Source: Halomonas denitrificans (GTDB lineage Bacteria > Pseudomonadota > Gammaproteobacteria > Xanthomonadales > Wenzhouxiangellaceae). From it: DNA of 64,000 nt. Positions 1-64,000 of the stretch are shown piece by piece (position 1 is the stretch's first letter; each line of letters begins with the position of its first letter). The notes under the pieces were generated by a model, which did no database searches, was not told where the DNA came from, and was given only the letters and a program-made list of their open reading frames with translations. The stretch covers positions 496,001 to 560,000 of the forward strand of contig JAHVKF010000003.1 in the NCBI GenBank assembly GCA_019800895.1, read 5' to 3'. The translations under genes and the position numbers were made by a program.

Positions 1-912
1 AACCTGTGCGGGCCCTTCGACGAGCACCTGCGCCTGATCGAGAAACGGCTCGGCGTCTCGGTCAACGCGCGCGGCAACCTGTTCGCGATCGAGGGCGAGG
101 CCGACGCCACGGGCGCGGCCCGTCGCGTGTTGCGAAAGCTGTTCCGGCAGACCGAGCGCGAGGTGCTCACGCCGGCGCTGGTCAATCTCAGCCTGCAGGC
201 CTCGGGCCTGGACGAGGCCGAGGACGGCGAGCGGGAGACCGTGATCCGGACCAAGCGCGGCCTGATCCGGGCGCGCGGCCCGAACCAGCGGCGCTACCTG
301 GAGCGGATCGCCAACCACGACATCAACTTCGGCGTCGGCCCGGCCGGAACCGGCAAGACCTTCCTCGCGGTGGCCTGCGCAGTGGATGCACTGGAGTCGG
401 ACCGCGTCCAGCGCATCGTCCTGGTGCGCCCTGCGGTCGAGGCCGGGGAGCGGCTCGGGTTCCTGCCCGGCGACCTGGCCCAGAAGGTCGACCCCTACCT
501 GCGCCCGCTCTACGACGCGCTGTACGAGATGATGGGCTTCGAGAAGGTCGGCCGATTGATCGAGCGCAACGTCATCGAGGTCGCCCCGCTGGCCTACATG
601 CGCGGCCGCACGCTCAATGACGCCTACGTGATCCTCGACGAGGCGCAGAACACCACGCCGGAACAGATGAAGATGTTCCTGACCCGGATCGGCTTCGGTT
701 CGCGGGCCGTGATCACCGGCGACCAGACCCAGATCGACCTGCCGCCGAAGACCCTGTCCGGCCTGAAGCAGGCGATCGAACTGCTGCGCGGCGTCGAGGG
801 GGTCGGTCAGACCTTCTTCGATGCGCGCGACGTGGTGCGGCATCCGATCGTGCGACGGATCGTCGAGGCCTACGAACGGGCCGATGCGGCCAGGGACGAC
901 GATGGGAATTGA
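1..912 (+). CDS. phoH: PhoH-like ATPase, 5' end outside the window
   Basis: The reading frame is open from base 1, so the N-terminus lies upstream; the first ATG-like codons inside the window are not the true start. The first ~45 visible residues look like the N-terminal nucleic-acid-binding part of PhoH/YbeZ. The Walker A motif GPAGTGKT falls at visible residues 113-120, and the Walker B segment VILDEAQN follows about 95 residues later. This is a cytoplasmic P-loop ATPase of the YbeZ group, which in proteobacteria is linked to YbeY and rRNA metabolism. It overlaps ybeY by 11 bases, as expected for a phoH-ybeY operon. Confidence in family is high; the biochemical role is less settled in the literature. 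Confidence 0.95.
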   Translation, partial: NLCGPFDEHLRLIEKRLGVSVNARGNLFAIEGEADATGAARRVLRKLFRQTEREVLTPALVNLSLQASGLDEAEDGERETVIRTKRGLIRARGPNQRRYLERIANHDINFGVGPAGTGKTFLAVACAVDALESDRVQRIVLVRPAVEAGERLGFLPGDLAQKVDPYLRPLYDALYEMMGFEKVGRLIERNVIEVAPLAYMRGRTLNDAYVILDEAQNTTPEQMKMFLTRIGFGSRAVITGDQTQIDLPPKTLSGLKQAIELLRGVEGVGQTFFDARDVVRHPIVRRIVEAYERADAARDDDGN

Positions 913-1381
913 CGTCCAGCACGCCGTGGCCCTGGACGGCGTGCCGTCCGATGCCGACCTGGTCCGCTTCGCCGCGGCCGCGCTGCCCGACAGCGGCGCC
1001 GAGGTCGAGATCTGCCTGCGGGTGGTCGACGAGGCCGAAAGCCGCGCGCTGAATCGCGAATGGCGAGGCAAGGATGCGCCGACCAACGTGCTGAGCTTTC
1101 CCGCTTCGCGCCCGCCCGGCCTGCCCGAGGCGGTCGAGCTGCCGTCGCCGGCCGGCGACGTGGTGCTGTGCGCTCCCGTGATCGCGCGCGAAGCGCGGGA
1201 CCAGGGCAAGCCTCCGGCCGACCACTGGGCTCATCTGGTGATCCACGGCATCTTGCACTTGCGCGGCTTCGACCATATGCAGGAAGAAGAGGCGGAGCGT
1301 ATGGAGACGGTCGAGCGCGAGCTGCTGGCCGAACTCGGCATCGCCGACCCGTACCGGGACGCGGACGCGCCCGGCCGATGA
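902..1381 (+). CDS. ybeY: Endoribonuclease YbeY (rRNA maturation factor)
   Basis: A 159-residue protein whose C-terminal half carries the zinc-binding signature HGILHLRGFDH (H115, H119, H125), which defines the UPF0054/YbeY family of single-strand-specific endoribonucleases acting in 16S rRNA 3' maturation and ribosome quality control. The upstream RNLAxxxLNRxWRxxDxPTNVLSF-type block is also present (NREWRGKDAPTNVLSFP). I chose the ATG at 902 because it begins the conserved domain and overlaps the phoH stop; the longer frame from 821 is antisense-like filler within phoH. Length matches the family. Cytoplasmic, translationally coupled to phoH. Confidence 0.96.
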   Translation: MGIDVQHAVALDGVPSDADLVRFAAAALPDSGAEVEICLRVVDEAESRALNREWRGKDAPTNVLSFPASRPPGLPEAVELPSPAGDVVLCAPVIAREARDQGKPPADHWAHLVIHGILHLRGFDHMQEEEAERMETVERELLAELGIADPYRDADAPGR

Positions 1382-1433
1382 CCGATCCTGCGAGCGACCC
1401 ATTGACCCACAAGGAGAGTGGACCTTCCCTTCG

Positions 1434-2318
1434 ATGAACGACGACTCATCCAACAGTAGCAACGGCTCTGCGGGCCGTTCGTGGCTGGAGCGCCTCGGGC
1501 GCGCCTTCGGCAGCGAACCGCGGAGCCGGGACGACCTGATCGAGCTGATTCGCGAGGCCACCGAGAGCGGCTTGATCGAATCCGACACGCTGGCCATGAT
1601 CGAAGGCGCGCTGGAGGTCGACGAGCTCCAGGTCCGCGACGTCATGATTCCCAGGTCCCAGATGGTCGTGCTGTCCCAGGGCAGCTCACTGGACGACATT
1701 CTCCCGATCATCCTCGAGTCCGGCCACTCCCGGTTCCCTGTGGTCGGCGAGGACAAGGACGAGATCCAGGGCATCCTGCTGGCCAAGGACCTGCTGCGGC
1801 TGGTCGGCCGCGACAGCGACGTGGCCCTGGCCGACCTGATCCGGGCGCCGGTGATCATCCCCGAGTCCAAGCGGCTGAACGTGCTGCTGCGCGAGTTCCG
1901 GGTCAACAAGAACCACATGGCCATCGTCGTCGACGAATACGGCGGCGTCTCGGGCCTGATCACCATCGAAGACGTGCTCGAAGAGATCGTCGGCGACATC
2001 GACGACGAGCACGACACGGAGGCCGTGGAGGACATCCAGCGCCTCGGCGAGGGCCGATTCCAGGTCCAGGCGCTGACCCCGATCGAGGACTTCAACGAGG
2101 CGTTGGGTACCGCGTTCAGCGACGACGAATTCGACACGATCGGCGGGCTGGTGGTGGCCGAGTTCGGGCGCTTGCCGGAAGTCGGCGAGTCGGTCGGCAT
2201 CGAGGGCTGGACGTTCCGGGTGACCGCGGCCGACGATCGTCGACTGCACGCGATGGAGGTCGCCGAGGGCATCGCGGAGCCCACGCCCGAAGACGCGCTC
2301 GATGGGCCGGAGTCCTGA
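1434..2318 (+). CDS. corC: HlyC/CorC family transporter-associated CBS protein
   Basis: A soluble 294-residue protein: a charged N-terminus, two CBS repeats (about residues 65-190, with PRSQMVVLSQGSSLDD and a second block ending ITIEDVLEEIVGDI) and a C-terminal CorC/HlyC domain (about 205-285) with GGLVVAEFGRLPEVGE. There is no DUF21 membrane domain, so it is the CorC/YbeX type rather than the membrane-bound CNNM type. CorC proteins are linked to magnesium/cobalt homeostasis and, with YbeY and YbeZ, to ribosome function. An AAGGAG sequence lies at 1411-1416, somewhat far (17 bases) from the ATG. The lnt gene that usually follows is not present here. Confidence 0.93.
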   Translation: MNDDSSNSSNGSAGRSWLERLGRAFGSEPRSRDDLIELIREATESGLIESDTLAMIEGALEVDELQVRDVMIPRSQMVVLSQGSSLDDILPIILESGHSRFPVVGEDKDEIQGILLAKDLLRLVGRDSDVALADLIRAPVIIPESKRLNVLLREFRVNKNHMAIVVDEYGGVSGLITIEDVLEEIVGDIDDEHDTEAVEDIQRLGEGRFQVQALTPIEDFNEALGTAFSDDEFDTIGGLVVAEFGRLPEVGESVGIEGWTFRVTAADDRRLHAMEVAEGIAEPTPEDALDGPES

Positions 2319-2449
2319 CCTCCTGGAAAACGAGAACTCCATCACATAAATTTGCTTTTTCCGTGAGGGCAGTGCAGGATGGCCGGCGTGGCGTCGTGCC
2401 TTCGCAGCCGCCAGGCATTGCCGCCCCATCCAATTCAGGGAGAGAGCAG

Positions 2450-3226
2450 ATGAACATCCAGAAGAACGTGCTTGCCGCGGCGATTTCCGCGACGGTTGCT
2501 GCAACATGGTGCCTGCCGGTTGCGGCCGACAATCACGAATCCGGCGACGACTACATGATCGCCATGACCGAGATCGGCGTCACGATGGGTCACGGCATGG
2601 AGTTTCGCGACGGCATGAAGGCCTACATGGAATGCTACGAGGAGAAGGGGGGTGACAATGCCTGGTCCGCGTGGTGGCCCATCGACGGCAAACTCAACAC
2701 CGTGACCATCGTGTCGCGCATGGACATGTGGTCGGAGATGGGTGAGCAGGATGCGGCCAGCGAGGAATGCTGGTCCGTGGTCCGCGAGCAGGTCTGGCCG
2801 CACATGGACAGCGTCGAGCGCCGCTTCGCCAGGAAGATGTCGGACTGGAGCGGTGACGCGGAGGGCTACACGGTCGTCAAGCTGCACCAGTTCCGCGTCG
2901 GCGACGGCGCGGCCTTCCGGGAGGTGGTCGGCGAAGTGGTCGGCCACATGAAGGACGCGGACTACGAGCACATGGGCACCTGGTACGACATGGACGGCAA
3001 CCACCGCTGGGAGGCCGACTACTTCGTGGTCGAGCACTTCGACGACTTCGCCGCGATGGACGAGGACCGGAAGGGCGCCAACGGCATCCTGGTCGACGCG
3101 GTCGGCGAGGAAGAGGCCGCAGCGACGTGGGATCGTTTCGACGAGTCGCTGGCCGACATGGAACCGTACTGGACCACCACGCTGCGTCGCGACGACGAGC
3201 TGAGCTTCTCGCCTTCGGACGACTAG
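2450..3226 (+). CDS. Secreted protein of unknown function with internal duplication
   Basis: A 258-residue protein I do not recognise. It starts with a Sec signal peptide (Lys followed by a hydrophobic stretch, cleavage probably after LPVAA, about residue 25). The mature part seems to consist of two related halves: about 30-125 (MEFRDGMKAYMECY... TVTIVSRMDMWSEM) and about 140-245 (AAFREVVGEVVGHMKD... YFVVEHFDDFAAMDE). Each looks like an alpha-beta ABM/NIPSNAP-like unit rich in Trp, Met and acidic residues. The ATG at 2450 has a good AGGGAGAG ribosome site at 2438-2445. A terminator hairpin follows the gene. It stands alone between corC and the convergent gcvP. Likely periplasmic or exported; function unknown. 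Confidence 0.85.
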   Translation: MNIQKNVLAAAISATVAATWCLPVAADNHESGDDYMIAMTEIGVTMGHGMEFRDGMKAYMECYEEKGGDNAWSAWWPIDGKLNTVTIVSRMDMWSEMGEQDAASEECWSVVREQVWPHMDSVERRFARKMSDWSGDAEGYTVVKLHQFRVGDGAAFREVVGEVVGHMKDADYEHMGTWYDMDGNHRWEADYFVVEHFDDFAAMDEDRKGANGILVDAVGEEEAAATWDRFDESLADMEPYWTTTLRRDDELSFSPSDD

Positions 3227-3237
3227 CGCCTGGAGAC

Positions 3238-3260
3238 ATCGATCCGGCCGCCGGATCGAT
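3238..3260. repeat. Perfect 10-bp inverted repeat after the 2450-3226 gene
   Basis: ATCGATCCGG and CCGGATCGAT are separated by three bases, 11 bases past the stop codon. It has no T-run and is followed directly by the stronger terminator hairpin, so it may stabilise the 3' end of the mRNA or serve as a binding site. Confidence 0.6.
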
Positions 3261-3274
3261 GCCGAAGAGCTGCA

Positions 3275-3306
3275 GGAAAAACGGCCCGGGATGTCCCGGG
3301 CCGTTT
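3275..3306. terminator. Bidirectional terminator between a convergent pair
   Basis: A GC-rich stem ACGGCCCGGG / CCCGGGCCGT with a 4-base loop is flanked by an A-run on the left and a T-run on the right, giving a usable U-tract on either strand. It sits between the plus-strand secreted protein and the end of gcvP on the minus strand. Confidence 0.85.
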
Positions 3307-3334
3307 CCATTCCGGTTTGCTGCGCTTCGCGCGC

Positions 3335-6256
<2,922 letters not shown>

Positions 6257-7147
6257 TCAGGCAACCCCGAAGAAGGAATGGAAATAGTGATCGACCAGAA
6301 GGATCGCGAACAGCGCCATCAGGTAGATCACGGAATAGTGGAAGAACGCCATCGGCAGCTGCTCGCTGCGGCTGATCATCAGCGCGATCGCATAGCCGAG
6401 GAAGCCGGCATTGAGCACCAGGCTGCCGGCCAGGTAGACCCATCCGCTCATCCCGGTCAGGAACGGCAGCAGGGTGACCAGGACCAGGAAGATCGAGTAG
6501 AACAGGATCTGCCAGCGGGTGAACGGAACCCCGTGGGTCACCGGCAGCATCGGCAGGCCGACGCCGGCGTAGTCTTCGCGCCGGTAGATCGCCAGCGCCC
6601 AGAAATGCGGCGGTGTCCAGACGAAGATGATCAGGAACAGGATCAGCGCGTAGGCGTGCACCTCGCCGGTGACCGCGACCCAGCCCAGGACAGGGGGTGC
6701 CGCACCCGCGGCCCCGCCGATGACGATGTTCTGCGACGTGGCGCGCTTGAGCCAGACGGTGTAGATCAGGGCGTAGCCGATCAGGCTGAAGAAGGTCAGC
6801 ACCGCGGTCAGCCAGTTGACGCCGACGACCAGCATGACCATGGAGATCACGGCCAGGGCCAGCGCGAAGGCGACGACCTCGCCCTCGGTCAGCGCGCGAT
6901 TCGGTAGCGGCCGGTGCCGTGTCCGCGTCATCCGCGCGTCGATCCGTCGGTCGAGCAGGTGGTTCAGGGCGGCCGCCGACGCGGCCGCGAGCCCGATGCC
7001 GAGGCTGCCAAGGACCAGCGGTTGCAGGGGGATCATGCCGGGGGTGGCCAGCGCCATGCCGACGACCGCGGTGAACACGATCAGGGCGACGACCTTGAGC
7101 TTGCAGAGCCCGAGAAACGCGGACAGCTTGCGGGTCGCGGCCGACAT
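6257..7147 (-). CDS. ctaB: Protoheme IX farnesyltransferase (heme O synthase)
   Basis: A 296-residue integral membrane prenyltransferase of the UbiA superfamily with about eight hydrophobic segments. The prenyl-diphosphate/Mg site is visible in [20 protein letters not shown], the hallmark of CtaB/CyoE. It converts protoheme to heme O for cytochrome oxidase, and CtaA then makes heme A. It lies four bases after ctaA in the same direction, and its stop is immediately followed by the gcvP start. The presence of ctaA implies an aa3-type oxidase elsewhere in the genome, so ctaB is the better symbol than cyoE. Confidence 0.96.
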
Positions 7148-7150
7148 CGA

Positions 7151-8152
7151 TCAGACGGTCGGTCGGCGGCTGCGATGAAGCAGGAAGATCAGGCTGGCCA
7201 GAAGCAGGGCGGCCACGCCGTTGTGGGCGACCGCGTTCGGCAGCGGAAGCGCGCCGATCACGTTGTAGACACCCAGCGCGACCTGCACGGCGAGCACGGC
7301 CAGCATCACGGCGGCCGGACGGCGCAGGTCCTCGACCCGCACCAGACGGGCGAACAGCCAGCCCAGTACCCCGATCACGACCAGGGCCCACAGGCGGTGG
7401 GCGAGATGGATCGCCACCCGCGCGTGCTGGTCGAGCACGCCGCCCTCGTAGTCCACGCCGACGCCGCGCCACAGGCGGAACCCTTCGCTGAAGTCGGTTC
7501 GGGGCCACCACGACCCGGTGCAGGTCGGAAAATCGGGGCAGGCCAGGGCCGCGTAGTTCGTGCTGACCCAGCCGCCGAGCAGGATCTGGATCACCACCAC
7601 CGCGAACCCGAACCAGATCCAGCGGTGTTCGGCCCGCGCCGGCAGGCTGGGCGGCGGTGAAGCGTTCGACGACACCTTCAGGGCCAGCCAGACCAGCAGC
7701 GAGAAGGTCGCCATGCCGCCGGCGAGGTGTGCGGTGACGATGGCCGGCTTGAGCAACAGGGTCACCGTCCACATGCCGAGCAGGCCCTGGAAGATCACCA
7801 GCGCCAGCAGCGCGCTGGGCAGGGCGACCGGCTGGGACGGGTCGCGGCGATTCCGCCAGGCCATCACGGCCATGACCAGGATCAGGAAACCGAGCAATGC
7901 CGCGATGTAGCGATGTGCCATCTCGCGGAAGGCCTTGCCCGAGTCCACGGCGCGCGACGCCGAGAACTCGTCGAACGCGCTCGTCGCCGACTCGATGTGT
8001 TCCGGCGTCTTCGGCCAGGTGACCATGCCGTAGCAGCCCGGCCAGTCCGGGCAGCCGAGTCCGGCGTCGGTCAGGCGCACCCAGGCGCCGGCGACGATCA
8101 CGATCAGGGCGAGCCCGGTCGCGAACCAGGCGAGGCGGCGGAACATCGTCAT
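7151..8152 (-). CDS. ctaA: Heme A synthase (COX15/CtaA family)
   Basis: A 333-residue membrane protein with about eight transmembrane segments. The first helix is followed by RLTDAGLGCPDWPGCYG, the conserved extracytoplasmic cysteine loop of the family. Histidines in MAHRYIAALLG, LAHRLWALVV and AHNGVAALLL are the expected heme ligands. It oxidises heme O to heme A for the aa3 oxidase. It is transcribed after the Sco-like gene with one base between them and precedes ctaB, the usual proteobacterial order surf1-hyp-ctaA-ctaB. Confidence 0.95.
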   Translation of the reverse strand: MTMFRRLAWFATGLALIVIVAGAWVRLTDAGLGCPDWPGCYGMVTWPKTPEHIESATSAFDEFSASRAVDSGKAFREMAHRYIAALLGFLILVMAVMAWRNRRDPSQPVALPSALLALVIFQGLLGMWTVTLLLKPAIVTAHLAGGMATFSLLVWLALKVSSNASPPPSLPARAEHRWIWFGFAVVVIQILLGGWVSTNYAALACPDFPTCTGSWWPRTDFSEGFRLWRGVGVDYEGGVLDQHARVAIHLAHRLWALVVIGVLGWLFARLVRVEDLRRPAAVMLAVLAVQVALGVYNVIGALPLPNAVAHNGVAALLLASLIFLLHRSRRPTV

Positions 8153-8153
8153 T

Positions 8154-8726
8154 TCAGTCTCGAACGGTCCAGGTCAACAGGCGGCGGAGATCCTTGCGGA
8201 TTCCGGTCGGATCGGCCCCGAGGCCGAAGCGCTCCATTATATTTCCCTCGGGATCAACGATGTAGAAACCGCCGTCCGCGGCGCCCGGAAAGGTCTGCCG
8301 GAGCTCGTCGGCGCCGGGTCCCGCGACAATCCGGAACGTCGGATCCAGCGCACGGATCCGCTCCACGACGTCGGCTTCCGGTGCAACGGCGACGACCAGC
8401 AGCAACGCGATGTCGGGCACGTGCCGGTTCTGGCCGGCGCGGATCTGGCGCATCAGGTAGGCCCGTTCCTCGCAGGCCGCGTCGCAACCGCGAGGCTCGA
8501 CCTGGACCAGGATCCAGCGGTCGCGCAGGTCGGCTGCCTCCAGCCGGTCCCCGCCCTCGGTGCGGAGTTCGAAGGCGGGCAGGGCAACCACTGGATCGAG
8601 CAGCTCGCCGTGCGAGCGTTCGGGCGCCGGCTCCCAGTCGATCCAGCGCGAATTCAGCAGCACTGCGACCACGATCGGCGCCAGGAAGAGCGCGAAGAGC
8701 AGGATCAGCGTGAGTCGAGCCTTCAT
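8154..8726 (-). CDS. Sco-like / thioredoxin-fold membrane protein of the oxidase assembly cluster
   Basis: A 190-residue protein with one N-terminal membrane anchor (residues ~4-24) and an extracytoplasmic thioredoxin-like domain. It has a CxxxC pair (EPRGCDAACEERAY) where Sco1 proteins bind copper, and the family-typical late segment FYIVDPEGNIMERFG...DPTGIRKDL. Proteins at this position between surf1 and ctaA are usually annotated as hypothetical; a role in copper delivery or thiol redox for cytochrome oxidase assembly is inferred from the motif and the neighbours. The ATG at 8726 overlaps the surf1 stop (ATGA), so translation is coupled. Confidence 0.85.
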   Translation of the reverse strand: MKARLTLILLFALFLAPIVVAVLLNSRWIDWEPAPERSHGELLDPVVALPAFELRTEGGDRLEAADLRDRWILVQVEPRGCDAACEERAYLMRQIRAGQNRHVPDIALLLVVAVAPEADVVERIRALDPTFRIVAGPGADELRQTFPGAADGGFYIVDPEGNIMERFGLGADPTGIRKDLRRLLTWTVRD

Positions 8727-9499
8727 GTCGTCGGTTTCCTCGTGGTCGCGCGTCGGCGGGCGCGCAGGGTGAGAACAATCCAGATGGCGGCAACCACGGC
8801 GGCCATCAACCCCCACTGGACGGCGTAGCCGATGTGGCGTTCGGGCCCGAAGGTGACCACCGGCCAGTCCGCGCCGGTCAGGTGCCCCGGGTGGGCGGGA
8901 TCCAGCTGCACGATCTGCGGCAGCAGCGCGTCGCCGAACACCGCGCGCAACGGGCCGTCGGCGTGGTAGGTGAGCAGGTTCGGCCAGTCGTCGGGATCCA
9001 GTGGAGCGGTTTCGCCGAGCCGCAGGCCGACCTCGGGCGGATCGACCAGCAGGCCCGCGATGCGCTCGGTCGGCGGCGCGACCGGGTCGGGGCGCGGCGC
9101 GCTGCGGTCGGGCCAGGCGGCCCATCCGCGATCGACCAGCACGATCCGGCCATCGTCCAGGACCCACGGCGTCAGCACGTGCACGCCCGGTTGGCGGTTG
9201 AAGACGCGATTGTCCAGCAGCACCTGGCGGTCGCCGTCGAAGCGTCCGCGCCCCGCGACCCGGGTCGGCGTGGCCGTCGCAGGGTCGAGCTCCGCCAGAG
9301 GGCGGGTCGGCGCGTCGGCGACCTCCGCCAGCCGTGCGCGCTTGTCGTCGGCTCGATCGAGCTGCCAGGTCATCAGCCACAGGCAGGCGCCGACCACGAA
9401 CGCGGCGGCGATGTGCGGGACCAGCGCCCGGACGGTCGATCGAACGAAGGCGCCGTTCGATGGCCCGGCATTGTCCCGTCCGCGCCGTGGAGTTGTCAT
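8723..9499 (-). CDS. SURF1 family cytochrome oxidase assembly protein
   Basis: A 258-residue protein with the SURF1 layout: one helix near the N-terminus (about 25-45, ending in TWQLDRADDKRARL), an extracytoplasmic domain, and a second helix near the C-terminus (about 225-245, after ERHIGYAVQWGLMA). Conserved blocks include DNRVFNRQPGVHVLTP and GRIVLVDRGWAAWP. SURF1 proteins help insert heme A into oxidase subunit I. The ATG at 9499 is chosen because it precedes the first helix by a normal distance; the longer frame runs into the divergent gene's region. First gene of the minus-strand assembly operon. Confidence 0.92.
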   Translation of the reverse strand: MTTPRRGRDNAGPSNGAFVRSTVRALVPHIAAAFVVGACLWLMTWQLDRADDKRARLAEVADAPTRPLAELDPATATPTRVAGRGRFDGDRQVLLDNRVFNRQPGVHVLTPWVLDDGRIVLVDRGWAAWPDRSAPRPDPVAPPTERIAGLLVDPPEVGLRLGETAPLDPDDWPNLLTYHADGPLRAVFGDALLPQIVQLDPAHPGHLTGADWPVVTFGPERHIGYAVQWGLMAAVVAAIWIVLTLRARRRATTRKPTT

Positions 9500-9553
9500 T
9501 CGCCCGACGTCCAGCGGGTACGATACGGGGGTCTCGAATCCGGACCTTCCGTC

Positions 9554-9790
9554 GTGCTGATCAAGATCATCATCCTCGCCTTCATGGGGGCCATACTCTA
9601 CAGCCTGGCCTCGAGCTTCTACTTCCTCGTCAACGACAAGGGTGAAGGCGACCGCACCGTGCGCAGGCTCACCTGGCGAATCGGCCTGTCGCTGCTGCTC
9701 GTGATCGGGCTTTGGGTAGGCTTCAAGCTGGGCTGGATCGAACCGACCGGGGTCGATCCGGTGCGCTACACGACGCCGCCTGGCGGCTGA
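9554..9790 (+). CDS. DUF2909 twin-transmembrane small protein
   Basis: A 78-residue protein starting at a GTG. Two hydrophobic helices (about 2-24 and 41-62) flank the conserved polar link NDKGEGDRTVRRLTWRIGLS, which is the hallmark of DUF2909. In many gammaproteobacteria this gene sits beside surf1 in the cytochrome c oxidase cluster, as here, in divergent orientation. Its function is unknown; an oxidase-assembly role is inferred from context only. Starting at the next ATG (9584) would remove half of the first helix, so GTG is preferred. It was found inside a longer frame that reads antisense through surf1. Confidence 0.88.
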   Translation: MLIKIIILAFMGAILYSLASSFYFLVNDKGEGDRTVRRLTWRIGLSLLLVIGLWVGFKLGWIEPTGVDPVRYTTPPGG

Positions 9791-9806
9791 GGGCGGGCCG
9801 TGATCA

Positions 9807-9831
9807 CCGCGGGACCGGGGCGGTCCCGCGG
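9807..9831. terminator. Hairpin between convergent genes
   Basis: CCGCGGGACCG and CGGTCCCGCGG form an 11-bp perfect stem with a three-base loop between the stop of the DUF2909 gene and the stop of the peroxiredoxin gene. There is no T-run, so intrinsic termination is not certain. Confidence 0.6.
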
Positions 9832-9840
9832 CGGGGCGAT

Positions 9841-10338
9841 TCAACCGAGGACGGAAAGGACGTGCTCGGCGCTGGAGACCCGGAATTCGCCCGGAGCCTC
9901 GACCAGCACCTGATCGACCACGCCGTCGCGGACGATCAGCGCGAAGCGCTGGGACCGCAGGCCCATGCCGAACGCGCGTCCGTCCATTTCCAGGCCGAGC
10001 GCCTGGGCAAAATCGCCGTTGCCGTCGGCGGCCATGACGATCCGGTTCTCGTCGCCTTCCTCGACGCCCGCGGCCTTGCCCCAGGCATCCATCACGAAGA
10101 TATCGTTGACCGCCATGCAGACGATGCGGTCGGCGCCGGCCGCGCGCAGCGCGTCGGCGTGCTCGATGAAGCCGGGGAGGTGCTTGGCCGAGCAGGTCGG
10201 CGTGAACGCTCCGGGTACGGAAAACAGCACCGTGGTGCCTTCGCCCATCAGTTCGGCCGCGTCGATCGGCGTGGGGCCGGATTCGCCCATGATCGTGAGC
10301 TGCGCCTGCGGGAGGCGCTCGCCTTGTGCAATCGTCAT
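9841..10338 (-). CDS. Peroxiredoxin of the Prx5 type
   Basis: A 165-residue thiol peroxidase. The peroxidatic cysteine lies in FSVPGAFTPTCSAKHLPGF (about residues 40-58), the signature of the Prx5/AhpE-like group that uses glutathione or glutaredoxin as reductant. The C-terminal block LGLRSQRFALIVRDGVV is also typical. No fused glutaredoxin domain is present. It reduces hydrogen peroxide and alkyl hydroperoxides in the cytoplasm. It follows the PilH-like regulator with five bases between them, so the two may be cotranscribed. Confidence 0.94.
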   Translation of the reverse strand: MTIAQGERLPQAQLTIMGESGPTPIDAAELMGEGTTVLFSVPGAFTPTCSAKHLPGFIEHADALRAAGADRIVCMAVNDIFVMDAWGKAAGVEEGDENRIVMAADGNGDFAQALGLEMDGRAFGMGLRSQRFALIVRDGVVDQVLVEAPGEFRVSSAEHVLSVLG

Positions 10339-10343
10339 CGGGA

Positions 10344-10709
10344 TCAGCCCCCGAGGGCTTCGTTGACGGCGTTCAGCAGCTGCTTCTTGTCGACCGGCTT
10401 GGTCAGGTAGGCGCTGGCGCCCTGGCGGAGGCCCCAGATGCGGTCGGTTTCCTGGTTCTTCGTGGTCACGAAGATGATGGGGATGTCGGCGGTGTCCTTG
10501 TTCTTCGAGATCTTCCGGGTGGCCTGGAAGCCGTTCAGGCCCGGCATCACCACGTCCATCAGGATCAGGTCCGGCTTGTTGGCCGTGGCCGCTTCGACGC
10601 CCTCTTCTCCGCTGCTGGCCGTGATCACCTCATGCCCCTGTTCCTCGACGATCTTCGACAGCGTGTACAGGTGCGTGTCGGAGTCGTCGACAATCAGAAT
10701 CTTGGCCAT
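10344..10709 (-). CDS. pilH: PilH-type single-domain response regulator
   Basis: A 121-residue receiver domain alone. The acidic pair is D8-D9, the phosphoacceptor is D52 (LILMDVVMPG), with the switch Thr in IIFVTTKNQE and Lys in YLTKPVD. Overall wording (MDVVMPGLNGFQATRKISK, TKNQETDRIWGLRQGASAYLTKPVD) is that of PilH, a CheY-like regulator of type IV pilus twitching. Other pil-chp genes are not adjacent; it pairs with a peroxiredoxin instead. AAAGGG precedes the ATG. A CheY-like paralogue with another role is possible. Confidence 0.85.
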   Translation of the reverse strand: MAKILIVDDSDTHLYTLSKIVEEQGHEVITASSGEEGVEAATANKPDLILMDVVMPGLNGFQATRKISKNKDTADIPIIFVTTKNQETDRIWGLRQGASAYLTKPVDKKQLLNAVNEALGG

Positions 10710-10745
10710 CGTTTTTCCCTTTGAATGAGTGCCTGGAGAGCCGAA

Positions 10746-10751
10746 ACTATA
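10746..10751 (-). promoter_or_regulatory. Putative -10 box for pilH
   Basis: The minus strand reads TATAGT about 37 bases before the pilH ATG, in an AT-richer gap between pilH and the oxidoreductase gene. No good -35 is visible. Confidence 0.4.
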
Positions 10752-10787
10752 CTACAAAATCCGCGCCGGCCACCACGCCCCGGGTGC

Positions 10788-11801
10788 TCAGGCCTCGTGC
10801 CCGATGCGCACCAAGACCCGCCCCAGCGAGCCGCCGGACAAGGCGTTGTCGAACCACGGCGTCATCTCGTCGAGGCCGACTTCGCGCGCCTCGATGAGGT
10901 CGAGACGGGCCGGTTTCCAGTCGCCGGCGAGCCGGTCCCAGATCCGCTCGCGGATCCGGTACGCACAGCCCGAGGAGTTGATGCCCAGCAGGCTGACGCC
11001 GCGGATGATGAAGGGCATGACCGTGGTCTTCACGCCGATGCCGCCGGCCATGCCGCAGGACGCGATGTTGCCCCAGGGGTGGATCACCCGGGTCAGGCCC
11101 GAAAGCATGTCGCCGCCGACGTTGTCGATCGCGCCGGCCCATCTCGACGAGTCCATCGGTTTTTCGCTCCAGTGCAGGTCCTTGCGGGAGATGCACTGTG
11201 TCGCGCCGAGCTCGCGCAGGCGGTCGAACTGCTCGACCTTGCCCGAGATGGCGTGGGCTTCGTAGCCTGCGCGCGTGAGCAGGTCCAGCGCGATCGATCC
11301 GACGCCGCCGGTGGCGCCGGTGACCACGACCGGGCCCATGTCCGGCGTCTGGCCGCTGGCTTCCATCCGCCACAGGCAGAGGGCGGCGGTGAACCCGGCG
11401 GTGCCGAGGACCATGGCTTCACGGAGGGTCAGGCCCTCGGGCTTCGGGACCAGCCATTCGGAAGGCACCCGCAGATACTCGGAATAGCCGCCGTCGCGGG
11501 TCTCCGACAGGTCGCAGCCGGTGATCAGCACCTCCTCGCCGGGGTCGAAGCGATCGGAATCGCTCCGGACCACGGTGCCAGCGGCGTCGATGCCGCCGTT
11601 GAGCGGGAACCTGCGCAGGATCCGGCCCTTGCCGGTCGCGGCCAGCGCGTCCTTGTAGTTGATGCTCGAATACGCGACGCGGATGACCACGTCGCCTTCG
11701 CTCTGGTCGTCGATCGACTGCTCGACGATCTCCGAGCGGTAGCCGTCCTCGTCGTCGAAGATGCGGAAGGCGCGGAAGGTGTCGGGAATCTCGTTGCTCA
11801 T
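10788..11801 (-). CDS. YhdH/AcuI-type quinone or acrylyl-CoA oxidoreductase
   Basis: A 337-residue zinc-free medium-chain dehydrogenase/reductase. The N-terminal GroES-like half contains SSINYKDALAATGKGRILR and PLNGGIDAAGTVV, and the Rossmann half has the NADP-binding loop VVTGATGGVGSIA. These fit the YhdH/YhfP family, whose characterised members (AcuI) reduce acrylyl-CoA with NADPH. LGINSSGCAYRIRERIWDRLAGDWKP near the C-terminus is also typical of the group. The ATG at 11801 starts at the conserved N-terminus; the longer frame extends into the repeat-bearing gap. Substrate here is not determined. Confidence 0.9.
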   Translation of the reverse strand: MSNEIPDTFRAFRIFDDEDGYRSEIVEQSIDDQSEGDVVIRVAYSSINYKDALAATGKGRILRRFPLNGGIDAAGTVVRSDSDRFDPGEEVLITGCDLSETRDGGYSEYLRVPSEWLVPKPEGLTLREAMVLGTAGFTAALCLWRMEASGQTPDMGPVVVTGATGGVGSIALDLLTRAGYEAHAISGKVEQFDRLRELGATQCISRKDLHWSEKPMDSSRWAGAIDNVGGDMLSGLTRVIHPWGNIASCGMAGGIGVKTTVMPFIIRGVSLLGINSSGCAYRIRERIWDRLAGDWKPARLDLIEAREVGLDEMTPWFDNALSGGSLGRVLVRIGHEA

Positions 11802-11878
11802 TGCAGGGGCTCGGTCATTCGATCGGGGTCGTGCAAGCGTAACGGGTATCGACCCGTGGTTGCAGTGCCATGACGAGG

Positions 11879-12110
11879 TTGAAAAAAGACTGACCGCAGA
11901 TGAACGCAGATGAACGCAGATAACCGCGGATGAAGAAATCCAGTTCCTGAGGCGTGTGCCCCGGCCCCGCTTTCCGCTCGGCGTTGGAGCTGCGTGAACG
12001 AACGCAGGCACACCTTCGGCATCGCCTTCAGGAGTTGGAGGATCGGCCGGGTCCGCTACGGGGTCTCACTGATTCGATCCGCGTTCATCTGCGGCCATGA
12101 CTTTTTTCAT
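11879..12110. mobile_element. MITE-like element with ~32-bp imperfect terminal inverted repeats
   Basis: The 377-base gap between the oxidoreductase gene and lpd contains no credible gene. Its left part (from 11880) reads TGAAAAAAG... then the 10-bp tandem unit TGAACGCAGA (four copies, two exact, 11891-11930). Its right end, read on the minus strand from 12110, gives ATGAAAAAAGTCATGGCCGC then AGATGAACGCGGAT, matching the left end at roughly four of five positions. The segment between is GC-rich with no ORF of its own. The layout is that of a small non-autonomous element; the GCAGATGAACGC motif occurs in intergenic repeats of many environmental proteobacteria. No target-site duplication is certain. 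Confidence 0.5.
11891..11930. repeat. Four 10-bp tandem units
   Basis: Units TGACCGCAGA, TGAACGCAGA, TGAACGCAGA and TAACCGCGGA follow directly on one another inside the left end of the MITE-like element. Confidence 0.8.
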
Positions 12111-12128
12111 CGGATGATGCGGACAAGA

Positions 12129-12153
12129 AAAGGCCCGGCACAGTGGCCGGGCC
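12129..12153 (-). terminator. Intrinsic terminator of the sucAB-lpd operon
   Basis: On the minus strand, GGCCCGG and CCGGGCC form a stem followed by TTTTC, 26 bases after the lpd stop codon. Confidence 0.85.
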
Positions 12154-12178
12154 CCTGGATTTCGCCGCTGCGGCGTGA

Positions 12179-13606
12179 TCAGTTCGCCTTGTGGATCGCC
12201 CGCTTGTCGACCGCCAGGGCGGCTTCGTGGACCGCCTCCGACAGGGTCGGGTGGGCGTGGACGATGCGGGCGAGGTCTTCGGCCGCGCCATGGAACTCCA
12301 TCGTCACGACGACTTCGCCGATCAGCTCCGACGCGTTGGCGCCGACGATCTGGCAGCCCAGCAACTCGTCGGTTTCGGCGTCGGCGAGGATCTTGACCTG
12401 GCCCGAGGCATTGCCCATCGCCAGGCCGCGGCCGGTCGCGGCGAAGGGGAAGCTGCCGGAGCGATACTCGATGCCGGCGTCCTTCAGTTCCGCTTCGGTC
12501 TTGCCGACCCAGGCGATTTCCGGATCGGTGTAGATCACCCAGGGAATGGTTTCGAGGTTGATGTGACCGGACTGACCGGCCAGCGTCTCGGCCACGGCGA
12601 TGCCTTCCTCGGACGCCTTGTGTGCCAGCATCGGGCCGCGGACCAGGTCGCCGATGGCCCAGACACCGTCTGCCGAGGTGCGGCAGTGACCGTCGACTTC
12701 GACCTGGCCCCGGTCCGTGAGCTTCACGCCGCTGTCGTCGGACACCAGGCCATCGGAGGCGGCGCGGCGTCCCACGGCGACCAGAAGCTTGTCGAACACT
12801 TCCGTGTGCTCGTCCTTGCCGTCCGAATAGGTGACCGACACCTTCCCGTCCTCGACCTTCGCACCGCTGACCTTGCAGCCCATGCGGATGTCCAGACCCT
12901 GCTTCTTGAACTCGCGCTGGGCGATCCTGGCCATGTCGCGGTCGATCACCGGCAGGAAGTCGTCCACGGCTTCGAGCAGCACCACGTCGCTGCCCAGGCG
13001 GCGCCAGACGCTGCCCATTTCCAGCCCGATCACGCCGGCGCCGATCACGCCAAAACGCTCGGGCACCTCGGGAATCTCGAGCGCGCCGACGTTGTCGAGG
13101 ATGTATTCGTTGTCGACCTCGACATTGGGGATCGAGAAGGGCACCGAGCCGGCCGCCAGCACGATGTGCTTGGCCGTCGCGGTGTACTTGTCACCGTCGT
13201 TCGGCGTGACCTCGACCTGGCGGTCGGCGAACAGCTTGCCGCGGCCGTTGACGAAGTCGATCTTGTTGGCCTTGAACAGCTGGATCAGGCCGCTGTTCAG
13301 CTGCTTGACCACCTTGCGCTTGCGGTCGAGCATCTTGTCCACGTCGATCGAGACGTCTCCGGTGGAGATGCCGTGCTCGGTGTAGTCGTGCTGGATGTGG
13401 TGGAAGTGCTTCGACGAATCGAGCAGCGCCTTGGACGGAATGCAGCCCACGTTGAGGCAGGTGCCGCCCGGCGCCGGCTTGCCGTCGTCGCCCTTGCGGT
13501 CGTCGATCAGCAGGGTCTTCAGGCCCAGCTGTGCGGTCCGGATGGCTCCGGCATAGCCGCCGGGGCCGCCACCGATGAAGATCACGTCGAATTGGTTGTC
13601 GGACAT
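12179..13606 (-). CDS. lpdA: Dihydrolipoyl dehydrogenase (E3)
   Basis: A 475-residue flavoprotein. The FAD-binding GGGPGGYAGA motif is at residues ~12-21 and the redox-active disulfide in GGTCLNVGCIPSKALL near 47-62. The NAD-binding GAGVIGLEMGSVW is at ~185-197, and the C-terminal catalytic base lies in HAHPTLSEAVHEA. It reoxidises dihydrolipoamide on E2 for the 2-oxoglutarate dehydrogenase complex and probably for the glycine cleavage system, whose gcvP is nearby. It is the last gene after sucA-sucB and is followed by a clear terminator. Confidence 0.97.
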   Translation of the reverse strand: MSDNQFDVIFIGGGPGGYAGAIRTAQLGLKTLLIDDRKGDDGKPAPGGTCLNVGCIPSKALLDSSKHFHHIQHDYTEHGISTGDVSIDVDKMLDRKRKVVKQLNSGLIQLFKANKIDFVNGRGKLFADRQVEVTPNDGDKYTATAKHIVLAAGSVPFSIPNVEVDNEYILDNVGALEIPEVPERFGVIGAGVIGLEMGSVWRRLGSDVVLLEAVDDFLPVIDRDMARIAQREFKKQGLDIRMGCKVSGAKVEDGKVSVTYSDGKDEHTEVFDKLLVAVGRRAASDGLVSDDSGVKLTDRGQVEVDGHCRTSADGVWAIGDLVRGPMLAHKASEEGIAVAETLAGQSGHINLETIPWVIYTDPEIAWVGKTEAELKDAGIEYRSGSFPFAATGRGLAMGNASGQVKILADAETDELLGCQIVGANASELIGEVVVTMEFHGAAEDLARIVHAHPTLSEAVHEAALAVDKRAIHKAN

Positions 13607-13680
13607 GGCGATTTCGTCTCTGTTCTATTGTCGGGCGGCGCCGAGCGCCGCAGGCGAAGCGAGCTTCATGTTCGAGGGAT

Positions 13681-13777
13681 GAGGGGACAGGGACGAGGGG
13701 CTAGTAGGACCCGCGGATTTTTCATCGTCTCTACCAGCCCCTTTCCCCTAGCCCCTGGTCCTTAGTCCCTGGCCCCT
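13681..13777. repeat. Imperfect inverted GGGGACAGGGAC / CCTAGCCCCT intergenic repeat
   Basis: In the 176-base gap between sucB and lpd, AGGGGACAGGGAC...GAGGGGCTAG (13682-13704) is mirrored by CCTAGCCCCTGGTC...AGTCCCTGGCCCCT (13747-13777), with an AT-rich centre (GGATTTTTCATC). Such CCCTAGCCCCT runs are common between genes of xanthomonad-like genomes. It could shape the sucB-lpd mRNA; no gene is present. Confidence 0.6.
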
Positions 13778-13782
13778 GCAGT

Positions 13783-15027
13783 TCAGAGTCCGAGCAGCAA
13801 GCGGGCCGGGTCTTCCAGCGCTTCCTTGATCGCGACCAGGAACTGAACCGCATCCTTGCCGTCGATGATCCGGTGGTCGTAGGAAAGCGCGATGTACATC
13901 ATCGGGCGAACCACGATCTCGCCGTCGATCGCCACCGGCCGTTCCTTGATCGTGTGCATGCCGAGAATCGCGCTCTGCGGGGCGTTCAGCAGCGGGGTGG
14001 ACAGCAGGGAGCCGAACACGCCGCCGTTGGTGATCGAGAAGGTGCCGCCCTGCAGGTCCTCGAGCTCGATCTTGCCGGCCCGCGCCTTTTCGGCGTAATG
14101 GGCGATCTGGCGTTCGATCTCGGCCAGGCTGAGCTGACCGGCATTGCGCAGCACCGGCACCATCAGGCCGCGGTCGGTCGAGACCGCGATGCCGACGTCC
14201 TGGTAGCCGTGGTAGACGATCTCGTCGCCTTCGACCGCGGCATTGACCACCGGGTGCTTGTCCAGCGCCTCGCAGGCGGCCTTGACGAAGAACGACATGA
14301 AGCCGAGCTTGACGCCGTGCTTCTTCTGGAACGCGTCCTTGTACTTCGAGCGGATCTGCATGACCTCGTGCAGGTCCACCTCGTTGAAGGAGGTCAGGAT
14401 GGCCGCGGTGTTCTGCGCTTCCTTCATGCGCTCGGCGATGCGCGCGCGCAGGCGCGACATCTTGACCCGCTCGACCGGGCGGGGTCCGCCGCCGGACAGG
14501 TGGCTGAGCACGTCGCCCTTGGTGATCCGCCCGCCGCGGCCGCTGCCGGAAATCTCGGACGGGTCGACCCGGTTCTCGTCGACCAGCTTGCGGACCGAGG
14601 GCGCCAGCTTGCTCGTGTCGGCACCGCCCCCGGAATCCGACCGGGAATCCGTTCCGGCCTCCGAACCGGACCCGCCGTCGCCCTTCGTGCCGTCGGCCGA
14701 CGACCGATCGGCGTGCTCACCGGCGTCCTTGTCGTCGCCGGACGCGGCCTGCTCGTCCTCGGTCTCTTCGGGCGCGTCGTCGGCGACTTCGCCTTCCTCG
14801 ATCCTTCCCAGCACCTGGTCGGCGGTCACGGTCTCGCCTTCTTCGGCATCGATCGCCTCGAGGACGCCATCGGCCGGCGCCGGGACTTCCAGCACCACCT
14901 TGTCGGTTTCGAGGTCGACCAGGTTTTCGTCGCGTCGGACCGTGTCGCCGGCCTTCTTGTGCCACTTGGCGACCGTGGCGTCCGAAACCGACTCGGGAAG
15001 GGTGGGGACCTTGACTTCAGTGCTCAT
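13783..15027 (-). CDS. sucB: 2-oxoglutarate dehydrogenase E2 (dihydrolipoyl succinyltransferase)
   Basis: A 414-residue E2. An N-terminal lipoyl domain (1-76) carries the lipoylated lysine in [12 protein letters not shown] long acidic, Ser/Gly/Asp-rich linker (about 80-135) follows, then a peripheral subunit-binding domain ([25 protein letters not shown], split here by description: residues ~142-168) and the catalytic domain with [12 protein letters not shown] near the C-terminus. It transfers succinyl groups to CoA. The ATG at 15027 begins the lipoyl domain. The linker is more acidic than in E. coli, which may fit a halotolerant lifestyle (inference). Confidence 0.96.
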
Positions 15028-15062
15028 GGTGAATCCTTGGAAAAAGTCTGGATGGACGTTGC

Positions 15063-17873
15063 TTACGAATCGAGGCCCAGGGCATCCCGGACCAGGCGTT
15101 CCTGCTGCTCGACGTGGACCTGGTAGTAGCCGACCGCCGGCGACGCGGACGCGGCCCGGCCGGCGTAGTCGAGCTGCTGGTCGTCGCGCACGCAGGCCTG
15201 CAGATGGTGACGGATCTGGAACCAGGCGCCCTGGTTCATCGGCTCTTCCTGGCACCAGATGACCTGGCCGGCCTTCCTGTAGCGTTCGATGATCCCCGTC
15301 AGTTCCTCGCGCGGGAACGGATAGAGCTGTTCGACCCGGACCAGCGCGACGTTGTCCAGGTCACGTTCGGCCTCGTCCCTGGCCTTGGCCAGGTCGAAGT
15401 ACACCTTGCCGGCGCAGAACACGACCCGCTCGACCTTGTCCGGGTCCGGCCCGGCGGGGTCGTCGATGACCAGCTGGAAACCGCCGCTGGCCAGGTCGTC
15501 GAGTGACGACACGGACTGCTTGTGGCGCAGCAGGCTCTTCGGCGTCATGACGACCAGCGGCTTGCGGTAGGGCCGGACGATCTGGCGACGGATCAGATGG
15601 AACCACTGGGCCGGAAGGGTCGGCACACAGACCTGGATGTTGTTGTCCGAGCACAGCTGCATGAATCGCTCGAGGCGAGCGGAGGAGTGCTCCGGTCCCT
15701 GTCCCTCGTAGCCGTGCGGGAGAAACATGACCAGGCCGCAGAGCCGGCCCCACTTGGCCTCGCCGGAGGTGATGAACTGGTCGATCACGACCTGAGCGCC
15801 GTTGACGAAATCGCCGAACTGCGCTTCCCAGATCACCAGCGTGCCGGGGTCGGCGGTCGCGAAGCCGTACTCGAAGGCCAGCACGGCCTCTTCGCTGAGC
15901 AGCGAGTCGATTACCGCGACCCGATCCGGATCGTCGGTGAGCTCGGCCAGCGGCGTGATCGAGCGGCCGTCTTCCTGGTTGAACAGCACCGCGTGGCGGT
16001 GGAAGAACGTGCCGCGGCCCGAGTCCTGGCCGACCAGGCGGAGGCCGGTCCCGTCGTCGATCAGGCCGGCGTAGGCCGCGGTCTCGGCGAAGCCCCAGTC
16101 CAGCGGCACTTCACCGGCCGCCATCTTGCGGCGCTGCTCGATGATGCGGTCGACCTGCTTGTGCAGGGTGAACCCTTCGGGCAGGGTGGTCAGTCGTTCC
16201 GACAGGGTCCGGATCCGTTCGACCGGCATCGAGGTATCGGCCTCGGTGCGCCAGTCGTTGCCGATGTAGGGCGACCAGTCGACCGTGGTCAGCGCATCGC
16301 CGTCATCGACCAGTTCGACCACCGGCTGCCCGGCATCGAGCCGGTCGCGGTAGTCCTTCTGCCAGGAGTCCAGCTCCTTGCGGCCGACCAGGCCGTCGCC
16401 GATCAGGGCGGCCGAGTACTGGTTGAACACCGAATCCAGGCTGCGGATCGCGTCGTACATCCGCGGCTGGGTCGCGGCCGGTTCGTCGGCTTCGTTGTGC
16501 CCCAGGCGACGGTAGCAGACGAGATCGATGATCACGTCCTTCTTGAATTCGCGGCGGAAGTCGGCCGCCACGCGGGTGACGAACAGCACCGCTTCCGGGT
16601 CGTCGGCATTGACGTGGAAGATCGGCGCCTGGACCATCTTGGCGACTTCGGTGCAGTACAAGGTCGAGCGCGCGTCCAGCGGGTTGCTGGTGGTGAATCC
16701 GATCTGGTTGTTGACCACCACGTGCAGCGTGCCGCCGACCTTGAAGCCGCGGGCCTGCGACATGTTGAACAGCTCCATGTTCACGCCCTGGCCGGCCAGA
16801 GCGGCGTCGCCGTGGATCAGCACCGGGAGGACCTGTTCGAAGTTCTGGTCGTCGAGACGGTTCTGCCGGGCCCGGGCGCTGCCGGCGACCACCGGATTGA
16901 CGATCTCGAGGTGCGACGGGTTGAACGCAAGCGCGAGGTGCATCACGCCGCCGGGCGTCCGCACGTCGGAAGAGAACCCCATGTGGTACTTGACGTCGCC
17001 GGAGCGGGCCGGGTCGTCGTGCTGGATCTTGCCCTCGAATTCCGCGAACAGGTCGCCGGGCGACTTTCCGAGGATGTTGACCAGCACGTTCAGACGGCCG
17101 CGATGGGCCATGCCGATGACCATTTCCCGAATCCCCTGGCTGCCCGTGTGGCGGATCAGGGTGTCGAGCAGCGGAATGAGGCTTTCGCCGCCTTCCAGGG
17201 AAAAGCGCTTCTGGCCCACGTAGCGCGAGTGCAGGTACTTCTCCAGCCCTTCCGCCGCGCCCAGCTTCTCGAGCAGGCGCTTGCGGTCCTCGGCCGGCAA
17301 TTCGTAGCGGCCGCGGGTCCGCTCCAGGCGCTGCTGCAGCCAGCGGCGCTGGTTGGTGTCGGTGATGTGCATGTACTCGACGCCGACCGTGCCGCAGTAG
17401 GTCTCCTGGCAGATCGCGACGATCTCCGACAGCGGCAGGCGGTCGGGGGCGGCCAGGCTGCCGGTGTGGAACGTGGTGCCGTTGTCGGCTTCCGACAGGC
17501 TGTGGAATTCAAGGTCGAGGTCCGGCACCTTCGGCCGCTGACTCAGGCCCAGGGGGTCGAGGCGGGCGCGCTGGTGGCCCCGGACCCGGTAGGCGTTGAT
17601 CATTCTCAGCACGCCGGCCTGCTTGAAATCCTCGGCCGCTACCGGGGCGCCGCCGCGCGCCATTTCCTCGGCCAGGTCCTCGAAGCGAGCTTCGATCAGG
17701 CGGTGGCGCGTATCGTCCTCCGCGCCGTCGAGCAGCTCGGAGAAGGTGTCACGCCAGTGGTCCGGGACCGACCCCGGATCGTCGAGCCAGGCCTCGTAGA
17801 GTTCTTCCACGAAGGCAGCATTCAGACCGGACAGGTGGGACGTCCGGTATTTCTGCTCCAGTGTTTCGGTCAT
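15063..17873 (-). CDS. sucA: 2-oxoglutarate dehydrogenase E1 component
   Basis: A 936-residue thiamine diphosphate enzyme that decarboxylates 2-oxoglutarate and succinylates the lipoyl group of SucB in the TCA cycle. The N-terminal segment [23 protein letters not shown] is the E2/E3-binding helix typical of OdhA/SucA. The active-site region has [17 protein letters not shown] and the ThDP-binding stretch [15 protein letters not shown]. The C-terminal half has the transketolase-like [22 protein letters not shown]. Length matches E. coli SucA (933). First gene of sucA-sucB-lpd, with a 35-base gap to sucB. Confidence 0.97.
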
Positions 17874-17917
17874 GAGTCGGAGAAGGGCGCTGATCGCGTC
17901 ACGCGGACAAGTCGAAA

Positions 17918-17923
17918 AGTATA
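17918..17923 (-). promoter_or_regulatory. Putative -10 box of the sucAB-lpd operon
   Basis: Minus-strand TATACT lies about 45 bases before the sucA ATG in the 108-base gap after roxA. The region 17 bases upstream is pure GC with no recognisable -35. Confidence 0.45.
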
Positions 17924-17981
17924 ACGCCTGCGGCCCGCGAACAGGGCCCCCGGCGCCATCGCGGCCGCTTGGCCACGGGGT

Positions 17982-19085
17982 TCACGACGACGGGCGGACG
18001 AGCTCGTTCTGTTCGATCAGCTGCTCGAGCACCGCGCGCGCTTCCTCGTCGTCCGGAAGCTGCTCGATCCGGCCGTTCCGGCACAGCTGCCGCGCGAAGT
18101 CCGAGGGACAGCTCCACTGCTGGCCGTTGACGAACAGCAGTCCCGTATCGCTCCAGGCCAGGCGTGTTCCCGGCCGGAAGGTCAGCGGCGGTTCCAGGCC
18201 CAGGTCGTCTTCGTCGTCTTCGTCCTCGGGAGACCACTGGCGGTAGGCGGTCAGGGTCTGGCCCAACCAGGCGATCAGCGCGTCGTCGTCGAGCTGGATC
18301 GCCTGAGCGAGCAGCCGCCGGGCGTGCTGCAGCAGGGTCTGGTCGATCCGCTCGGCGCGCTCCGTGTCGAATTTCAACGGGTTGAGCCGCGGCAGCCGGC
18401 CCTCGTGCTCGCCGAGGTAGGCGGCGAGTTCGGCCAGCAGCTCGGCCGACGACGGCGCACGCAGGCCGACCGACCAGGTCTGGCAGGTCTGCTGGGCGAT
18501 GCCGTGGTGGGCGATGCCCGCCGGGACGTAGAGGACGTCCCCGGGCTCGGCGATGCAGTGGACCTCGGCCTTGAACTTGCGCAGCACGGCAAGCTCGAAG
18601 TCCTCGTTCAGGTCGGGCTGGAAGCTGCCGGCCAGTTCCCAGCGACGCGTTCCCGCCGCCTGGACGAGGAACACGTCGTAGGCGTCGACATGCGGCCCGA
18701 CCGAGCCGCCGGGGCCGGCCTGGCTGACCATGATGTCGTCGAGCAGCCAGTTGGGCAGGAAGTCGAAGGCCTCGAGCAGCTCCGCGACCTGGGCGAACTT
18801 CTTGTCCATGTCCTGGACCAGGACCGACTGGTAGGGCCGGTCCAGCTGCGCCAGGTCGTCCTCGCCGAAGGGGCCGTATTCCAGCGCCCAGTCGAGATTC
18901 TCGAAGGACCCGGTGACCAGGCGGGAGGCCAGCTCCTCGTCGGCCGCCGCACGCTGGATCTGGTCCAGGCCGAGCGCTGCGGGCTTCAGCCAGCCGCGGA
19001 TCAGCAGCGGCTTGCGCTGCCAGAACTCGTCGAGGAAGCGGCGCGCCTCGAAGTCCTCCCATTCGGCCAGCGTGATCGGTTTCAC
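17982..19085 (-). CDS. roxA: Ribosomal protein L16 arginine hydroxylase-like cupin (RoxA/YcfD)
   Basis: A 367-residue JmjC/cupin-fold Fe(II)/2-oxoglutarate oxygenase. Iron ligands are visible in GPHVDAYDVFL (HxD) and a second histidine in VPAGIAHHGIAQQ. The N-terminus FWQRKPLLIRGWL and the segment GSFENLDWALEYGPF match YcfD, which hydroxylates L16. The C-terminal winged-helix part contains an unusual acidic run (EDEDDEDD, about residue 285). It starts at GTG, overlapping the purB stop by four bases (GTGA), so it is translated with purB. Substrate assignment is by family. Confidence 0.92.
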   Translation of the reverse strand: MKPITLAEWEDFEARRFLDEFWQRKPLLIRGWLKPAALGLDQIQRAAADEELASRLVTGSFENLDWALEYGPFGEDDLAQLDRPYQSVLVQDMDKKFAQVAELLEAFDFLPNWLLDDIMVSQAGPGGSVGPHVDAYDVFLVQAAGTRRWELAGSFQPDLNEDFELAVLRKFKAEVHCIAEPGDVLYVPAGIAHHGIAQQTCQTWSVGLRAPSSAELLAELAAYLGEHEGRLPRLNPLKFDTERAERIDQTLLQHARRLLAQAIQLDDDALIAWLGQTLTAYRQWSPEDEDDEDDLGLEPPLTFRPGTRLAWSDTGLLFVNGQQWSCPSDFARQLCRNGRIEQLPDDEEARAVLEQLIEQNELVRPSS

Positions 19086-20461
19086 GTGTACTGCTCGATC
19101 GCCCGGGCCATGGCCGCGGCGTTGCCGGTGTAGTCGGCCGGCCGCAGGGCCAGCAAGCGGTCGCGTTCGTCGTCGGGCAACGCCAGCGACTCGATGAATG
19201 CGCGCACCTGCTCGCCGTCGATCCGTTGTCCACGGGTCAGCGCCTTGAGCTTCTCGTAGGGCTGCTCGATGCCGTGCACGCGCATGACAGTCTGGATGGC
19301 TTCGGCCAGCACTTCCCAGGCGCGGTCGATGTCCTCGCCGATCCTGGACGGGTCGGGCTCGATCCGGTCCAGGCCGCGCTCGATCGAACGCCAGGCCAGG
19401 AGGCAGTAGCCGAGCGCGCTGCCGATCGACCGCTGGACCGTCGAATCGGTCAGGTCGCGCTGCCAGCGCGAGACCGGCAGTTTGGTCGCCAGGTGGTCGA
19501 GCAGGGCGTTGGCCAGGCCGAGGTTGCCCTCGCCGTTCTCGAAATCGATCGGATTGACCTTGTGCGGCATCGTCGACGAGCCGATCTCGCCCTCGACCGT
19601 CTTCTGCGCGTAGTAGCCGAGCGAAATGTAGGCCCAGGTATCGCGGGCGAAGTCCAGCAGCACGGTATTGATGCGGACCAGCGCGTGGGCGGCCTCGGCA
19701 ATCATGTCGTGCGGTTCGATCTGCGTGGTGTAGGGGTTCCAGACCAGGCCCAGGTCCTCGACGAAGCGCTGGGCCAGTGCCGGCCAGTCGAGGTCCGGGC
19801 AGGCGGCGATATGGGCATTGAAGTTGCCGACCGCCCCGTTGATCTTGCCGGTGATGTCGACCCGGGCCAGGCCGCGGCGCTGGCGACGCAGCCGGAACAC
19901 CACGTTGGCGAGTTCCTTGCCCAGCGTGGTCGGCGATGCGCTCTGTCCGTGGGTGCGCGAGAGCATCGCGAGGTCGGCGTGGTCGATCGCCAGCGCGGCC
20001 AGGCGGTGGTCGAGGTCGGCCAGCACCGGATCGAGCACGTTGACCAGCGCGTCGCGCAGCATCAGGCCGTAGGCGAGGTTGTTGATGTCTTCGGACGTGC
20101 AGGCGAAATGCACGAACTCGCTGCGTTCGGCCAGCGCCGGACGTTCGGCGAAGCGATCCTTGATCCAGTACTCGACCGCCTTGACGTCGTGATTGGTGGT
20201 CCGCTCGATCGCCTTGATCGCCGCGGCGTCTTCATCGTCGAAGGTCTCGGCCAGTCGGTCGATGTAGGCGGCGTCGTCGGCCGACAGCTTCGCCAGCGGC
20301 TCGAAGTCGTCGCAGTCGGCCAGGTGGCGGAACCAGCGCAGTTCGACGAGCACGCGGTGGCGGATGAGGCCGGCCTCCGAGAACAGGTCGGCCAGCGGGC
20401 CGAGGCGGGCGGCGTAGCGGCCGTCGAGCGGCGACAGCGCGGTCAGGGTGTTGGAATCCAT
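19082..20461 (-). CDS. purB: Adenylosuccinate lyase
   Basis: A 459-residue lyase of the fumarase/aspartase superfamily, acting twice in purine synthesis: SAICAR to AICAR, and adenylosuccinate to AMP. The superfamily signature is GSSTMPHKVNPIDFENGEGN, containing the catalytic serine loop, at about residues 295-315. N-terminal LTALSPLDGRYA and the TSEDINNLAYG and SRTHGQSASPTTLGKE blocks are typical of the PurB subgroup found in E. coli. Followed by roxA, as in many gammaproteobacteria. Confidence 0.97.
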   Translation of the reverse strand: MDSNTLTALSPLDGRYAARLGPLADLFSEAGLIRHRVLVELRWFRHLADCDDFEPLAKLSADDAAYIDRLAETFDDEDAAAIKAIERTTNHDVKAVEYWIKDRFAERPALAERSEFVHFACTSEDINNLAYGLMLRDALVNVLDPVLADLDHRLAALAIDHADLAMLSRTHGQSASPTTLGKELANVVFRLRRQRRGLARVDITGKINGAVGNFNAHIAACPDLDWPALAQRFVEDLGLVWNPYTTQIEPHDMIAEAAHALVRINTVLLDFARDTWAYISLGYYAQKTVEGEIGSSTMPHKVNPIDFENGEGNLGLANALLDHLATKLPVSRWQRDLTDSTVQRSIGSALGYCLLAWRSIERGLDRIEPDPSRIGEDIDRAWEVLAEAIQTVMRVHGIEQPYEKLKALTRGQRIDGEQVRAFIESLALPDDERDRLLALRPADYTGNAAAMARAIEQYT

Positions 20462-20503
20462 GGAATGAGGCCGGGTCGAGCCGGTCGTCGGGCCGGGGCG
20501 AGG

Positions 20504-20509
20504 ATTCTA
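20504..20509 (-). promoter_or_regulatory. Putative -10 box of purB
   Basis: Minus-strand TAGAAT about 43 bases before the purB ATG; it overlaps the stop codon of the upstream csiV-like gene. No good -35 is visible. Confidence 0.45.
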
Positions 20510-21580
20510 CCGTCCCCGGGCGGGCTCCGCTGTGTCCGGTGAGGGGGCCCCGGACTGCGGCCGCGGCCCCGCGTCGATGCCCCCGTCGACGGCGGGTGGC
20601 GGCTCGGGCGGCGGCAGCGGAAGGAGGGGATCGAGCTCGGTCACGCGCAGCAGCACACCGAAGCGCTCGCTGTCGAAATACTCCCAGCGGTCCGGACGGA
20701 TCACGCGAGACTGGCGCAGGCGGTGGACTCGCCAGCCGTCGGCGCTGCCGGCATCGTTCGGTGCGAGCCGCATCGAGTCCACGCCCGGGCGAAGCTCGCC
20801 CAGGCGCCGGACCGGTGTCTGCCAGTGCAGGTCGAGTTCGGCGTGCAGGAACTGGCGGCGGACCAGCGCCAGCGATCCGTCCAGGCGGAACGCCGGGCCC
20901 GTCCGCGCGCTGCCCTCCGGGGGCACGAGCCGTTCGTTCGAATCGATCGCCGCGTTGCGCCGATCGACCGGGCTACGGACCGGCGATTCCGCTTCGCGTG
21001 CCACGCGGTCCGGGTTCGTTGGCGGGACCGGCCGGCGATCGACGACGACATCGTCATGGACCCGGATCGGGCCGGGCCGTCGCGGCCGTCCGGCCGGCTG
21101 CAGCCAGGCCAGCGCGGTGACCGGCTCGAACTCGCCGCTGTCGGCGACGCGCTCTCGCAGCTCGGCCAGGCCGGCCGGCAAGGGCTCGAGCGCGGCGAAC
21201 ATCGCGGGTCGGGTCAGGGTGCGGTAGGCCTCGTCCGGAGTTCCCGCATCGGAGTCGTCCTCGCTCTCGTCCAGCGCGACCCGACCGGTGCGTTCGGCCA
21301 GCGGCTGCGGGATCGGGACGCCGGGCGCGGCAAGCGCCGACCAGGCGGGGGCCAGAAGGGGCCCGGCCTCGGCCACGACGCGGGGATCGAGCGCGCCGTC
21401 GAAGCGCCCGGGGGCGTCGACGGGCCAGTCGTCGGAGCGGCCGTCCACCGGCTCGACGACCAGCACCTCGACCCGGTATTCGGTGGGCGCATCGTTCGAC
21501 TGGGCGCGCGCCTCGCCGATCGGCAGGCTGCCGGCGAGGGAGGCGACCACCAGCGCGGCGGAAAAGGCGGCTCGGCTCAT
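20507..21580 (-). CDS. csiV: CsiV-family secreted protein
   Basis: A 357-residue exported protein with a signal peptide (cleavage near EARAQ, residue ~27). The mature N-terminus YRVEVLVVEPVDGRSDDWP and the later block RLDGSLALVRRQFLHAELDLHW and SERFGVLLRVTELDPL are the conserved elements of CsiV (peptidoglycan-binding, cell shape in Vibrio). CsiV genes commonly lie next to mfd, as here; the ATG overlaps the mfd stop. The middle (about 150-230) is a Pro/Arg-rich low-complexity linker. C-terminus is Pro-rich. Role in cell-wall maintenance is inferred from the family. Confidence 0.8.
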   Translation of the reverse strand: MSRAAFSAALVVASLAGSLPIGEARAQSNDAPTEYRVEVLVVEPVDGRSDDWPVDAPGRFDGALDPRVVAEAGPLLAPAWSALAAPGVPIPQPLAERTGRVALDESEDDSDAGTPDEAYRTLTRPAMFAALEPLPAGLAELRERVADSGEFEPVTALAWLQPAGRPRRPGPIRVHDDVVVDRRPVPPTNPDRVAREAESPVRSPVDRRNAAIDSNERLVPPEGSARTGPAFRLDGSLALVRRQFLHAELDLHWQTPVRRLGELRPGVDSMRLAPNDAGSADGWRVHRLRQSRVIRPDRWEYFDSERFGVLLRVTELDPLLPLPPPEPPPAVDGGIDAGPRPQSGAPSPDTAEPARGR

Positions 21581-24500
21581 GCGGCGGAGTGTACTGGATC
21601 GCCGCCGGCCGGTCGCAGCCGCTCGATCAGGTCTTCGGCCACGCCGATCCGGTCTTCCAGTGCTTCGAATTCGCCGTGGATGCGCAAGCGGTCCGAGTCC
21701 GGCAGGGAGTAGCTGTGGGCCTCCTTCTGGATCATCCGGATCAGCTCGGCCATGTCGATCTTCGGTTTCGGCAGGAACGCGACGCGGCCGCCGGCCGGGC
21801 CCACTTCGAGCTTGCGGATGCCGAGTTCCCGAGCCTGCAGCCGCAGCTCGGCGGCGGTGAACAAGTGCTTGACGGGGTCGGGCAACAGGCCGAAGCGGTC
21901 GATCATCTCCACCTGCAGGTCGTGCAGGTCTTCGGCCTTCTTCGCCTGGGCGATGCGCTTGTAGAGCACCAGGCGCTGGTGGACGTCGGGGAGGTAGTCG
22001 TCGGGAATCAGCGCGGAGGTGTGCAGGTCCACCTCCGAGGCGATATCGACCGGCTCGTCCAGGTCCGGTTCGATGCCGGCCTTCAGCGCCTCGACGGTGC
22101 GATCCAGCAGCTCGGAGTAGAGCTGGAAGCCGATCGCCTCGATCTGGCCGGACTGGTCCTCGCCGAGCAGCTCGCCGGCGCCGCGAATCTCGAGATCGTG
22201 GGTGGCCAGCGTGAAGCCCGCGCCGAGCTCCTCGAGCGACTGGATGGCCTCGAGGCGCTTGCGCGCGTCGCGCGTCAGGGAGCGCTGCGGCGGCGTGATC
22301 AGGTAGGCATAGGCCAGGTGGTGCGATCGGCCGACGCGGCCGCGCAGCTGGTGCAGCTGGGCCAGGCCGAACTTGTCGGCGCGGTTGATGATGATGGTGT
22401 TGGCGGTCGGGACGTCGATGCCGTTCTCGATGATCGTGCTGGCGATCAGCAGGTTGATGCGGCGCGCGTAGAAGTCGCGCATGGTCCGTTCCATCTCGCC
22501 CGGCGGCATCTGGCCGTGGGCGATGCCGATGCGCGCGCGCGGGAACATCTTCTGCAGGTCGTCGGCGATCCTCGGCTGGGTCTTCAGGTCGTTGTGCAGG
22601 AAATACACCTGCCCGCCGCGCTGGAACTCGCGGCTGACCGCGTCCCGGATCGTCCCGCTGTCCCATTCCGACACGAAGGTCCGTACCGCCATCCGGCGCG
22701 ACGGCGGCGTGGCGATGATCGACAGTTCGCGCAGGCCGGTCATGGACATGTTCAGCGTTCGCGGGATCGGCGTGGCGGTCAGCGTCAGCAGGTCGACCTC
22801 GGCGCGCAGCTTCTTCAGCTGCTCCTTCTGGCGTACCCCGAAGCGCTGCTCCTCGTCGACCACGACCAGTCCAAGGTCCTTGAACCGGACGTCGCCCTGC
22901 AGCAGGCGGTGGGTGCCGATGACGATGTCGATCGACCCGTCGGCCAGGCCGGCCAGGGTGGCGTCGGTCTGCTTCTTGCCGCCGGTCCGCGACAGCAGGG
23001 CGACGTTGACGGGCCAGTCGGCGAAGCGGTCGGCGAAGGTTCGGTGGTGCTGTTCGGACAGCAGCGTGGTCGGCGCGAGCAGGGCGACCTGGCGCCCGGC
23101 GTCGGTGACCGCGAAGGCCGCCCGCAGCGCGACCTCGGTCTTGCCGAAGCCGACGTCGCCGCAGACCACCCGGTCCATCGGGCGGGCCGCGCGCAGATCG
23201 GCCAGGACCGCGTCGATCGCGGCCTGCTGGTCGTCCGTTTCCTCGTACTCGAAGCCGGCCGCGAAGCGCGCGTACAGGCCGCGATCGAACTCGGCGGCCC
23301 GGCCTTCGCGCGCGGCGCGCCGGGCCTGGAGATTCAGCAGTTCGGCGGCGACGTCGCGAACTTTTTCCGCGGCCTTGCGCCGCGTCTTCTTCCAGCGATC
23401 CGATCCGAGCTGGTTCAGGGTCACGTGCTCGGGATCGGCCCCCGTGTATCGGCTGACCAGGTGCAGGTCGGTCACGGGCACGTAGAGCTTGTCGCTGCCG
23501 GCGTATTCGAGGGTCAGGAACTCGCCGCGCGTGTCGCCGACGTCGAGCACCTCCAGGCCGATGTAGCGGCCGATGCCGTGCTCCAGGTGCACGACCAGGG
23601 CGCCGGGCTGGAGGTCGGCCAGGCTGCGGACCAGGCTCTCCGGATCCTGGCCCGAACGACGGTCGCGCTGCACGGTCCGCGTATGTCCCGGAAACAGTTC
23701 GGCCTCGGTCAGCACCGTCAGGCCGGCCTCGGGCAGGCGGCAGCCGCCGGAGAAGGGCAGCACCGCCAGGGCAAGGCGGGGGGCGCTTTCGTCGGCGCTG
23801 ACGAACGCGGCCCAGGACGACAGCAGCTTCGGTTTCAGGCCGATCCGCCGGAGGTTGTCGTGGATGAGTTCGCGTCGGCCCGCCGTGTCGGCGGCCAGGA
23901 GGACCCGGTCCGACGCGGCCAGCACCTCGGCCACGGCATCCGGTTCGTGATCCAGATCGAGCTTCGGCGGCTCGGCCACCGCATCCCGGCCCGGCGCCCG
24001 GCGCGTGACCTGGACCGCGGCATCCGCCTTCAGCGCGTCGACCAGTTCGCGGGCGTCGAAGAACAGTTCGTGCGGGTCCAGGGCCGGGCGCTCGCGGTCG
24101 CTCTGGCGCTGATCGTGCCGGATCGCGACCTGTTCGGCGAATTCGGTGGCGGCATCCTCCACGCCGTCGAGCACGACCAGGCGGTGCTCGGTCGGAAGGT
24201 AGTCCAGCAACCCGGCCGTCCCGTCGAAGAACAATGGCAGGTACTGCTCGAGGCCCTGGGCGTGGACGCCGTCGCCGACGTCCTGGTAGGGCGTGGCGTG
24301 GCGCAGATCGACATCGAAGCGATTGCGGAAGCGGCGCCGAAAGTCGCTGCGCGCGCTTTCGTCGAAGGGGTACTCGCGGCCCGGCAGCAGGCGCACCGCG
24401 TCGAGCTTCCCCGTCGAGCGCTGGGTTTCGGGGTCGAAGGTGCGGATCGACTCGATCTCCGTATCGAACAGCTCCAGCCGGTAGGGCTGCTCGCAGCCCA

Positions 24501-25026
24501 TCGGCCAAAGGTCGAAAACCGCGCCGCGCAGGGCGAACTGGCCCGGCTGCCAGACCTGCTCGGCCAGGGAATAGCCGGCGTCGCCGAGCTGGCCGCGGAA
24601 GGAATCGAGGTCGAGGTCCTGGCCGACCCGCAGGTCGATGTTGCGGCCGATCAGCCAGGATTTCGGCGCCAGGCGTTGCATCAGCGCGCTGATCGGCGCG
24701 ATCACGATGCCCTCCGTGCGCGCCGGCAGCGCGGTCAGCACCTCGAGCCGCCGCGAGATCAGGTCCGGGTGCGGCGAGTAGAGGTCGTAGGGCAGGATCT
24801 CGAGGTCGGGAAACAGCTCGGCCCGCGGGCCGTCGAGCAGGTTCAGGTCGTCGCGCAGGCGCCGCGCGGCGTAGCCGTCGGCCGCCGCCACGAGGACCGG
24901 GCCGCCGGCCCGTCGAGCAAAGGCCGAAAGCGCCAGCGCGAGGCCCAGCCCGTCCAGGGCCGGCCATTGGCTGCGGTCGCCCGAGGCGGCGCGGGGCGGA
25001 GCGAGCGGATGGAAGCGGCTGGACAT
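21577..25026 (-). CDS. mfd: Transcription-repair coupling factor
   Basis: A 1149-residue Mfd. Order: UvrB-like N-terminal module (1-~340), RNA polymerase-interacting domain (~470-540, containing GALVVHLEHGIGRYIGLE), a RecG-type SF2 helicase core with Walker A (CGDVGFGKTEVALRA, ~ residue 620) and DEEQRFGV box, then the C-terminal TRCF domain. It displaces stalled RNA polymerase and recruits UvrA for transcription-coupled repair. Length matches E. coli Mfd (1148). It stops on the ATGA that starts csiV. Confidence 0.97.
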   Translation of the reverse strand: MSSRFHPLAPPRAASGDRSQWPALDGLGLALALSAFARRAGGPVLVAAADGYAARRLRDDLNLLDGPRAELFPDLEILPYDLYSPHPDLISRRLEVLTALPARTEGIVIAPISALMQRLAPKSWLIGRNIDLRVGQDLDLDSFRGQLGDAGYSLAEQVWQPGQFALRGAVFDLWPMGCEQPYRLELFDTEIESIRTFDPETQRSTGKLDAVRLLPGREYPFDESARSDFRRRFRNRFDVDLRHATPYQDVGDGVHAQGLEQYLPLFFDGTAGLLDYLPTEHRLVVLDGVEDAATEFAEQVAIRHDQRQSDRERPALDPHELFFDARELVDALKADAAVQVTRRAPGRDAVAEPPKLDLDHEPDAVAEVLAASDRVLLAADTAGRRELIHDNLRRIGLKPKLLSSWAAFVSADESAPRLALAVLPFSGGCRLPEAGLTVLTEAELFPGHTRTVQRDRRSGQDPESLVRSLADLQPGALVVHLEHGIGRYIGLEVLDVGDTRGEFLTLEYAGSDKLYVPVTDLHLVSRYTGADPEHVTLNQLGSDRWKKTRRKAAEKVRDVAAELLNLQARRAAREGRAAEFDRGLYARFAAGFEYEETDDQQAAIDAVLADLRAARPMDRVVCGDVGFGKTEVALRAAFAVTDAGRQVALLAPTTLLSEQHHRTFADRFADWPVNVALLSRTGGKKQTDATLAGLADGSIDIVIGTHRLLQGDVRFKDLGLVVVDEEQRFGVRQKEQLKKLRAEVDLLTLTATPIPRTLNMSMTGLRELSIIATPPSRRMAVRTFVSEWDSGTIRDAVSREFQRGGQVYFLHNDLKTQPRIADDLQKMFPRARIGIAHGQMPPGEMERTMRDFYARRINLLIASTIIENGIDVPTANTIIINRADKFGLAQLHQLRGRVGRSHHLAYAYLITPPQRSLTRDARKRLEAIQSLEELGAGFTLATHDLEIRGAGELLGEDQSGQIEAIGFQLYSELLDRTVEALKAGIEPDLDEPVDIASEVDLHTSALIPDDYLPDVHQRLVLYKRIAQAKKAEDLHDLQVEMIDRFGLLPDPVKHLFTAAELRLQARELGIRKLEVGPAGGRVAFLPKPKIDMAELIRMIQKEAHSYSLPDSDRLRIHGEFEALEDRIGVAEDLIERLRPAGGDPVHSAA

Positions 25027-25065
25027 GCGGGAAGGGTGATCCGGGTCGAAGGCAGAAGGGCGGCT

Positions 25066-25071
25066 ATTCTA
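25066..25071 (-). promoter_or_regulatory. Putative -10 box of mfd
   Basis: Minus-strand TAGAAT about 40 bases before the mfd ATG, the same hexamer and distance as at purB. Confidence 0.45.
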
Positions 25072-25211
25072 GCGACAGGGTCCGGCGTCCCGGTGAGCGG
25101 CGACGGGGCTGGCGGTTTCGCGAACCCGGTTCCTCCGCGCGAACGCGGTCCGGTATGCTCGGCCGGGGGCGCCATCGCGGCGCGGGTACGGTTCGCACGG
25201 AGACTCGTTCA

Positions 25212-26042
25212 ATGACGAATGGCAGCAGCACGGCCCCGGTGGTCGCGATCTCGGGCGCGGGTTCGGGACTGGGCGCGGCGATGGCGAAGACGTTCGCTTC
25301 GGCGGGGTACCGGGTGGTGGTCACGGACCAGCACGAGGACCGGGCCCGGCAGGTCGCCGACCGGCTCGACGGTGAAGGCCATTGGGCCTGTGCGATGGAT
25401 GTCACGGACAGCGCGCAGTGGGCGCGCCTCGACGACGAGATCGGCACCCGCTACGGGCGCCTGGATGTGCTGATCAACAATGCGGGCGTGGCGACCGGCG
25501 GGATGCTCGGCGAGACGCCGCTCGACGACTGGACCTGGGTGCTGGACATCGACCTGATGGGCGTGGTGCGCGGCTGCCATCAGTTCGTCGACCGGTTCCG
25601 CGGCCAGGGGCACGGGCACATCATCAACGTGGCGTCCTTCGCCGGCCTGGCCGGCGCGCCGGCGATCGCCTCCTACGGCACGGCCAAGGCGGGCGTGATC
25701 GCGCTGTCGGAAATGCTTCGCGCCGAGCTGGCGCCGGCCGGCGTCGAGGTCTCGGTGCTGTGCCCGGCCTTCGTGACGACCAAGCTCACCGAAACCATGC
25801 GCGCGCCGGACGGCGACTACGCCGAGCGGGTCCAGCGCTGGATGGCCCGGTCCGGGGTCAGCGCGGAGGACGTCGCGGCCGTGGTGTTGTCGGCCGTGCG
25901 ACGACCGAAGTTCATGCTCCTGACCCATCGCGACACGCGCTGGATGTACCGGCTCAAGCGCTGGTTCCCGGAGCTGTACTTCCGGATCATGATGAAGCAG
26001 ATGCGCAGGATGATGCCCGAGGCGGGCAAGACCTCCCGCTGA
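25212..26042 (+). CDS. Short-chain dehydrogenase/reductase
   Basis: A 276-residue classical SDR. Cofactor loop GAGSGLG is at residues ~15-21, the NNAG motif in INNAGVATGG near 92, the catalytic Ser in INVASFAG near 142 and the YxxxK pair in SYGTAKAG near 156-160. A C-terminal extension rich in Arg and Met (WMYRLKRWFPELYFRIMMKQMRR) may associate with membrane. The Asp in VVTDQHEDRA suggests NAD preference. The ATG at 25212 is chosen at the domain start. Stands alone, convergent with prfA. Substrate cannot be told from sequence. Confidence 0.9.
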   Translation: MTNGSSTAPVVAISGAGSGLGAAMAKTFASAGYRVVVTDQHEDRARQVADRLDGEGHWACAMDVTDSAQWARLDDEIGTRYGRLDVLINNAGVATGGMLGETPLDDWTWVLDIDLMGVVRGCHQFVDRFRGQGHGHIINVASFAGLAGAPAIASYGTAKAGVIALSEMLRAELAPAGVEVSVLCPAFVTTKLTETMRAPDGDYAERVQRWMARSGVSAEDVAAVVLSAVRRPKFMLLTHRDTRWMYRLKRWFPELYFRIMMKQMRRMMPEAGKTSR

Positions 26043-26144
26043 TCGGCCGGAGCGGTCCGGGCGCGCCGGCACGTTTCCTTCGCGATCCGCCGGCATCGCA
26101 TGTGCGGCCCGGTTTCGTGCTGGACGTTCGACCGCGGCCGGCGG

Positions 26145-27214
<1,070 letters not shown>

Positions 27215-27218
<4 letters not shown>

Positions 27219-28474
27219 GCGTCGTCTCCCCGCAGCATCAGCCGACGCGCCGCGTCGAGCAGCGGATCGTCGGCGCGCTCGGCGGCTTCGCGCACCGCCG
27301 TACTCGGCGGGTGGAGCAGCCGGTTGGTCAGGCGGTGGCCGAACTGCTTCAGCACGTCCTCGGCGTCGCGCCCGGCGGCCAGGTCGCGCAGCGCGCGATC
27401 GAGCAGTCGGTCGCGCTCGTCGAAGGCCTGCTCGCGCATGGCCTTGAGCGTGGCGCTGGCCGCGTGCAGGTTCAGCCAGCGATCGAAGGCTTCGGTCTGG
27501 CCATCGACGATGGCGCCGGCCTGGTCCAGTGCATCGAGGCGCTGCTGGTGACCGCGCTGGGCGATCTCGCGCAGGTCGTCGATGGTGTAGAGGTAGACAT
27601 CCTCGAGTTCGCCGATCGACGGCTCGACGTTGCGCGGTACCGAGAGGTCGACCATGAACAGAGGGCGTCGCCGGCGCTTCTCGAGTGCGCGCCGGATCAT
27701 CGGCTCGGTCACCACCGGCTCGGGGCTGCCGGTGCAGGCAACGACCACGTCGTGGTCCGGTAGCGCGTCGGCCAGGGCATCGAGGCCGATCGCGCGCGCG
27801 CCGAACTCCGCGGCCAGTCGATCCGCCCGTTCCGCGCTGCGGTTGGCGATCGTCAGCCGGTTCAGGCCCTTGCCCAGAAAGTGCCGGCAGCAGTCCTCGA
27901 TCATCTCGCCGGCGCCGACCATCAGCGCGCCGACCCGGCCGACGTCGCCGAAGATCTGGTGCGCGAGCTTCAGGGCCGCGAAAGGCAGGGTCACGGGATT
28001 GTGTCCGATGCCCGTCTCGGTCCGGACCAGCTTGGCGGTCTGGAACGCATGCTGGAACAGCCGATCGAGCACCGGGCCCAGCGTGCCGGTCTCGCGCGCC
28101 CCGCTCCAGGCGGTCTTGACCTGGCCTGTGATCTGCGGTTCACCGAGCACCATCGAGTCCATGCCGGAGGTCACGCGCAGCAGGTGGGCGACCGCCGGAG
28201 ACCCCCGCAGGCCGTAGAGGTGTCGGCCCATCGAGCCGGGTGCCGCGCCGTGCCAACGGTGTAGCCAGTCGTCGAGGGCCTGTATGCTAGCCTCGGCGCC
28301 GGCGACATAGAGTTCCGTCCGGTTGCAGGTGCTGACGATCGCGCATTCCTCGACACCGTCGACGGCGTGCAGCGCGGTCAGGGCGTCGTCGAGGCGGTCC
28401 GGCACGAACGCGAGGCGCTCGCGAACCGCGACCGGCGCCGTTTGATGACTCAGCCCGAGGGCAAGAAGCGACAT
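27215..28474 (-). CDS. hemA: Glutamyl-tRNA reductase
   Basis: A 419-residue HemA, the first enzyme of C5 tetrapyrrole synthesis, converting glutamyl-tRNA to glutamate-1-semialdehyde. The catalytic cysteine lies in [11 protein letters not shown] (near residue 49), followed by the [25 protein letters not shown]-type block (split: residues ~85-110). NADPH-binding GAGEMI is near 185. The C-terminal dimerisation domain is complete. The ATG at 28474 coincides with the start region of the divergent TPR gene. Coupled to prfA. Confidence 0.96.
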
Positions 28475-30353
28475 GCGCGAACCAGGTTCGGACAAACCAC
28501 TCATTTTCGACGTTCGACGAGAGCAAATCAAGAAAACGACGGGGATTCCGCGCGACAGCCGCCTGCCCGGGGTCCTCACTGCCCGCTTCGCGCGGCGTGC
28601 GTCCCGGCCGCAGGGAGGCCTGCGGGGGCTCTGGGGGTCGTTGGTGCCGGCGCTGGTCCTGCTGGCGGGATGCGCCGGCACGGCCGAGCGGCCGCTCTCT
28701 TCGTCCGGACCGGACGATCCGCAGGCCGCGGCATCGAGCACCGAGGGGGACGTCGCGATCCGATCCCTGCTGGCCGATGCACGGCAGGCGCAGGACCTGG
28801 GGGACGCGGCGACGGCGCTGGATCTCTATCTCGAGGCGATGGTGCTGTCCGAGCGCATCGAGATCGCCGAACAGGCGACCCGGGTCGCGGCGCAGCTGGG
28901 GGACTGGCCGGCGGTCGACCGCGCGGCCCGGCGCTGGCTGGAACTGGACCCGGACGCCGCGCCGCCGCATCACTTCCTGATTCTCGGGGCGTTCCGGCAG
29001 GACGATCTCGACGCCGCGGGCCAGCGTCTCGGTCAGTTCATCGAGCGCAGTCCGGGCAACCCGTCGACCTGGGGCACGGTGACCGCGCTGCTTCCGTCGG
29101 CGCCGTCGCCGTCGGCGGCCGAGGCCATCCTCGATGCGCTGCTGCAGCGCCATGCGCCGGTCGACGATCCGGCCTTCGCCGATCTCCAGCGCAGCCGCCT
29201 GCAGGTGCAGCTCGATCGCTTGCCCGAGGCAATGAACTACGCCGATCGTGCCTTCGAGGCCCAACCTTCCGCCGCCGCCGCGATGTGGGCGGGGCGCCTG
29301 GCCGAGGCGCTGGGCGAGGTCGAGGGGGCGCGCGCACGCTTCGCGGCGGCACGGCAGCTGGCCGAAGATCCGGTGGGCCCCGGCCTGGCGGAGGTCGAGC
29401 TGCTACGCGCCGAAGGGCGACGTGAAGAGGCGCTGGCGGTACTCGCCGAGCTGCCACCGTCGGTCGAGGTGCTCTATGCGCGGGTCCTGGTCGAGCACCA
29501 GCTGGGTCGCAAGGACCGCGCGCGCGAACACTGGCACGAGCTGGCCGAATTGTCCGACGACGCCGGGGCCGACGGCGCCGGGGTCGGCGACCCGGACCAG
29601 GCGGCCTGGCTGACGGCCCTGGCGGCCGAGGCGATCGGACTGAACGAGGCGGCGATCGACTGGTTCGATCGCGTCCGGGGTCCGGCCCGCCCCGATGCGG
29701 ACCTGCGTCGGGCGGCGTTGCTCGGCGAGCAGGGCGAGATGGACCGGGCCTCGGACCTGTTCGCCGCGGTCCGCGCCCTGCCGGACCCGCGCCGGGCCGA
29801 ACAGGCCTGGCTGATCGAGACCGAGCTCCTGCTCCAGCAGGGCCGCGGCGACGAGGCGCTGGCGATGTTCAGCGATGCCCTGGCCGAGACGCCCGGCAGC
29901 GCCGCGCTGCTCTACGGGCGGGCAATGGCCGCGGTCCGCCTCGACCGGCTCGAACTGGCCGAGCAGGACCTCCGCACGCTGATCCAGCGCGAGCCGGACA
30001 ACGCCCTCGCGCTCAACGCACTGGGCTACACGCTGTCGGACCGGACCGACCGGCAGCGAGAGGCCTATCGGCTGATCGAGCGCGCGCTCGCGATCGATCC
30101 CGAAAACCCCGCCATCCTCGATTCGATGGGCTGGGTGCTGTTCAAGCTCGGCCGCGCCGAGCAGGCGGCACCCTATCTCGAGCGGGCCGCGACCGCCGAA
30201 CTCAACGCCGAGATCGTCGCCCACCTGGTCGAGGTCCTCTGGGCGCTGGAACGCTACGACGAAGCGCGCGTCTGGATCGAGCGCGGCCGGGCGGAATTTC
30301 CGGACGACCCGCTGTTCGTCGCCACGCTCGAGCGGGTCGGCGTCGACTCATGA
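28473..30353 (+). CDS. TPR-repeat protein, probably an outer-membrane lipoprotein
   Basis: A frame of 626 residues. From about residue 85 to the end it is built of tetratricopeptide-like helices; the C-terminal ones (about 500-590, with NALNALGYTLSDRTD and IDPENPAILDSMGWVLFKLG) are canonical TPRs. A lipobox LVLLAGC ends near residue 67, which is late for a signal peptide, so the true start may lie downstream of the ATG at 28473, perhaps at a rare codon; no good ATG/GTG is in frame. If 28473 is right, its start codon overlaps that of the divergent hemA. A TPR gene between hemA and lolB is common in gammaproteobacteria. Partner proteins unknown. Confidence 0.8.
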   Translation: MREPGSDKPLIFDVRREQIKKTTGIPRDSRLPGVLTARFARRASRPQGGLRGLWGSLVPALVLLAGCAGTAERPLSSSGPDDPQAAASSTEGDVAIRSLLADARQAQDLGDAATALDLYLEAMVLSERIEIAEQATRVAAQLGDWPAVDRAARRWLELDPDAAPPHHFLILGAFRQDDLDAAGQRLGQFIERSPGNPSTWGTVTALLPSAPSPSAAEAILDALLQRHAPVDDPAFADLQRSRLQVQLDRLPEAMNYADRAFEAQPSAAAAMWAGRLAEALGEVEGARARFAAARQLAEDPVGPGLAEVELLRAEGRREEALAVLAELPPSVEVLYARVLVEHQLGRKDRAREHWHELAELSDDAGADGAGVGDPDQAAWLTALAAEAIGLNEAAIDWFDRVRGPARPDADLRRAALLGEQGEMDRASDLFAAVRALPDPRRAEQAWLIETELLLQQGRGDEALAMFSDALAETPGSAALLYGRAMAAVRLDRLELAEQDLRTLIQREPDNALALNALGYTLSDRTDRQREAYRLIERALAIDPENPAILDSMGWVLFKLGRAEQAAPYLERAATAELNAEIVAHLVEVLWALERYDEARVWIERGRAEFPDDPLFVATLERVGVDS

Positions 30354-30379
30354 GCACGGTCGCTGCTTCGGGGGGGGCG

Positions 30380-31060
30380 ATGAACAGTGCAGGGAACCGC
30401 AGGGCGGCGGCCGTCGCCTTCGCCTTCCTTCTCGCGCTGGCGGGCTGCGCCACGGTTCGCGAGGCCCGCGAGGAGGGTGCCTGGCTCGACGAGCGCGAGC
30501 GCTGGCTGGCGGCCCACCCGGTGTGGTCCGTTTCCGGCCGGCTCGGCCTGTCCGACGGCGAGCGCGGCGGCAGCCTGGCCTTCGACTGGTCCGCCGACGG
30601 CGAACGCCACCGGGTCCACCTGCGAACGCTCGCCGGCGGCCAGCAATGGCGCCTGGATTTCGGCCCCGATGGTGCCCGGCTGGTCGGAAGCGATCTCGAG
30701 GAATGGCACGGTCCGGATGCGGACCGCCTGGTCCGCGAGGCGACCGGCTGGCCGATTCCCGTGCGCTGGATGAGGCGCTGGCTGGTCGGGCTGCCGGCGC
30801 CCGACCGCGCCGCGCTTCGCTACGCCGAGGACGGTACGCTGGCCGCCCTGACGATCGACGACTGGGCGCTGGACTTCCAGCGCTTGTCGGTTCCGCCCGG
30901 CTACTCGGTGCTGATGCCGGCCCGGATCGAGGCGCGCCATCCCCCGTACCGCATCCGCGCCGCGCTGAGCGGGTGGTCCTTCGAGCGGCCCGTGCCGTCG
31001 GGTGGAAACCCGGCCGAAAAGGCGCCGACCGGTCGCGCGCCGGAAGCCGAGCCGCTATAA
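30380..31060 (+). CDS. lolB: Outer-membrane lipoprotein insertion protein LolB
   Basis: A 226-residue lipoprotein. The signal peptide has two arginines, a hydrophobic core and lipobox LALAGC with Cys23. The mature domain has the LolB features WSVSGRLGLSDGERGGSLAFDW and, later, WPIPVRWMRRWLVG and PARIEARHPPYRIR. LolB receives lipoproteins from LolA at the outer membrane. A start at 30350 overlapping the upstream stop (ATGA) is also possible and would add ten residues. The ispE gene that commonly follows lolB is missing. Confidence 0.9.
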   Translation: MNSAGNRRAAAVAFAFLLALAGCATVREAREEGAWLDERERWLAAHPVWSVSGRLGLSDGERGGSLAFDWSADGERHRVHLRTLAGGQQWRLDFGPDGARLVGSDLEEWHGPDADRLVREATGWPIPVRWMRRWLVGLPAPDRAALRYAEDGTLAALTIDDWALDFQRLSVPPGYSVLMPARIEARHPPYRIRAALSGWSFERPVPSGGNPAEKAPTGRAPEAEPL

Positions 31061-31061
31061 T
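31056..31061 (+). promoter_or_regulatory. Putative -10 box for tRNA-Gln / prs
   Basis: TATAAT overlaps the lolB stop codon and lies 38 bases before tRNA-Gln. No clear -35. Confidence 0.5.
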
Positions 31062-31099
31062 CCGCCGCGTCCGGACGCCACAGGTTCACGGCACTCGAC

Positions 31100-31176
31100 A
31101 GGGACGTCGCCAAGTTGGTTAAGGCACGGGGTTTTGATCCCCGCATTCGCAGGTTCGAGTCCTGCCGTCCCTGCCA
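31100..31176 (+). tRNA. tRNA-Gln (anticodon TTG)
   Basis: Acceptor strands AGGGACG and CGTCCCT pair perfectly, with G discriminator and encoded CCA. The anticodon stem GGGG/CCCC holds the loop TTTTGAT, giving TTG. The T arm contains GGTTCGAGTCC. It sits between lolB and prs, the conserved place for tRNA-Gln in many gammaproteobacteria. Confidence 0.97.
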
Positions 31177-31219
31177 TTTCTCGAAACCGAACAGCCGAAT
31201 CCGAACAGGGAGCGGAGCG

Positions 31220-32197
31220 TTGAGCACTTCGTCCAGCACGTCCTCGAACACACCGTCGCTGATGGTGTTCACCGGCAACGCCAACCCGGAGCTCGCTCAC
31301 GCCGTGGCTCGCCATCTCGGGGTCCCGATGGGCAAGGCCAACGTCGGGCGGTTCAGCGACGGCGAGGTGATGGTCGAGATCGTCGAAAACGTCCGGGCCC
31401 GGGACATCTTCGTGATCCAGCCGACCTGCAACCCGACGGCCGAGAACTTCATGGAGCTTCTGGTCATGATCGACGCGCTCAAGCGCGCGTCGGCGGGCCG
31501 CGTCACCGCGATCATTCCCTACTTCGGCTACGCCCGGCAGGACCGCCGGCCCCGCTCCACGCGGGTGCCGATCACGGCCAAGGTCGCGGCCAAGATGATC
31601 GGTGTGGTCGGCACCGACCGCGTCGTCACCGTCGACCTGCATGCGGACCAGATCCAGGGGTTCTTCGATATCCCGGTCGACAACGTCTACGCTTCGCCGC
31701 TGACCCTCGCCGACATCTGGAAGCACTACGGCAACGACGACATGATCGTGGTCTCGCCCGACGTCGGCGGCGTGGTGCGGGCCCGCGCCATCGCCAAGCG
31801 GCTCGATGCGGACCTGGCGATCATCGACAAGCGTCGCCCGCGGGCCAACGAGGCCACGGTGATGAACCTGATCGGCGACGTCGGCGGCAAGACCTGCGTG
31901 CTGGTCGACGACATGATCGACACCGCCGGCACGCTGTGCGCCGCGGCCGGCGCGCTGAAGGACGAGGGCGCGAAGAAGGTCGTCGCCTACTGCGTGCATC
32001 CGGTGCTCTCGGGGCGCGCGATCGACAACATCTCGAATTCCAGGCTCGACGAGATCGTCGTGACCGACACGATCCCGCTGTCCGAGGCCGCCTTCGAGTG
32101 CGGACGCGTCCGGCAGCTTTCCGTGGCCCAGATGCTCGCCGAGACGATCCGTCGCATGGCCGAGGGCGAGTCGGTCAGTTCCCTCTACGTCGACTGA
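31220..32197 (+). CDS. prs: Ribose-phosphate pyrophosphokinase
   Basis: Makes PRPP from ribose-5-phosphate and ATP for nucleotide, His and Trp synthesis. From the TTG at 31220 the protein has 325 residues; core motifs are [28 protein letters not shown] (ATP flexible-loop region), [13 protein letters not shown] and the PRPP loop [13 protein letters not shown]. The TTG is preferred since GGGAG lies about 8 bases upstream, giving a Ser/Thr-rich 14-residue extension; the ATG at 31262 would start right at the conserved core but has no ribosome site. rplY and pth, frequent followers of prs, are absent. Confidence 0.95.
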
Positions 32198-32335
32198 GCC
32201 GAGTCGCGCTCGGCACGACGGGTCGGGGCCGCGGATTCCTCCGCCCCGCTCGCGGGCCCCGTGCGAGGCGAAGCGCTCACCCCGGGCCAGCCGCCGAGGT
32301 GTAATTCGCCGTACGGGTCTGCTACGCTCTGGGCG

Positions 32336-33133
32336 ATGATGTCACCCCGGTCTGCAGCGCTCCTTCCGAGGCTTCTCGTGCTGTCCTGCCTGCTCCTGCT
32401 GGCCGGTCCGGCCGCGTCGTCGGAACCGGAGCCGGCCGCTGCGGGCGAGATCGTCCGGTTGACCGAGGAGATCGCGGTCAAGGACGGTCAGTCCCTGCGC
32501 GTGGTCAACCACCTCGGCAACGTCCGCATTCGCGAAGTACCCCTGGCCTCGTCGGTCGAACTGGCCCTGACCGTGCAGACCGAACCCGGTGCGGCCAACC
32601 CCGTGCGCCCGTCGATCGAGATGCGCGACGACGGTGTACTCGAATTCCGGCCGGCCTCCGAGGGATCGCAGGAATCGTTCGACGGCGTGCTCCGGATCGA
32701 CCTCACGCTGGCCGTGCCCGACCGGGTCGAGCTCGATGTCGAACTGGCCGAGGGCGACTTCACCATGCACGGCGCGAGCTATCCGGTCCGCCTGCGCGCC
32801 GATCGCGGTACCGTGCGCGTGCGCACCAGCGGCGAGGTGGATGTCGAAGTCACCGAGGGCCACGTCGTGTACTTGCCGCCGCGCGGCGTCGCGCCGGCCG
32901 GCGGCCGGATCGCGACCAGCGGTGCGCCGGTCGACGTGCTGATGAACGACCCCCGGCTGCTGGCCTTTGAAGTGCTGTCCGGCGCGGCGGTCACTACCGA
33001 CTCGCCGTGGCTGCTGAACCGGCGCGAAGTGCGCGGACGCACGGCACACTTCGGCGGCGACGAGGCCGACGCCACGCTGGCGATCCGGACCGACGCGGCC
33101 CCGGTCCGCCTCGTGTTCGAAGGCATCCGGTGA
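32336..33133 (+). CDS. Secreted DUF4097-like beta-repeat protein
   Basis: A 265-residue protein with a signal peptide (cleavage near AASSE, ~30). The mature part is nearly all short beta strands: NHLGNVRIREV, DGVLEFRPA, VELDVELAEGDFTMHG, YPVRLRADRGTVRVRTSGEVDVEVTEGHV-like rungs (residues ~60-200). This resembles the DUF4097 right-handed beta-helix adhesin-like family, but the match is by pattern only. A second ATG three bases on is equivalent. A TACGCT hexamer ends eight bases before the ATG, so the mRNA may have almost no leader. Function unknown; probably periplasmic or surface-bound. Confidence 0.75.
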   Translation: MMSPRSAALLPRLLVLSCLLLLAGPAASSEPEPAAAGEIVRLTEEIAVKDGQSLRVVNHLGNVRIREVPLASSVELALTVQTEPGAANPVRPSIEMRDDGVLEFRPASEGSQESFDGVLRIDLTLAVPDRVELDVELAEGDFTMHGASYPVRLRADRGTVRVRTSGEVDVEVTEGHVVYLPPRGVAPAGGRIATSGAPVDVLMNDPRLLAFEVLSGAAVTTDSPWLLNRREVRGRTAHFGGDEADATLAIRTDAAPVRLVFEGIR

Positions 33134-33280
33134 GACCGACCACCGGCCGACTCGAAGGACAGGCCTGAACGAACGGCAGAACCGAGAATTCGCGAACGCG
33201 GAACGCCTCGAAGCCGCGCAGTGCTTCGACCGGGAACGCGTCGCATCGAATCGAACGCAACGAACCAGGGAGAAACGAAC

Positions 33281-36229
33281 ATGAAGTCATCGAAACGCGC
33301 CCCGACACGCAGCGCGCTCGTGCTGGCCACGGCGGGCCTGGTGGCCGCCAGCGCCGCGATCGCCCAGGAGAGGATCGTCCTGCGCGGCGCCGAGTTGTAC
33401 GACAACGGCGTGGTGCCGGCCTACATCCAGGTCGACATGAGCCGCCTGCCGGAGCCGCAGGAGTGGAAACCCGGGGACCCGATCAAGGAGATTCCGCAGC
33501 GCAAGGGGGTGCCGCGCGACTACGTGCCGCCGGTGACCGAGCCCCAGCCGACCGGGCCCAACCTGCTTCGCGAATGGCAGAACCGGATGCCTTCCCTGTC
33601 CGGCGGCCGGGCCTTCGATACGCCGCTGATCAATCAGGACGGCAATGGCTTTACCGGCGTCAACCCGCCGGACACGATCGGCGATGTCGGCAACGACTAC
33701 TACATCCAGATGATCAACGGGAATACCCGGGTGCTGATCCTGGACAAGACCGACGGCACCGAGGTCGCGAACTTCAACCTGTCGTCGCTGGCCACGGGTT
33801 CCGGCACCGGCTGCACCAGCGGCAGCGGCGACCCGATCGTCATGTTCGACGAGACCGTCGACAACGGCGTCGGTCAGCCGTCCGGCCGCTGGTTCCTGTC
33901 CGAGTTCACCGGCAACTCGTTCTGCGTCTACATCAGCGAAACCGCCGACCCGACCGCGGGCAACTGGTTCCTGTACGAGTTCGCCTCGTCGTCGGGCGGC
34001 CTGCCCGACTATCCCAAATGGGGCGTCTGGCCGGATGCTTACTACATCGGCGCGAACGAAAACGGTGCGCCGCCGGGCGCCGGTCGCACGGTGTACGCGT
34101 TCGATCGCGAGAACATGCTCCAGGGCCTGCCGACGCGGCCGGCCCAGGTCTTCGAGGTGCCGACGCTGTCGGGCTTCGGCTTCCAGATGGTCCAGCCCGC
34201 CGACTGGGACGGCGTGGTGCCGCCGCCTCCCGGAACACCCGGCCTGTTCTTCCGCCACCGCGACGACGAAGTGCACGGCGGCTCGGCGGCCACGCCGGGC
34301 GTCGATCCCAGCCAGGACTTCCTCGAGATCTGGGAATTCTCGGTCGACTGGGACACGCCGGCCAACAGCACCTTCACCGGTCCGACGGACATCCCGGTCC
34401 AGGACTTCGAGTCCGAGTTGTGTGGCCTGACCGCGTTCGCCTGCGTGCCGCAGCCGACCAGCGGCACCCAGCTCGACCCCCTGCGCGAGCCGGTGATGTG
34501 GCGGGCGCAGTACCGCAACTTCGGCAGCTACGAAGCACTGGTGGGTACCTGGGTCGGCGACGTCGTTGGCGGCTCGGCAGACGTCCACGGCGTGCTGTGG
34601 GCCGAACTGCGCAACACCGGGGCCGGATGGAACCTGTACCAGGAAGGCGTGGTCTCGCCGGACAACGTGAATCGGTGGATGTCGTCGATCGCGATGGACG
34701 GTACCGGCAACATCGCCCTCGGCTACAACGTGTCCGACGCGACATCGGTGTTCCCCGGCCTGCGCTACATCGGCCGGCTGGTCTCCGATGCGCTCGATAC
34801 GATGCCGCGGGGCGAGTTCGTGCTCGTCGACGGCAGCGCCTCGAACAACAGCAACCGCTACGGCGACTATTCGTCGCTCAACGTCGACCCGGTCGACGAA
34901 TGCACCTTCTGGTTCACCGGCGAGTACAACACCAGCGGCTCCTGGAGCACGCGGATCGGGGCCTTCCGCTTCGACGCCTGCGGCGAACCCGGCTTCGCCC
35001 TGAGCTCGCCCAACGCCGTCGGCCAGGTCTGCACGGCGTCTGCGGCCGACGATTTCCAGCCGACCATCGACGTACTGTCGATCAGCGGTTTCACCAACCC
35101 GGTCGCCCTGAGCTTCGACCCGGCCCTGCCAGCCGGCATGACCGGTTCGTTCAATCCGAACCCGGTGGTCCCCGACAACTCGTCGGTCGCCACGATTTCC
35201 GTCGACCAGACGGTACCGAACGGGCCGTACACGCTGACCGTTCTTGGCCAGTCGCCCGGTGCATCGGACCGGACGGTGGACCTCGGCCTGACCGTGTTCG
35301 ACGACTTCCCGGGTGCCTTCAACCTGACGGCGCCCGCCGACGGCGCCATGAACACCAGCCGCACGCCCCTGCTGCAGTGGACCGCCTCGTCGCAGGTGCA
35401 GGAGTACCTGGTCGAGGTCGCCACCGACGCCGGTTTCGGCAACGTGGTGATCAGCGAACTGGTCAGCAACAACGAGTACCAGGTCGGCGCCGGCGCGCTG
35501 AACTCCAGCACCCAGTACTTCTGGCGCGTCACGCCGGGCAACGCCTGCGGCGACGGCGCGGTCAGCGCGGTGTTCGACTTCACGACCCAGCCCGAACCGG
35601 GCGACTGCCCGATCGACCTGTTCCCGCTGACCCGCTTCTCCGACGACATGGAGAGCGGCATCAACGGCTGGACGCTGGGCGCGGGCAGCCTGCAGAACAC
35701 CTGGCAGCAGACCAACGCCAACTCGGTCAGCGGCACCACCGCGTGGAACGCCGCGAACCTCGATTCGCAGAGCGACCAGCGCCTGGTCTCGCCGCCGATC
35801 GACCTGCCCGGTGCGGCCGAACTGCCGCTGACGCTGCGGTTCTGGAACCGCCAGGAGCTCGAAGACGCGTCCGGCGCCTGCTGGGATGCGGCCATCGTCG
35901 AGGTTTCGACGGACGCCGGCGCCAACTGGACCGAACTGTCCGATCCTCGCGTGCTGTTCCGCGAGCACGACGGCATCGTCAACGACTTTTCCGGCGGGCC
36001 GAACCCGCTGGCCGGGCTCCCGGCCTGGTGCGGCGACCCGCGCGACTGGGAGGACTACGTGATCGACCTGTCCGACTTCGCCGGAGAGACGATCCAGCTG
36101 CGCTTCCGCGTCGGAACCGACGGTACCGTCGGCGGCCGCGAGGGCTGGACGATCGACGACGTTCGCGTGGAAAGCTGTGTCGGCGAGGACATCTTCGCCG
36201 ACGGCTTCGAGAGCGCGCCGCCGAGGTAA
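33281..36229 (+). CDS. Very large secreted protein with DGFE C-terminus
   Basis: A 982-residue exported protein; signal peptide 1-~29 (AIAQE). Residues ~125-570 look like a beta-propeller-like or adhesin-type region (GVNPPDTIGDVGNDYYIQM, FDETVDNGVGQPSGRWFLSEF, YPKWGVWPDAYYIG), which I cannot assign to a named family. Then ~600-670 an Ig/ASH-like region, ~678-778 a fibronectin-like domain (LQWTASSQVQEYLVEVATD), and ~780-965 a jelly-roll domain (DDMESGINGW ... GWTIDDVRVES) like the MAM/immune-inhibitor-A C-terminal type. It ends EDIFADGFESAPPR, the DGFE tail seen on many secreted proteins of Xanthomonadales-like bacteria. RBS AGGGAG at 33268-33273. The last two domains are duplicated in the next gene. 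Function unknown. Confidence 0.85.
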   Translation: MKSSKRAPTRSALVLATAGLVAASAAIAQERIVLRGAELYDNGVVPAYIQVDMSRLPEPQEWKPGDPIKEIPQRKGVPRDYVPPVTEPQPTGPNLLREWQNRMPSLSGGRAFDTPLINQDGNGFTGVNPPDTIGDVGNDYYIQMINGNTRVLILDKTDGTEVANFNLSSLATGSGTGCTSGSGDPIVMFDETVDNGVGQPSGRWFLSEFTGNSFCVYISETADPTAGNWFLYEFASSSGGLPDYPKWGVWPDAYYIGANENGAPPGAGRTVYAFDRENMLQGLPTRPAQVFEVPTLSGFGFQMVQPADWDGVVPPPPGTPGLFFRHRDDEVHGGSAATPGVDPSQDFLEIWEFSVDWDTPANSTFTGPTDIPVQDFESELCGLTAFACVPQPTSGTQLDPLREPVMWRAQYRNFGSYEALVGTWVGDVVGGSADVHGVLWAELRNTGAGWNLYQEGVVSPDNVNRWMSSIAMDGTGNIALGYNVSDATSVFPGLRYIGRLVSDALDTMPRGEFVLVDGSASNNSNRYGDYSSLNVDPVDECTFWFTGEYNTSGSWSTRIGAFRFDACGEPGFALSSPNAVGQVCTASAADDFQPTIDVLSISGFTNPVALSFDPALPAGMTGSFNPNPVVPDNSSVATISVDQTVPNGPYTLTVLGQSPGASDRTVDLGLTVFDDFPGAFNLTAPADGAMNTSRTPLLQWTASSQVQEYLVEVATDAGFGNVVISELVSNNEYQVGAGALNSSTQYFWRVTPGNACGDGAVSAVFDFTTQPEPGDCPIDLFPLTRFSDDMESGINGWTLGAGSLQNTWQQTNANSVSGTTAWNAANLDSQSDQRLVSPPIDLPGAAELPLTLRFWNRQELEDASGACWDAAIVEVSTDAGANWTELSDPRVLFREHDGIVNDFSGGPNPLAGLPAWCGDPRDWEDYVIDLSDFAGETIQLRFRVGTDGTVGGREGWTIDDVRVESCVGEDIFADGFESAPPR

Positions 36230-36250
36230 GCCCCCGGAGCGTTTCCGTGT

Positions 36251-36274
36251 GTCGTCGGGGCCTGCCCCGGCGAC
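36251..36274. repeat. GC-rich hairpin after the 33281-36229 gene
   Basis: GTCGTCGGGGC and GCCCCGGCGAC pair around a two-base loop with one G-T pair. It precedes the true terminator by about 20 bases. Confidence 0.5.
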
Positions 36275-36294
36275 CCGGGCTGCGATCCATCGAG

Positions 36295-36320
36295 AACGCC
36301 GTCCTCCGGGGCGGCGTTTT
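36295..36320 (+). terminator. Intrinsic terminator
   Basis: AACGCCG and CGGCGTT form the stem around a GC-rich loop, followed by TTTT. It separates the two large secreted-protein genes, so they are probably separate transcripts. Confidence 0.75.
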
Positions 36321-36407
36321 CGTGTCCGGGTGGTGCGGGACGGGGCTGTGCTTGACCGCGCTGTCTACGGGTCTGGATAATCGGATGCTTTCCTGGCCGA
36401 GCCCGCC

Positions 36408-39400
36408 ATGACTTCCTTTCGACTTTTCCTCGCCGCCTTCCTTGTCCTGGCCCACCTGTGCGTCAGCGCTGCCGTCACCGCGCAGCCCGCGAGCTGGGCC
36501 GACGACCGGAAGTTGTCCGAATCGCTCGATGGCTGGACCGCGCCTGCGCTGGAGGTCCAACGCCTGGCGGCGGAAGACGCGGTCGCCGAGGCCTTCGGCC
36601 AGCCGCCGCGCTTCGCCGAGGGAATCGACGTCGCCGAGACGCCGGCGAAGGGCGGGCGCTGGAGCGCGGTCGGCGACGACGCGGTCTGGCGCATGCGGGT
36701 CCGGGCACCGGACGCGGTGTCGCTGAATTTCGGCTTCCGCAACGTGTTCCTGCCCGAAGGCGCGCGGCTCTGGATCTACTCGCTCGACGCGGCCGCCGCC
36801 AGGGAGCTCGATCGCTTCGAAGTGCTCGGTCCCTTCGGGCCCGAGATCAACGAGCGCCACGGTGAGTTCTGGACACCGGTGCTGCCCGCAGGCGATGTCG
36901 TCATCGAGCTGAATGTTCCCTATGAACAGCAGCACGCCGCCTCGCTGGAACTGGCGCGCGTCAATCGCGGGTATCGCGGCTTCGGGCGCGTGGCCACGGG
37001 CTACCGCCAGGACAGCGTCGGCGACGGTCCCGGCAAGCGGGAGTCGGACTGCGGCAAGAGCGACGGCGGCACACGCTCCGGCAGCTGCAACATGGATGTG
37101 GCCTGCCTCGGCCCGGGCGACGCCTGGAACGACCCGCGGCGATCGGTGGCCCGCTACACGCTCGAAGGCCAGTTCCTGTGCACCGGGTCCCTGGTCAACA
37201 ACACCGCCAACGATCGCCGGATGCTGTTCGCCACCGCCAGCCATTGTGGCGTCGAACCAGGCAACGCCTCTTCGGTGGTCGCCTACTGGAACTACGAGTG
37301 GCCGTCCTGCCGCACGCCCGGCAGCGCGGCCAGCGGGCAGGTGAATCCGCCCGATCCTGCGCAGACCAACAGCGGCGCGGAGTTTCTGGCGGCGACCACC
37401 GACCCCTTCGGTGCGAGCTGCAGCGATCCGGGCGACTGCTCGGACTTCACGCTGATCGAGTTCGACGACCCGGCCGATCCGGACTTCGACCTGTTCTGGT
37501 CCGGCTGGGACCGGCGTCCGACCCCGGCCAGCTGCGGACCGCAGGGCGCTGCCGGCAGCACGGCGGGGCTGTGCGCGAGCATCCACCACCCGAGCGGTGA
37601 CGAGAAGCGCATCACCTTCGTCGAAACGGACCTCGAGTCCGGCGACATCGCGGGCGCCGCCGGCGTGCACTGGCATGCGTTCTGGCACACGGATCCGCCG
37701 ATCCTGACCAACATCCCGTCGCCGCAGCCGCCGTCACTGCCGCCGGGCGTGACCGAGCCGGGTTCGTCCGGCTCGCCGCTCTACACGGCCAGCCAGCGGC
37801 TGGTCGGTGTGCTCTCCGGCGGACCGGCCTTCTGCGGCGCGACCGGGTTGCAGCTGTCGGACTTCTACGGCCAGCTCGCCCACGCCTGGGACGGCCTCGG
37901 ATCGCCCAGCACCCGGATGCGCGACCACCTCGACCCGATCGGCAGCAATCCGCTCACGATCTCCGGCCGCGGTTCGTCGCCGTTCACGATCGATGCGTTC
38001 GACCCGGTCCAGGCCTGCCGGGCCGACGGCTCGGTCGCGGTGCCGGTCGGCGTGTCCGCGGACGGCGGATTCTCCGCGACCGTGACCCTGTCGGCCTCCG
38101 GCGCTCCGTCCGGGGCATCGACGTCGTTCTCGCCCGCGGCCCTGGTTCCTCCCGGCAGCAGCACGCTGACCCTGGGCAATCTCGCCGGAGCGGCGCTCGG
38201 CCCGCGGACCGTCACCGTGACCGGCACCGGCGGCGGCAACAGCACGTCGCAGTCGTTCGCCTTCCATCTCGCCGCGTCGGCCCCGGGCGCCGCCTCGCCG
38301 GTGGCGCCGGCCGACGGCCAGACCGGCCTGGACGCCAGCGTGAGCCTGAGCTGGACCGGCAGCGGCGAGACGGCGGTCTACCGGGTCGAGGTCGCGACCG
38401 ACTTCGCGTTCCAGGACGTGGTGGTCAGTCAGCAGGTCCGCGGCGCCACGTCGACCACCGTCGGCCTGGATACGCGCACCCAGTACTTCTGGCGCGTGAC
38501 CGCCGAGAACGGCTGCGGAACCGCCGCCCCTTCGGTCACGCGCAGCTTCGTCACCGCGCCGGCGGCCGGCGAGTGTCCCGCCGGCCAGCAGCCCTTCGAG
38601 TTCTGGTCCGACGACATGGAAAGCGGCACCAACGGCTGGACCCAGGGCGCAGGCAGCATCCAGAACACCTGGGCCCGGATCACCAGCGACTCGGTCAGCG
38701 GCTCGGCGTCGTGGCAGGCCCTCAACGTCGCTTCCGTCAGCGACCAGCGCCTGGTCTCGCCGCCGATCGACCTGCCGAACATCGGCCCGCTGACCCTGCG
38801 CTTCCAGAATCGGCAGGAGATCGAGGCCGGGTCGGGTCTGTGCTGGGACGGGGCGATCCTGGAAATTTCGACCAATGACGGCGGTAGCTGGACCGAGCTG
38901 AACGGTGCGAGGATCGGATTCCGCGCCCAGGACGGTCTCATCGACGACGGCTTCGACAATCCCCTGGCCGGATCCCCGGGATGGTGCGGCGATCCGCGGG
39001 GCTGGGAAGACTATGCGGTCGATCTCAGCGACTTCGCCGGGCAGACCGTTCGCCTGCGCTATCGCCTCGGCACCGATTCGTCGATCGGCGGCCGCGACGG
39101 GTGGTTGATCGACGACGTCCGCGTGCTCGGCTGCGGCAGCGTGACCCCCGAGGCGCCGGTGTCGGGCAACTGGTTCGAGCCGTTGCGCTCCGGCGAGGGC
39201 TGCCAGCTGACTCGCGAGGCCAACGGCTCGCTGTTCATCCTGACCTGCTACGTCTACCGCGACGGCGACCAGGTCTGGATGATCGGCACCGGCGGCCTCG
39301 GCGACGGCCGGATCGTGGTCGACGACATGGTGATCACCGAGGGCGCCGACTGGGGCGCGGCCTTCGACCCGGACGACGTGGTCCGGATCCCGTTCGGTCC

Positions 39401-39905
39401 GGTCGAAATGGAGTTCGACGACTGCAACACGGCGACCGTCTCCATGGCGCCGATCGTGGCCGGCTTCGAGGACGTGGTGCTGCCGATGCAGCGCATCGTC
39501 CCCGTCGACTGCGCCGGCGGCATCCCCGACCCGGCCAATGCGACGCGCGCCGGCAACTGGTTCAATCCGGATCGGTCGGGCGAGGGCTTCCAGCTCGCCG
39601 TCGAGGGCAGCGCGGGCGTCCACGTGATCACCTTCTACACCTACCTCGACGGCGAGCAGGTGTGGCTGATCGGCACCGGCACGATCCAGGGCGACACGAT
39701 CGAGTTCGCCGACACGGTGATCACCTCGGGCACCGGCTTCGGCTCGAACTTCGACGCCGACGACGTCGTGCGCACCCCGTTCGGAACGCTGACGATGACC
39801 TTCAGCGACTGCAACAACGCGACGATCCAGATCGACTCGATCCTGCCGGACTTCCCGGACCGCACGATCGACCTGACGCGCATCGTGCAGGGCGCTTGTC
39901 CCTGA
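36408..39905 (+). CDS. Secreted trypsin-like serine protease with large C-terminal repeats
   Basis: A 1165-residue exported protease; signal peptide ~1-26 (VTAQP). A propeptide-like region (~30-200) precedes a chymotrypsin-fold domain like Achromobacter/Lysobacter lysyl endopeptidase: catalytic His279 (ATASHCG), Asp346 (CSDFTLIEF) and Ser454 (GSSGSP), with many cysteines for disulfides. Then follow an Ig-like region (~510-620), a fibronectin-like domain (~625-724), a MAM-like jelly roll (~728-908) and two tandem repeats starting GNWFEPLRSGEG and GNWFNPDRSGEG (~919-1040 and ~1048-1165). The middle two domains match the upstream gene's C-terminus. Likely extracellular protein degradation; cleavage after Lys is inferred only. 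Confidence 0.9.
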   Translation: MTSFRLFLAAFLVLAHLCVSAAVTAQPASWADDRKLSESLDGWTAPALEVQRLAAEDAVAEAFGQPPRFAEGIDVAETPAKGGRWSAVGDDAVWRMRVRAPDAVSLNFGFRNVFLPEGARLWIYSLDAAAARELDRFEVLGPFGPEINERHGEFWTPVLPAGDVVIELNVPYEQQHAASLELARVNRGYRGFGRVATGYRQDSVGDGPGKRESDCGKSDGGTRSGSCNMDVACLGPGDAWNDPRRSVARYTLEGQFLCTGSLVNNTANDRRMLFATASHCGVEPGNASSVVAYWNYEWPSCRTPGSAASGQVNPPDPAQTNSGAEFLAATTDPFGASCSDPGDCSDFTLIEFDDPADPDFDLFWSGWDRRPTPASCGPQGAAGSTAGLCASIHHPSGDEKRITFVETDLESGDIAGAAGVHWHAFWHTDPPILTNIPSPQPPSLPPGVTEPGSSGSPLYTASQRLVGVLSGGPAFCGATGLQLSDFYGQLAHAWDGLGSPSTRMRDHLDPIGSNPLTISGRGSSPFTIDAFDPVQACRADGSVAVPVGVSADGGFSATVTLSASGAPSGASTSFSPAALVPPGSSTLTLGNLAGAALGPRTVTVTGTGGGNSTSQSFAFHLAASAPGAASPVAPADGQTGLDASVSLSWTGSGETAVYRVEVATDFAFQDVVVSQQVRGATSTTVGLDTRTQYFWRVTAENGCGTAAPSVTRSFVTAPAAGECPAGQQPFEFWSDDMESGTNGWTQGAGSIQNTWARITSDSVSGSASWQALNVASVSDQRLVSPPIDLPNIGPLTLRFQNRQEIEAGSGLCWDGAILEISTNDGGSWTELNGARIGFRAQDGLIDDGFDNPLAGSPGWCGDPRGWEDYAVDLSDFAGQTVRLRYRLGTDSSIGGRDGWLIDDVRVLGCGSVTPEAPVSGNWFEPLRSGEGCQLTREANGSLFILTCYVYRDGDQVWMIGTGGLGDGRIVVDDMVITEGADWGAAFDPDDVVRIPFGPVEMEFDDCNTATVSMAPIVAGFEDVVLPMQRIVPVDCAGGIPDPANATRAGNWFNPDRSGEGFQLAVEGSAGVHVITFYTYLDGEQVWLIGTGTIQGDTIEFADTVITSGTGFGSNFDADDVVRTPFGTLTMTFSDCNNATIQIDSILPDFPDRTIDLTRIVQGACP

Positions 39906-39918
39906 GGCATCGTCGGAG

Positions 39919-39960
39919 CCGGACGCCCTCGCGGTGTCCGGATTTCCGGTCCCGGTTTTT
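39919..39960 (+). terminator. Possible terminator of the protease gene
   Basis: CCGGACGCC and GGTGTCCGG form a stem with one mismatch, followed after 14 bases by TTTTT at 39956-39960. The T-run is not adjacent, so confidence is modest. Confidence 0.45.
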
Positions 39961-40026
39961 GGGGCTGGGGGTCGCCGACCTTAACCAAAGCACGGGCGAT
40001 GAGTCTCGTGGCTGGCGCCGGTCTCC

Positions 40027-40099
40027 GTAGCCCGGGTAAGCGAAGCGCACCCGGGAGCGGGTTGGAAGGCCCCGGGTGCGCTTTGCTTACCCGGGCTAC
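40027..40099. repeat. REP-like inverted pair (29-bp arms)
   Basis: The arm GTAGCCCGGGTAAGCGAAGC (first 20 of 29 bases, 40027-40055) is repeated in inverse orientation at 40071-40099 with 28 of 29 bases matching; the spacer is 15 bases. The GTAGCCCGGGTAAGCG-type unit belongs to a family of dispersed extragenic repeats seen in many proteobacteria. It lies in the 262-base gap between convergent genes and could act as a bidirectional transcription stop or RNA stabiliser. No transposase is present. Confidence 0.85.
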
Positions 40100-40167
40100 A
40101 GGGAGGGCTGCCCTGTGAACGGGCAACGGGCGATCGACCTTGCCAGCGGCAGACGAGTCGCGCCAGG

Positions 40168-41613
40168 CTACCGATACCCGATCTGCACCGCGACCACCAT
40201 GAACACCGCGGCCAGGGCCAGCAGCTTCAGCAGCAGCGGCACGACGAACTTCAGCCAGCGCAGGTAGGGGATGCCGGCCAGGCCGAGGATGCCCATCAGC
40301 ACCGGGTTGGTCGGCGCGACCATGTTCACGAAGCCGTCGCCGAAGTGGTAGGCGAGGACGCTGACCTGGCGTTCGATGCCGACCAGGTCGCCGATCGGGG
40401 CCATCAGCGGCATGGTCAGGAAGGCCTGGCCCGAGCCGGAGGACACGAACAGGTTGATCAGAGCCTGGATCGCCAGCATGCCCACGGCGGACAGTTCCGC
40501 GGGCAGGCCCACCAGCGGCTCGGCCAGCCCGTGGACGATCGTGTGCAGGACCTGGCCGTCCTCGAGCAGCACCGCGATCGCGCGGGCGAAGCCGATCAGG
40601 ATCGCCGTGCCGGCCAGTTCGGCCGCCCCCTTGGTGAACCCGATCGCGACGTCGTCGATGCTCATCCGGGCGGCAAGGCCGACCACGATGGCCAGCGCGA
40701 TGAACATGGCGCCGAGTTCGTTCAGGTACCAGCCCTGCTGGGTGATGCCCCAGATCATCAATCCGATCGCACCGACGGTCAGCGCGATGACCGCCTTGCG
40801 AGTTCCGTCCAACGGTGGCTGCTCGGTGATTTTCGGCGGCTGTGCGCCCGGAACATCGGCGACCAGACTGGCCGACGGGTCGGCCTGGACCTTCGTTGCG
40901 TAGCGCCAGACGTGATGGACGCCGATCGCCAGGAACGGCCAGAAGATGAAGAATCGGAACCAGAAGCCGGAGCCCGGCTGCAGCTCGGCGATGCCCTGAG
41001 CGATGAACAGCGTGAACGGGTTCACCCAGGTCGCGCCGTAGCCGATGCAGTACCCGCAGACCATGATGCCGATCGCGGCGACGACGTCCATTTTCATCGC
41101 TCGACACAGCGCGATCAGGATCGCGACCAGGGGGATGTATTCCTCGGCCATGCCCAGCGTTGCCGAGGCGATCCCGAAGACCAGCATGCCGGCGCCGATC
41201 AGCAGGGCGGGGCGGTGGTCGAAGCGGGTGATGAACTTCGCGAGGAAGGCTTCGATCGCGCCGGTCGAGCGGATCACCGACATCGCACCGCCGATGATCA
41301 GGATGAACACGATGATGTCGGCCGCGCCCTCCATCGCCTTCGGCACCGAGGTGAACAGCGCCCAGGGCTTCAGCGTCTCGGCGTCCTCGATGACCTCGTA
41401 GGTGCCCGGCACCACGACCTCGCGGCCGGCCTCGTTGGTCACCTGCTCGTAGCTGCCGGCCGGCAGGATCCAGGTCAGCACCAGCGCGGCGATCATCAGG
41501 AAGAACATCAGCGCCAGCGTGTCGGGCATGCGGAAGCCGCGCGCTGGGCGCTCGGATCCGTGATCGGCGCCGGGCTGGGCTGCGTGTTCGGGCGTGCGGT
41601 CGGACTGGCTCAT
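40168..41613 (-). CDS. YfcC/DcuC-family membrane transporter
   Basis: A 481-residue protein with about 11-12 transmembrane helices, belonging to the DcuC/YfcC ion-transporter group. Typical blocks: LTWILPAGSYEQ near the N-terminus, IIVFILIIGGAMSVIRSTGAIEA, TLGMAEEYIPLV and the late helix-hairpin LFVSSGSGQAFLTMPLMAPIGDLV followed by FGDGFVNMVAPTNPVLMG. The family is linked to C4-dicarboxylates, short-chain fatty acids or arginine/ornithine; the substrate here cannot be told. The N-terminal 28 residues are polar and cytoplasmic. Single gene, divergent from guaB. Confidence 0.88.
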   Translation of the reverse strand: MSQSDRTPEHAAQPGADHGSERPARGFRMPDTLALMFFLMIAALVLTWILPAGSYEQVTNEAGREVVVPGTYEVIEDAETLKPWALFTSVPKAMEGAADIIVFILIIGGAMSVIRSTGAIEAFLAKFITRFDHRPALLIGAGMLVFGIASATLGMAEEYIPLVAILIALCRAMKMDVVAAIGIMVCGYCIGYGATWVNPFTLFIAQGIAELQPGSGFWFRFFIFWPFLAIGVHHVWRYATKVQADPSASLVADVPGAQPPKITEQPPLDGTRKAVIALTVGAIGLMIWGITQQGWYLNELGAMFIALAIVVGLAARMSIDDVAIGFTKGAAELAGTAILIGFARAIAVLLEDGQVLHTIVHGLAEPLVGLPAELSAVGMLAIQALINLFVSSGSGQAFLTMPLMAPIGDLVGIERQVSVLAYHFGDGFVNMVAPTNPVLMGILGLAGIPYLRWLKFVVPLLLKLLALAAVFMVVAVQIGYR

Positions 41614-41656
41614 CGGGCGGCTCCGGAAAGGGGGCAGGGCGGTCGCAGAGCGCCGT

Positions 41657-41662
41657 ATTGTA
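41657..41662 (-). promoter_or_regulatory. Putative -10 box of the YfcC-like gene
   Basis: Minus-strand TACAAT about 44 bases before the ATG in the 134-base divergent region shared with guaB; no good -35. Confidence 0.4.
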
Positions 41663-41698
41663 GGGAGACGCCGCCTCGTGTGCGAATCCTCGGAGGGC

Positions 41699-43205
<1,507 letters not shown>

Positions 43206-43287
43206 TGGAACCGGGGCGAGCGGCCCGAGCGTGAGTCGGATCGTTCCTAGCCCGCCGCCCGGTCGCTTTGCGCCGGCCCCCGGCCGC

Positions 43288-43320
43288 CGATTCCCGATTC
43301 CCGACCCCCAGCCCCTGGAT
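43288..43320. repeat. Short GATTCCC / CCCAGCCCCTGG intergenic repeat
   Basis: CGATTCCCGATTCCCGACC, then CCCAGCCCCTGG, lie in the guaB-guaA gap. They resemble the pyrimidine-rich tracts of the sucB-lpd gap and look like members of one dispersed intergenic family. Confidence 0.5.
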
Positions 43321-43328
43321 CCAACATC

Positions 43329-44918
43329 ATGTCCGAAACCACGCCGACCCACGATATCCACGCCGACCGGATCCTGATCCTGGACTTCGGCTCGCAGTAC
43401 ACGCAGCTGATCGCGCGCCGGATCCGCGAGATCGGCGTGTATTCGGAAATTCTTCCCTTCGACGTCGGCGACGACGCGATCCGCGACTTCCGGGCCAGCG
43501 GCATCGTGCTGTCGGGCGGGCCCGAGTCGGTCGGGCTGCACAGCCCGCGGATTCCGGACATCGTGTTCGAGCTCGAAGTGCCGCTGCTGGGCATCTGCTA
43601 CGGCATGCAGGCGATGGCCGCGCATTTCGGCGGCTCCGTCGAGCCCTCGGACGAAAAGGAGTTCGGCTACGCCGAGGTCGCCCTGAATGCCACCTGCCGG
43701 CTGCTCGACGGCATCGAGGACCGGGTCGACGCGTCGGGCAAGGCCCTGCTCGAGGTCTGGATGAGCCACGGCGACAAGGTGATCCGCACGCCGGACGGTT
43801 TCGACGTCATCTGCACCACCGCCTCGGCGCCGATCGCCGGCATGGCCGACGACGCGCGCGCCTACTACGGGCTGCAGTTCCATCCGGAAGTGACCCACAC
43901 GGCGCAGGGGCGCCGGATCCTCGAGCGCTTCGTCCTCGACATCTGCGGTTGCGCCGCGGAGTGGACCACCGAGGCGATCATCGAGGACCAGGTCGCCCGG
44001 GTTCGCGAGCAGGTCGGCGACGACACGGTGCTCCTGGGCCTGTCCGGCGGCGTCGACTCTTCCGTCGTGGCCGCGCTGCTGCACGAGGCGATCGGCGAAC
44101 AGCTCCTGTGCATCTTCGTCGACACCGGCCTCCTGCGCTACCGGGAAGGCGACGAGGTCATGGCGACCTTCGCCGAACATCTCGGCGTGCGCGTCGAGCG
44201 GGTCAACGCGCGCGACCAGTTCATGAACGCGCTGGCCGGCGTGTCCGACCCGGAAGCCAAGCGCAAGATCATCGGCCGCGAGTTCATCCGGGTGTTCGAG
44301 GCCGCGGCCGGGCGCCACCGGGAAGCGTCGTGGCTGGCCCAGGGAACGATCTACCCGGACGTCATCGAATCGGCCGGCGCGACCACCGGCAAGGCCAAGG
44401 TGATCAAGTCGCACCACAACGTCGGCGGCCTCCCCGAGGACATGAACCTCGACCTGATCGAACCGCTGCGCGAACTGTTCAAGGACGAGGTCCGCCGGAT
44501 CGGCGTCGAACTGGGCCTGCCCGCCGAGCTGGTCATGCGCCACCCCTTCCCGGGTCCGGGCCTGGGCGTCCGGATCCTCGGTGAAGTGAAGCCCGAGTAC
44601 GTCGAGCCGCTGCAGAAAGCCGACCACATCTTCATCTCCGAGCTGCGCGCTGCCGGCCTGTACGACAAGGTCAGCCAGGCCTTCGCGGTGTTCCTGCCGG
44701 TCAAGTCGGTCGGGGTGGTCGGCGATGCGCGTCGCTACGAGTACGTGGTCGCCCTGCGTGCGGTCGAAACCATCGACTTCATGACCGCACGCTGGGCCTA
44801 CCTGGACCACGAGTTCCTCGACCACGTCTCGCGCCGCATCATCAACGAATGCCACGGCGTCTCGCGCGTGGTCTACGACATCTCCGGCAAGCCGCCGGCG
44901 ACGATCGAGTGGGAATGA
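43329..44918 (+). CDS. guaA: GMP synthase (glutamine-hydrolysing)
   Basis: A 529-residue fused enzyme. The N-terminal class I glutamine amidotransferase has nucleophile Cys in [15 protein letters not shown] (~ residue 90) and the His/Glu pair in [12 protein letters not shown] (~ 185). The ATP-pyrophosphatase domain has the P-loop [15 protein letters not shown] (~ 240), followed by the dimerisation domain ending [10 protein letters not shown]. It aminates XMP to GMP. It directly follows guaB as in most proteobacteria. Confidence 0.98.
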
Positions 44919-44933
44919 TCGGCGGTCCGGCGC

Positions 44934-47174
44934 GTGGTCGGGACTGACACAGCCCCCGCCCGAGGCGGCGAGGCAGGGCACGGACGCGGGCAGCACCCGC
45001 ATCGACCCGGCGCGCTGGCTGCCCTGGCCGGTGGCCTGACCCTGATCCTGGCGCTGCCCGTGGTGCTCACGCTCCGGACGCTGGACGCGACCGGGTTCGA
45101 ATGCCTGCTGGCGCTGCTCGGCACCCTGGGCCTGGTGCTCGTGCTGATCGCCCTGCACGCCCTGGGTCGACCGAAGCCCGGCTGGGCCTGGCTGATTCCC
45201 GTGCTTCTCCTGCTGCTGGTGACGCGCCTGCTGCAGCACGGGGTGGTGGATTTCAGCGGCGCGGGCTTCACCCAGGAGTTCTTTCTCCACCTGCAGGGCG
45301 AGTCGGTCGGTGTCGCGCTGCAGGAGTACGACCGGCTGGCGCGTCGCGGCGCCGTGCTGCTGGTGCTGATGCTGGCCCTGGTCATCGGCCTGACTCGACG
45401 GCCGGTGCTCGCGGGGGGACGGGCGATCGGCCTCGTTGCGGCGCTCGGCGGCGGGCTGCTCGCCACCGGCTTCGTCCTCCAGCCGGAGGTCCGCTTCGTG
45501 CAGGGGTGGCTGAATTGGAACTCGCCGCGGGTGACCACGGTGGACCGGGCCGTGCTCGACCGGTGGGCCGAGAGCGGCCTGGTGGACGTGAGCCTGCGCG
45601 GCAAGCACCGCATCGATGCCGCCCCCGCCGCCTCGCCGAAGAATCTCGTCGTCGTCTACCTGGAGTCGATCGGGGTCCATCTCGTCGATCAGCAGCGCTG
45701 GCCGGGGTTGATGCCGAACCTGGCGCGGTTGATCGAGGACCATGGCTGGGTCGATCACCTCTGGGCGAGCGGCTACATCACGATCGAGGGCCTCACCAAT
45801 TCGCTTTGCGGCACGCTGATTCCCTTCGATCGCGGCAGCGACTCGTTGGCCGAAGGCGCCGGACTGGCGGCACAGCTGCCCTGTCTCGGCGATGTGCTGG
45901 ACCGCGCCGGCTACCGCCAGGTCTATCTCGGCGGGGCCGGTACCGGGTTCGCCGGCAAGGGCGCCTTCCTGGCCGCGCACGGTTACGACGAGGTGCTGGG
46001 CATCGAGGACTGGCGCGAGCGTGGCCTGGACCAGCGACCGGACACCTGGGGGCTGGCCGATCCCGACCTGCTCGAGCAGTCGCTGGAGTGGATCGAACGC
46101 CTCGAGACCGGCGACGCGCCGTGGAACCTCACGCTGCTGACCATCGGAACCCATCTGCCCGGCTATCGCTACGCCGAATGCACCCCGTACCCGGGCGGCA
46201 ACGACCGCTTCCTCGACGCCGTGCACTGCACCGACCAGCTGCTGGCGCGATGGGTGGAGTCGATCCGGGCGTCCGGCGTGCTCGACGACACGGTGGTGGT
46301 GATCACCGCCGACCACCACATCTTCCCGAGCGACGACATGCAGGACCTGTTCGGCGACGGCGTGTTCGACCGGCGGCTGCCGATGGTCGTGCTCGGCGCG
46401 GCCGAGACAGAAGCCGCGCAGTCCGAGGGCGCGAGCTACGACCTGGCGCCGACCGTGCTCGACCTGCTGGGCGTCGAGCACGACGCCGAGTTCGCCCTGG
46501 GCCGATCGCTGAGCGAGGCCGCCGAGGGGCCACGCTACTTCGTCACCCGCTTCGTCGATTTTCATGCGGGTCGTCCGCTCGACAACAAGCGCCCCTGCGA
46601 ACGAGATGCGCCGATCGAATACCCGGTCGACGCCTGCGCCAAGGACGAGCTGTTGTCGGTGCTCAACGGCCTGGCGGCGAGCTTTTCCCTGGCTCCGACC
46701 CGGCTCCGCTGCTCCGACCGCGTTCCGGCCGAGATGACCATCGTCGGCGCCGACGCGCAGGCGCTCGAGGTTCGCTTCGGGGGGCGGGACCAGGCGGGTC
46801 GCTTCATCCACCGGGGGCGGCCGGTGCCCCCGCAGCGGCCCGGTTGGTACCTGACCCTGCTCGATCGCGACGGTACGGTGCTGGCCCGCCGCTATCGCCC
46901 CTTCGAACTCGGGCCGGGGGAAACGGACGAGGACCTGAACGCCGACCTCGCCGAAGCGGCCAGCGCGTTCGTGGCCCGCCTGGGCGCGCCCGGCTCGACC
47001 TCGATGATCGACGCACCGCTGGCGACCGTGATCGAGCACTCGTCGCCGCTGGCCTGGATCGAGGTCGACGAAGGCCGGGAGCTGGCAGCAGGGCGATCGG
47101 TCGGCGATCCCGGCGGCTGGCACCTGGCCATCGACGGCCGGACCTGTCGGGGCGTACTGGGCGATTCACGCTGA
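44934..47174 (+). CDS. LtaS-like sulfatase-fold membrane enzyme (first of a convergent pair)
   Basis: A 746-residue protein, GTG start. Five hydrophobic segments between residues ~27 and 180 precede an extracytoplasmic alkaline-phosphatase-superfamily domain (~230-540): metal-ligand Glu in VVVYLESIG, probable nucleophile Thr in SGYITIEGLTNS, His in LTIGTHLPGY and the Asp-His pair in VVITADHHIF. This fits LTA synthase/phosphoethanolamine or phosphoglycerol transferases. A ~200-residue C-terminal extension follows (LRCSDRVPAEMTIVGAD... ), possibly a beta domain. Located 15 bases after guaA. In a Gram-negative cell the target may be periplasmic glucan or lipid A; that is inference. Confidence 0.85.
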   Translation: MVGTDTAPARGGEAGHGRGQHPHRPGALAALAGGLTLILALPVVLTLRTLDATGFECLLALLGTLGLVLVLIALHALGRPKPGWAWLIPVLLLLLVTRLLQHGVVDFSGAGFTQEFFLHLQGESVGVALQEYDRLARRGAVLLVLMLALVIGLTRRPVLAGGRAIGLVAALGGGLLATGFVLQPEVRFVQGWLNWNSPRVTTVDRAVLDRWAESGLVDVSLRGKHRIDAAPAASPKNLVVVYLESIGVHLVDQQRWPGLMPNLARLIEDHGWVDHLWASGYITIEGLTNSLCGTLIPFDRGSDSLAEGAGLAAQLPCLGDVLDRAGYRQVYLGGAGTGFAGKGAFLAAHGYDEVLGIEDWRERGLDQRPDTWGLADPDLLEQSLEWIERLETGDAPWNLTLLTIGTHLPGYRYAECTPYPGGNDRFLDAVHCTDQLLARWVESIRASGVLDDTVVVITADHHIFPSDDMQDLFGDGVFDRRLPMVVLGAAETEAAQSEGASYDLAPTVLDLLGVEHDAEFALGRSLSEAAEGPRYFVTRFVDFHAGRPLDNKRPCERDAPIEYPVDACAKDELLSVLNGLAASFSLAPTRLRCSDRVPAEMTIVGADAQALEVRFGGRDQAGRFIHRGRPVPPQRPGWYLTLLDRDGTVLARRYRPFELGPGETDEDLNADLAEAASAFVARLGAPGSTSMIDAPLATVIEHSSPLAWIEVDEGRELAAGRSVGDPGGWHLAIDGRTCRGVLGDSR

Positions 47175-47184
47175 GCTCGGCCGG

Positions 47185-47220
47185 GTCGTGCAAGGCGCAT
47201 CGACCGTGCGCCCCCACGAC
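47185..47220. terminator. Nested hairpin between the convergent LtaS-like genes
   Basis: GTCGTG ... GCGCA ... TGCGC ... CACGAC form two nested stems, and an outer CTGAGC/GCTCAG pair extends them. No T-run, so an RNA-stabilising role is as likely as termination. Confidence 0.5.
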
Positions 47221-47233
47221 GTCCGATTGCGGC

Positions 47234-49048
47234 TCAGGGTGTGTGGCTTGCGGCCGCCCTCGCAGGCCTCGCCCGGCAATCGCCCGGCGGTCGATGAAGC
47301 ACTTCGGCATACAGCGCCAGCATCTCGTCGCTCTCGATCACCCCGGCCAGCGCGGGATCCCCCTGAGCCCGGATCAGCGCATGCTGGATCGGGCATCGCG
47401 ACACCCCGCTCCGGTCGACCAGCCACAGGCCGAGTTCGTACGAGCGCTCGGGTGCCGCACCGGGCCGGATCGGAGCGAGATCGCGGTTCGAGAGCAGCAG
47501 CCAGGGCACCGGCTGCCGGTTCATCGGTTCCGGTCGGTCGAAGCCGCTGCGATCGAAGACCTCGTCGAGGGCTGGAAGGTGATCCCCGAAGAACAGCAGC
47601 AGCGTCGGGCGGTCGCGCTGCATCATCCAGTCGACCAGGCGCTCCAGTTCGGCCACGGCAGCGCGCGCGTGGTAGGTGTACTGCCGGAGCGCCAGCGCTT
47701 CGTGGGCCCGCAGGTTCGGCGGGACGGGAATGCGATCGAGCTCCGCGGCGCCGGGCCCGGGGCGTTCTTCGTTCCAGGGGCCATGGTTCTCCATGCTGAT
47801 CGCGAACAGGAACCAGGGTGCGGCGAGCGCGTCGCCGAGGTCGATGACGGCGTCCGTCAGCACCGTGTCCGAAATCCAGAATCCGCGCCGTTGGCGGTCA
47901 TGCAGCTCGTCGGCGGCGATGAAGCGTTCGAAGCCCAGCGCAGGCATCGCGAGATCGCGGTTCCAGAAGCCGCGCGAGTGCGGATGGACGACCGCGGTCC
48001 GGTAGCCGGCTTCGCGGAAGGTCCAGGCGATCGACTGCGTCGGCCGGGTCACGACCGAGTTGTACGGGTAGACCTCTCGCGCCAGGGCGCGGTATGGAAC
48101 GCCGGTCAGGATTTCGAACTCCGTCCGGGTGGTGTTGCCGCCGAAGGTCGGCACCAGCATCTCGCCGGACAGGCCGGCGTCCCGGATGCGGCACCAGCCG
48201 GGCAGGGCGGTGCAGTCCTCGAGTCCGGCCAGCATCGACGGGTCGAAGAAGCTTTCGCTGAGGACCACGAGAACGTCGGGCGGGGTGTCGCCGGTGCCGA
48301 CCACGGTGCCGACCCCGGTGCGTTGATCCCCGGCGTCTGCACCTTCGATCTTCTCCAGCGCGCGCGCCAGCGCACGGGGATTCCGTGCCGGTCGGGCGGC
48401 CACGCGCCGCGCCGAGTGCGCGACCAGCTGCGCGACCAGCCCCACGTTCTCGATCCGGCCATCCACCGCCCACGCGCGCTCGTAGAAACCGGCCTCCTCG
48501 TAGACGCGCTCGGCCGACGACGACAGCAACCAGCCGGCGCCGGCGAGGGCGATCGCCAGGAGGGCGACCTGCCAGGCGCCGGCTCGCTGGGGAGGCTCGA
48601 GGCGCCGCATCGCGAGCGCGAGGCCGATCACCAGCCCGACGACCACGAGCAGGATCGCCCCGTGACTGTAGCGTACGAACAGGCCGATGTCGGCCAGCAG
48701 CTGGGCGGTCAACCCGATGTCGTGGATCGAGAACGGCTGGCCGAGTTCCTCGAGCTTGACCGCATTGATGTACTGGATGAACGCAAGCGGAAGCAGGGCG
48801 GCCAACGCGGCCAGCGAGGCCCTGCGAACCAGCACCAGCGCCGCGAGGTAGATCACCAGGACGGGCGCGATGTTGAGAAGCAGCCGGGGCAGCGGCCGGA
48901 CGGCGTCGATCCAGGGGTCGAGCGCGACGACCGCGGCAGCGAGTGCCAGCACGGCGAGGGCGTGCAGCGCAAGGCGGCCGGTCCAGGGCCACCTCGAACG
49001 GCGATTCCGCCGGTTCACTCCCGGACCTATGACATGCTTGGTGCTCAA
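47234..49048 (-). CDS. LTA synthase family membrane enzyme (second of the pair)
   Basis: A 604-residue protein with about five N-terminal membrane helices (~27-185) and a sulfatase-fold domain (~255-560) closer to classical LtaS than its neighbour: Glu in LVVLSESFFDPS, nucleophile Thr in FGGNTTRTEFEILTG, His in SMENHGPW and Asp-His in LLFFGDHLPALD. It would transfer a phospho-alcohol (glycerophosphate or ethanolamine phosphate) to a periplasmic acceptor. Convergent with the other LtaS-like gene; the two are divergent paralogues, not recent copies. Confidence 0.88.
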   Translation of the reverse strand: MSTKHVIGPGVNRRNRRSRWPWTGRLALHALAVLALAAAVVALDPWIDAVRPLPRLLLNIAPVLVIYLAALVLVRRASLAALAALLPLAFIQYINAVKLEELGQPFSIHDIGLTAQLLADIGLFVRYSHGAILLVVVGLVIGLALAMRRLEPPQRAGAWQVALLAIALAGAGWLLSSSAERVYEEAGFYERAWAVDGRIENVGLVAQLVAHSARRVAARPARNPRALARALEKIEGADAGDQRTGVGTVVGTGDTPPDVLVVLSESFFDPSMLAGLEDCTALPGWCRIRDAGLSGEMLVPTFGGNTTRTEFEILTGVPYRALAREVYPYNSVVTRPTQSIAWTFREAGYRTAVVHPHSRGFWNRDLAMPALGFERFIAADELHDRQRRGFWISDTVLTDAVIDLGDALAAPWFLFAISMENHGPWNEERPGPGAAELDRIPVPPNLRAHEALALRQYTYHARAAVAELERLVDWMMQRDRPTLLLFFGDHLPALDEVFDRSGFDRPEPMNRQPVPWLLLSNRDLAPIRPGAAPERSYELGLWLVDRSGVSRCPIQHALIRAQGDPALAGVIESDEMLALYAEVLHRPPGDCRARPARAAASHTP

Positions 49049-49126
49049 CGGCTCGCCCGACGACTCCGACGCGGCGAGTATAGCGTCACATTTCCGTCAT
49101 CTTTCGAGTCGCGCGCCGGACTCCGA

Positions 49127-49132
49127 TATGAT
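49127..49132 (+). promoter_or_regulatory. Putative -10 box for the small ORF and tadA
   Basis: TATGAT ends seven bases before the ATG of the 30-codon ORF; the start point would lie about at that ATG. On the opposite strand TATACT (49078-49083) may serve the LtaS-like gene. Confidence 0.45.
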
Positions 49133-49138
49133 CCCCGG

Positions 49139-49231
49139 ATGAATGATCGCAACCGTTTCCCGGTGATCCCGGAACGCGCCGGTGCGCCGTGCCCCGTGTC
49201 GCTGCCGGTCCAGCGTGAGGGCCCGCGATGA
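49139..49231 (+). CDS. Possible 30-residue protein overlapping the tadA start
   Basis: An ATG frame of 30 residues beginning MNDRNRFPVIPERAGAPCPV and ending REGPR, whose TGA overlaps the tadA ATG (ATGA). It follows directly on a -10-like TATGAT. It could be a translated leader that couples to tadA or a spurious frame. I know no homologue; it contains one Cys and several Pro and Arg. Confidence 0.35.
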   Translation: MNDRNRFPVIPERAGAPCPVSLPVQREGPR

Positions 49232-49701
49232 GCGATGTCGATGCGGCATGGATGCAGCGCGCCCTGGAGGTGGCCGATGGTGCGGAGGCGGCCGGCGAAG
49301 TGCCCGTCGGCGCGGTGCTCGTCGACGCGCAGGGTTCGCTGCTGGCCGAAGGCGCCAACCGCGTGATCGCCGATGCCGATCCCACCGCCCATGCGGAGAT
49401 CGTGGCCCTGCGTCGCGCGGCAGCACGCCTGGGAAACTACCGCTTGCCCGGATCGACCCTGTACGTGACGCTGGAGCCCTGCGCGATGTGCGCCGGCGCG
49501 CTGGTGCATGCCCGCGTCGAGCGGGTCGTGTTCGCGACCCGGGACCCGCGTGCGGGGGCGTCCGGTTCCGTGTTCGACATCCTCGATCACCCGATGCTCA
49601 ATCATCGTTGCCGGGTGGACGAGGGCGTGCTCGCCGACGTTGCGGCCGACCGGCTGAGAGGGTTCTTCCGGGCGCGACGGCGCAGCGCCAGGAACGGTTG
49701 A
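49228..49701 (+). CDS. tadA: tRNA-specific adenosine deaminase
   Basis: A 157-residue zinc deaminase converting A34 to inosine in tRNA-Arg(ACG). Zinc ligands and the proton shuttle are in HAE (His55, Glu57) and PCAMC (Cys85, Cys88). N-terminal MQRALEVADGAEAAGEVPVGAVLV matches TadA (residues 9-32). The ATG overlaps the stop of the preceding small ORF. Essential in most bacteria. Confidence 0.96.
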   Translation: MSDVDAAWMQRALEVADGAEAAGEVPVGAVLVDAQGSLLAEGANRVIADADPTAHAEIVALRRAAARLGNYRLPGSTLYVTLEPCAMCAGALVHARVERVVFATRDPRAGASGSVFDILDHPMLNHRCRVDEGVLADVAADRLRGFFRARRRSARNG

Positions 49702-49830
49702 CGAAGTCGGACGTCGCCTCGACAATTGCGCCCGGCCGGGCACGCGCCCGGTCCGCACATCCCGGGTCGAACCCTGAGCGTTCGAGCCATGGTCGTCCAC
49801 CCCGTACTGCCCCGAAAGGTCTGTCGCAGC

Positions 49831-50751
49831 ATGATCGTCACCCGTCCCGATGAGTTTCGCGAACGCCTGGCCGAAGGCTGGCTCAACGCCGATTGCCCGT
49901 CGGTGCCGCGCGCCGTGTTCCTGGTCGAGCCCGCCGATTTCCGCCTCTCCCGCCAGGCCGCTCGCGACAACCGCTACATGGACCTGACCGTCGGAGTCAG
50001 CCCGTCGCTCGCGCTGGCGCAGCACCGGCGCCTGACCGAGGAGATCGCCGCCTGCGGCGTGCCCGTGATCCGCTTCCCCGGTCGCGAGGACAACCCCGAC
50101 GACTTGTTCCCCAACAACGTGTTCGCGACCATTCCCGGGCGCTTCATCGTCGGCGCCATGCTCAACCCCGAGCGCCAGCGCGAAGCCCGGCGCGACGATA
50201 TCCGCGCCTTCTTCGCCGACCTGATGGAATACGAGACCGTCGATCTCGGTGCGGACGATTCCTGCGTCGCCGAGCTCACCGGCGCGCTGGTCATGGACCG
50301 TGCGCGCAGGCTCGGGTTCTGCGGCATGACCCGGCGCGTCGACGAGGCCGGTTGCCGAGCCATGCACGAGGCCTTCGAACTCGCCATGACCTTCCGCTTC
50401 GATCTCGATCCGGCGGAGTACCACACCAACGTGGTCATGTCGGTGCTGGCCTCGCGCGCCCTGGTCATCTGCCCGGACGCGTTCGTCGACCCGGCGGTGC
50501 CCGATGCGATCGCCGAATCGTTTCCCGGTCACGTGCTCGAGATCTCGCAGGAGGAAAAAACGGCCTTCGCCGGCAACTGCCTGGCCCTGACCGCGAAGGA
50601 CCTGTTCTTCAGTGCCACGGCCTGGCGGGCGCTGGCGCCCGAGAAGCGGGAGCGGCTGAAGGACTGGGGATTCCGGGTCCATGCGGTCGAACTCGACGAG
50701 ATCGAGAAGGCCGGCGGATCGTTGCGCTGCTGCATCGCCGAGATCTTCTGA
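49831..50751 (+). CDS. CtlX-type arginine deiminase-related amidinohydrolase
   Basis: A 306-residue member of the guanidino-group-modifying enzyme superfamily. Substrate-binding Asp is in NPDDLFPNNVFAT (~90-102), the catalytic His in DPAEYHTNVVMS (~195) and the nucleophilic Cys in GGSLRCCIAEIF at the C-terminus (~300). These match the CtlX/citrulline-utilisation hydrolase group, and no arginine deiminase operon partners are adjacent. I chose the ATG at 49831 (AAAGG 12 bases upstream); 49789 is an alternative. Substrate (citrulline, arginine or other) is not determined. Confidence 0.85.
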   Translation: MIVTRPDEFRERLAEGWLNADCPSVPRAVFLVEPADFRLSRQAARDNRYMDLTVGVSPSLALAQHRRLTEEIAACGVPVIRFPGREDNPDDLFPNNVFATIPGRFIVGAMLNPERQREARRDDIRAFFADLMEYETVDLGADDSCVAELTGALVMDRARRLGFCGMTRRVDEAGCRAMHEAFELAMTFRFDLDPAEYHTNVVMSVLASRALVICPDAFVDPAVPDAIAESFPGHVLEISQEEKTAFAGNCLALTAKDLFFSATAWRALAPEKRERLKDWGFRVHAVELDEIEKAGGSLRCCIAEIF

Positions 50752-50925
50752 TGCCGGGGTCCGGACGGCCCGTTCCGCAGGCCGAGCGCGGCGGGCGACG
50801 GCAGGACCCGCGGGGGAGTCGGCGTCCGGACAGCAGGCGGTGACGCGAATTCGTCATGGATCGCGTTTATACAGGTAGGGGTCGAAGTCGCGAACCGGCC
50901 CGGAACAGGGCTCCGAAACGTGATG

Positions 50926-50956
50926 AAATCGGCACTTTCGGGGCCGTAATCGGCAC
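50926..50956. repeat. Direct repeat AATCGGCAC
   Basis: Two exact 9-bp copies, 22 bases apart start to start, lie just upstream of the -35 of the dockerin operon. The spacing, two helical turns, fits a dimeric activator or repressor site. Confidence 0.5.
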
Positions 50957-50966
50957 GAATCGGGGA

Positions 50967-50996
50967 TTGGAAACCCGGCGGGAATGCTGCTACTAT
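50967..50996 (+). promoter_or_regulatory. Promoter of the dockerin/cohesin operon
   Basis: TTGGAA (50967-50972) and TACTAT (50991-50996) are 18 bases apart, the best -35/-10 pair in the window. Transcription would start near 51003, giving a ~130-base leader. Confidence 0.6.
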
Positions 50997-51002
50997 CGCG
51001 CT

Positions 51003-51133
51003 TGGCGGTCCGGAAACCACGGACGCCGGCGGGGAGTGTGCAAGATTACCGAGGGCCCTAGGTACGACCCGCGAACACCTAACTTATGTTGCTGCAACAC
51101 ATTGAACTCGATGACATTCAGGAGTTGGTTCTC
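51003..51133 (+). promoter_or_regulatory. Long structured 5' leader of the dockerin operon
   Basis: The 382-base gap after the amidinohydrolase gene has no gene. In the leader, GGCGGTCCG and CGGACGCC (about 51003-51032) form a hairpin with one bulge, and TGTTGCTGCAACA (51087-51099) is a perfect palindrome about a central T. CAGGAG at 51119 serves the start. It matches no riboswitch class I can recognise; the GEMM GGGACGCAAAGCC core is absent. Confidence 0.4.
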
Positions 51134-51961
51134 ATGAGAAACGCTATTTCGAATTCCATCCTCGGACGGACGGCCGCCGCAGGCGCGTTGCTGCTGGGTG
51201 CAGCATTCGCCGGCCAGGCCGCCATGGCTTGCACGCTCAACAACTGGAGCGCCAACTCCGGCGCCGTCGCTGCGGGCGATCCGCAGGCGAACAGCATTGC
51301 GCGCTACGCCGGCCTCTGCGGCATGGAAGCCACCGGTGCCGGCTACGTCCAGGACAACAACCCGGGCGGCATCGACCGGATCGTCGCGCGCTTCTACGTG
51401 CTCGCCGACAATTCCGCGACCGCCAACGTCTACCAGGGCTTCGGCGACACCGCAGGCGGCAGCCAGCGCTTCGACGTCAGCGTCGATGCCAGCGGCAACA
51501 TCACCCTGACCGACACGCTGACCGGCCAGAGCGTCAGCCAGGCCGGCGTTTCGGGCAACTGGAACTCGGTCGAGATCGACTGGGCACAGGGCGCCGGCAA
51601 CGGCGTGATTTCCCTTTCGGTCAACGGCCAGGCCGCGGTCGAGAACACCACGCTGAGCAACGTCGGCACGCAGCTGCAGTCGGTTCGCCTCGGCAACATC
51701 AACGGCGCCGCCGGCACCCTGGGCTTCGACGCGTACGAGTCGCGCCGCAGCACGGCGGTCGGTCGGGTCTGCAACTGCAATGCAAACGGTAGCGCCGACG
51801 ACTCGGTCAACGTTCAGGACGTCATCGTCCTGGTCAACGAGGCGGGTGGTGCTGCGCTGTCCACCGGAACGCCGGACTGCAACGAAGACGGCAACATCAA
51901 CATCCAGGACATCGTTCAGACCGTGAACATCGCCGGCACCACCGGCGCCTGCCTGCTGTAA
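51134..51961 (+). CDS. Secreted lectin-like protein with C-terminal dockerin-like domain
   Basis: A 275-residue protein; signal peptide to ~35 (QAAMA). Residues ~40-205 look like a concanavalin-type beta sandwich (GGIDRIVARFYVLADN, WNSVEIDWAQGAGNG, SVRLGNINGAAGTLGFDAYE). Residues 213-275 are dockerin-like: two EF-hand-type calcium loops, the first degenerate (CNANGSADDSVNVQDVIV) and the second canonical (DCNEDGNINIQDIVQTV), with cysteines that could form a disulfide. Dockerins bind cohesin domains; the next two genes look like cohesin proteins. RBS CAGGAG nine bases upstream. The family assignments are by pattern, not search. Confidence 0.8.
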   Translation: MRNAISNSILGRTAAAGALLLGAAFAGQAAMACTLNNWSANSGAVAAGDPQANSIARYAGLCGMEATGAGYVQDNNPGGIDRIVARFYVLADNSATANVYQGFGDTAGGSQRFDVSVDASGNITLTDTLTGQSVSQAGVSGNWNSVEIDWAQGAGNGVISLSVNGQAAVENTTLSNVGTQLQSVRLGNINGAAGTLGFDAYESRRSTAVGRVCNCNANGSADDSVNVQDVIVLVNEAGGAALSTGTPDCNEDGNINIQDIVQTVNIAGTTGACLL

Positions 51962-51987
51962 ACCGAATTTTTGAGGAGTTGACCATC

Positions 51988-52461
51988 ATGTCGATCAATC
52001 GTGGAATTCTGGCTGCAGCAGCAGCCGTGACGCTGGCCGCAGGCGCGGCCATTGCAAGCGACAACGAAGCCTCGTCGGCGGATCTGTGGATCCAGAAGTC
52101 CGGCAACGGCTTCACCGTGGAGTACGTGTCGGACGGCCGGGTCGCAGGCCTGCAGTTCGACGTCAAGGGGATCAAGGTGGTCGACGGCCAGTTCGACTGC
52201 GGCACCAGCGTGGCCGAATCGCACACCGCCAGCTGCTCCATCAACTCGGACGGCAACCTCCGGGTCATCGTGTTCTCGATGACCAACGAGGTCCTGCCCG
52301 ACGGCACGATGGTGACGATTGCGCCGCCTTCGCGCGACAACACGTCGCGGATGCAGGCGCGCCAGCTGGCGGCCGCCAGCGAGGCCGAATCGGTCGCGCT
52401 GGACGGCGTGCTCTTCGCCGATGCGCAGGGCGCGGACGTCACGCCCGACCACCTCCAATAA
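51988..52461 (+). CDS. Small secreted cohesin-like protein
   Basis: A 157-residue protein with a signal peptide (cleavage near AIASD, ~25). The mature part carries VAGLQFDVKGIKVVDGQFDC and then a cysteine pair, followed by LRVIVFSMTNEVLPDGTMVTI, an order of beta strands recalling the GFQFDITYDP and later strands of cohesin-type domains; it also fits the cohesin-like start of the next gene. C-terminal ~40 residues are Ala/Ser-rich. The ATG at 51988 has GAGGAG nine bases upstream. It is 26 bases after the dockerin-like gene, so cotranscribed. A role as dockerin-binding partner is inference. Confidence 0.7.
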   Translation: MSINRGILAAAAAVTLAAGAAIASDNEASSADLWIQKSGNGFTVEYVSDGRVAGLQFDVKGIKVVDGQFDCGTSVAESHTASCSINSDGNLRVIVFSMTNEVLPDGTMVTIAPPSRDNTSRMQARQLAAASEAESVALDGVLFADAQGADVTPDHLQ

Positions 52462-52498
52462 CTAGACAACCGATCTCAATCCAGGAGTGAGACTAGCC

Positions 52499-54451
52499 AT
52501 GTACTTCAAGAAACTTCTTCCGGCGAGCATCGCCGGGGCCGCTCTGCTGGCCTCGGCAGGCGCGTTTGCCGATATCGACATCACTGTCAACAGTGCTTCG
52601 GGTTCTGTCGGCAGCACCGTGGTCATCACCTATGACTACAGCGCGCTGGATGCCGACGACGTCGGTGGGTTCCAGTTCGACATCACCTACGACCCGTCGT
52701 CGCTCACGCCGACGGATATCTCCAACTGCGGCAACAACCGACCGGGCACGCACAATGCATCGTGCACCGAGCCGGGCGGCGCCGGGAACGGGACCATCCG
52801 CACGCTGATCGCGGACTTCACCCCGCCGACCGACGAAATCACGCCGTTCAATATCGCGTCGTTCGGCCAGTTCACGTTCCAGATCGACCAGCCGGGCACC
52901 CACACGCTGACCTTCACCAATGCCGTGGGTTCGGATACCGCCGGTGGGAACGTCAACATGACCGGCAACAACGCCACGATCACCGGCTCGATCACCGGCG
53001 CGGCCGGGTACTCGTCGACCCCGGCTTCGGGCGCGACCATCGACCTCGGGCCGACCCCGGTCGGCACAACGGTCGGCGGCATCGGTGCGGTGACCGTGAG
53101 CGAAATCGGTGACCAGCAGCTCGACGTGACCGGGTTCCCGAGCAGCAACGCAGACATCGCGGTGACCACCGCGCCGTTCAGCATTCCGGACGGCGGTGCG
53201 TCGGTCGGTGTCGACATCGAGTGCACGCCCTCGACCCGCGGCAACATCATGGGCAACGTCGAGTTCACCAACAACTCGGTGAACCAGCCGAACGCGAACT
53301 ACGATGTGCAGTGCCAGGGCGAGTCGCCGAACGTGGCCGTTTCGACCACGACGATCAACCTGACCGGGGTGATCGGCGGCACGAACCCGTCGGGCTCGTT
53401 CGACATTACCAACGCGGACGACGGCTTCACCAATGCCGCCACCAACGCGACGCTGACCGACGGCGGCGCAAGCACGCCGGACATCATCATCACCGACGGT
53501 CTGAACGACGCCACCATCCAGGTCGACGAGACCGACTCGGTGACCGTGGAGTGCGATACGACCACGGCGGGCATGTCGTCCGAGAACATTACCCTGACCT
53601 TCGACGACCCGAACGAAGCCGGCGGCACTGGCACGCGCACGGTCACCGTCAACTGCGACATCGCCAACGCGGTTCCGTCCTTCGCCGGTACCCCGGCGTC
53701 CCCGGGCCCCCTGAACTTCGGCACGGTGACCAACGGCACCACCTCGGCGCCGATCGGTATCGACGTGGCCAACGACGGCGTCGGCCCGAGCCCGGCGTCC
53801 GACCTGCTGCTGTCGAGCGTGACCGTCAGCGATCCGCAGTTCGCGGCCGTCATCAATGACCCGGGTCCGTTCCAGGTCGGCGATCCGGCCACGGCCGACG
53901 CGGTCGAGGTGACCTGTACGCCGGACGCCGGCACCACCGGTTCCTTCACCGGCACGCTGACGATCAACCACAACGGTGACGACGATCCGACCACGTACAA
54001 CCTCGAGTGCGCCGGTCAGACCGACGCCACGTTCTCGTCGACCCCGCCGGACGGCGGCACCCTGAACCTCGGCATCGTTCCGCCGGTGACGATGACGCCC
54101 CCGGGCGACATCACGTTCTCCAATGGTGGTTCGGTCGACAGCTACGACGTGGACTGCACCGTGACCGATCCGGACGGCGTGTTCACCTTCTCGCCGGATC
54201 CGATCAGCTTCACGGTCGCACCGGGCGGTTCGCAGTCCGCGACGTTCCAGTGCACCCCGGCCGCACCGCAGATCTACCAGGCCGACGTGGCCTGCACGGT
54301 GACCGGCGCGGACGTGGCATCGGCCAACTACACCGTGACCTGCGCCGGCCAGCCGCTCGTGGTTCCGACCATGAACCGCTGGGGCCTGATCCTGATGGCA
54401 CTGGTGCTTCTCGCCCTGGGCGGGTTCGCCGGTCGCCGGATGATGGCGTAA
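52499..54451 (+). CDS. Cohesin-like, repeat-rich surface protein with IPTL-CTERM signal
   Basis: A 650-residue exported protein; signal peptide to ~25 (AGAFAD). Residues ~26-165 form a cohesin-like domain (VGSTVVITYDYSALDAD, GGFQFDITYDPSSLTP). Four Cys-poor Ig-like repeats of ASH/choice-of-anchor type follow (~170-275, ~280-390, ~391-505, ~506-615), each with strands such as LNFGTVTNGTTSAP and ending in a VxCxG-like edge. It ends with VPTMNRWG, a hydrophobic helix and GRRMMA (622-650), the IPTL-CTERM signal that in other bacteria is processed by exosortase XrtH. Low in Lys, rich in Thr, Asp and Gly. Probably cell-surface displayed; last gene before a strong terminator. Confidence 0.85.
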   Translation: MYFKKLLPASIAGAALLASAGAFADIDITVNSASGSVGSTVVITYDYSALDADDVGGFQFDITYDPSSLTPTDISNCGNNRPGTHNASCTEPGGAGNGTIRTLIADFTPPTDEITPFNIASFGQFTFQIDQPGTHTLTFTNAVGSDTAGGNVNMTGNNATITGSITGAAGYSSTPASGATIDLGPTPVGTTVGGIGAVTVSEIGDQQLDVTGFPSSNADIAVTTAPFSIPDGGASVGVDIECTPSTRGNIMGNVEFTNNSVNQPNANYDVQCQGESPNVAVSTTTINLTGVIGGTNPSGSFDITNADDGFTNAATNATLTDGGASTPDIIITDGLNDATIQVDETDSVTVECDTTTAGMSSENITLTFDDPNEAGGTGTRTVTVNCDIANAVPSFAGTPASPGPLNFGTVTNGTTSAPIGIDVANDGVGPSPASDLLLSSVTVSDPQFAAVINDPGPFQVGDPATADAVEVTCTPDAGTTGSFTGTLTINHNGDDDPTTYNLECAGQTDATFSSTPPDGGTLNLGIVPPVTMTPPGDITFSNGGSVDSYDVDCTVTDPDGVFTFSPDPISFTVAPGGSQSATFQCTPAAPQIYQADVACTVTGADVASANYTVTCAGQPLVVPTMNRWGLILMALVLLALGGFAGRRMMA

Positions 54452-54484
54452 CGCAATCGCCGGGCGCCTGACGCCCCGATTCGG

Positions 54485-54512
54485 AAAAGGCCGCCCCCGG
54501 GGCGGCCTTTTT
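54485..54512 (+). terminator. Strong intrinsic terminator
   Basis: AAAAGGCCGCCCC and GGCGGCCTTTTT: a ten-bp GC stem with a 5' A-run and 3' T-run, 34 bases after the IPTL-CTERM protein stop. Confidence 0.9.
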
Positions 54513-54598
54513 CATTTGTGGCGGCACCGACCCGGCTTGAAGTCGAGCGGTCGGCCACGCCGCGATCCGCGGTTCAGCACGGATTCAGACCGCCGGAC

Positions 54599-54604
54599 TA
54601 GAAT
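54599..54604 (+). promoter_or_regulatory. Putative -10 box of the PepSY operon, possibly leaderless
   Basis: TAGAAT ends six bases before the ATG at 54611, so transcription would begin at or next to the start codon. No clear -35 or ribosome site is seen. Confidence 0.45.
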
Positions 54605-54610
54605 GGCTGC

Positions 54611-54883
54611 ATGAATCGTCGACCCACCCGGACCGCCCGCCTTCGAACCACGCTTGCCGCGCTGCTCGTGGCTGCGTGCGCCGCGGCCTTCGTGCCGGTC
54701 GAGCCGGTGCGGGCCGACAGCCTGCGCGAGGTCGCCGAACGGGTCGCCCGCCAGAACGATGCCCGGGTGGTGTCGGCGCGAGTCGTCGAACGCAACGGTC
54801 GACGCTTCTACGAAATCCGCATCATGACCCGCGACGGGGTCGTCCGCACGATCCGGGTTCCCGCCGAGAGAGGTCGTCGATGA
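54611..54883 (+). CDS. Small secreted PepSY-like protein
   Basis: A 90-residue protein with signal peptide (Arg-rich start, cleavage near VRADS, ~36) and a single PepSY-type unit (VAERVARQNDARVVSARVVE then RRFYEIRIMTRDG). Such small PepSY proteins often precede PhoP/PhoQ-like genes in gammaproteobacteria. Its TGA overlaps the next ATG. Possible periplasmic modulator of the sensor kinase (inference). Confidence 0.85.
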   Translation: MNRRPTRTARLRTTLAALLVAACAAAFVPVEPVRADSLREVAERVARQNDARVVSARVVERNGRRFYEIRIMTRDGVVRTIRVPAERGRR

Positions 54884-55554
54884 GAGTCCTGCTGCTGGAA
54901 GACGAGACCGCCCTCCGCGAGACCCTGGCCGAGCGCCTCAAGCGCGAGGGCTTCGTGGTGGATGCCTGCGGCGAAGGCGTCGAAGGCGCCTACATGGCGC
55001 TGGAGTATCCGCTGGACCTGGCGATCGTCGACCTGGGCCTGCCGGGCCGCTCCGGCCTGGACGTGGTCAAGGAGCTCCGGCGGGCCGACAAGCGCTACCC
55101 GGTCCTGATCCTGACCGCGCGCGATCACTGGGAGGACAAGGTCGAGGCGCTGGAATCCGGCGCGGACGACTACCTGACCAAACCGTTCCGCACCGAGGAA
55201 CTGCTGGCCCGGGTCAACGCGCTGCTGCGGCGGGCCGGCGGACACGCGACCTCGGAGGTGGAGTTCGGACCCCTCAAGGTGCAGCTGAATTCGCAGAAGG
55301 TCGCGTTGAACGGCGAGCCGCTGGACCTGACCCAGTTCGAATACAAGCTGCTGGCCTACTTCGTGCTCCACCCGGACCAGGTGTTGTCGAAGCTGCAGCT
55401 GAACGAACACCTGTACGAAGACGACGCGGACCCCGAGTCCAACGTCATCGAAGTCATTCTCGGCCGGCTGCGGCGCAAGCTCGATCCGGACGGCGACTGG
55501 AAACCGATCCAGACCCTGCGCGGCCGGGGGTATCGCTTCAGTCCGGATGCCTGA
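54880..55554 (+). CDS. OmpR/PhoP-type response regulator
   Basis: A 224-residue regulator: receiver domain (1-~115; D8, phosphoacceptor D51, K in DYLTKPF) and winged-helix DNA-binding domain (~125-220, with LLAYFVLHPDQVLSKLQL and NVIEVILGRLRRKLD). Closest in wording to PhoP/QseB. It overlaps the kinase gene by eight bases and the PepSY gene by four. Responds to the sensor encoded next; regulon unknown. Confidence 0.93.
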   Translation: MRVLLLEDETALRETLAERLKREGFVVDACGEGVEGAYMALEYPLDLAIVDLGLPGRSGLDVVKELRRADKRYPVLILTARDHWEDKVEALESGADDYLTKPFRTEELLARVNALLRRAGGHATSEVEFGPLKVQLNSQKVALNGEPLDLTQFEYKLLAYFVLHPDQVLSKLQLNEHLYEDDADPESNVIEVILGRLRRKLDPDGDWKPIQTLRGRGYRFSPDA

Positions 55555-57040
55555 TTCCCGAGGTTCTCGAGTCCCGTCGATCCGCCGGCGCGGCCCGGTC
55601 CGCGAGCACGCAGGTTCCGACCCTGCCGCCGAGTCGGAGAGCTTCGGCCGGCCCGCCCCATCGCTGTTCGTCCGCCTCGCCGCCTCGGCCCTGGTCGTGC
55701 TGTTGGTGGCCCTGGGCCTGATCGGCCTGGCGATCCAGCAGGCCTACCGCGGCGCAGCGGAGCTGGCCCTGGGCGAGCGGCTGGAAGGGGCGGCCTTCCA
55801 GGTCCTGGCCGGCATGGACGTCGACGCCGAAGGACGGCTCGTCCCACCCGATAATCTCGGGGATTCGCTTCTTGCCCGGCCGGAGTCCGGCCTCTACGCC
55901 GGCATCGTCGCGAATTCGGCGTCCTGGGCGTCACCGTCGGTCCTGGGGACCTCCGTCGAGCCGCTGGCGGCCTCCGTCGAGCGAGGGACCGAGCAGCGCA
56001 TTCCGGCCGGCGAAGACGATCTGCATCGCTATCGCATCGGCCTGGGTTGGGAGCTGCCCGACGGCAGAATCGTCGATTTCGTGATCTGGGCGGCGGAGGA
56101 TCGTGCCCGCCTCGACGAGACCCTGGCCCGGTTCCGGTCGGTCCTCTGGCGCTGGCTCGTGTTGGCGGGTTTGATCCTGCTGATCGCCCTGATCGTGCTG
56201 CTGATCCAGCCCTTGATGGTGCTGCGTCGCGTCGCCGGCGAAATCGGCGATGTCGAAGCAGGGCGCTCGGACCGCCTGCGCGGCCGCTATCCGAGAGAGC
56301 TCGAGCCGCTGACGGCGAACCTGAACGCGCTGCTGGAAACCGAGCGCAGCAACGTCGAGCAATACCGTCGGGCCCTGGGCGACCTGGCCCATTCGCTGAA
56401 GACGCCGCTGGCGGTGCTGGGTACGCAACTCGACGATGATTCCGTCGACCTCGAATCGCTGCGCGAGACCGTGGAGCAGATGCGGGTGCGCGTGCGCGCC
56501 GAGCTCGACCGGGCGCTGCGGTCCGGCCGGCGAACCATGCGCGCCCTGGTCGGCGTCCGGCCGGTGCTCGAGCGCGCGGTCCGGACCCTCGGCAAGCTCT
56601 ACCGGGGCGTCGACTTCGAGCTGGACGTCGATGCCGGGCTGGCCGCCAACGTCGAGGAACGCGACCTGCTCGAACTGGTCGGCAACCTGGCCGAAAACGC
56701 GGGCAAGTACGGCTCGTCGCACGTCCGTGTGTCGGCCACGCAGGGTACGGCCAGCCTGCGTCGGCGCGGCCTGAGGATCTGCGTCGACGACGACGGGCCG
56801 GGCATGAGCGGCGAGGACTTCGAGAAGATGCTTCAGCGAGGCGTGCGCGGCGACCAGCGACGCGGCGGGCCGGTCGAAGGCCAGGGGCTGGGCCTGTCGA
56901 TCGTCGAGCGGATCGTGTCCAGCTATGATGGAAGCGTGCGGGCAGAGCGATCGCCGCTCGGCGGCCTGCGCGTGATCGTCGATCTGCCGCCCGAGGCGCG
57001 CCGCCCGCGCCCGTCCACCGCCGACGAGGAATCCGAATGA
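55547..57040 (+). CDS. PhoQ-like sensor histidine kinase
   Basis: A 497-residue membrane kinase. A polar ~45-residue start is followed by TM1 (SALVVLLVALGLIGLAI, ~48-66), a ~110-residue periplasmic domain with acidic patches, TM2 (LVLAGLILLIALIVLLI, ~200-217), HAMP-like segment, the H box LAHSLKTPLAVLG (phosphoacceptor His ~284), N box (ENAGKYGSSH) and G boxes (DDGPGMS, GLGLSIVERI). H box and layout are PhoQ-like. Its stop overlaps mazG. Signal unknown; Mg or cationic peptides are typical of the family. Confidence 0.92.
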   Translation: MPDSRGSRVPSIRRRGPVREHAGSDPAAESESFGRPAPSLFVRLAASALVVLLVALGLIGLAIQQAYRGAAELALGERLEGAAFQVLAGMDVDAEGRLVPPDNLGDSLLARPESGLYAGIVANSASWASPSVLGTSVEPLAASVERGTEQRIPAGEDDLHRYRIGLGWELPDGRIVDFVIWAAEDRARLDETLARFRSVLWRWLVLAGLILLIALIVLLIQPLMVLRRVAGEIGDVEAGRSDRLRGRYPRELEPLTANLNALLETERSNVEQYRRALGDLAHSLKTPLAVLGTQLDDDSVDLESLRETVEQMRVRVRAELDRALRSGRRTMRALVGVRPVLERAVRTLGKLYRGVDFELDVDAGLAANVEERDLLELVGNLAENAGKYGSSHVRVSATQGTASLRRRGLRICVDDDGPGMSGEDFEKMLQRGVRGDQRRGGPVEGQGLGLSIVERIVSSYDGSVRAERSPLGGLRVIVDLPPEARRPRPSTADEESE

Positions 57041-57855
57041 GCGAGACCCATCGAGCCATCGATCGCTTGCTGCAGGTCATGGACCGGCTGCGCGACCCGG
57101 ACACGGGTTGCCCCTGGGACCTGGAGCAGGACTTCCGGTCGATCGCGCCGTACACGATCGAGGAAGCCCACGAGGTGGCCGATGCGATCGAGCAGGGCGA
57201 CCCGGAACATATCCGGGAAGAACTCGGCGACCTGCTGTTCCAGGTCGTGTTCCACGCCCGGCTCGGAAAGGAGCAGGGGGTATTCGATTTCGCCGCGGTG
57301 ACCGACGGCATCGCCAAGAAGCTGATCCGGCGTCACCCGCACGTCTTCGATCGGTCGGACGACGATCCGTCTGATCACCATCGGACCGGGCTCGATTCGC
57401 AGGCCCAGACCGCGAACTGGGAGGCCATCAAGGCCGAGGAGCGGGCCTCGGCCGGCGCCACCAGCGTGCTCGACGGCGTATCGCGGGGCCTTCCGGCCCT
57501 GCGTCGCGCGGTCAAGCTGCAGAAGCGGGCCGGCCGGGTCGGTTTCGATTGGCCGGGCCCCGCCGAAGTGTTCGCCAAGATCCGCGAGGAGCTCGATGAA
57601 CTCGAGGCCGAGCTAGACGGCGCGGACCCGGATCGTCTCGAGGACGAGCTCGGCGACGTGCTGTTCGCGGTGGCCAATCTGGCGCGCAAGCTCGACGTCG
57701 ATCCCGGCAGCGCGCTTCGCCGCAGCAACCACAAGTTCGAGCGCCGATTCCGGGCGATGGAAGCCGAGGCCGAGGCCGAGGGTCGTCCGCTCGACCAGCG
57801 CGCGCTCGACGAGCAGGAACTCGTCTACCAGCGCGTCAAGGCGCGAGAAGAATGA
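57037..57855 (+). CDS. mazG: Nucleoside triphosphate pyrophosphohydrolase MazG
   Basis: A 272-residue two-domain MazG that hydrolyses dNTPs/NTPs to monophosphates. Metal-binding motif EEAHEVADAIEQ...EELGDLLFQVVFHARL is in the N-terminal domain, and a second EDELGDVLFAVANLARKL in the C-terminal one. Length near E. coli MazG (263). The ATG overlaps the kinase stop (ATGA), so it shares the operon with the two-component system. Confidence 0.95.
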   Translation: MSETHRAIDRLLQVMDRLRDPDTGCPWDLEQDFRSIAPYTIEEAHEVADAIEQGDPEHIREELGDLLFQVVFHARLGKEQGVFDFAAVTDGIAKKLIRRHPHVFDRSDDDPSDHHRTGLDSQAQTANWEAIKAEERASAGATSVLDGVSRGLPALRRAVKLQKRAGRVGFDWPGPAEVFAKIREELDELEAELDGADPDRLEDELGDVLFAVANLARKLDVDPGSALRRSNHKFERRFRAMEAEAEAEGRPLDQRALDEQELVYQRVKAREE

Positions 57856-57895
57856 CGTCGAAGCCGCCGAGGTTCATCGGGCCGGTCCGTGCTGC

Positions 57896-57901
57896 TATAA
57901 T
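57896..57901 (+). promoter_or_regulatory. -10 box of tRNA-Lys
   Basis: TATAAT 18 bases before the mature 5' end of tRNA-Lys, in a short gap after mazG; -35 is weak. Confidence 0.65.
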
Positions 57902-57919
57902 TCCGCGCTTGTTTCGGGC

Positions 57920-57995
57920 GGGCCGTTAGCTCAAGTGGTAGAGCACCGGGCTTTTAACCCGTTGGTTGAAGGTTCGAGTCCTTCACGGCCCACCA
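57920..57995 (+). tRNA. tRNA-Lys (anticodon TTT)
   Basis: 76 bases with encoded CCA. Acceptor strands GGGCCGT and ACGGCCC pair; the anticodon loop CTTTTAA reads TTT; D arm has TAGCTCAAGTGGTAGAGC and T arm GGTTCGAGTCC. Confidence 0.98.
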
Positions 57996-58045
57996 TTTTC
58001 CCGAAACCACCCCTGCCGTCTCCCCGGGAAACACCGGCCCGCCGC

Positions 58046-58711
58046 GTGCACTCATCGCAACGCGGTCCACATCTCCGCCTGGCCGAAACCGTCCGCCGGC
58101 ACCGGCACGCTTCCTGGGCGGCCCCGATCCACGCCGGCAGTCGAACCGCGTTCGAGACCTTTCTCCGCTGGCGCCAGCGCGATCGGCCGCTGGTGCTCGA
58201 TGCGGGCTGCGGAACGGCGGCCTCCACCGCGACCCTGGCGCGGCGCCATCCGGGGGCCCAGGTCGTCGGCGTCGACCGCTCGGCGCACCGCCTGTCTCGC
58301 GCGCCGTGCCCGCCCATGGCCAACGAACTCCGATTGCGTGCGCGCCTGGAAGACGTCTGGCGACTGTTGCTCGAGAGCGGCGATCGCCCGGTGCGTCATT
58401 ACCTGCTGTATCCGAACCCCTGGCCCAAGCCGGGGCACCTGAAGCGCCGCTGGCACGCCCACCCGGTCTGGCCTGTCGTGGTCGCGCTCGGCGGCACGCT
58501 TACGCTGCGAACGAACTGGGCGATCTACGCCGAGGAATGCCGGCGCACCTTGCAGCTGCACGGCCTGGCGGTTCCGCCGGTGGTATCGTTCGGCACGGAC
58601 ACGGCACTGACGCCGTTCGAGCGAAAGTACTCGCGAAGCGGGCACGACCTGTTCGACCTGACCCTTCGTCTCGATTCTCCGCGAGGAAGACACGAAGCGA
58701 ACCGCACCTGA
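58046..58711 (+). CDS. TrmB-like SAM-dependent methyltransferase
   Basis: A 221-residue class I methyltransferase: motif I VLDAGCGTAASTATL (~50-64), motif II Asp in VGVDRSAHR, and YPNPWPKPGHLKRRWHAHP (~130) in the place of the DPWPKxRHxKRR box of tRNA m7G46 methyltransferase TrmB. The Asp-to-Asn change and short length suggest a paralogue rather than the main TrmB. The first usable start after tRNA-Lys is GTG at 58046; the longer frame reads into the tRNA. RNA target uncertain. Confidence 0.8.
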   Translation: MHSSQRGPHLRLAETVRRHRHASWAAPIHAGSRTAFETFLRWRQRDRPLVLDAGCGTAASTATLARRHPGAQVVGVDRSAHRLSRAPCPPMANELRLRARLEDVWRLLLESGDRPVRHYLLYPNPWPKPGHLKRRWHAHPVWPVVVALGGTLTLRTNWAIYAEECRRTLQLHGLAVPPVVSFGTDTALTPFERKYSRSGHDLFDLTLRLDSPRGRHEANRT

Positions 58712-58774
58712 CCTGTAGCGCCGACCTGCATCCCTGATCCGTATCGCCGATCTACAACGCAAGGAGATCCGACC

Positions 58775-59596
58775 ATGCACCATCGCATCGAGCGTTCCCC
58801 GGCCCGAATCGCCGGCCTGTTCCTGACCTCGACCCTGTTCGCGTCCGCTGCCCTTGCCGACGAGCGCCTGGAAGCCGCGATCGCCCACCCGGACCGGCCG
58901 GCGGAGGAAGCGGCCCGGGACGAGTACCGGCACCCGTACGAGACGCTGACCTTCTTCGGCATCGCGCCGGACATGACCGTCGTCGAACTCGCGCCCAGCG
59001 GGGGCTGGTACACGGAAATCCTCGCGCCTTACCTGGCCGAAGAGGGCCGCTACGTGGCCGGTCACTTCGACCTGAGCATCGAGGACGCACCGAGCTACTA
59101 CGAGCCCGCCATGGCTGCGTGGCGCGAACGCGTGGCCGACGAAGAGCGCTTCGGCGAGCCCGAAGTGCATCCGTTCCACCCGCCGCAGAGCGCGTCGCTC
59201 GGCGAGCCCGGCTCGGCCGACCTGGTGGTCTCGTTCCGCAGCGTGCACGGGTGGAAGCGTGACGGGGTGTTCGACGATGTGCTCGACGCGGTCCACGAAG
59301 TGCTGAAGGCCGGCGGCGTGTTCGGCATCGTCGGCCACCGGCTGCCCGAGGGCGCCGACGACAGCGAGTTCACCGGCTACGTCAAGGCCAGCTGGGTCGT
59401 CGCCCGGGCCGAAGCCCACGGTTTCCGGTTGGCCGCCTCCAGCGAAGTCAATGCCAATCCGAAGGACACGGCCGATCACCCCAACGGCGTCTGGACCCTG
59501 CCGCCGTCGATGCGGACGCCCGAGGGAGAAGATCCGGCGGACTACGAGGCGATCGGCGAAAGCGACCGGTTCACGCTGAAGTTCGTCAAGCGCTGA
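58775..59596 (+). CDS. Exported class I methyltransferase-like protein
   Basis: A 273-residue protein with a clear signal peptide (GLFLTSTLFASAALADE, cleavage ~29). The mature part has a Rossmann methyltransferase fold: motif I VVELAPSGGWYTEILAPYL (~70-88), then LVVSFRSVHGWKRDG and LKAGGVFGIVGHRLP. Periplasmic location is odd for a SAM enzyme, since SAM is cytosolic. Homologues of this type are known in gammaproteobacteria, but their function is not. AAGGAG lies 12 bases before the ATG. Confidence 0.85.
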   Translation: MHHRIERSPARIAGLFLTSTLFASAALADERLEAAIAHPDRPAEEAARDEYRHPYETLTFFGIAPDMTVVELAPSGGWYTEILAPYLAEEGRYVAGHFDLSIEDAPSYYEPAMAAWRERVADEERFGEPEVHPFHPPQSASLGEPGSADLVVSFRSVHGWKRDGVFDDVLDAVHEVLKAGGVFGIVGHRLPEGADDSEFTGYVKASWVVARAEAHGFRLAASSEVNANPKDTADHPNGVWTLPPSMRTPEGEDPADYEAIGESDRFTLKFVKR

Positions 59597-59614
59597 CAGC
59601 GCGGTTCCGAAGCG

Positions 59615-60529
59615 TCAATAGCCCCGCGCCCGGTCGACACGGCCGGGCGGGGGATCGCCACGACGGATCGCGCGGTACTGCTCCAGGGCCAGTCGCGCCG
59701 CCTCGGCGGCGTCGGTTCGTGCCGCGATGTGGGGCGTGACGACGACCCGGGGATGACGGCGGAACGGGTGGTCGGCCGGCAGCGGTTCCTCGCCGAACAC
59801 GTCCAGCACCGCCCGCCCGGGACGGTTGCGCTCCAGCGCATCGAGCAGGTCGGCCTCGACCAGGTGCTCGCCCCGGCCGACATTGACCAGCAGGCTGTCG
59901 GAAGGCATCTGCTCGAACAGCGCCCCGTCGAGCAGGCCACGGGTCGCCGGGGTCAGCGGAAGCACGTTGATCAGGACGTCCGAGCGGCCGGCGAGCCGGG
60001 TCAGGCCGTCGGCTCCGCTGCAGGTCGCCATCGAATCACAGGCCGCCCCGGACCGGTTCCAGCCCGCGACGTCGAGCTCCAGCGTTCGGAACGCCCGGGC
60101 GGCAGTCCGGCCCATGGCTCCGGTGCCGAGCAGGCCGATCCGGGGCGTGGAGCGAGGTTCCAGCGGCCGCCAGTCCGGGCAATGGCGCTGCTCGTCGAGG
60201 CGCTTCCACCAGTCCACGGTCATGGCGACCAGGTAGGCGGCGAGGTCGGCGGCCAGGCGTGGGCCGGCCAGGCGGGTCAGGGCCAGGTCGTCGGCCAGGT
60301 CGGGTCGATCCACCAGGTGGTCGACGCCTGCCCCCAGGGAACCGACCGCGCGCAGCGCGGGCAGCCCGGCGAAGGCCTCCGCCGGCGGCTTCCAGGCCAG
60401 GGCGAAGACGACGTCGCCCGGCCGGCCGACATCGGGCCAGCGGCGCAGGTCGAGATCGGGGTCGAGGCCGCGCAGCCGGCGTTCGAGTTCGGACGTGTCG
60501 CGGTCCGGCGCGATCAGCAGCAGAGCCAT
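59615..60529 (-). CDS. GhrA-type 2-hydroxyacid dehydrogenase
   Basis: A 304-residue D-isomer-specific dehydrogenase. NAD(P)-binding GLLGTGAMGRTAA is near 145; catalytic Arg is in LVNVGRGEHLVE (~225), Glu in DVFGEEPLPADHP (~255) and His in VVTPHIAA (~275). Sequence and length fit the GhrA (glyoxylate/hydroxypyruvate reductase A) subgroup. Convergent with the exported methyltransferase gene (18-base gap) and divergent from galU. Confidence 0.88.
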   Translation of the reverse strand: MALLLIAPDRDTSELERRLRGLDPDLDLRRWPDVGRPGDVVFALAWKPPAEAFAGLPALRAVGSLGAGVDHLVDRPDLADDLALTRLAGPRLAADLAAYLVAMTVDWWKRLDEQRHCPDWRPLEPRSTPRIGLLGTGAMGRTAARAFRTLELDVAGWNRSGAACDSMATCSGADGLTRLAGRSDVLINVLPLTPATRGLLDGALFEQMPSDSLLVNVGRGEHLVEADLLDALERNRPGRAVLDVFGEEPLPADHPFRRHPRVVVTPHIAARTDAAEAARLALEQYRAIRRGDPPPGRVDRARGY

Positions 60530-60658
60530 GGGGCCTTCCTCCGGGCTGGACTCGACAGCTTAATCCAGCCGGTCCCGGCGGTCGCCGGTACGGGGGCAGC
60601 ACCGGGGACGATTCCATGACAGCCGCCCCGGTTCCGGGCATTCGCCGAATGCGCCGGG

Positions 60659-60664
60659 TAGAAT
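60659..60664 (+). promoter_or_regulatory. Putative -10 box of galU
   Basis: TAGAAT 35 bases before the galU ATG; another TAGAAT-type hexamer with no good -35. Confidence 0.45.
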
Positions 60665-60699
60665 AGGCCGCCAGTTTCCGGCTCCAGGACATCCCTGCC

Positions 60700-61584
60700 A
60701 TGACCCGCACCGCGATCGAAACGGTGGTCTTTCCGGTCGCCGGCCTCGGTACGCGGTTTCTGCCCGCAACCAAGGCCAGCCCGAAGGAAATGCTGCCGGT
60801 CGTCGACAAGCCGCTGATCCAGTATGCGGTCGAGGAAGCCATCGCCGCCGGCGCCCGCACCCTGGTGTTCGTTACGGGACGGACCAAGCGCGCGCTGGAA
60901 GACCACTTCGACATGGCCTACGAGCTGGAAACCGAGCTCGCCGAGCGCGGCAAGCAGGACCTGCTCGACAAGGTCCGCGACGTTCTGCCGGAAGGCATCC
61001 ATTGCGTCTACGTCCGGCAGCGCGAGGCGCTGGGCCTCGGCCACGCGGTGCTGTGCGCGCAGCCGTTGGTCGGCGACAAGCCGTTCGGCGTGATCCTCGC
61101 CGACGACTTGATCGATGCCGGCGATCGCCCGGTGCTCAAGCAATTGGCGGAACGCTACGCCGCCACCGGCCGATCGGTCCTGAGCGTCGAATCGGTCGAT
61201 CCGTCGCGAACGCGCCAGTACGGGGTGGTGGAGCCGGAGAAGCGAGACGGGCCGTTCCAGCCGATTCGGGGCATCGTCGAGAAGCCGGCGCCCGAAGACG
61301 CGCCGTCCAACCTTGCCGTGGTCGGGCGCTACATCCTCACGCCGCGGATCTTCAAGCTGCTGGAAACGACCGCGCCGGATTCGCGCGGCGAGATCCAGCT
61401 GACCGACGCGATCGCGGCGCTGATCGACGAGCAGGGCGTCGACTGCCTGGAGTTCGAGGGCCGCCACTACGACTGCGGAAGCAAGCTCGGCTATTTGCAG
61501 GCGACGGTCGACTACGCGCTGAATCACCACGAACTGGGCGCCGACTTCGCCGGCTTCCTGCGCGAGCGAGTGCGGTCGCTATGA
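60700..61584 (+). CDS. galU: UTP-glucose-1-phosphate uridylyltransferase
   Basis: A 294-residue nucleotidyltransferase making UDP-glucose for envelope polysaccharides. Signature [20 protein letters not shown] is at the N-terminus; later [15 protein letters not shown], the ADDLID loop and [10 protein letters not shown] are typical GalU. Its TGA overlaps an ATG of cysD. AGGACATCC-type spacing upstream, no strong ribosome site. Confidence 0.97.
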
Positions 61585-62528
61585 ACGGGAAAGGCAACCA
61601 CGCCATGAACGGCCGGGCATCCGGCAACGCTGCCATGACCCACCTCGAGGCGCTCGAGGCCGAAGCGATCCACATCATCCGCGAGGTCGCGGCGACCGCG
61701 CAGCGACCGGTGATGCTGTACTCCATCGGCAAGGATTCGGCGGTCATGCTGCACCTGGCGCGCAAGGCCTTCGCGCCGGGGCGCCTGCCGTTTCCGCTGC
61801 TCAACATCGACACCACCTGGAAGTTCCGCGAGGTCTACGCGTTCCGCGACCGGGTCGCCGCCGACCCCGATATCGAGCTGATCACCCATCGCAACCGGGA
61901 AGGGCTGGCCCAGGGCATCAATCCGATCGACCACAGCCCGGGCGTGCATACGGACGTGCTCAAGACCCAGGCACTGAAGCAGGCGCTGAGCGAACACCGG
62001 GTCGACGCCGCGTTCGGCGGCGCCCGCCGCGACGAGGAGCGATCGAGGGCCAAGGAGCGGGTGTTCTCGTTCCGCGACCGCCATCACCGCTGGGACCCGA
62101 AGAACCAGCGCCCGGAGCTCTGGAACCTCTACAACGGCCGCGTCGCCGACGGCGAGAGCATTCGCGTGTTTCCACTGTCGAACTGGACCGAACTCGATGT
62201 CTGGCAGTACATCCACCTGGAAAACATCCCGGTGCCCGCGCTGTACTTCGCCGCAGAGCGCCCGGTGGTCGATCGCGACGGCATGCTGATCGTGGTCGAC
62301 GACGACCGCCTGCCGCTGGCCGAAGGCGAAACGCCGCGCATGGAGCGGGTGCGGTTCCGCACGCTGGGGTGCTATCCGCTGACCGGTGCGATCCGCTCCG
62401 AGGCCGAGACCTTGCCCGAGATCATCCACGAGATGCTGCTGGCGCGCTCGTCCGAACGCCAGGGCCGTGCGATCGACCACGACGCGTCCTCGTCGATGGA
62501 ACAGAAGAAGCAGCAGGGGTATTTCTGA
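61581..62528 (+). CDS. cysD: Sulfate adenylyltransferase subunit 2
   Basis: ATP sulfurylase small subunit, 315 residues from the ATG at 61581, which overlaps the galU stop. The PP-loop motif is [15 protein letters not shown] (~46-60), with the later CysD blocks [20 protein letters not shown] and [18 protein letters not shown], and C-terminal [11 protein letters not shown]. Alternative starts at 61605 (GGAAAGG 11 bases upstream) and 61635 would remove 8 or 18 poorly conserved residues. It forms the enzyme with CysN, encoded next with two bases between, activating sulfate for assimilation. Confidence 0.96.
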
Positions 62529-62530
62529 CC

Positions 62531-64000
62531 ATGAACGGCACGGCCTCGACCGACTTCGACATCCACCAGTACCTGGACCGCCATCGGACCAAGGACCTGC
62601 TCCGCTTCATCACCTGCGGCTCGGTCGACGACGGCAAGTCCACGCTGATCGGGCGCCTGCTGTTCGATACGCAGCAGGTCTTCGACGATCAGCTGGCCGC
62701 GGTCGAGCGCGACTCGCGCAAATTCGGCACCACCGGCGATGCGCCGGACCTCGCCCTGCTCGTCGACGGTCTGCAGGCCGAGCGGGAGCAGGGCATCACG
62801 ATCGACGTCGCCTATCGCTATTTCACCACGGGCACGCGCAAGTTCATCATTGCCGACACGCCGGGCCACGAGCAGTACACGCGCAACATGGTGACCGGGG
62901 CGTCGACCGCGAGGGCGGCGGTGGTCCTGGTCGATGCGACCCGCGGCATGCAGGTCCAGACCCGGCGCCACAGCTACCTGGTCCACCTCCTGGGCATCGA
63001 GCACGTGCTGGTGGCGGTCAACAAGATGGACGCGGTGGACCACGACCGGTCGACCTTCAAGGCGATCGAGAAGGACTACGCCGCCTTCGCCAACCAGCTC
63101 GGCATCGAGCATTACCACTGCGTGCCGGTCAGTGCGCTGACCGGCGCCAACGTCACCCGGCCGGCCGAGTCCATGCCCTGGTACGAGGGGCCGACGGTGC
63201 TGGACTGGCTGGAGCGGGTGCCGACCGGGGCCGGGCGCGACGCGATGCGTGCGATGCGGTTTCCGGTCCAATACGTGCACCGCAGTCGCTCGGACTTCCG
63301 CGGGTACTGCGGCCAGCTCGCCGGCGGTACCGTGACGCCGGGCGACGAGGTGGTCGTGCTGCCGTCGGGAAAGCGCAGCCGCATCCGCGAGGTGCTGCTG
63401 CACGGTCGGCCGGTCGAGCGGGGCAAGGCCGGTCAATCGCTGACGATCACGCTGGCCGACGAGGTCGACGTCAGCCGCGGCGACATGCTGGTCCATGGCG
63501 GGGACCTCCCACGGGTCGGCGAACTGTTCGACGCCCGCGTCGTGTGGATGAACGAGCGTCCGCTGCTGCCCGGTCGCCAGTACGACCTGAAGCTCGCCGC
63601 GACCGAGTTGCCTGCGACGCCCGAGACCTTGCACCATCGCATCGACGTCAACACGCTCGAGCACCATCCGGCCGACCAGCTCGATCTGAACGAGATCGGC
63701 TATTGCCGCATCCGGACCGGCCGGCCGCTGGCCTTCGATGGCTACCACGCACACCCGGGCACCGGCGCCTTCATCCTGGTCGACCGGGTCAGCAACCTGA
63801 CCGTCGGTGCCGGGATGATCGTCCGTCCCGTTACCGACGCCCTGGCCGACAAGTCGCAGAACGTGGTCTGGCATCGCCAGGCGGTGGACAAGCGCTCGAG
63901 GGCCGCGCAGAAGGCCCAGCGTCCGGCGGTGCTGTGGTTCACGGGCCTGTCCGGCGCCGGCAAGTCGACCGTGGCCAACGCACTGGAAACGGCGCTGTTC
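62531..64000 (+). CDS. cysNC: Bifunctional CysN / APS kinase (CysNC), 3' end outside the window
   Basis: Open to the window edge, so at least 490 residues are visible. The N-terminal GTPase has P-loop [15 protein letters not shown] (~32-46), [15 protein letters not shown] and NKMDAVDHD, the EF-Tu-like CysN regulatory subunit. The last ~15 visible residues, [19 protein letters not shown], are the Walker A of APS kinase (CysC), so CysN is fused to CysC. GTP hydrolysis drives APS formation, and the kinase makes PAPS. The ATG at 62531 follows the cysD stop by two bases. Confidence 0.96.

Follow-up and report, generated by a model that had tools for sequence, protein, structure and literature searches.

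The window analysed here is a stretch of 64,000 nucleotides from Halomonas denitrificans (contig JAHVKF010000003.1, positions 496,001 to 560,000), in which three successive forward-strand open reading frames encode the proteins we term P1 (51134-51961, 275 residues), P2 (51988-52461, 157 residues) and P3 (52499-54451, 650 residues). This is the arrangement that an earlier note on this DNA had described, and the open reading frame list gives P2 and P3 the sizes it reported. The intergenic gaps are 26 and 37 bases, an AGGAG-like site can be recognised by eye 5′ of each gene, and the N-terminus of each protein looks, again by eye, like a signal peptide, suggesting that all three proteins are exported. 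A hairpin with a T-run lies beyond P3 on the same strand (54483-54513; −34.5 kcal/mol, z −3.7, unequalled in 200 shuffles) and is likely to be a terminator. It is absent from the list produced by a consensus terminator scan, and a promoter scan returned no candidate on the forward strand.

P1 consists of a lectin-fold domain followed by a C-terminal dockerin, and homologues of it occur in 28 of 43 family genomes and in 23 of the 25 good genomes. In its predicted structure (pLDDT 81.3, pTM 0.68) approximately residues 33-207 (51230-51754, + strand) form a ConA/LamG-like beta-sandwich, for which the best Foldseek match has an E-value of 6.8e-7 and the best VIA match a Z of 15.7 over 167 residues; Laminin_G_2 and Laminin_G_3 each match one of 26 P1 homologues. 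No enzyme-family match was found for P1 in Pfam and NCBIfam. The lectin-like sandwich proposed earlier is therefore upheld as a predicted fold, but the support for sugar binding extends as far as that fold and no further.

The dockerin module of P1 (residues 208-275; 51755-51958, + strand) was recognised from the family profile, Pfam and the structure model, which has helices at residues 227-237 and 257-268, with middling confidence in that region. Both calcium loops, loop 1 at 51785-51820 (NGSADDSVNVQD) and loop 2 at 51875-51910 (DCNEDGNINIQD) on the + strand, have complete ligands at positions 1, 3, 5 and 12, with VQ and IQ, respectively, at recognition positions 10-11; loop 2 reads exactly as the canonical loop that had been pointed out before. 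Among 25 dockerin modules, the loop 1 ligands are complete in 17 and the full set is missing in eight by our own ligand rule, while the loop 2 ligands are complete in 23 by script, or in 24 if we count L038, whose loop 2 the script mis-placed and which is complete by eye. The HMM check on the dockerin gave a divided result. The window copy falls under the cut-off for Pfam Dockerin_1 (PF00404) both as a whole protein (E 0.37, 11.5 bits) and as the module alone (E 0.02, 15.5 bits, cut-off 22.9), and a Pfam dockerin search of the whole genome found nothing at E<=0.001. At the level of the family the check was positive, as Dockerin_1 matches 11 of the 25 family modules at E<=0.1 (best 1.5e-11) and the family dockerin profile matches solved dockerins with a best E of 2.7e-6.

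P3 begins with a cohesin domain (52571-52993, + strand) that is significant by Pfam Cohesin (PF00963; E 1.4e-8, 35.5 bits against a cut-off of 24.1, and 40.3 bits in the genome scan), as the earlier note had anticipated. It is the one recognised cohesin in the protein; its family profile matches solved cohesins with a best E of 8.6e-7, and Pfam Cohesin matches nine of 18 P3 homologues at E<=0.1. The cohesin is followed by a stalk of choice-of-anchor D/HYDIN-like Ig repeats (52994-54343, + strand; NCBIfam choice_anch_D 51.8 bits, Pfam PF22544 36.8 bits) and by an IPTL-CTERM sorting tail, VPTMNRWGLILMALVLLALGGFAGRR (54362-54439, + strand). In the protein scan the tail scores exactly at the NCBIfam TIGR04174 cut-off (20.5 bits, cut-off 20.5), and the genome scan puts it higher, at 26.4 bits; it is under the Pfam cut-off (16.9 vs 20.8 bits), and tail matches are present in 12 of 18 P3 homologues at E<=0.1. 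An exosortase XrtH is encoded elsewhere in the same genome (199.1 bits, cut-off 86) and in 41 of the 43 family genomes. Motif and enzyme together support the proposal that P3 has a sortable C-terminal anchor.

P2 was more difficult to classify, and it is by profile-profile comparison and predicted fold that this small protein, which has neither stalk nor anchor, is identified as a lone cohesin, in line with the cohesin-like protein described earlier. Aligned with hhalign, the P2 family matches the P3 cohesin family with an E of 1.1e-12. In the VIA list for its predicted fold (pLDDT 78.9), rows 1-44 are all cohesins (Z 10.9 to 7.9), headed by the Archaeoglobus fulgidus cohesin 2xdh (10.9), with the best unrelated row at Z 7.8. 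The best Foldseek matches are 2vo8 (E 5.4e-4) and 2jh2 (E 8.4e-4), at TM-scores of only about 0.4 and with YcnI close behind. Searches by sequence were largely negative: the window P2 has no credible match in Pfam and NCBIfam and is not picked up by the family cohesin profile at E<=0.001, Pfam Cohesin matches none of nine P2 homologues, and a profile of P2 homologues found no match among solved structures. The family cohesin profile does, however, find P2 homologues in two genomes (G005 and G010), plus nine loci in another search.

The dockerin and cohesin genes are kept together among relatives, as the proposal of the earlier note required. In the 43 family genomes a cohesin lies within 4 kb downstream of 27 of 34 dockerin matches, and a dockerin lies upstream of 30 of 37 cohesin matches, the other seven cohesin matches standing alone. 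Exactly one dockerin is present in 23 of the 28 dockerin-bearing genomes; 25 genomes have both modules, three a dockerin only, none a cohesin only and 15 neither, counts that are confounded by genome completeness. In the g7 loci that were read, P1 adjoins P3 with no P2-like gene between them. The pair is retained where the flanking genes differ, and a search for seven flanking genes near 46 loci (several of them fetched twice) gave no support to the idea that the linkage comes from a frozen neighbourhood: the flanking genes were seen near the close relatives L034-L041 and the duplicates L065-L068, with DDAH also in L055, and elsewhere the only trace was RR, matched weakly (about 31%) in L042 and L053. 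A class-wide search matched four of 369 genomes, our own included; of the others, G409 has a lectin but no dockerin (L087), and the dockerin-like pieces of G123 and G380 sit within different large proteins (L088-L090).

Two variant arrangements were also seen. Proteins of ~2000 residues (L056-L058) carry lectin and dockerin in one chain, surrounded by domains that we judged by eye to be cohesin-like; Pfam did not recognise such domains in L056, nor did the family profile in L082, on the same contig, and we set the fusion reading aside. In genome G041, which has XrtH and no dockerin or cohesin match, a P1-like protein (L054, no NCBIfam or Pfam match) aligns over residues 13-208 only and has a hydrophobic tail in the dockerin's place; against the P3-tail profile this tail ranks first among non-members (E 0.015). 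If this is an anchor swap, it would hint at an anchoring role for P3.

The two halves of the dockerin are alike where a partner would be recognised. At positions 10-11 there are 34 matches between halves vs 7.3 expected (0 of 20,000 shuffles), and the dipeptides are identical in both repeats of 13 of 27 dockerins vs 0.9 expected; repeat 1 carries 22 different dipeptides at these positions among the 27. The codons of the halves are not homogenised (84/193 vs 85.3 expected). The symmetry is thus kept at the protein level and not at the codon level, and the codon test lends no support to gene conversion or recent duplication as its source. Over the wider span of positions 10-22 the halves of the window dockerin agree at only 6 of 13 positions, and the agreement is just 1-3 of 13 in pair types B and C and in the fused form. 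The 27 dockerins are those left after dropping L034, L035, L037, L039 and L040 (redundant with the window), L073 and L080 (an insertion in loop 2), L057 and L058 (repeat 1 cut off) and L038 (repeat 1 not parsed).

The dockerins have also diverged along with the cohesins. In distance tests on 24 of 26 pairs (L038 and L061, without parsed repeats, were dropped), the dockerin recognition helices track the P3 cohesin beyond what the lectin domain accounts for (rank partial r 0.45, 0/2000, n=24). Overall the tracking is weaker for the calcium-loop positions than for the helices, but outside g7, in the other half of the sample, the loop positions track the cohesin too (0.62), so that the signal is less specific there, and at L052 the trees disagree. 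With P3 held constant, P2 tracks the dockerin (0.59, 1/2000, n=11), and with P2 held constant P3 does so as well (0.50, 66/2000). Symmetry without codon homogenisation and co-divergence of helices and cohesin are what docking predicts, and they therefore support docking, the co-divergence indirectly.

We consider it probable, at about 0.72, that the three genes specify a minimal cohesin-dockerin complex at the cell surface, of a non-cellulosomal kind. The self-contained complex suggested by the earlier note is supported by the domains, their linkage, the agreement of the dockerin halves at positions 10-11 and the dockerin-cohesin co-divergence. In such a complex, exported P1 would bind a glycan or another surface molecule through its lectin-fold domain, and its dockerin, folded around calcium, would dock in the cohesin domain that forms the tip of P3. 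The Ig-like stalk of P3 would carry this socket, and the IPTL-CTERM tail would be processed by XrtH, so that P3 would stay anchored to the cell surface. P2 may offer that dockerin an unanchored cohesin, either as a second partner or as a cap before or instead of P3. A tentative elaboration, which we hold to be less probable than not, is that one dual-binding dockerin is exchanged between two sockets, free P2 (a cap or release factor) and exosortase-sorted P3, such that the lectin is displayed on a Gram-negative surface. If it were true, selection would be keeping dual-binding symmetry without a crowded multi-enzyme scaffold.

Could P2 be the real partner of the dockerin, such that P1 and P2 pair up as soluble proteins, secreted or periplasmic, and the P3 cohesin plays no part in docking P1 but serves as an Ig-like structural element within a surface or matrix protein? 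The P2 gene adjoins that of P1, P2 is a cohesin, and its partial correlation with the dockerin is somewhat the better of the two; yet in the g7 loci, which have no P2-like gene, the dockerin still tracks the P3 cohesin (0.49, 0/2000, n=13), and we regard this arrangement as unlikely. We are a little more doubtful that nothing docks at all, and that dockerin and cohesins are only structural modules, calcium-folded in the one case and Ig-like in the other, found together as components of a matrix or S-layer. A domain name is no proof of binding, loop 1 is degenerate in some of the dockerins, and passages of PMC8671808 describe an S-layer of Methylomirabilis formed by an IPTL-CTERM protein, but this explanation is at odds with both the recognition-position symmetry, kept without codon homogenisation, and the helix-cohesin co-divergence. 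A cellulosome-like complex, in which P3 would recruit dockerin-bearing hydrolases, draws on the fact that P3 joins a cohesin to an anchor as anchoring scaffoldins do. Such a complex would be expected to have several dockerin-bearing hydrolases, whereas the family profile finds one dockerin in the genome, on P1, which matches no enzyme family, and P3 has a single recognised cohesin; we therefore rejected it as highly improbable.

If the operon is a minimal surface complex, it is a small natural system of one dockerin and one or two cohesins where non-cellulosomal function and dual binding can both be tested, and the family dockerins supply many natural specificity variants. Sections of PMC5244752 call cohesin/dockerin function outside cellulosomes unknown, and sections of PMC8063739 call the relevance of the two dockerin binding modes elusive, with functionless gene duplication as one hypothesis. 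The XrtH/IPTL-CTERM pathway would in turn gain a client with a readable job, the candidate role of holding a second protein. Our literature search found no prior link between IPTL-CTERM/exosortase sorting and cohesin-dockerin docking, and the main text of the AB-CW3 paper (PMC7691419) mentions neither cohesin nor dockerin.

With the cellulosomal type I systems of Clostridium, Acetivibrio and others the operon shares homologous cohesin and dockerin modules and calcium-loop motifs, and its dockerins have a two-fold sequence symmetry like that of the dual-binding cellulosomal dockerins in the portions of PMC8063739 that treat them. Unlike cellulosomes, most carriers have one dockerin per genome, borne by a lectin-fold protein instead of enzymes, and the scaffold, with its lone recognised cohesin and exosortase-type tail, belongs to a Gram-negative. 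The sorting machinery itself resembles the IPTL-CTERM/XrtH and PEP-CTERM/EpsH systems in that tail and sortase are both present; EpsH sorting has been proposed, in PMC1569441, as a counterpart of LPXTG/sortase. The Clostridium perfringens cohesin-like modules 2vo8 and 2jh2 also lie outside cellulosomes, but by the entry title that module belongs to a glycoside hydrolase, whereas P2 is a cohesin by itself. In the archaeal and other non-cellulosomal sets (Archaeoglobus fulgidus, ANME), cohesin and dockerin are likewise unlinked to cellulose, and according to PMC9012536 the archaeal versions are reported to bind. For ANME, PMC9012536 and PMC5244752 describe many, variable proteins per genome, in contrast to the fixed operon described here, with its free cohesin and its sorted scaffold.

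Three genes on the forward strand, P1 (51134-51961), P2 (51988-52461) and P3 (52499-54451), each with an AGGAG-like site upstream and a signal-peptide-like start (both recognized by eye), are separated by gaps of 26 and 37 bases and followed, 3′ of P3, by a hairpin with a T-run, in a 3.2-Mb genome assembled as 6 contigs. A two-component system and MazG lie downstream. Upstream is a DDAH-like gene (49726-50751, forward strand; Pfam PF19420, 144.3 bits), which adjoins the operon in close relatives also. Because the flanking genes, weak RR matches elsewhere excepted, are common to close relatives only, the operon set persists in different surroundings. By eye, two membrane proteins of the window (44934-47174, forward; 47234-49048, reverse) are candidate sulfatase-fold phosphoglycerol transferases.

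The earlier note had described P3 as opening with a cohesin-like domain and closing with a sortable C-terminus, and both descriptions held. Its N-terminus scores 35.5 bits against a Pfam cohesin cut-off of 24.1, and the cohesin family profile matches solved cohesins (best E 8.6e-7). Choice-of-anchor D/HYDIN-like Ig repeats follow, and then an IPTL-CTERM tail whose score exactly equals the NCBIfam cut-off. XrtH is the exosortase paired with the IPTL-CTERM tail, and the NCBIfam names are consistent with this; it is present in the window's genome and in 41 of the 43 genomes of the family. Twelve tails exceed the cut-off in the window's genome, P3's ranking second, and none does so in 14 control genomes, eight of which have weaker matches. 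A second protein of the window's genome (L064:5816-7993; G000:C2, about 245.8-248.0 kb) has a cohesin-like N-terminus (family profile E 4.5e-6; Pfam 15.8 bits, below cut-off) and lies 5′ of a 196-aa ORF whose tail weakly resembles IPTL.

For P1, the proposed lectin-like beta sandwich was borne out as a fold: a ConA-like sandwich is predicted, with strands from residue 40 to 205. Its structural matches include LamG and lectin domains, glucuronan and alginate lyases, CBM66 and the binding domains of several toxins, and the fold therefore says little about ligand or activity. Helices are predicted at residues 227-237 and 257-268, where model confidence is middling. The dockerin claimed for P1 stands at the level of the family but not of the single copy: the window's own module falls below the Pfam cut-off, whereas the family alignment matches 33 solved chains at E<=0.1 (best E 2.7e-6), of which the majority are named as cellulosomal dockerins and the rest include several EF-hand proteins, and Pfam Dockerin_1 finds 11 of 25 modules at E<=0.1. 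No credible Pfam match was found for P2, and the cohesin profile missed the window's copy at E<=0.001, but the same profile finds P2 homologs in G005 (E 6e-7), in G010 (1.8e-6) and in nine loci (best 1.4e-11, L077), the P2 alignment matches that of the P3 cohesins (hhalign E 1.1e-12), and the predicted fold of P2 is a cohesin.

The genes are kept together in relatives, a point that the earlier note had proposed to check. P1 is present in 28 of the 43 genomes (23 of 25 good ones), and the profiles find dockerins in 28 (22/25 good ones; exactly one match in 23 of the 28) and cohesins in 25 (21/25). For 27 of 34 dockerin matches, the same strand carries a cohesin match no more than 4 kb downstream. 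Of the other seven, two are at contig ends (G012, G034:C25), three are in proteins of ~2000 aa (G027:C333, G021, G024:C37), one is weak (G018), and one (G034:C82) does precede a cohesin-like gene, which escaped the profile and clusters with that of L018 in the tree. Conversely, a dockerin precedes 30 of 37 cohesin matches, and the remaining seven are solitary. Sets resembling P1-P2-P3 are present, too, in MAG records under the titles Alcanivoracaceae, Lysobacterales and Gammaproteobacteria (L069, L070, L073, L077, L080), the third gene being known by its tail only in L073 and L080 and cut by the contig end in L069 and L070. No P2-like gene separates P1 from P3 in those loci of one group, g7, whose next gene is readable.

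Variants of these genes were also encountered. Two tandem P3 genes follow a single P1 and P2 in G009 (L039:4488-8621), and P3-like proteins downstream of P1-like genes, a tandem pair in L071 (9230-10930, 11130-12962) and one in L072 (2996-4678), have a different tail, VVPVPSSSDF and then a hydrophobic stretch. A P1-like protein of G041 (L054:7135-8031) has a hydrophobic, basic-ended tail where the dockerin would be, in a genome with XrtH and no dockerin or cohesin match; this may be a natural replacement of docking by direct anchoring. Proteins of ~2000 aa (L056:3753-9689, L057:3879-9839, L058:2881-9147) carry lectin and dockerin mid-chain, followed in L056 by FG-GAP and TIG domains; 3′ of each is a ~620-aa gene, in L056 for an autotransporter beta-domain protein. 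Chloroflexi/Anaerolineales records (L083, L084, L085) have P1's lectin-like domain with no dockerin or cohesin match within the stretch examined, and dockerin-like segments occur in large proteins, RHS/YD-repeat-like by eye, of G123 and G380 (L088, L089, L090).

Each dockerin has two repeats, and PMC8063739 names repeat positions 10 and 11 as specificity determinants and calls symmetry in the sequence crucial to dual binding. Among 27 dockerins, the two repeats of one protein agree at these positions in 34 cases, the expectation from shuffling repeats across proteins being 7.3 (0/20,000); a non-redundant set of 18 gives 19 against 4.9 (0/20,000). In 13 of the 27 both repeats have the same dipeptide, where 0.9 would be expected. 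The excess spans positions 10-22, except 15, 16 and 19, and is much smaller, if still beyond chance, in loop positions 1-9 (89 vs 70.1; 0/20,000, non-redundant 5/20,000). Could recent conversion or duplication have produced this symmetry? At positions 10-22, matching residues share their codon in 84 of 193 cases, no more than the 85.3 predicted from codon usage, and such events are therefore no explanation. The window's dockerin matches at 6 of 13 positions; only 1-3 match in pairs of B- and C-type (L048, L059, L018), in the fused form L082 and in the A-type L052.

Dockerin-helix distances (positions 10-22) track those between neighboring P3 cohesins more closely than do distances of the lectin domain in the same protein (partial r 0.71, 0/5000; rank partial r 0.45, 0/2000, n=24). 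The same rank test gave 0.15 for loop positions (146/2000) and 0.12 for positions 15, 16 and 19 (208/2000). Within g7 (n=13) the values were 0.49 for helices (0/2000), 0.08 for the loop and 0.36 for positions 15, 16 and 19 (10/2000); the remaining half (n=11), with helices at 0.81, is less specific because loop positions there also give 0.62 (1/2000). P2 also tracks the dockerin (0.84 given lectin, 0.59 given P3; n=11), and P3 does so given P2 at 0.50 (66/2000; n=11). The P1 and cohesin trees share clades, including the B-type pair (100/99 and 96/91), L069/L070/L077 and L036/L038, and conflict over L052, with many forks unresolved. Three separate dockerin-cohesin pairs with different recognition motifs in G031 (L018, L059, L060) constitute a natural test of pair specificity.

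Most likely, the dockerin of P1 would plug into P3, presumably with calcium, while XrtH would process P3 and leave it at the surface, the lectin fold of P1 facing outward to a putative ligand and P2 probably serving as a free second socket. In the open-licence literature, among the matches listed, we found no cohesin-dockerin docking joined with exosortase sorting in proteobacteria. The modules and the sorting tail are themselves of known kinds. An IPTL-CTERM protein is described as a surface-layer protein of Methylomirabilis, a two-membrane bacterium, in PMC8671808, and PMC1569441 puts forward the hypothesis that the related PEP-CTERM/EpsH system acts in sorting. Non-cellulosomal cohesins and dockerins are known from many organisms, according to PMC5244752 and PMC9012536, and a survey of cellulosome-bearing bacteria (PMC11557425) mentions, in a Lachnoclostridium, proteins that combine a single cohesin with membrane helices at the C-terminus.
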